Source of the DNA: a virus
DNA length: 20,823 nucleotides
Virus record (IMG/VR): IMGVR_UViG_3300032213_002760
Location: 1 to 20,823 of that record
Reading direction: 5' to 3' (one strand)
The notes below the pieces were generated by a model, which saw only the letters and a program-made list of their open reading frames with translations, was not told the DNA's origin and ran no database searches. Positions 1-20,823 of this stretch are shown piece by piece. Position 1 is the stretch's first letter; the number at the start of each line of letters is the position of its first letter. The translations under genes were made by a program, and so were the position numbers.

Positions 1-439
1 TAGGGTATCCTTCACTAACTTCTAATATTTGGTCTAAACTACCCCAATGTTCTATCATATGTGCTCTAATAACATCAGCACCTTCTAACTCCGCTTGTTC
101 TATAAGTTCTAATGTATTATCTACAGGTAAATTATCTGCATCATGATGTAAAACCCAATCTACTTCATCTTTTGGAATCATTCTAACTAATTCATCCATA
201 CTTTCATTATGTTTGAAGTTCCAACCAGTTCCATAATCTTCTGTTGCTCTCTGATATTTAACTTTTTTACCTAATGAATCTATTAAATCAAATGTAGATT
301 TTGATACATTATCATCCATTATTAAAAAATACAAATGAGAACATAGTTTAGCATTCTCTTTTATTGAAAGATGTATTAAATCTAATCCAACTTTAACTTC
401 ATCTATTGATGCCAATCGCATCATTGCTCCTAATCTCAT
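1..439 (-). CDS. Family 2-like glycosyltransferase, C-terminus cut by window edge
   Basis: The reading frame is open from an ATG at 439 to the left edge (146 codons), so only the N-terminal part is visible. The start overlaps the stop of the upstream HNH gene as ATGA, which supports this start and suggests translational coupling. Residues 94-103 read DWVLHHDADN; the D100-A-D102 element matches the DxD metal/nucleotide-sugar motif of GT-A enzymes, and DWVLHxDAD is typical of family 2-like transferases. An earlier segment, LIMDDNVSKSTFDLI (39-53), sits where family 2 enzymes have their D(D/N)GSxDxT element. A soluble transferase moving a sugar from a nucleotide donor is inferred. The acceptor is unknown: it could be a host envelope glycan, virion protein or DNA. 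The neighbouring glycosyltransferase and Thr-rich tail proteins make virion protein attractive. The missing C-terminus prevents family assignment. Confidence 0.7.
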   Translation of the reverse strand, partial: MRLGAMMRLASIDEVKVGLDLIHLSIKENAKLCSHLYFLIMDDNVSKSTFDLIDSLGKKVKYQRATEDYGTGWNFKHNESMDELVRMIPKDEVDWVLHHDADNLPVDNTLELIEQAELEGADVIRAHMIEHWGSLDQILEVSEGYP

Positions 440-774
440 AATGTATATTGGTTTTTACCTGCGTGTCTATTTTCTTTAACCATTTGTTTTAGATTATCAC
501 TTTGACTTCCCCAATACAAATTATCAACTGAATTATTTGTTGGGTTATTATCCCAATGACAAACATTAGGTAAGTTATTTGGATTAGGTATAAATGCCTG
601 AGCAACTACTCTATGAATTAAAAACCATTTTCTTTGTATTTTTATGGTTTTATATCCACCTGTATTATTAGATAATTTTTGTATTGTTTTAGTTCTATCA
701 TTTATTACTTCTCCATTTACTGATATTTGGTAATTTGATAATGAGTTTGAGTAAAATGTTTTCCAATTTTTCAT
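436..774 (-). CDS. HNH homing-type endonuclease (NUMOD4 + HNH_3-like)
   Basis: A 112-aa protein with two recognisable parts. Residues 3-25 (W4, Y8, S13-Y15-I17-S18, G21-V23) resemble the NUMOD4 motif found beside HNH domains. Residues 53-94 resemble the HNH_3 domain: IHRVVAQAFIPNP (53-65), then VCHWDNNPTNN (71-81) with H73, D75 and N81, then NLYW (85-88) and N94. Such proteins are free-standing, site-specific DNA nicking or cutting enzymes that spread their own gene between related phages. It lies between two glycosyltransferase genes, 27 bp after the first and overlapping the second by 4 bp (ATGA). This is consistent with insertion into a pre-existing cassette. No intron or split host gene is evident on either side. 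A packaging-type HNH role is less likely because the gene is far from the terminase genes. Confidence 0.85.
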   Translation of the reverse strand: MKNWKTFYSNSLSNYQISVNGEVINDRTKTIQKLSNNTGGYKTIKIQRKWFLIHRVVAQAFIPNPNNLPNVCHWDNNPTNNSVDNLYWGSQSDNLKQMVKENRHAGKNQYTL

Positions 775-801
775 AGTTTTTTATTTGTAATATACGAAAA
801 A

Positions 802-1746
802 TTATTGTAATAAACAACTTTTTCTACCCACATCTTGCATCCAATTCCAATAATGCCAACTTGCGGTATTTTGGTTTGGTTCTTTTGCAGTAAGATATGG
901 TAATTGATTCATATATTCAGCTTTGTAAAACAATCCACTATTAGAATCTGTTACACCCGCATTATGCATTATGTTTAACTTAAAGTATTCGTTTTCGGAA
1001 GAAGTCCCCCAACTAAACTCAAAGTTAGGGTGGCAATTTGTTTTGTATCCCAATCTCCACGCACCCCAAAGCACACTCCACATATCTGAACACCATATTT
1101 GTAATTCGTGATGTGTTGGGTCTAACTCTTTTTTAATTCTATTTAACTCACTAATTTCTTTGTATAGATTTTCAGAATCTGATTCTACTCTATTCCAAAA
1201 TAGAAAATCAACACCTTTCATAAGATATTGTGCTCCAATAGCATTCATTTCGTTTTTTTCTATTACACTTTCTTCTATTTGCATTATCTTACACATCTCA
1301 TTTATTACATCATCTCCTTTAGATTTAATGTAAGAGTGTGCAATATACCAACGTGTATCTGAACCATACCATTGATTATCATTTATCATATCATCGGTAA
1401 TCCATTCACTAATTGGTTTAGTAAATATGATGTCTGAATCATGGTAAAATATAGCATCTGTTGAAAGGTATGCGTGTTTTAACCAATGTTGTTTTAAGAT
1501 GTTAGGTCTGATTGATGAAATGTAATGTTTTGTTTCTCTCGTATCATCATAGAAAAAGAAACGTGCCGCATAACCATTTGCTAATTTATTCCATTCTTCA
1601 GGAATAACTCCATTTTGTTTCCAACATACAATATCTACCATATTAGGATTTACTCCCATTGCGATAAAGTTGTTCAAAAGGACTTCTACTTGCCATGCAT
1701 AGTATAAAGTAGCCGGCTGAGCACATACGAATCGTAGGTTTCTCAT
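802..1746 (-). CDS. GT-A-fold glycosyltransferase (unassigned family)
   Basis: A 314-aa protein that I recognise as a GT-A-type transferase from its overall pattern. The N-terminus FVCAQPATLYYAWQVEVLL (6-24) is followed by SIRPNILKQHWL (78-89), then FYHDSDIIFTKP (100-111), whose D103-S-D105 is a DxD motif with the strand/loop context typical of nucleotide-sugar binding. Late residues DMWSVLWGAWRLG and NIMHNAGV fit the conserved acceptor-side Trp and the His that often completes the metal site. The arrangement (xPx-Y-x-WQ near the start, then RP..L..W, then HDxDIIF) recalls eukaryotic-type peptidyl O-glycosyltransferases such as hydroxyproline arabinosyl/serine galactosyl enzymes. That likeness is from memory and is only suggestive. 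The gene follows two Thr-tract tail proteins, which are plausible acceptors. A 7-bp inverted repeat (1748-1771) ends one base before the ATG. Modification of host surface glycans is the alternative. Confidence 0.7.
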   Translation of the reverse strand: MRNLRFVCAQPATLYYAWQVEVLLNNFIAMGVNPNMVDIVCWKQNGVIPEEWNKLANGYAARFFFYDDTRETKHYISSIRPNILKQHWLKHAYLSTDAIFYHDSDIIFTKPISEWITDDMINDNQWYGSDTRWYIAHSYIKSKGDDVINEMCKIMQIEESVIEKNEMNAIGAQYLMKGVDFLFWNRVESDSENLYKEISELNRIKKELDPTHHELQIWCSDMWSVLWGAWRLGYKTNCHPNFEFSWGTSSENEYFKLNIMHNAGVTDSNSGLFYKAEYMNQLPYLTAKEPNQNTASWHYWNWMQDVGRKSCLLQ

Positions 1747-1747
1747 A

Positions 1748-1771
1748 AGTTGTTTTTATTATTTAACAACT
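1748..1771 (-). repeat. Inverted repeat next to the glycosyltransferase start
   Basis: On the minus strand AGTTGTT and AACAACT form a perfect 7-bp stem around a 10-nt A/T loop, in the only gap (47 bp) between the 189-aa gene and the glycosyltransferase gene. The stem ends one base before the ATG. No T-tract follows the stem, so it is not a classical terminator. It could affect translation of the transferase or mRNA processing. It is short and AT-rich, so chance is possible. Confidence 0.35.
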
Positions 1772-1793
1772 ATTTTACTATTATGTAGTTAAA

Positions 1794-2363
1794 CTAACAC
1801 GTTCCACCTTCTGTTGGATAAGTTGCATTTGTAATACCAAATGTTCCTTCTTGTGCACATTGAGAACCACCTGAACCATTTGATACGAAATCACCACCAG
1901 GTGTTCCATCACAATTTGTCCAACTTAAAGTACAAGGTACTCCGTATTCATTATCACAAGCCCAAGTATAAGTTCTACAAGTAGGAGCTATTGTTGTAGT
2001 TGTAGTTGTTGTTGGTGCTCCTGTAGTAGTTGTAGTAGGTGCTCCTGTGGTTGTAGTAGTAGGAGGACCTGAATATGTAGTTGTGGTTGTAGCAGGTGCA
2101 GCAGTAGTAGTAGTTGTAGTAAAGTTTAATGTTTTTATTATTTCATTTTCATTACATCCTGCAGACAAATTTATTAACTTAATACATTTTGTAATATCGG
2201 GTATTGTTATATTAACAGTTGAACCTAAATCAGGTAAATATAAATTAGTACTACCACTAAACTCTGAATAACTTACGCAATCAGTAGAATAGTAGGCATC
2301 ATATAATGGACCGGATTTTCCCCCGTCAGCACTTAAAGTTATTTGTATTGTTGTATTTCCCAT
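1794..2363 (-). CDS. Thr-tract (mucin-like) accessory tail protein
   Basis: A 189-aa protein of unknown family with three parts: an N-terminal beta-rich domain (1-80; NTTIQITLSADGG, Cys29, Cys60, Cys70), a poly-Thr linker (about 82-127) built from TTTTT blocks separated by AAPA, YSGPP, GAP and IAP, and a C-terminal Cys-rich module (128-189; six Cys) ending GGTC. The same linker style and small Cys-rich modules occur in the 1103-aa protein immediately upstream, six bases away, so the two probably work together in the tail fibre or tip. No signal peptide or membrane segment is visible. Thr codons in the linker vary (ACA, ACT, ACG, ACC), so the repeat is conserved at the protein level more than in DNA. 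Possible jobs are a secondary adhesin or decoration protein. Function is inferred from context only. Confidence 0.75.
   Translation of the reverse strand: MGNTTIQITLSADGGKSGPLYDAYYSTDCVSYSEFSGSTNLYLPDLGSTVNITIPDITKCIKLINLSAGCNENEIIKTLNFTTTTTTAAPATTTTTYSGPPTTTTTGAPTTTTTGAPTTTTTTTIAPTCRTYTWACDNEYGVPCTLSWTNCDGTPGGDFVSNGSGGSQCAQEGTFGITNATYPTEGGTC
1983..2120 (-). repeat. Degenerate ACN (poly-Thr) triplet repeat
   Basis: This codes for the Thr linker of the 189-aa protein: runs of five to seven Thr codons punctuated by Ala/Gly-Pro spacers. Synonymous Thr codons are mixed, so it is not a pure microsatellite, but it shares many short identical segments with the linkers of the 1103-aa gene. Confidence 0.9.
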
Positions 2364-2369
2364 AGTATT

Positions 2370-5300
2370 TTAAGGACAACTACATCCGTTTATTGTTCCA
2401 AATAATTCAGTTTTACCACTCAAATCAGTTATTGTGCCAGTTGATACATAACAGAAACCACCACCACTATATAGATAATTACCAGATGATATTTGTCCTG
2501 TATAATAGTAATTTACATTTGTTTCACCACACAAAATCAATCCACTATAAATTATAGGAGCTGCCGTTGTCGTTGTAGTAGTAGATGTACTTGTAGTTGT
2601 TGTTGTATTAGAACATAATGTAAATGGTCCTGATGATTCAAATGTTCCAACACTATCTCTTGCATCTAATGTGTAAGTAGTTCCTCCACATTTACCAGTA
2701 TATGTGTTAGTTGCAGGGTAGTTATTCCAAGCACCACCATCTAATCTTGTTTGATATCCTGTGCCTGAACCACCTGTAATATTTGTAATGTTAATTGCCC
2801 CATCACACGCAGAAGGATAACTAGCACAATCATTATATCCAGTCACTATCAATGCTGATAATGTTGTTGTGGTTGTAGTTGGTGTAGCAGTTGTGGTTGT
2901 TGTAGTTATTGATGCTTGACAATCTTCACAAGTTGAGTGTTCTGAAACAACAGTTATTTGAGCTCCACCAACCGTAGTAGGACCAACTATTGTATAACAT
3001 AAACCATTACTTCCTAATATAATTTCACCAGGTGATTGATTACCTGTATATACTGCTCTTTGGTCAGCAGGAGTTGTAGTTCCGCAAGGATAATACAAAT
3101 CATACGATTGGAATGCCAACGTAGTAGTTGTAGTAGTTGTTGCCAACGTAGTAGTTGTGGTAGTAGGTGCTGCCGTAGTTGTAGTCGTTGTTGGATTACA
3201 AGCTATTTTATCAGTTACTACTCCAACATTTATAACATATCTCCAAGTACCATCTGAATAGAATCCAGTTGCTAACGTAGTACCTCCACAACTATTATAT
3301 AATGTATCTCCTATTACAATTGAACCCGAGGTATTTTTGTATGCAGTAACATCAGGCGCACTTGCATCACAAGTTGTATCATAAACAGGAGTTAAATTAA
3401 ATCCATAACAAGCCGTTGTTGTCGTTGTTGGTGCTCCTGTGGTTGTCGTAGTAGGAGCTGCCGTTGTAGTAGTCGTGGTTGTTGGAGCTCCTGTCGTTGT
3501 TGTTGTCGGTGCTGCAGTTGTTGTTGTAGTCGTAGTAGGTGCTACTGTAGTTGTAGTTGTTGGTGTTCTAGTAGTTGTTGTAGTAGGAGCAATAGTAGTT
3601 GTTGTTGTAGTATTAGGACCACAACCACAACTTCCACACGATGTTCCTAAATTTGTTGCTATTAATCCAGGAGATATAAATGTTATTGAATTAACAACAA
3701 CACATCTTGTCAAAGTTTCACCAGGAGCTACTACTGTAACTCTTATATTACAAGTTATACCTTCTTGATAATTAACTTGTAAATTACCACTTGTATTAGG
3801 ATTATAGAAAGTATAATTTGTCGCACATACAATAGTTGCAGTTGTAGTAGTTGTTGTAGGTGCTAATGTTGTAGTTGTTGTAGATGCTAATGTTGTAGTT
3901 GTTGTAGGTCCTAATGTTGTAGTTGTTGTTGGTAAAGTATAATATCTAGGATAAATTGAGTTGTAGTTAGTTATCATTTGATTAGTTGATAACGAACAAG
4001 TATAAACAGCTGCTATTTGGAATTTACTTCCACTTCCATATACGCCTCCACCAGTTAAAGGAGCTCCAAATATTCTAAATACTAAATCTGAACCAACTGT
4101 ATTAGTAGATGAATAACTACCAGTTATACCATCTATACAATAATTTCCACTATTAGTAGAATCATCAAATGATACTTGTGCAATATGCCAAGCATTATTA
4201 GATGAACCACTAGATGAACCAACTGGTATTCCAGGTGCAGAATATACAAGAGATGTAGTTTGACTACCACTCGATGCCATACCATACTGATTATTACCAG
4301 GGTCTTGGTCTTGGTCTTGTAATAATGGAGTTCCTAAATCAGATATATTTTCAGTTTTATTATCACCATAATAAGATAATACTAATGTATAAGCTGAAGT
4401 ATTTAAATTAGGGAATATAATACCATCTAAACTTCCTGTATTTAATTCTAATACAGGAGTTGATAATGCAGATGTATTATAATTCCAATTACCTAATGTT
4501 TGAATAGTTGCATTGTTATTTGCTTTACTAATATCATATATTGTACTTCCACTATTATTGTATGAAGAAGTAAATGCAATATCAATTAAAGAGAATATGC
4601 ATCCACTAACTGGCAACGAACCACTTGGTATTACAGGTGATAATGTAGTTGTAGTAGTAGTTGGTGCAAGTGTTGTTGTAGTAGTCGTAGTAGTTGGAGC
4701 TACTGTTGTTGTAGTTGTTGAAGCAGGAACGCAAGTTGCACCCTGTGTAATAGTAGAACTATCACCAGTTAAACCTTTACCATTTTCATAACAACATACA
4801 ACCAATGGAGTTCCAGCAGTTACAGGTGTTGTTGTAGTTGAACTTTCACCACATAATACATAAGTTGCAGTTTGAATTCCACTACCTGCATTAAATGTAA
4901 ACACATAACAATTACCTAATGCATTTGTTGTCGTAGTTGTTGTAGTAGGTGCTAACGTAGTAGTAGTAGTTGGTGTTCTAGTTGTAGTTGTTGTAGTAGG
5001 TGCTAACGTAGTAGTTGTTGTAGGAGCAATTGTACTAGTTGTAGTAGTAGTTGGTGCTCCCGTAGTAGTACTTGTTGTTGTAGTTGGACCTGATGTAGTT
5101 GTAGTAGTTGTAAATGAACTAGTCAACGCAAATGTATAATCAAAATCACAAGCCAATTCAGGTATAATAGTTGATATTACATCGTTTAGAATTGGTCCTA
5201 ATAATTGTAAAGAACACTCACCTGTAGATAAGTTATAATCATTAATTGCACGAAGGTGATAATAGTTTCCTCTGAACTCAACAATATCGTTAAGTTCCAT

Positions 5301-5681
5301 ATGGAAATAATCAGCTAAAGGTATAATTGCTTCACAATCTAACAAACGAGTTTGAGGATTATATAACAAATTTACATATCTTTCCCAATATGTAGAATAT
5401 AAAGATGCTGAAGGTGCTGAACCATATGCAGCAGGTTCGTTATTAAATAAAAGAGATAATGAAGATGAATCTGGTGTATTTCCACTATAATTATCAAAGT
5501 ATGGAAACGCATTAAATGGTCTTTGTTCTATTGAAGATGTTGAACCATTAGTAAATCCTTCTATAAAATATGTATCAGTTGTTTTAGTTCCGTTATAAAA
5601 ATAAATATGCGGCAAGACACGAGCAGGTTTGTAATCAATACTGCTTATGAATGTAGGAATAAATATTTTATTATTTGCCAT
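2370..5681 (-). CDS. Modular tail fibre/adhesin with poly-Thr linkers
   Basis: A 1103-aa protein. Residues 1-185 form a domain I associate with Bacteroidota phage tail proteins (YWERYVNLLYNPQTRLLDCE at 98-117; NDIVEFRGNYYHLRAIND at 131-148) and probably anchor it to the tail. The rest is modular. Thr linkers lie at about 190-252, 321-347, 585-615, 690-756, 830-854, 926-942 and 1026-1041. Between them are Cys-rich modules (253-320, 616-689, 757-829, 855-925, 1042-1103), a laminin-G/concanavalin-like module (348-584, ending in an IAAVYTCSLS...NYNSIYPRYY pattern) and an SprB-like module (943-1025). The start overlaps the upstream stop as TAATG, so it is coupled to the 704-aa tail gene. A receptor-binding fibre with long, stiff, possibly glycosylated stalks is inferred. 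Modules 855-925 and 1042-1103 look paralogous (CG..., YTG, GLCY/GFCY). No enzymatic motif is visible. Confidence 0.8.
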   Translation of the reverse strand: MANNKIFIPTFISSIDYKPARVLPHIYFYNGTKTTDTYFIEGFTNGSTSSIEQRPFNAFPYFDNYSGNTPDSSSLSLLFNNEPAAYGSAPSASLYSTYWERYVNLLYNPQTRLLDCEAIIPLADYFHMELNDIVEFRGNYYHLRAINDYNLSTGECSLQLLGPILNDVISTIIPELACDFDYTFALTSSFTTTTTTSGPTTTTSTTTGAPTTTTTSTIAPTTTTTLAPTTTTTTRTPTTTTTLAPTTTTTTTNALGNCYVFTFNAGSGIQTATYVLCGESSTTTTPVTAGTPLVVCCYENGKGLTGDSSTITQGATCVPASTTTTTVAPTTTTTTTTLAPTTTTTTLSPVIPSGSLPVSGCIFSLIDIAFTSSYNNSGSTIYDISKANNNATIQTLGNWNYNTSALSTPVLELNTGSLDGIIFPNLNTSAYTLVLSYYGDNKTENISDLGTPLLQDQDQDPGNNQYGMASSGSQTTSLVYSAPGIPVGSSSGSSNNAWHIAQVSFDDSTNSGNYCIDGITGSYSSTNTVGSDLVFRIFGAPLTGGGVYGSGSKFQIAAVYTCSLSTNQMITNYNSIYPRYYTLPTTTTTLGPTTTTTLASTTTTTLAPTTTTTTATIVCATNYTFYNPNTSGNLQVNYQEGITCNIRVTVVAPGETLTRCVVVNSITFISPGLIATNLGTSCGSCGCGPNTTTTTTIAPTTTTTRTPTTTTTVAPTTTTTTTAAPTTTTTGAPTTTTTTTAAPTTTTTGAPTTTTTACYGFNLTPVYDTTCDASAPDVTAYKNTSGSIVIGDTLYNSCGGTTLATGFYSDGTWRYVINVGVVTDKIACNPTTTTTTAAPTTTTTTLATTTTTTTLAFQSYDLYYPCGTTTPADQRAVYTGNQSPGEIILGSNGLCYTIVGPTTVGGAQITVVSEHSTCEDCQASITTTTTTATPTTTTTTLSALIVTGYNDCASYPSACDGAINITNITGGSGTGYQTRLDGGAWNNYPATNTYTGKCGGTTYTLDARDSVGTFESSGPFTLCSNTTTTTSTSTTTTTTAAPIIYSGLILCGETNVNYYYTGQISSGNYLYSGGGFCYVSTGTITDLSGKTELFGTINGCSCP
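3414..3614 (-). repeat. Longest uninterrupted Thr-linker array in the 1103-aa gene
   Basis: This codes for residues about 690-756: eight TTTTT-type blocks separated by IAP, RTP, VAP, AAP, GAP, AAP and GAP. The order AAP-T-GAP-T is used twice in tandem, suggesting past internal duplication. Synonymous Thr codons are scrambled. Confidence 0.85.
4926..5114 (-). repeat. N-proximal Thr-linker array in the 1103-aa gene
   Basis: This codes for residues about 190-252, joining the tail-anchor domain to the modular part. TTTTT blocks are separated by GAP, IAP, LAP and RTP. It is the second large degenerate ACN array; smaller ones lie at 4641-4721, 3837-3929, 3120-3194, 2856-2906 and 2559-2606. Confidence 0.85.
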
Positions 5682-7795
5682 TAGTCTCTTGCGCTAGTTT
5701 GTGCTATAAAGTTTAATACTGATGATGACATATCCGTATCAGTTAAAGTATAAGTATATGTAGTATTTGCACTACCACTATATAAATCAACAGTTCCTGC
5801 ATCAGTTATTTTTATTAATTGTGCAGTTTGATATGTTGTTCCACTTGCAACTGATGTAAATACTACATCATTACCAATTGTTACACTTCTATAATTGTAT
5901 CCTAATATATTCGGGTCAAAATTATATGCATCAGTAAATGGAGATGATACACCTGTTGCTGCAATTGCTACATAGTTTGTTTGAACTTGTAAGAATGATT
6001 CAGCAAGACCAGATGTAGATGTTTTAGTTTGAACTATTGAACCTGCTCTAAATCCACCTTGATTTATATTAGTAGAACCTGATGTTCCAGTTCCTGCTAA
6101 ATAAACTAATGGAGATGATGCAAAACCTGTTTTAACATTAAACTCACCTTGTGAAAAGTAATTCTCTGTATCAACATAATAAGATTTACCATATTCTCTA
6201 CCTGCTCCTTTACTAAATTGTTGTGAAACATAATCACCATCTAACGTATCACCAAAGTTTAACTTATTTACTGCTAAATTATTTACAAGAGTTACTGCAA
6301 TATTTTTATCTAAATTGATATATCTGTTAAAGTTCTTCACTTGTCCCATTTTATACCAATCATTAAATGTTTCAACTATAAACTCTTTAGGACGTAATTT
6401 GTTAGGATATATTACTAAATTAAATTTCTTCTGTAATGATGAAATGAAATCAATTAATTTTATACCAACAGTACCAAAGGGCATGTTAGATGCAATATCC
6501 ATTATTTGTCCATCTCCACCTTGATTTACTTTTTGTATTTCCAAATAAGCTGATACACTATTTTGTGGATTTAAAGTTACTTGTAAGTTTGTGTTTGAAG
6601 GAGTTCCAACCCAATATAAATAAAATCTATGTTTACCAGGTGGTAGGATTTGAGTTTGAAATTGGTTTGTTAAAGTAAATCTTTGTGTTCTAGTAGTTCC
6701 ATTATTGTATGTCTGAACCTCCCTCATATAATCGTTTATTGCAGTTAAACCTGTAAATGATTCTATTATAGTAAAACCATCATCACTTGCTACTACTAAT
6801 GAAAATTGTGGCATATTGTTAGTTGCCGCAAGTGGTTTAACTTCAAAATCTAATTTAATTTCACCTCTAATAGATGAACTAAAATCAGTTGTATAAGCTA
6901 ACGATGAACTTAAATTGCCAGCAGGGTTTGCTTCTATATTATACCAATCTAAAGGAACTAAAGTAGATACACTTGCAGTTACGTTTGTTCCACCACTACC
7001 TGATATTGGAGATATTCTAAATAAACCATAGGTTTCTAAATCTATGTTCTCCATTATTGGGTAACGTAATTTGTTATTACAAATCATATACACATTATCT
7101 AACCACTTCTGTTCAAAGAATGAAGATGAATAAGTGTATCCGTATGTATCAAAGATTGCATCCCATACTGCTTTTACTCTAATAGCAGGTTTATAATCTT
7201 GCACACACAAAGAACCAGAAGGTTCATCGATTCCATAATTTGCAACTGAAGGATTATAAACAATCTCTTGTCCATATTCAGCCATTGGATAAACAATACT
7301 ACCACTAAACAAATCTCCATTCCATGATGAAGATATATTACTTAAAGATGCAGTATGATTGTATTGAGATAATGATGAAGTTAAATCAGTTAAGAAACTT
7401 CTATTAACTTCTCTTGCAAATGAAGATAAACCACCATAAATGGTTACTTCATAAGAATCAATAAACTTATTAGCTATTACATTTACTTTATTTAATTGTA
7501 AGTATCCGTTAGCAAGGTATATTCCACCAAAATCAAAGTATGCTGGAACTTTAACGTTTGACTTAAATAAGAATGGTGATTGGATTGATATATCGTAGCA
7601 ATGCTCAAAGAAAGCATTATTAACTTTTGAACCAGGTATTGTTATTTGGCGTGTAAAATCAGCAGGGAGTATTCCCAAATCAAATAGACCAGTTACGTTA
7701 TCTGATAAAAGAATTTGTTCATCCTTAAATAGGTCTAACTGTTGTCCATTTGCTATTAACTTAAATACAAAACCTTGTGTAGATATAATACCCAT
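5681..7795 (-). CDS. Distal tail/baseplate structural protein
   Basis: A 704-aa protein. The N-terminal region (GILPADFTRQITIPGSKVNN at 41-60, then AFFEHCYDI, then KVPAYFDFGGIYLANGYLQL at 82-101) matches a pattern I associate with large tail or baseplate proteins of Bacteroidota phages. The middle (about 430-530) has helical and mixed segments such as VGIKLIDFISSLQKKFNLVI and KEFIVETFNDWYKMGQVKN, which recall central tail-hub proteins that sit at the tail tip. It is coupled at both ends by one-base TAATG overlaps with the 389-aa and 1103-aa genes, which suggests the three products form one sub-assembly. There is no peptidase, lysozyme or hydrolase motif that I can see. The tail location is well supported by context; equivalence to a hub (Tal-like) protein is inference. 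Confidence 0.7.
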   Translation of the reverse strand: MGIISTQGFVFKLIANGQQLDLFKDEQILLSDNVTGLFDLGILPADFTRQITIPGSKVNNAFFEHCYDISIQSPFLFKSNVKVPAYFDFGGIYLANGYLQLNKVNVIANKFIDSYEVTIYGGLSSFAREVNRSFLTDLTSSLSQYNHTASLSNISSSWNGDLFSGSIVYPMAEYGQEIVYNPSVANYGIDEPSGSLCVQDYKPAIRVKAVWDAIFDTYGYTYSSSFFEQKWLDNVYMICNNKLRYPIMENIDLETYGLFRISPISGSGGTNVTASVSTLVPLDWYNIEANPAGNLSSSLAYTTDFSSSIRGEIKLDFEVKPLAATNNMPQFSLVVASDDGFTIIESFTGLTAINDYMREVQTYNNGTTRTQRFTLTNQFQTQILPPGKHRFYLYWVGTPSNTNLQVTLNPQNSVSAYLEIQKVNQGGDGQIMDIASNMPFGTVGIKLIDFISSLQKKFNLVIYPNKLRPKEFIVETFNDWYKMGQVKNFNRYINLDKNIAVTLVNNLAVNKLNFGDTLDGDYVSQQFSKGAGREYGKSYYVDTENYFSQGEFNVKTGFASSPLVYLAGTGTSGSTNINQGGFRAGSIVQTKTSTSGLAESFLQVQTNYVAIAATGVSSPFTDAYNFDPNILGYNYRSVTIGNDVVFTSVASGTTYQTAQLIKITDAGTVDLYSGSANTTYTYTLTDTDMSSSVLNFIAQTSARD

Positions 7796-8964
7796 TAGAT
7801 AATCAATTTATATGCCTGTCCAAAGTTAAAATCAAATTGGTATTGAATTAACTTATCAACTACACCTGTTTTGAATACTATGTTTTGATTTGTTATAGTT
7901 AAAGGTCTAACGTTATCATTTGCTTCATCATACATCCAATATATTTCATCAGATACTAACAATTGTTTTAGAATATCGTTATAATCTTCTGATATAAAAA
8001 ATGTATTTACTGAAATAGCTTGTTTAGAATCAGCAATATAGTTCAATGTAGAACTATCATAATCATTATATGATAACGTTGATGCTTGCCATGTTCCTAA
8101 TTGTGGTTGATACGTTCTCTTTTCCGTAGAGAAGGATTGACGATTAACCATATAGAAATCAAAATAATCAAATTGTCCATATCTGTTCTTCCATTTAATT
8201 CTAACATTAGGGTATTTTTGAATACACTCTACGTTATATCTAATAGGAGAACCCATAGGAGTTGCTCCATTATATGCTTGTGTTTGGAAATAAGTAAATG
8301 AACCACTTAATGGGAAGCCAGATTGTGCTGGTCCTATTGGATATTGTGCTATTTGACCTGATGATGATACTGAGCCTGTTAAATTATAATTGGCAGTTCC
8401 TAAATTAGATGTATAAACTATTTTAGTAGGGGTACTACCCGTTCCTGCATTACCAAAATATACACCTGCATTACCTGTATCTGTTGTAAATACCGATTGA
8501 GTTGCAGGTCCATCTGTTAGTAAAGGCCAATGTGGGGTTTTATCATATATTGGTTGCCCAATTGCTTCTTGAAATATACCATAACCATCTAATGCTTTAT
8601 ATACTTGTGATTTAGTATGTGAGCCAGTTACATAGGTATATTGAGATGAGCCTGAAAGATATTGGTAATAGAAATCACAAGCAAAATACATTACGTTTGA
8701 TGTATTCTGTATAGCTAAATCAGTTAAAGTAGAATTTATAATTCTATTTAAGTCAAAAATACCTCTAAGTGATGTATTAGGATATTTTGCTAATGTATAA
8801 TCAATTGAACCTGAATTAGATACAGAACCTGTCCAATAGTACAGGTCTGCCATATATTGAAATCCATTATTGGCAACAACGGCAGTAGTCTCATACACCG
8901 AAAAGATAATCGGTGATTGTGCTAATGAAGCAGTTGCAGGAGTTTGATTTATTATAATGGCCAT
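7795..8964 (-). CDS. Tail structural protein (Dit/baseplate candidate)
   Basis: A 389-aa beta-rich protein. The N-terminus MAIIINQTPATASLAQSPI followed by IFSVYETT resembles the start of a family of Bacteroidota-phage tail proteins that open with a fibronectin-like strand pattern. The middle carries KYPNVRIKWKNRYGQFDYFD, and the C-terminus ends with EIYWMYDEANDNVRPLTITN and QYQFDFNFGQAYKLI. It lies between the gp10-like gene and the 704-aa tail gene, overlapping the latter by one base. Its place directly before the large hub-like gene is where a distal-tail (Dit) protein would be expected, though no sequence motif proves this. It starts at ATG 8964, three bases after an inverted repeat. No catalytic motif is visible. 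Confidence 0.65.
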   Translation of the reverse strand: MAIIINQTPATASLAQSPIIFSVYETTAVVANNGFQYMADLYYWTGSVSNSGSIDYTLAKYPNTSLRGIFDLNRIINSTLTDLAIQNTSNVMYFACDFYYQYLSGSSQYTYVTGSHTKSQVYKALDGYGIFQEAIGQPIYDKTPHWPLLTDGPATQSVFTTDTGNAGVYFGNAGTGSTPTKIVYTSNLGTANYNLTGSVSSSGQIAQYPIGPAQSGFPLSGSFTYFQTQAYNGATPMGSPIRYNVECIQKYPNVRIKWKNRYGQFDYFDFYMVNRQSFSTEKRTYQPQLGTWQASTLSYNDYDSSTLNYIADSKQAISVNTFFISEDYNDILKQLLVSDEIYWMYDEANDNVRPLTITNQNIVFKTGVVDKLIQYQFDFNFGQAYKLII

Positions 8965-8967
8965 TGA

Positions 8968-9008
8968 AATACTTTTCTTATTATAACCACTTTATTTTGA
9001 AAAGTATT
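8968..9008 (-). repeat. Perfect 10-bp inverted repeat before a tail gene start
   Basis: On the minus strand AATACTTTTC and GAAAAGTATT pair perfectly around a 21-nt loop. The element fills nearly the whole gap (8965-9013) between the gp10-like stop and the ATG of the 389-aa gene, ending three bases before that ATG. No run of T follows on the minus strand. It may be a protein-binding operator, an mRNA processing hairpin or a translation control element separating connector genes from tail genes. Confidence 0.5.
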
Positions 9009-9013
9009 GGATA

Positions 9014-9406
9014 CTATATGGTTTGATTAAATGGTTTGAATATTACAGTCATTCTTTTCTGAACTTCTGCTCTAACTTCTTCAACTTTACCACCTTCATA
9101 TTCAAATATACTTCTTTTTAAATCTTGTGAGTTTGCAGCAATCATAGCAAATGGACGTGATGGCATTTTATAAGTTCCTTTCTCCACATACGTTCCATAC
9201 TTTGCGCCTGGTGGAGAGTAATTTAGTGTAAGGAAGGATTTACCCTTTTGAGTAAATATCATCCTTCTATCATCGTTAAATGAACCCACAGTCCTATACA
9301 AATTACCTGTAAGGTATGGTGGTTTCTTCCAACCAGGATATCCACCTATAATTAACTTTTGTGTTATAGATTTGTAATCCTTTGCTACATCTGCAAGAGT
9401 TTTCAT
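9014..9406 (-). CDS. HK97 gp10-like tail completion/head-tail joining protein
   Basis: A 130-aa protein, close to the usual length of this family. Residues 29-42 (PPYLTGNLYRTVGS) match the L-x-x-TGxLxxSI element, and residues 70-91 (YGTYVEKGT followed by YKMPSRPFAMIAA) match the conserved YaxYVExGTxxMxxRPFlxPA signature. These proteins join the tail to the head-tail connector in siphophages and myophages. The gene starts with a one-base TAATG overlap after the tail-terminator candidate and is followed by the inverted repeat 8968-9008. The presence of this family and of a tail-tube candidate argues for a long-tailed virion rather than a podovirus. Confidence 0.75.
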   Translation of the reverse strand: MKTLADVAKDYKSITQKLIIGGYPGWKKPPYLTGNLYRTVGSFNDDRRMIFTQKGKSFLTLNYSPPGAKYGTYVEKGTYKMPSRPFAMIAANSQDLKRSIFEYEGGKVEEVRAEVQKRMTVIFKPFNQTI

Positions 9407-9927
9407 TAAGGATATAATTCATACAAACAACGATTTCTAGCATTGTGTGTAGTAAGTGTAAATGATGCTGCCCATCCTCCTAAACCATTGTTAAATCTAT
9501 CGGCAAATGGTTCTAAACCTATGGTAGAATTGATTTGAAATGCTTCAACAGAGTATTGTGTAAAAGATAATAAATCGTTCATTACAGACAAAGTATTTGC
9601 GTGTATATCTACCAAATCATCTACATCATAAAACGGAACTATCTGTGCATTTGTTCTATCTGCTGATTCATTATTTTTAAGTTTTATTTTGTCAGCAACA
9701 ATCAAAAGGATTTTATAATCAGTTGATGAAGGTTGAAACTCTGCACCTACAATTTGTACATTACCTAATGGATAAAATGGATATTGTATATCATCTACTT
9801 CACTTAATGGTCCTTGTGAGACCGCAGTAATAGACGGGTGGTTATTCATAATGGTCTTGAAATAATCCAATACATTATAATATAACGAATAGTTGGTGCC
9901 AGTATTATTAACTAAAAAATTGCTCAT
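9406..9927 (-). CDS. Tail terminator/neck protein candidate
   Basis: A 173-aa protein of the family that in Bacteroidota phages sits between the head-tail connector and the gp10-like protein. Recognisable segments are NVLDYFKTIMNNHPSITAVSQG (about 18-39, given here as the family's opening helix and turn), the acidic patch YDVDDLVDIHANTLSVMNDL (about 99-118) and a C-terminal beta strand LGGWAASFTLTTHNARNRC. The position, directly after the connector and before gp10, and the length fit a tail terminator that caps the tube and binds the neck. No diagnostic motif proves it. Its stop overlaps the gp10-like start (TAATG). Confidence in a structural neck/tail role is good; confidence in the exact role is moderate. 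Confidence 0.55.
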   Translation of the reverse strand: MSNFLVNNTGTNYSLYYNVLDYFKTIMNNHPSITAVSQGPLSEVDDIQYPFYPLGNVQIVGAEFQPSSTDYKILLIVADKIKLKNNESADRTNAQIVPFYDVDDLVDIHANTLSVMNDLLSFTQYSVEAFQINSTIGLEPFADRFNNGLGGWAASFTLTTHNARNRCLYELYP

Positions 9928-9930
9928 ATA

Positions 9931-10449
9931 TTATAGTTGTATTCCACCGAAATACTGATTTGTTTGGTCTGGATAAATCTGTGTTTGATTTCCTACTGAT
10001 TGTAAGTATTGAGGTATTTGATTTGAATAAGCAATCAAATAGTTCTGTAATCTTAAATCATAGTAATTTGCATTCTCACTAGCTTTTGCTAATAGATAAT
10101 CTAATTCAGCTTTTGAAGGAGCAATACCTTGTTCAGATTGTTGTTTAACTGCTCCGTTTGATTTGAATTGAACTGATGAGAATGGTATATATTCTGCACA
10201 AGCATGCCATATCAAACAAGGTTTAATGTGGTCATTTAATAAATCTTGATAAAATACAGATAAACCACCAACCGTATTTGCTATTATCTGTGCATCTAAG
10301 TAATCATATAGAACTGTTCCTAATAGATTTTTAAGATATTTGATTTGTGCTACACTAACAAAAGGTAATAGAGCATCAGCATCAATTGCACCCATAAGTG
10401 GTGTATTTTTGATTATATCGTTACGGGAAATAAATAAAGCAGTTGCCAT
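9931..10449 (-). CDS. Head-tail connector-like protein (DUF6712-like)
   Basis: A 172-aa, largely helical protein: FISRNDIIKNTPLMGAIDAD (6-25), AQIKYLKNLLGTVLYDYL (34-51), FYQDLLNDHIKPCLIWHACA (66-85), and a helix with YYDLRLQNYLIAY near 128-140. The AQ...LLGTxLYxxL pattern followed by a long alpha bundle and Y..RL..YL recalls a family of short helical proteins found directly after portal genes in Bacteroidota phages (DUF6712, from memory). Such helical proteins usually form the adaptor ring below the portal. The location immediately after the portal (2-bp gap) supports this role. No enzymatic motif is seen. Confidence 0.6.
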   Translation of the reverse strand: MATALFISRNDIIKNTPLMGAIDADALLPFVSVAQIKYLKNLLGTVLYDYLDAQIIANTVGGLSVFYQDLLNDHIKPCLIWHACAEYIPFSSVQFKSNGAVKQQSEQGIAPSKAELDYLLAKASENANYYDLRLQNYLIAYSNQIPQYLQSVGNQTQIYPDQTNQYFGGIQL

Positions 10450-10451
10450 AG

Positions 10452-11738
10452 TTAGTCGTTATATGTTTCGTATTCTTTTTGAAAAAACGCTTGTGATTGT
10501 CTTACAAAGCGAGGTTCTGTTATTTGGTCTGTTGTTGTTGCATCAGCAGTTTCATCAACTGTTGCAGGATTTTCTAACTCTTTGTTAGTTTCATCTGCTA
10601 CTTGTCCAATTGATTTATCAGTATCTTCTGCTTGTTGTGAAAGAATTGCTAATGGAGTTAATTGGTCAAAGTATAATTGTGCATCCTCATATCCACCTTC
10701 TGTCAATGCCATATCTAATGCATTTAAGATAACATTTTGGAATGGTGAGATTGTCATTGTTTGCATAATACTAAATGCCGTCATCATTTCTTCAGACTGA
10801 GAACTAAAACCATTATTAGCGGTTCTAATACCAAATAATAACGGTGAAGTGACCCTATGAGCAACCAATATTCTATCTTGCGTATATTCCGCAACATATT
10901 CGTATTTTTCATGTAGGTTATCTATTTGAATAACATCAATAGTTGGTTTAGTTAATGGGTCATCGTTAAATGATAACATAAATCTACCTGCATTATCAGT
11001 TCCAGTGAATTTAGCTTGGATTAAATCCTCTATAGTTTCTCTTTCTTCTGGTGCAGGAACTCCGTTGTTGAAGTTAATCATTACTGCAGGTAAGAAACCG
11101 TTAGTAATATTATTGATGTGTAGGTTAGAAATCTCTCCCTCTGCTATTGAATACTGCATTGCAGATACCCAATCAGGTAAGGAGTAGTAATATAAACCTG
11201 GAAAATAGTTTTTAATGTAAAGTATTTCACACTTCTCATTTGATGTTCCGAATGTTGGTATTTTCTTTTTGTTCTTTACTGCTCTTTGGTCTTGCCAATC
11301 GTGACAGTAGTAATAATTTTCTATCTTTGGATTACCATATAGTTTCTCAGCTCTTAAAAACTGAACTGGCACGTGGTAAAACTTAATTACTTTTGTATGT
11401 TCATCATTCCAATATACCTGATAAGCAGCATTACCGAACAATTTTAAATCGAATGCTACACGTTTAGTCTCCTCCTGTGGGATTAACTTTTGTAAGATGG
11501 TATCAAACCCTTCACTCTTAGAATATAATCCCTTACCGTAGATTAAATCAGCTATTCCTTCTACACAAGCAGAAGTTGTAGTAGATACATTAAATGCACT
11601 AACTACTGCATCAAAGAAATCATCTTGTCCATACACTCCAAATGGAACATATTGATAACGTGTTTTAGTATCCTCTACTATAATAGGTAGTTGGTTATTG
11701 CTTGTATTTACAATTCCAAAGTTTTGTTGTTGTTTCAT
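10452..11738 (-). CDS. Portal protein
   Basis: A 428-aa protein that fits phage portal proteins of the PBSX/SPP1-like size class. Residues 41-75 contain the N-terminal wing (FFDAVVSAFNVSTTTSACVE, then IADLIYGKG), and residues 95-130 the conserved AFDLKLFGNAAYQVYW...FYHVPVQFLRAEK pattern. The stem/crown region is RILVAHRVTSPLLFGIRTAN (289-308) followed by NGFSSQSEEMMTAF, which is highly characteristic. The C-terminus (370-428) is acidic and low complexity. Twelve copies would form the DNA channel at one capsid vertex and bind the terminase. It follows the 119-aa gene by one base and precedes the connector by two, after the terminator that closes the capsid block. It is unusual that the portal comes after the capsid and tube genes rather than next to the terminase. 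Confidence 0.9.
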   Translation of the reverse strand: MKQQQNFGIVNTSNNQLPIIVEDTKTRYQYVPFGVYGQDDFFDAVVSAFNVSTTTSACVEGIADLIYGKGLYSKSEGFDTILQKLIPQEETKRVAFDLKLFGNAAYQVYWNDEHTKVIKFYHVPVQFLRAEKLYGNPKIENYYYCHDWQDQRAVKNKKKIPTFGTSNEKCEILYIKNYFPGLYYYSLPDWVSAMQYSIAEGEISNLHINNITNGFLPAVMINFNNGVPAPEERETIEDLIQAKFTGTDNAGRFMLSFNDDPLTKPTIDVIQIDNLHEKYEYVAEYTQDRILVAHRVTSPLLFGIRTANNGFSSQSEEMMTAFSIMQTMTISPFQNVILNALDMALTEGGYEDAQLYFDQLTPLAILSQQAEDTDKSIGQVADETNKELENPATVDETADATTTDQITEPRFVRQSQAFFQKEYETYND

Positions 11739-11739
11739 A

Positions 11740-12099
11740 TTAGTCCAATATTACAAACTTATTCTCGCTTGTATTAGAAATGTATTGTGTATTTTGATTT
11801 TCGTAATCCGATTTAGGTATTGATAACGATGATGATTTATACACTTGAATAGAACCATGCCATATATCAGTTGCACCATTATATATTACTGCTCTATATT
11901 CAGCACCAATGATTGCACCACTAATGGATGCAGTAAAAGCTAAAATACTTTCATACCCATCATAAGTTAATCCTGAAAGAGATGCAGTAGTATTGTTTTG
12001 AGTTGTCATATCTTGCAAACTCATAGTAAATGAATTAGAAGCAGTTGGTTCTGTTCTAAAGGTATATGAATTACTCTGTGATATGTGATATGTTTGCAT
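11740..12099 (-). CDS. Small beta-rich structural protein, unknown
   Basis: A 119-aa protein that I cannot assign to a named family. It reads as alternating strands rich in Ser/Thr (YHISQSNSYTFRTEPTASNS, FTMSLQDMTTQ, ILAFTASISGAIIGAEYRAV, IWHGSIQVYKSS), suggesting an Ig-like or jelly-roll domain. There is no Cys, signal peptide or membrane segment. It is the first gene after the terminator at 12162-12195 and is followed by the portal one base later, so it is probably co-transcribed with the connector genes. A head decoration or neck role is possible. A similar Ser/Thr-rich strand pattern is common in virion proteins, so this is inference. Confidence 0.6.
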   Translation of the reverse strand: MQTYHISQSNSYTFRTEPTASNSFTMSLQDMTTQNNTTASLSGLTYDGYESILAFTASISGAIIGAEYRAVIYNGATDIWHGSIQVYKSSSLSIPKSDYENQNTQYISNTSENKFVILD

Positions 12100-12161
12100 T
12101 ATCTAGTATTTACCTGGTATTATCTCTATAATAACAAAGTAATTTTAAATTATCATCAAAT

Positions 12162-12195
12162 AAAAAAACCTCCCAACAAAAGTTAAGAGGTTTTT
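12162..12195 (-). terminator. Rho-independent terminator after the tail-tube gene
   Basis: On the minus strand AAAAACCTC pairs with GAGGTTTTT (9 bp; 12187-12195 with 12164-12172). The inner AAC/GTT pairs close an AAAA... loop, and the stem runs into seven T (12168-12162). It lies 24 bp after the stop of the likely tail-tube gene and 63 bp before the next start, and separates the capsid/tube genes from the portal group. The arms are A/T-tailed on both sides, so it could act in both directions, but all genes here are on the minus strand. This is the only strong intrinsic terminator I see in the window. Confidence 0.85.
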
Positions 12196-12219
12196 AATTA
12201 ATCTATGTGATATACTGAA

Positions 12220-12756
12220 TTAGTTATACACAATTGTTGGTTGAGAACTTAATCCTGCGAATGGATTTGAAGTAGTTGAACCAGATAAGAATGCTGCTGG
12301 CAATTGTTCCATACCTGTAAATGTTACAGAGTATCCGTACAAATCACCTAATGCAGCTCCTGTTTGGATAGTACCTGCCGTTACATCAGCTCCTAAATGT
12401 TCTCCAACTAACAATGAGTCTCCGTTGTTTGTCCATATTACGATTTGTGGTCGTGCATATGCCATCAACTTCAATTGAGTTGTCATCTCGTTTGTTAATT
12501 TCTTTAAGTTCAACGTTAATTCTTGTGAGAAGAATGTTGTACCGTTATCACGAGATGTATTTACTGTTTCAGTATATGCACTAGAACCTTTCAACTGATA
12601 ATAATATACCGTTGAACCCGAAGGTAAAGCAGTTACTTCACCATTTCCGTTTTTAGTGAAAGAGCCAGTTGTGTAGTTAATAAAATAAGCACCTTGAAGG
12701 CCACCTATTGATTCTTTACATACTTCCTGACGTCCTTGCGTTAATAAACAAGCCAT
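12220..12756 (-). CDS. Major tail (tube) protein candidate
   Basis: A 178-aa protein. The start MACLLTQGRQEVCKESIGGL followed by QGAYFINY matches a conserved family I know from Bacteroidota phages, as do SRDNGTTFFSQELTLNLKKL (69-88), AYARPQIVIWTNNGDSLLVG (about 99-118) and the C-terminal strand GYSVTFTGMEQLPAAF. Length, beta-rich pattern, and placement between the major capsid gene and a strong terminator (a highly expressed block) fit a tail-tube protein, which polymerises around the tape measure. It has two N-terminal Cys (C3, C13). The 61-bp gap before it holds a GC-rich hairpin (12790-12809). The role rests on context and family memory. Confidence 0.6.
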   Translation of the reverse strand: MACLLTQGRQEVCKESIGGLQGAYFINYTTGSFTKNGNGEVTALPSGSTVYYYQLKGSSAYTETVNTSRDNGTTFFSQELTLNLKKLTNEMTTQLKLMAYARPQIVIWTNNGDSLLVGEHLGADVTAGTIQTGAALGDLYGYSVTFTGMEQLPAAFLSGSTTSNPFAGLSSQPTIVYN

Positions 12757-12789
12757 ATCTGTATTTGTTTTAAATGTTAGTTAATATAG

Positions 12790-12809
12790 TGGGGGATTTT
12801 ACACCCCCA
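12790..12809 (-). other. GC-rich intergenic hairpin between capsid and tube genes
   Basis: TGGGGG and CCCCCA form a 6-bp stem with an 8-nt loop (minus strand loop TGTAAAAT), just after the capsid stop. There is no T-tract, so it is not a standard terminator. It is notable in such AT-rich DNA and resembles the hairpin at 18422-18443. It may set mRNA stability or act as an attenuator adjusting the capsid to tube ratio. Confidence 0.55.
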
Positions 12810-12817
12810 TCTATTTT

Positions 12818-13789
12818 TTAGTAAGCTCCGTAATATACGATGTCTTGACCGATACCAAATGTAGTTCCACCGGTGTATCTCATAATTACTCTGTAGTTTT
12901 GAGAACCATCAATGTTAGCCATGTCTAATACTCTTACTTCATTGTAATCTGATAATAAACCAGTACCAAAGTGTAAGTTAGATTTTTGTGCTGCTACGAT
13001 TGTATTTGGCGCCATACCTGGACACAATACGATTTCAATACCGTTGAAGTTGAATGGTTTTTCACCAACGTTCATTTGGTTATTCCATCCGTTTGCTCCG
13101 ATTGCTCCACCTGCTAATGCTTGTTGGTAATCTTTTGCAACATCAGTAGAAGCGTAGATTAATAAATCTTCTTTACCATAAACTGTGTTAGGAATAGTAT
13201 TTACAACAGAGTTTAATTTGTCTAATACGTTTGCTGATGTAATAGAACCAGAGATGATTACTGAACCACTCTTAGCTGCTAATACTGCAGTTGCTCCACC
13301 TGCTGCGATTGAAGCAGAGAATGCTGGTAAGAATCCACCGAATTGACCGTTAGTAGATGCAGAACCTGTCCAAATAGATTGTTCTGTTGCTTGTGCTACG
13401 ATACCACCTACATAAGAGATTAAGTAATCGTTGAATGATTTAGGGATTTCATCAAATGCTGAATATCCTAATTGTAATGCCTCCCAAGATTCTACGAATT
13501 GTTGCTTACACAATTGTAAGTTTACTTGTAATTCTTTTGGAGTTAAAACTGCTTCAGTTAAAGCAACTGAACCAGAAGTAGTAAAATCGCAAGAAGCATC
13601 TTGAACGATTCCATCAACTGCTATCTTTTGGATTACTTCTTTGTACTTTACATTCGGGTGAATTGTAATGTATTTGTTATCCAAAGTTTTAGCACTCAAT
13701 AAAGCTGCTGCAATGTACTGACCAGCAAACTCACCTGCGTAGGTAGATGTGATTTGTGGTTGTGTTGCAAAGTTTTGTTTTGCTTTCAT
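12818..13789 (-). CDS. Major capsid protein, HK97 fold
   Basis: A 323-aa protein. The middle QVNLQLCKQQFVESWEALQL (about 88-107) followed by IPKSFNDYLISYVGGIVAQA and TEQSIWTG matches the spine-helix region of HK97-type capsid proteins seen in Bacteroidota phages. Later parts (DLLIYASTDVAKDYQQALA, then PFNFNGIEIVLCPGMAPNTI, and the C-terminal strand YRVIMRYTGGTTFGIGQDIV) fit the A-domain and P-loop strands. Its short N-terminus with no long delta domain agrees with use of a separate scaffold, the acidic gene just upstream. The ATG at 13789 has an A-rich, SD-free leader. It is expected to be the most abundant virion protein. No cysteine protease or prohead protease gene is visible in the window. 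Confidence 0.85.
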   Translation of the reverse strand: MKAKQNFATQPQITSTYAGEFAGQYIAAALLSAKTLDNKYITIHPNVKYKEVIQKIAVDGIVQDASCDFTTSGSVALTEAVLTPKELQVNLQLCKQQFVESWEALQLGYSAFDEIPKSFNDYLISYVGGIVAQATEQSIWTGSASTNGQFGGFLPAFSASIAAGGATAVLAAKSGSVIISGSITSANVLDKLNSVVNTIPNTVYGKEDLLIYASTDVAKDYQQALAGGAIGANGWNNQMNVGEKPFNFNGIEIVLCPGMAPNTIVAAQKSNLHFGTGLLSDYNEVRVLDMANIDGSQNYRVIMRYTGGTTFGIGQDIVYYGAY

Positions 13790-13819
13790 TTTGTTTTTGT
13801 TAAATGAGTTAAAAATATT

Positions 13820-14545
13820 TTATCTATATAATTTAGATAAGAATGTACCCTGTGGGTTACTTACTTTCTTACCATAGTTATTCGGTGTGTGTAAATGTTG
13901 TGCTGATAACTTTGTTTCCAAAGGTGCTCCATCTAATTTTGGAAGGTCTTCATCTTCCTCTTCTGCTGCTAATTGTGTAGGGTCTAATGAACTTACTTCA
14001 GGTGCTCCTTCTTCAGGATATGCTGATTGCATCTTTTCGATTAAACCTGCCAATTTAGTTTCCATCTCATCTATTCTATAAGCTAATGAGATTAATGGGT
14101 CTTTTTCAGTTTCTTCTGAATCATCTACCACTTGATTTCTAGGGTCTTCATCAGTAGTGTTTGGTAATGGGTGTGCTTCTACCGTTGATGCATCTGCTAA
14201 ATGCTCTTCAACCTTAGCCTCCTTATCCACTACTTCTTCATCTACTTTTTCCAAATCAGCAGGATTAGCTTCTTCAACGTTTTCTCTACTAACGATTTTA
14301 CCATCCTTAGTTTCGATTCTGATTACAACTTTGTTTCCTTCTGAATCTGTTAATTCAATTTCATGCTCACCATCTGGTGCAGGAGATTTACTTCCATCTT
14401 CTGAAATTACTTCAACTGGCTCATCTACATCAAATGTTGGAGATTGTAAGATGTTACCTTTTGCGTCTTTTGCATCTGTAAAATTAACTTCATTTTCTAA
14501 CGAAAGAAGTGTCATTATTTTGCCTAATACTGATTTTGAGTTCAT
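13820..14545 (-). CDS. Capsid scaffold/assembly protein
   Basis: A 241-aa, strongly acidic protein with a coiled-coil stretch (SLAYRIDEMETKLAGLIEKM, about 165-185) and a basic conserved C-terminus (YGKKVSNPQG...LSKLYR). The frame stays open 12 codons further upstream to a TTG at 14581, but ATG 14545 (MNSKSVLGKIM) is preferred because it has the A/T-rich leader seen before other starts here. Acidic, Pro/Glu-rich helical proteins directly upstream of the capsid gene are typical scaffolds, which guide procapsid assembly through a basic C-terminus that binds the capsid protein. No Ser-His-Asp protease motif is visible, so it is not obviously a protease-scaffold fusion. Confidence 0.75.
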   Translation of the reverse strand: MNSKSVLGKIMTLLSLENEVNFTDAKDAKGNILQSPTFDVDEPVEVISEDGSKSPAPDGEHEIELTDSEGNKVVIRIETKDGKIVSRENVEEANPADLEKVDEEVVDKEAKVEEHLADASTVEAHPLPNTTDEDPRNQVVDDSEETEKDPLISLAYRIDEMETKLAGLIEKMQSAYPEEGAPEVSSLDPTQLAAEEEDEDLPKLDGAPLETKLSAQHLHTPNNYGKKVSNPQGTFLSKLYR

Positions 14546-14605
14546 GTTTATTAATTTTATTCTATTATTAGATAATAACAATAGTTGGTTGAAAAATAGT
14601 TATTT

Positions 14606-14761
14606 TTAATTTCTTATTTCGGAATATTGATTTAATATAGTTGTATCTGCTACATCTATTTCATATACTGTCCATCCGTAATCATCTGCAAATGCTAAAG
14701 GTATTGTTCCAATTTGAACTATTAATTGTTCATCACCTTTTGTTAATAATAATGCTTTCAT
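14606..14761 (-). CDS. Small 51-aa protein, unknown
   Basis: A short gene: ATG at 14761 reads MKALLLTKGDEQLIVQIGTI and continues through PLAFADDYGWTVYEIDVADT to an NQYSEIRN C-terminus and TAA. It sits between the lectin-like protein gene (stop at 14766, 4 bp away) and the scaffold gene, which otherwise leaves a 184-bp gap. The pattern of alternating strands suggests a small beta domain. No signal peptide, membrane segment or Cys is visible. Its tight fit in the gene line argues that it is real. It could be a fibre-associated chaperone or cap, but that is only a guess from its place at the end of the fibre block. Confidence 0.65.
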   Translation of the reverse strand: MKALLLTKGDEQLIVQIGTIPLAFADDYGWTVYEIDVADTTILNQYSEIRN

Positions 14762-14765
14762 TTTA

Positions 14766-15581
14766 TTATACGTTTCTTCCTAATGTAGTTTCAAATGTTG
14801 TAACACAATTATTGAAATTAGTATTTTGTGTTGAATTTAAATATTGACCTATTGAGAACAAAGCATATTCTCTACTACTAAAATCAGATGCAGTTCCAGA
14901 TGGTCTTCCTAATGCACAAACTGCAATATTATTATTTGCAGTTCCATATGTTTTAGAAGATGATGTTAATAATGAACCATCTAAATATAGATAAGTTGTA
15001 GAAGTATCCGAAGTACCAACAAATAAGCCTAAATGGTCTGCTCCATTTGATATTATATATGGATTACCAGGAGCAACATCACCAAATGCAGTGTATCTAT
15101 CATTATCAAATCTTGCAATCATATTTTCAGATGTTGGTGCTTGAGTAGGATAATTATTACTACCTATATCATAAGCTGCTGAATTACCTTCTGTTCGTAT
15201 ATATGCCGATAAACTCATACCTGAGGTAAATAAACCAGAAGCATTTGGATTTAAAAATGTATTACCCCATCCAGTTGTACCATTACCAGTCACACCTGTT
15301 GATGCAAAACTAACTGTTCCATTCCAAGTAATTTGATATGTTAATGTATTAATTAAATTATATGAACAAGGAACTGCAGATGCTCCAACTAATGGATATA
15401 TCACATTAAATTGATTCCACAAACTATATGATTTTAAATCTAATACAAATTGGTTTATAGCAGTTGCTTCTGTACCAGATATACCTGTTGCAGTAATAAA
15501 TGCTTGTGCATCAGGGTCATATCCACCACCTGATACTATAATCTTCTTTTGAAAATACGATACTGGTAATATTAAACCCAT
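14766..15581 (-). CDS. Lectin-fold (concanavalin-like) tail fibre/adhesin protein
   Basis: A 271-aa protein. The region DAQAFITATGISGTEATAIN followed by QFVLDLKSYSLWNQFNVIYP (about 24-63) matches a recurrent phage segment that precedes a concanavalin/laminin-G-like fold. The rest is beta-rich, with SMxLSAYIRTEGNS-type strand, YLYLDGSLLTSSS, and an ALFSIGQYLNSTQNTNFNNC ending that recalls the terminal strand/helix of such lectin domains. It follows the 834-aa fibre by one base, which suggests a receptor-binding tip or accessory fibre. A carbohydrate-binding role is inferred from the fold only. A second, separate laminin-G-like module lies in the 1103-aa protein. Confidence 0.65.
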   Translation of the reverse strand: MGLILPVSYFQKKIIVSGGGYDPDAQAFITATGISGTEATAINQFVLDLKSYSLWNQFNVIYPLVGASAVPCSYNLINTLTYQITWNGTVSFASTGVTGNGTTGWGNTFLNPNASGLFTSGMSLSAYIRTEGNSAAYDIGSNNYPTQAPTSENMIARFDNDRYTAFGDVAPGNPYIISNGADHLGLFVGTSDTSTTYLYLDGSLLTSSSKTYGTANNNIAVCALGRPSGTASDFSSREYALFSIGQYLNSTQNTNFNNCVTTFETTLGRNV

Positions 15582-15582
15582 A

Positions 15583-18087
15583 TTAAATAAAGTTAGTTAC
15601 GTTGGCAATGTATGTTTTAGCAGTATTGTTAAACGTTACAAATGTTAATATATCTTCAGCGTTTGAAGTAGGTGTTGGAACATAAGAACTACCCGATGGT
15701 TGATATATAAATGGTCCCATTTGAATTGAACCAGTACCAGATGCAGGTTGTGTAATTAATAAGTTATATGTTTGTCCTACTTTTTGACCACTTAATGCTA
15801 TATGTGTTGTACTTCCACTTACTAATGTTAAAGTGTATGTAGAAGCTAACGTTGTATCAATAGATGCAGTTTGCGATGTTATTGTTAATGCGTATGGTGT
15901 TGAATAAACTCCACCACTAATATTTAATCCTCCACTTATATAAGTAGAACCAGTTATATTTACTGCTCCCGTAATAGATGTTGAACCACTAATACTTAAT
16001 GTACCTTCTACAAATACATTAGAACCAGAATCAATTAAGAAACCTGTCTTTCTTGCTCCTGTTCCTGTTCCCGTTCCTACTGCAAATATAGTTTCACCAC
16101 TTCTTGCAGCAGTTCCATTTACAGAGTTGTTTCTACCTATAAAAGTAGAACCTGCACTTGCTTGTGTATTATATGCATTCGAACCAGTTACTGTTAAGTT
16201 AGAACCATGTATTAAAGTTGAATATAAGTTTGAATTATCTCCATTAAGGACTACTCCAATTGCAAGACCAGCACCATTAGTTGTATTACCACTTACTTCT
16301 CTCGGTGCTGCTGCACTTGTATTACTACCACTTGCAGTTAATGTAGGAGTATTTATTCCACCAAATACGTTATTAGCTAATGATAATCTTTGTGCTGCAG
16401 CCGTTGATGCCGTTCCAAAGTATGAGTTATTAACAGTAAATGTATTACCAACAAATATATTATTATTAGCTGCAATAGATGAACTAAACGCAGTTAATGT
16501 TGAATTACCTACTGATAAGTTAGATTGGAAAACTGCTTGTGCTACTAATGGTGTAGTATATGCGTTGTAATTAACTGCTGCTAACAATAAGTTAGTAGTT
16601 ATATTACCACCTGCTACTGCTTGATTTGCTGATGTTGCATCTGCATTACCTATGTTGAAGTTTCCGTTTACAATATTATTAGTTATTGCCCAAGCAGAAG
16701 ATGAAGCAGGACCTCTAAAACGAATTATATTAGTTGCATAATTACTAGAAATATTTGGTGTGTATGTTGTTAATGAGCCTGTTACTTCAGGTTGATTACC
16801 AGTTAGCATTACATTATTACTTCCTACTTGTCTTCTAAAACCTGTAGTTGGTATTGCCGGTGTTACACATATATTTCCACTACCTGATAATGTAAAAGAA
16901 CCAGTATTTGTGTTAGAAGATTTGAATATTATATTTACAAAACCTACAGAAGATGATATATGTGATAATGCTGCAGAACTGGATGCATATGTTTTAGCTA
17001 CTAATACTAATGAACCACTATATGATGATATAGTAGAATTGTTTCCACTTCCATCAGATAATGTTTGGTCTCCTATAAATAAGTTTGAACCTGTAGTTGC
17101 ATAAGAACCAGTTAATGCACTTATACTTGCAACAGATGCACTAAATGATGCAGTTGTTGTTTGTAATGTATTCCACTTTGTATCGTTAGATGCAGTATAA
17201 TCATTTAATGAAGTATTATCTAAACTACCTGTCCCATTAACTAAAGTTATAGCAACACTTGCAGTTGTAGTTAATAAGTTTGTATTTGGGTTATATATAA
17301 ATGCATTTGTACTTTGTAATCCACCATATGAATTAGTTGCATCTGTAAATGTAACTAAATGTGTTTGATTTGCTGATGTATTTTGAACATAAACATTAGA
17401 TGCAGATACTGCAAATGATGCACTCAATACACTCATTGAACTCGTCTGTGCTGATGTTATATAACTTCCAGTCTGTCCACCTAATGTATTCCACTTTGTA
17501 TCGTTAGATGCAGTATAAGTATTAAATGAACTTGTCTGTAAGAATCCTAATCCAACTATCTGTGCTGATGATGATACAGTACCTGTTGGTACTCCACTTC
17601 CACTAACATCAGGTATTACAATACCAAATGTTGTATTATCTCCTTTTCTGAATGTAAGGGTATTACCACTAAAAGAAGCAGTTGTTAATCCTAAACTTGC
17701 AGAAGTAAATAAAGATGAAGTTGCACTATTAATAGATGATGTAGAATATCCTACTGCTAAGTTCTTTGTATCTTGTGATGCAGTATATGCGTTTAAAGAA
17801 GTTAAATCAGTTGTTCCTCCTCCACTACCTGTATTAACAGTTACTGCAAATGTAGTACCATTACCTTTTGTAAAAGTAATTGTATTAAGATTTACCGATG
17901 CCGTTATTAAAGATGATGCAGTAATTGCAGATGTTACAAAACTACCTGTATCTAAACTATCTACTAACGTATCTATGGTTTGTGTATTATAATTACGAAG
18001 TATTGCAGGAGTAATCGCTTCCGTTGATTGGTCAGGAAACGAACTTTGATTTAATGCTTCTAATTGTGCTTTTGTTAAAATCGCCAT
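15583..18087 (-). CDS. Long tail fibre/surface protein with repeats
   Basis: An 834-aa Ser/Thr/Asn-rich protein without enzymatic motif. The N-terminus (1-45) is helical (LTKAQLEALNQSSFPDQSTE, then ILRNYNTQTIDTLVDSL), as in fibre attachment domains. Residues 46-330 are repeats: ITFTKGNGTTFAVTV (70-84) against LTFRKGDNTTFGIVI (144-158), and YTASNDTKWNTL at 191-202 and 297-308, with a degenerate YTASQDTK at 101-108. Residues about 340-690 look like an Asn/Gly-rich beta-helix, and 720-834 a C-terminal knob (SITGAVNITGSTYISGGLNI, then HIALSGQKVGQTYNLLITQP). No intramolecular chaperone (S74-type) signature is seen. A host-recognition fibre is inferred, located between a 95-aa Cys-motif gene and the lectin-fold gene. 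Confidence 0.75.
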   Translation of the reverse strand: MAILTKAQLEALNQSSFPDQSTEAITPAILRNYNTQTIDTLVDSLDTGSFVTSAITASSLITASVNLNTITFTKGNGTTFAVTVNTGSGGGTTDLTSLNAYTASQDTKNLAVGYSTSSINSATSSLFTSASLGLTTASFSGNTLTFRKGDNTTFGIVIPDVSGSGVPTGTVSSSAQIVGLGFLQTSSFNTYTASNDTKWNTLGGQTGSYITSAQTSSMSVLSASFAVSASNVYVQNTSANQTHLVTFTDATNSYGGLQSTNAFIYNPNTNLLTTTASVAITLVNGTGSLDNTSLNDYTASNDTKWNTLQTTTASFSASVASISALTGSYATTGSNLFIGDQTLSDGSGNNSTISSYSGSLVLVAKTYASSSAALSHISSSVGFVNIIFKSSNTNTGSFTLSGSGNICVTPAIPTTGFRRQVGSNNVMLTGNQPEVTGSLTTYTPNISSNYATNIIRFRGPASSSAWAITNNIVNGNFNIGNADATSANQAVAGGNITTNLLLAAVNYNAYTTPLVAQAVFQSNLSVGNSTLTAFSSSIAANNNIFVGNTFTVNNSYFGTASTAAAQRLSLANNVFGGINTPTLTASGSNTSAAAPREVSGNTTNGAGLAIGVVLNGDNSNLYSTLIHGSNLTVTGSNAYNTQASAGSTFIGRNNSVNGTAARSGETIFAVGTGTGTGARKTGFLIDSGSNVFVEGTLSISGSTSITGAVNITGSTYISGGLNISGGVYSTPYALTITSQTASIDTTLASTYTLTLVSGSTTHIALSGQKVGQTYNLLITQPASGTGSIQMGPFIYQPSGSSYVPTPTSNAEDILTFVTFNNTAKTYIANVTNFI
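17164..17200 (-). repeat. 37-bp direct repeat, copy 1 (fibre gene)
   Basis: Identical over 37 bp to 17482-17518. It codes for the YTASNDTKWNTL segment of the 834-aa fibre. A degenerate third copy lies near 17766-17790. The exact DNA identity of the two copies suggests recent duplication or gene conversion. Confidence 0.85.
17482..17518 (-). repeat. 37-bp direct repeat, copy 2 (fibre gene)
   Basis: Second perfect copy of the 37-bp element at 17164-17200, 318 bp apart (start to start), in the same reading frame, so a crossover between copies would delete 106 codons in frame. Confidence 0.85.
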
Positions 18088-18103
18088 ATTGCTAATTTAT
18101 TTA

Positions 18104-18391
18104 TTATTCTTCTATAAATCGTTTGAATCCTAATGAGAAACCATTTGAGAAACCTGATGATTGATATACTGGTATTGGTGGGTATCCTTGTATATTACCT
18201 ATACCTTGTGCCATTAAAGCACCATTACAACAATCTCTTCCGTATCTGTCTTCATTTAGACACAAACATCCTCTACGATTATTCTTTGGAGAACTTAAAC
18301 CTTGTGTAGGACCTATATAGATACCACTCGCATTCTCCCTATTTACAGAATAACGTAAGTTTCCATTGCGTGAATTACTCCATTTAGCCAT
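18104..18391 (-). CDS. 95-aa Cys-motif phage protein, unknown
   Basis: A 95-aa protein with a basic N-terminus and a compact motif RGCLCLNEDRYGRDCCNGAL followed by MAQGIGNI (residues 40-67; Cys 42, 44, 54, 55). I have seen similar CxC...CC plus QGIG signatures in phage contigs near tail-fibre genes, but I know no function. The CxC/CC pairs could form disulfides or bind metal. The C-terminus SGFSNGFSLGFKRFIEE is Gly/Phe-rich. The gene lies between the -1-frame end of the tail-chaperone-like gene (44-bp gap, with a hairpin at 18422-18443) and the 834-aa fibre gene. No signal peptide or membrane segment is visible. Confidence 0.7.
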   Translation of the reverse strand: MAKWSNSRNGNLRYSVNRENASGIYIGPTQGLSSPKNNRRGCLCLNEDRYGRDCCNGALMAQGIGNIQGYPPIPVYQSSGFSNGFSLGFKRFIEE

Positions 18392-18421
18392 CAGTATTGT
18401 TTATTACATATAACAACGAAA

Positions 18422-18443
18422 GTGGGATTTATAATTACCCCAC
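18422..18443 (-). other. Hairpin at the end of the -1-frame ORF
   Basis: On the minus strand GTGGG and CCCAC form a 5-bp stem with a 12-nt A/T loop; the TAA of the -1-frame extension (18435-18437) lies in the loop. The layout (G-run, A/T loop, AAATCCC..CACT) resembles the hairpin 12790-12809 after the capsid gene. Confidence 0.45.
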
Positions 18444-18701
18444 CTTCTTTAAGCTTTCTTTATGCATTAAGTTCTGTAACGTATTGTAATCTGAATGATA
18501 CGATAAGAAGAACAAACACTTTTCTAATGGTTGTTTAACTACCTCATCTATTTTAAGGAGTTCTCCACCGCAAAGAGTGATGATTGATTGATAAGAGCCC
18601 CACTTGCGGCCAAAATTGATTTGATGTTGGGAGGTATCTCCTGATGATTCTGAATCAAAGATTTCAGGGTATTTTTCAATAAGACCTTTGACAAATTGAT
18701 A
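18435..18701 (-). CDS. -1-frame C-terminal extension of the tail-chaperone-like gene
   Basis: If the ribosome slips back one base at the T9 run, the frame stays open for 88 codons and stops at TAA 18437-18435. The product looks like real protein: YQFVKGLIEKYPEIFDSE, then INFGRKWGSYQSIITLCGGE, then LLKIDEVVKQPLEKCLFFLS and ending KKVG. The FGRKWGxY...L.GG...KIDEV...PL....FL pattern is what I expect in the second half of this phage family. It fills an otherwise empty 156-bp gap before the 95-aa gene. No good separate start codon is apparent. It would give a 256-aa fusion (168 + 88). A one-base sequencing or assembly error in the T run would give the same picture. Confidence 0.75.
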   Translation of the reverse strand, partial: YQFVKGLIEKYPEIFDSESSGDTSQHQINFGRKWGSYQSIITLCGGELLKIDEVVKQPLEKCLFFLSYHSDYNTLQNLMHKESLKKVG

Positions 18702-19204
18702 AAAAAAAACAGAGCTCCAAAATGTATCTCCATATTAACTTCTCTCCAATGCTCTGAAGGTTCATTACCTGTATATTGTTCTATCTCATATAACTTACCT
18801 AATTTCTTTTTAACAGGTCTGTATAGTATAGCCATTATCTTTTCCCAATTCTCATTTATATTCAGCTCATCGAACTTTGATATATCTACATAAGCACCAT
18901 AAGCAATTTGGGATAAGTTTGGTTCGAACCCATACTCAACTCCGTTTATATTTACGAATGGTATTAAATCAAATGTTTCTCTTGCTATAAATGAAAGCAA
19001 TTGTTCTTTTATTTTAATGAATGTTGCCGTATCTATCTTACTCATTATACCTGGCTCTACATTACATAAGTGGTAGAATAGAGTTGCTAGTTTAGCTTCT
19101 TCATCATCACCATATACCTTCAAATCCTTTTGTAATTGCAAGAACTTTGTTAGAGTAATTGCTGAATAATCATTGGGTACTTTTATTTCTAATATCTGTT
19201 TCAT
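18548..19204 (-). CDS. Tail assembly chaperone-like protein (frame 0 product)
   Basis: As read in one frame this is 218 aa. Residues 1-168 look like the N-terminal part of a conserved Bacteroidota phage family: a beta start (ILEIKVPNDYSAITLTKFLQ), an acidic helix, VNINGVEYGFEPNLSQIAYG (84-103), YVDISKFDEL, and MAILYRPV (124-131). After F166-F168, coded by nine T at 18709-18701, the frame-0 tail of 50 aa (INLSKVLLKN... to NSLK) is unconvincing, while the -1 frame continues the protein plausibly. Tail chaperones are known for programmed -1 frameshifts. The ATG overlaps the stop of the 59-aa gene (ATGA). Placement after the large terminase, away from a tape measure, is unusual, so the role is tentative. 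Confidence 0.6.
   Translation of the reverse strand: MKQILEIKVPNDYSAITLTKFLQLQKDLKVYGDDEEAKLATLFYHLCNVEPGIMSKIDTATFIKIKEQLLSFIARETFDLIPFVNINGVEYGFEPNLSQIAYGAYVDISKFDELNINENWEKIMAILYRPVKKKLGKLYEIEQYTGNEPSEHWREVNMEIHFGALFFFINLSKVLLKNTLKSLIQNHQEIPPNIKSILAASGALINQSSLFAVENSLK
18701..18709 (-). promoter_or_regulatory. Candidate -1 frameshift slippery run (nine T)
   Basis: On the minus strand the reading frame is CTG TTT TTT TTT ATC. This contains the U-UUU-UUU heptamer, which can slip by -1, and a run long enough for RNA-polymerase slippage. Upstream coding is convincing in frame 0 and downstream coding in frame -1. A possible stimulating hairpin (CCTGA...GATTC-A-GAATC...TCAGG) begins about 32 nt downstream, further than the usual spacing. 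Confidence 0.6.
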
Positions 19205-19380
19205 GCTTGTCCTGTTATTTGTTTTATGTAGTTTGTTAATCGTTTAACTTTTGCTTCCTCATTATCTAATTTAGCTTGCATCAGTACAATACCTGCTCTT
19301 AAATCTTCATTTACATCTTGCATCTCCTTTACATATAATAGGATTTGTCTGATTTCTTCTGATGTGTATGTTTGTTCCAT
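19201..19380 (-). CDS. Small 59-aa coiled-coil protein
   Basis: A short gene: MEQTYTSEEIRQILLYVKEM, then QDVNEDLRAGIVLMQAKLDN, then a Lys-rich end EEAKVKRLTNYIKQITGQA. Heptad-like spacing of Ile/Leu/Val/Met suggests one long helix or coiled coil. The start overlaps the large-terminase stop (TAATG) and the stop overlaps the next start (ATGA), so it is locked into the operon at both ends, which strongly supports it being translated. The function is unknown; a packaging or tail-assembly partner is possible from position only. Confidence 0.75.
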   Translation of the reverse strand: MEQTYTSEEIRQILLYVKEMQDVNEDLRAGIVLMQAKLDNEEAKVKRLTNYIKQITGQA

Positions 19381-20546
19381 TAGTATCTATAGTTTCCAAT
19401 TGAGATTGCGTACTTTCCTTTTGCTTGTGCTTTCTGTGATAGTTTCATCATTACTGCGTATCTTGCTGCGTCAATAGCATGGTCTAATCCTCCATCGGGT
19501 CTATCAGTTACATAGCCATTTTTATCTTGAATATACTCATACCCATACATCTCATTGATTAAATTATGAGATGATTTAAGAATATGTATTTTATAGTTTT
19601 GCATTACACCTATACCAAACCTAATACTATCAGGTCCTTTTACTACTGGCTTTATATTAAATCCACTACGGTATATCTCGTCTATAAGTCTAGGTTCTGC
19701 ACTATCACAGAAGATTTCGTGTGATTTATCTATATCTAATTTTCTGAATTTTTCAATGATGTCATTAGTAACAAGCCTTTTTTCATAAAGTAATTCTTCC
19801 AAATATAATTCATTACCTTTTTGGTATATTGCAACCAGTGCAGAGGGGTCAGCAGAGTAGCCAACATCAAAACCAAAGGCAACGAAATCAGCATCAGTAT
19901 CATCAACAATGTCAAATTCAAATATAGCTTTATCATTTGTTGTATATTCCCCAAGTCCGTAGATTTTCCAGTATTTTTCATTTTTTTGTTTTAATTCTTC
20001 AATTCCTTTTATTATTTCTTCATTCAAATATGGATTGTCTAAATATGTGGTTACATATTTGTCACAATCTTCCATCTTTCGTAAATAGTGATATGGGCTT
20101 ATGGTGGGGTTATAACACAATATAATTTTGCGTGTTGTTCTGATACTTAACTGAAAGTAACTTTCTTCATCAACTTCGTTTGCTTCATCTATGAATAAGA
20201 TGTCTGATTTAATTCCTCTTAATTTGTCAGCATCATCTGTGGATATAAACTGAATAATAGAATTACCATAGGACCATATTCTATCAGTAGCATTCCAATC
20301 GGATTCATTCCATAAATCAATACCAATTAATATATCCTTAAAATCCTTCATTACAGTTCTTTTAAGAGATGGTATTGTCTTTCTAACAATAGTTACTATC
20401 GTAGGTGTTTGAATCGCTTGTACTATACAGTATTGAAGTGCAGAGTATGATTTAGAACTTCTGGTCCCACCTAAATTATGAACAACTTTATGTTTACTAT
20501 TCATAATGTTGTCGAATGTAATTGTCGTGTTAATCGTTAGTTCCAA
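19380..20546 (-). CDS. terL: Terminase large subunit
   Basis: A 388-aa DNA-packaging motor with ATPase and nuclease halves. Walker A is GGTRSSKS (26-33; K32), Walker B ILFIDE (116-121; D120, E121), and the coupling motif CYNPT is at 144-148. The nuclease half has D227 in FGFDVGYSADPSA, D281 in CDSAEP, and DHAIDAARYA (355-364; D355, D359), giving the metal-binding acids of the RNase H-like fold. Residue 31 is Ser where many relatives have Gly before the Lys. The start is TTG at 20546, overlapping the small-terminase-like gene by 17 bp, with a purine-rich AAAGGAAA just before it. The next in-frame ATG (residue 15) would drop residues that are normally conserved. It packages DNA through the portal (10452-11738). 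Confidence 0.93.
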   Translation of the reverse strand: MELTINTTITFDNIMNSKHKVVHNLGGTRSSKSYSALQYCIVQAIQTPTIVTIVRKTIPSLKRTVMKDFKDILIGIDLWNESDWNATDRIWSYGNSIIQFISTDDADKLRGIKSDILFIDEANEVDEESYFQLSIRTTRKIILCYNPTISPYHYLRKMEDCDKYVTTYLDNPYLNEEIIKGIEELKQKNEKYWKIYGLGEYTTNDKAIFEFDIVDDTDADFVAFGFDVGYSADPSALVAIYQKGNELYLEELLYEKRLVTNDIIEKFRKLDIDKSHEIFCDSAEPRLIDEIYRSGFNIKPVVKGPDSIRFGIGVMQNYKIHILKSSHNLINEMYGYEYIQDKNGYVTDRPDGGLDHAIDAARYAVMMKLSQKAQAKGKYAISIGNYRY

Positions 20547-20823
20547 TTTCCTTTCGGTTTATATTAATTGTTATTTGTTGAATCCTCTGGTCTATCTGTG
20601 CTTTCATTTCAACGGATGATTTCTTTGGTACAATATATTCTAATAATTTAAGATATAACTTTGCAGCTTCTAATGGGTCTTCTTTTCGTATCTTATCTAA
20701 ATCTTCCGATATATTATCCAATCCTCTATTAGCTAATCTTGCAATAGTTAGCTTTGCCTGTTCAGTACTTCTGTTTAATTGACCAGAAGGTCTTCCCTTT
20801 CCTAATTTGTTTCCTTTTTCAAA
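20530..20823 (-). CDS. Terminase small subunit-like protein, N-terminus cut by window edge
   Basis: The frame is open from the right edge to TAA at 20532-20530, giving 97 visible residues; the start lies outside the window. The visible N-terminal part FEKGNKLGKGRPSGQLNRST is the Gly/Lys/Arg-rich motif common in DUF5681-like small terminases, followed by helices (EQAKLTIARLANRGLDNISE, then DPLEAAKLYLKLLEYIVPKK). It ends in a basic/polar helix (SVEMKAQIDQRIQQITININ). Small terminases bind the packaging site and load the large subunit; the 17-bp overlap with terL fits. A 63-residue version beginning at TTG 20721 would miss the conserved motif and is not preferred. Confidence 0.8.
   Translation of the reverse strand, partial: FEKGNKLGKGRPSGQLNRSTEQAKLTIARLANRGLDNISEDLDKIRKEDPLEAAKLYLKLLEYIVPKKSSVEMKAQIDQRIQQITININRKEIGTND

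Follow-up and report, generated by a model that had tools for sequence, protein, structure and literature searches.

A conserved run of at least nine T in a tail-chaperone-like gene near terL of tailed phages, with probable expression of two proteins and RNA polymerase slippage as the favoured mechanism

The slip gene and its surroundings

The window, which is the whole 20.8-kb stretch of DNA analysed (20,823 nucleotides), is a fragment of a tailed phage genome. Its minus strand carries the gene for the terminase large subunit (terL), then a small ORF, and then a gene that contains a run of nine T, referred to here as the slip gene (Table 1). The run covers codons 166–168 in the context GCT CTG TTT TTT TTT ATC. 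Unshifted translation from the ATG at 19204 to the stop at 18548 gives a product of 218 amino acids, and the −1 segment ends at a TAA codon (18437–18435), such that the product joined across the slip would have 256 amino acids. The coordinates of the gene and of the run in the preliminary description are correct. A T9 run by itself is unremarkable in this AT-rich window (one present, 1.76 expected from shuffled sequences). The small ORF upstream (19204–19383, about 59 codons) has a stop codon that overlaps the start codon of the slip gene (ATGA), and its place is taken by a 112-amino-acid ORF in the contig G008.

Table 1. Features at the slip gene in the window
Feature	Position	Strand	Details and evidence
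T9 run, candidate slip site	18701..18709	-	codons CTG TTT TTT TTT ATC; includes T_TTT_TTT; A9 on the plus strand
N-terminal domain, frame 0, 168 codons, conserved, tail-chaperone-like	18701..19204	-	alignments, AlphaFold, Pfam
C-terminal segment, −1 frame, 88 codons, conserved	18438..18701	-	homology, changes by codon position, model
Frame-0 tail of the unshifted product, 50 codons and stop, overlapping the −1 segment	18548..18700	-	open length, reduced third-position changes
terL (terminase large subunit), lying upstream of the slip gene	19380..20546	-	PHROG_2 6.7e-40; Pfam Terminase_3 1e-20

The slip gene lies near terL and not between the genes for the major tail protein and the tape measure, which is the usual, although not universal, position of a chaperone gene; the odd location pointed out in the preliminary description is thus supported. 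The accompanying remark that no tape measure gene is nearby holds within the window. However, a 32.7-kb relative (G001), whose slip-gene protein is 94% identical to that of the window, carries a 673-codon gene with a match to tape-measure families (3e-14), located some 19 kb downstream of the slip gene, which indicates that this phage group has a tape measure and that the chaperone-like gene is merely distant from it.

Other minus-strand regions of the window differ from their counterparts in G001 or G008. The regions 2370–5681 and 1794–2363 encode large proteins with many threonine-rich linkers (TTTTTxAPTTTTT); the 1103-amino-acid linker protein corresponds to one of 1049 amino acids in G001 and to a 178-amino-acid ORF at the same place in G008, and this region is therefore strongly variable. 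Two fibre-like ORFs (14766–18087; 271 and 834 amino acids) stand where G001 has a single ORF of 1229 amino acids, and represent a rearranged or split tail-fibre gene. A small HNH-endonuclease-like ORF (436–774) is located between ORFs that directly adjoin each other in G001 and is probably a mobile insertion.

The two halves of the slip-gene protein were modelled separately using AlphaFold, with a pLDDT of 92 for the N-terminal half and 86 for the C-terminal half, the model of which is helical. The top VIA-align match is the HK97 tail assembly chaperone (2ob9; Z 3.0, rmsd 4.1, 60 residues), and it spans residues 11–75, the same region as the match to Pfam Phage_TAC_7 (PF10109). The latter family is hit by 12 of 56 relatives, all below the cut-off (best E 2.2e-4, for L136, which scores 21.2 bits against a cut-off of 25), and Pfam gave no match for the protein of the window. 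PHROG families annotated as 'tail protein' are matched by 23 of the 56 relatives and those annotated as tail assembly chaperone by four. In Foldseek searches, the N-terminal model gave nothing significant against the PDB and many unnamed viral relatives, including a protein of Nonlabens phage P12024S; an NCBIfam search returned chance matches only. Although they come from separate sources, the chaperone matches are all weak, and the predicted protein weakly resembles tail chaperones and can be called no more than a putative member of a named family, which agrees with its earlier description as tail-chaperone-like. Flavobacterium phage 6H gp10 (L342, 10352–10927) is a weak structural match (TM 0.36) with no T9 run, and its end coincides with the start of a long −1 ORF.

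Conservation of the split and coding in both frames

Three profile-based surveys contributed 191, 143 (more distant) and 158 loci, giving 492 loci with both halves located, a number that includes the window and many near-duplicates, the same contig sometimes appearing under two identifiers. At all 492, the two halves are in a −1 relation across a run of nine T (439 loci), ten T (49) or eleven T (4); among these loci, neither a run shorter than nine T nor a continuous, in-frame arrangement was found. The same run and the same relation persist after clustering at 90, 70, 60, and 50% identity (201, 99, 53, and 18 groups, respectively). As most scans were queried with the N-terminal half only, the −1 relation was not selected for. 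The first homologues in IMG/VR, which were recovered using the frame-0 protein as the query, carry the run, and their C-terminal part can be reached only via the −1 frame. In the last survey, the C-terminal half could not be located in two of 160 loci (L410, L416), each of which ends shortly past the N-terminal match. The preliminary description had proposed a probable −1 frame change that joins two convincing halves at the T run and had suggested comparing homologues for a conserved run at this codon; the frame relation is seen at 492 of 492 loci, with at least nine T at each.

The sequences are all metagenomic except those of the cultured Nonlabens phages P12024S and P12024L, in which a homologue directly behind terL, about 25% identical, shows the −1 relation across a T9 run (ATA CTT TTT TTT TAT). 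Loss of one T during sequencing or assembly of a truly single-frame gene, which the preliminary description regarded as a serious alternative, would fit the error-prone nature of homopolymers and the fact that T10 would restore one frame in the window. However, the −1 relation recurs in every locus with both halves, from many metagenomes and from the two cultured phages, at differing run lengths and phases and never in frame, and such an error is hardly credible and was rejected. Phase variation, in which the length of the run in the DNA would switch the C-terminal part on or off, is suggested by a long homopolymer within a coding sequence, but not one of the 492 loci is an in-frame (ON) variant, and wherever run length differs, the codon phase differs with it, such that the −1 relation is preserved. 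This possibility was likewise rejected as highly improbable.

In the Nonlabens phages, the gene has been annotated as two unrelated hypothetical proteins (gp38–39 in P12024S, gp40–41 in P12024L), and, unlike in the window, the frame-0 tail is only 25 codons long. Expression of the −1 segment as a separate protein from its own start, as these two annotated coding sequences imply, is very unlikely, because homology of the segment begins right at the run, where there is no conserved start codon, and because the start annotated in P12024L would cut approximately 26 residues from the beginning of the conserved segment. The comparison of these loci points to one gene that probably encodes two proteins. 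In addition, BFVD proteins of 226–267 amino acids match both halves (e.g., A0A516L611, A0A6J5N0W0), which suggests that frame-continuous family members may exist; the DNA behind these proteins was looked for and not found. If real, proteins of this kind would demonstrate that the gene product is functional when joined.

Downstream of the run, both frames bear signs of constraint. Changes in the −1 frame have a coding pattern, with values for the first, second, and third codon positions of 0.13, 0.08, and 0.19 in the overlap and 0.15, 0.09, and 0.30 after it (154 pairs). Frame 0 stays open after the run for a median of 48–51 codons in the relatives, compared with the 8–9 codons expected, whereas the third frame closes at a median of three codons. 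Within the overlap, the −1 frame shows fewer changes at third positions (0.21 vs. 0.29; Wilcoxon p 1.4e-9), and the openness of frame 0 is significant (p < 0.05) in 87 of 99 sequences when synonymous codons are resampled. These p values are optimistic owing to pooled codon usage and shared ancestry, but the trend they indicate is clear. The frame-0 tail is also conserved in sequence (e.g., NIKSILExSG), and synonymous variation is minimal just past the run and near the frame-0 NIKSIL motif. The overlap is probably a dual-coding region and the tail of the 218-amino-acid product probably functional. The earlier opinion that frame 0 becomes unconvincing past Phe168 does not hold, as this tail is conserved and is held open for about 51 codons against 9 expected. 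The data for this family show a conserved split, nine or more T at the site, and coding constraint on both frames past it.

Architecture of the T run and the slipping machinery

The T run occupies three codon phases across the family, and a T_TTT_TTT heptamer is in phase at every site. The heptamer makes −1 ribosomal frameshifting possible, with the additional T residues as a by-product of Leu and Phe codons or with both mechanisms operating, a reading that deserves serious consideration but that we regard as the less probable one. Ribosomal frameshifting is established for tail chaperone genes (PMC5009743), and the protein resembles Phage_TAC_7, the family that includes the E protein of phage P2, in which E+E′ is produced by −1 ribosomal frameshifting at TTTTTTG with no downstream hairpin (PMC3091744). 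Local folding revealed no RNA structure upstream or downstream of the run (mean z about 0; for the 50–60 nt after the run in 99 sequences, mean z 0.15–0.2, in a test that does not cover pseudoknots and long-range pairings). The absence of a stimulatory structure counts against the ribosome, but P2 E+E′ lacks one as well, so this result decides nothing.

The conserved run exceeds the heptamer in length. Across the sites examined, no T7, T8 or other slippery heptamer was found. Among the 99 clusters at 70% identity, the numbers of T before and after the TTTTTT core are (3,0), (2,1), (1,2), (2,2), (1,3), (3,1), and (3,2); their sum is always at least three, whereas (1,0) would suffice for a ribosomal heptamer. 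When three T precede the core, none follows in 37 of 39 sites; with two in front, at least one follows in all 54 sites; and with one in front, at least two follow in all six. T residues absent on one side are thus made up on the other, such that the total never falls below nine, as illustrated by GTT TTT TTT TAT in some relatives and AGT TTT TTT TTG in others beside them. When mapped on a tree inferred with the site left out, the arrangement switches about 13 times, and each switch leaves nine or more T. A conservative test with independent pairs points in the same direction but, with just five pairs, falls short of significance (p 0.125–0.25), and the run-length argument could in part follow from conserved Leu and Phe residues and from phylogeny.

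Bacterial RNA polymerase is known to slip efficiently in vivo at nine A or T (PMC5009743), and in many bacteria the avoidance of A/T runs sets in at that same length (PMC1088944). Elsewhere in the contigs, A/T runs this long or longer are scarce, with 15 observed in 630 kb against an expectation of 72. Such a deficit would be predicted if these runs slip, although avoidance of long A/T runs also has other causes. Because it is a length of at least nine T and not the heptamer that is conserved, the comparison favours RNA polymerase slippage over −1 ribosomal frameshifting, short of proof. The preliminary description had taken the ribosomal heptamer as its main reading and named polymerase slippage as an alternative; the order of the two is reversed here.

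A probable two-product gene and related systems

We infer slippage by the polymerase rather than the ribosome, a ratio of the products and a chaperone role as follows. RNA polymerase would slip on the T run (A9 in the template, U9 in the RNA). The majority of transcripts would keep nine U and yield the 218-amino-acid product, and transcripts with one extra U would bring the 88-codon segment into frame and yield the 256-amino-acid product; translation of transcripts in the third frame would terminate within a few codons. One gene would thereby provide two proteins with a common N-terminal domain, as do lambda gpG/gpGT and P2 E/E+E′, the short product possibly being the abundant chaperone form and the long product a less abundant one that, in addition, recruits a further tail protein. 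Such a chaperone-style, two-product gene expressed via RNA polymerase slippage is, in our judgement, the probable explanation, held with moderate confidence, and slippage by both the polymerase and the ribosome may occur.

In lambda, the slip site is GGGAAAG and not a T homopolymer, and the G/GT gene lies directly before the tape measure gene. The slip gene shares with gpG/gpGT an N-terminal domain common to both products and a longer −1 product (PMC5009743). Features in common with P2 E/E+E′ (PF10109) are one start, two products, a −1 relation at a T-rich site, no downstream hairpin, and an N-terminal domain that weakly matches the Phage_TAC_7 profile. Unlike P2, which has T6, the family never has fewer than nine T, the gene comes after terL and at a great distance from the tape measure gene, the products are larger (218/256 vs. 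91/142 amino acids), and the unshifted tail of about 50 codons is constrained. The Thermus thermophilus dnaX gene and IS transposases expressed by slippage have alternative products that depend on polymerase slippage at nine A or T (PMC5009743, PMC1088944). These systems resemble the slip gene in the run and in the alternative products, but they are not phage tail genes, and in dnaX it is the unshifted frame that encodes the long product.

Tail chaperone genes are a standard textbook example of ribosomal frameshifting. The retention of nine or more T at the site, in three codon phases across a whole phage group, suggests that the same role can be served by polymerase slippage, and no description of polymerase slippage for a phage tail gene was found in the open-access literature searched. 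The chances are about even that polymerase slippage at T9–T11, in place of ribosomal frameshifting, provides the two chaperone forms in a large and widespread group of tailed phages, with an unshifted product that has a dual-coded C-terminal tail of its own. The cultured Nonlabens phages offer an easily tested system, and the reading is corrected for hundreds of viral contigs in which the slip gene appears cut in two.
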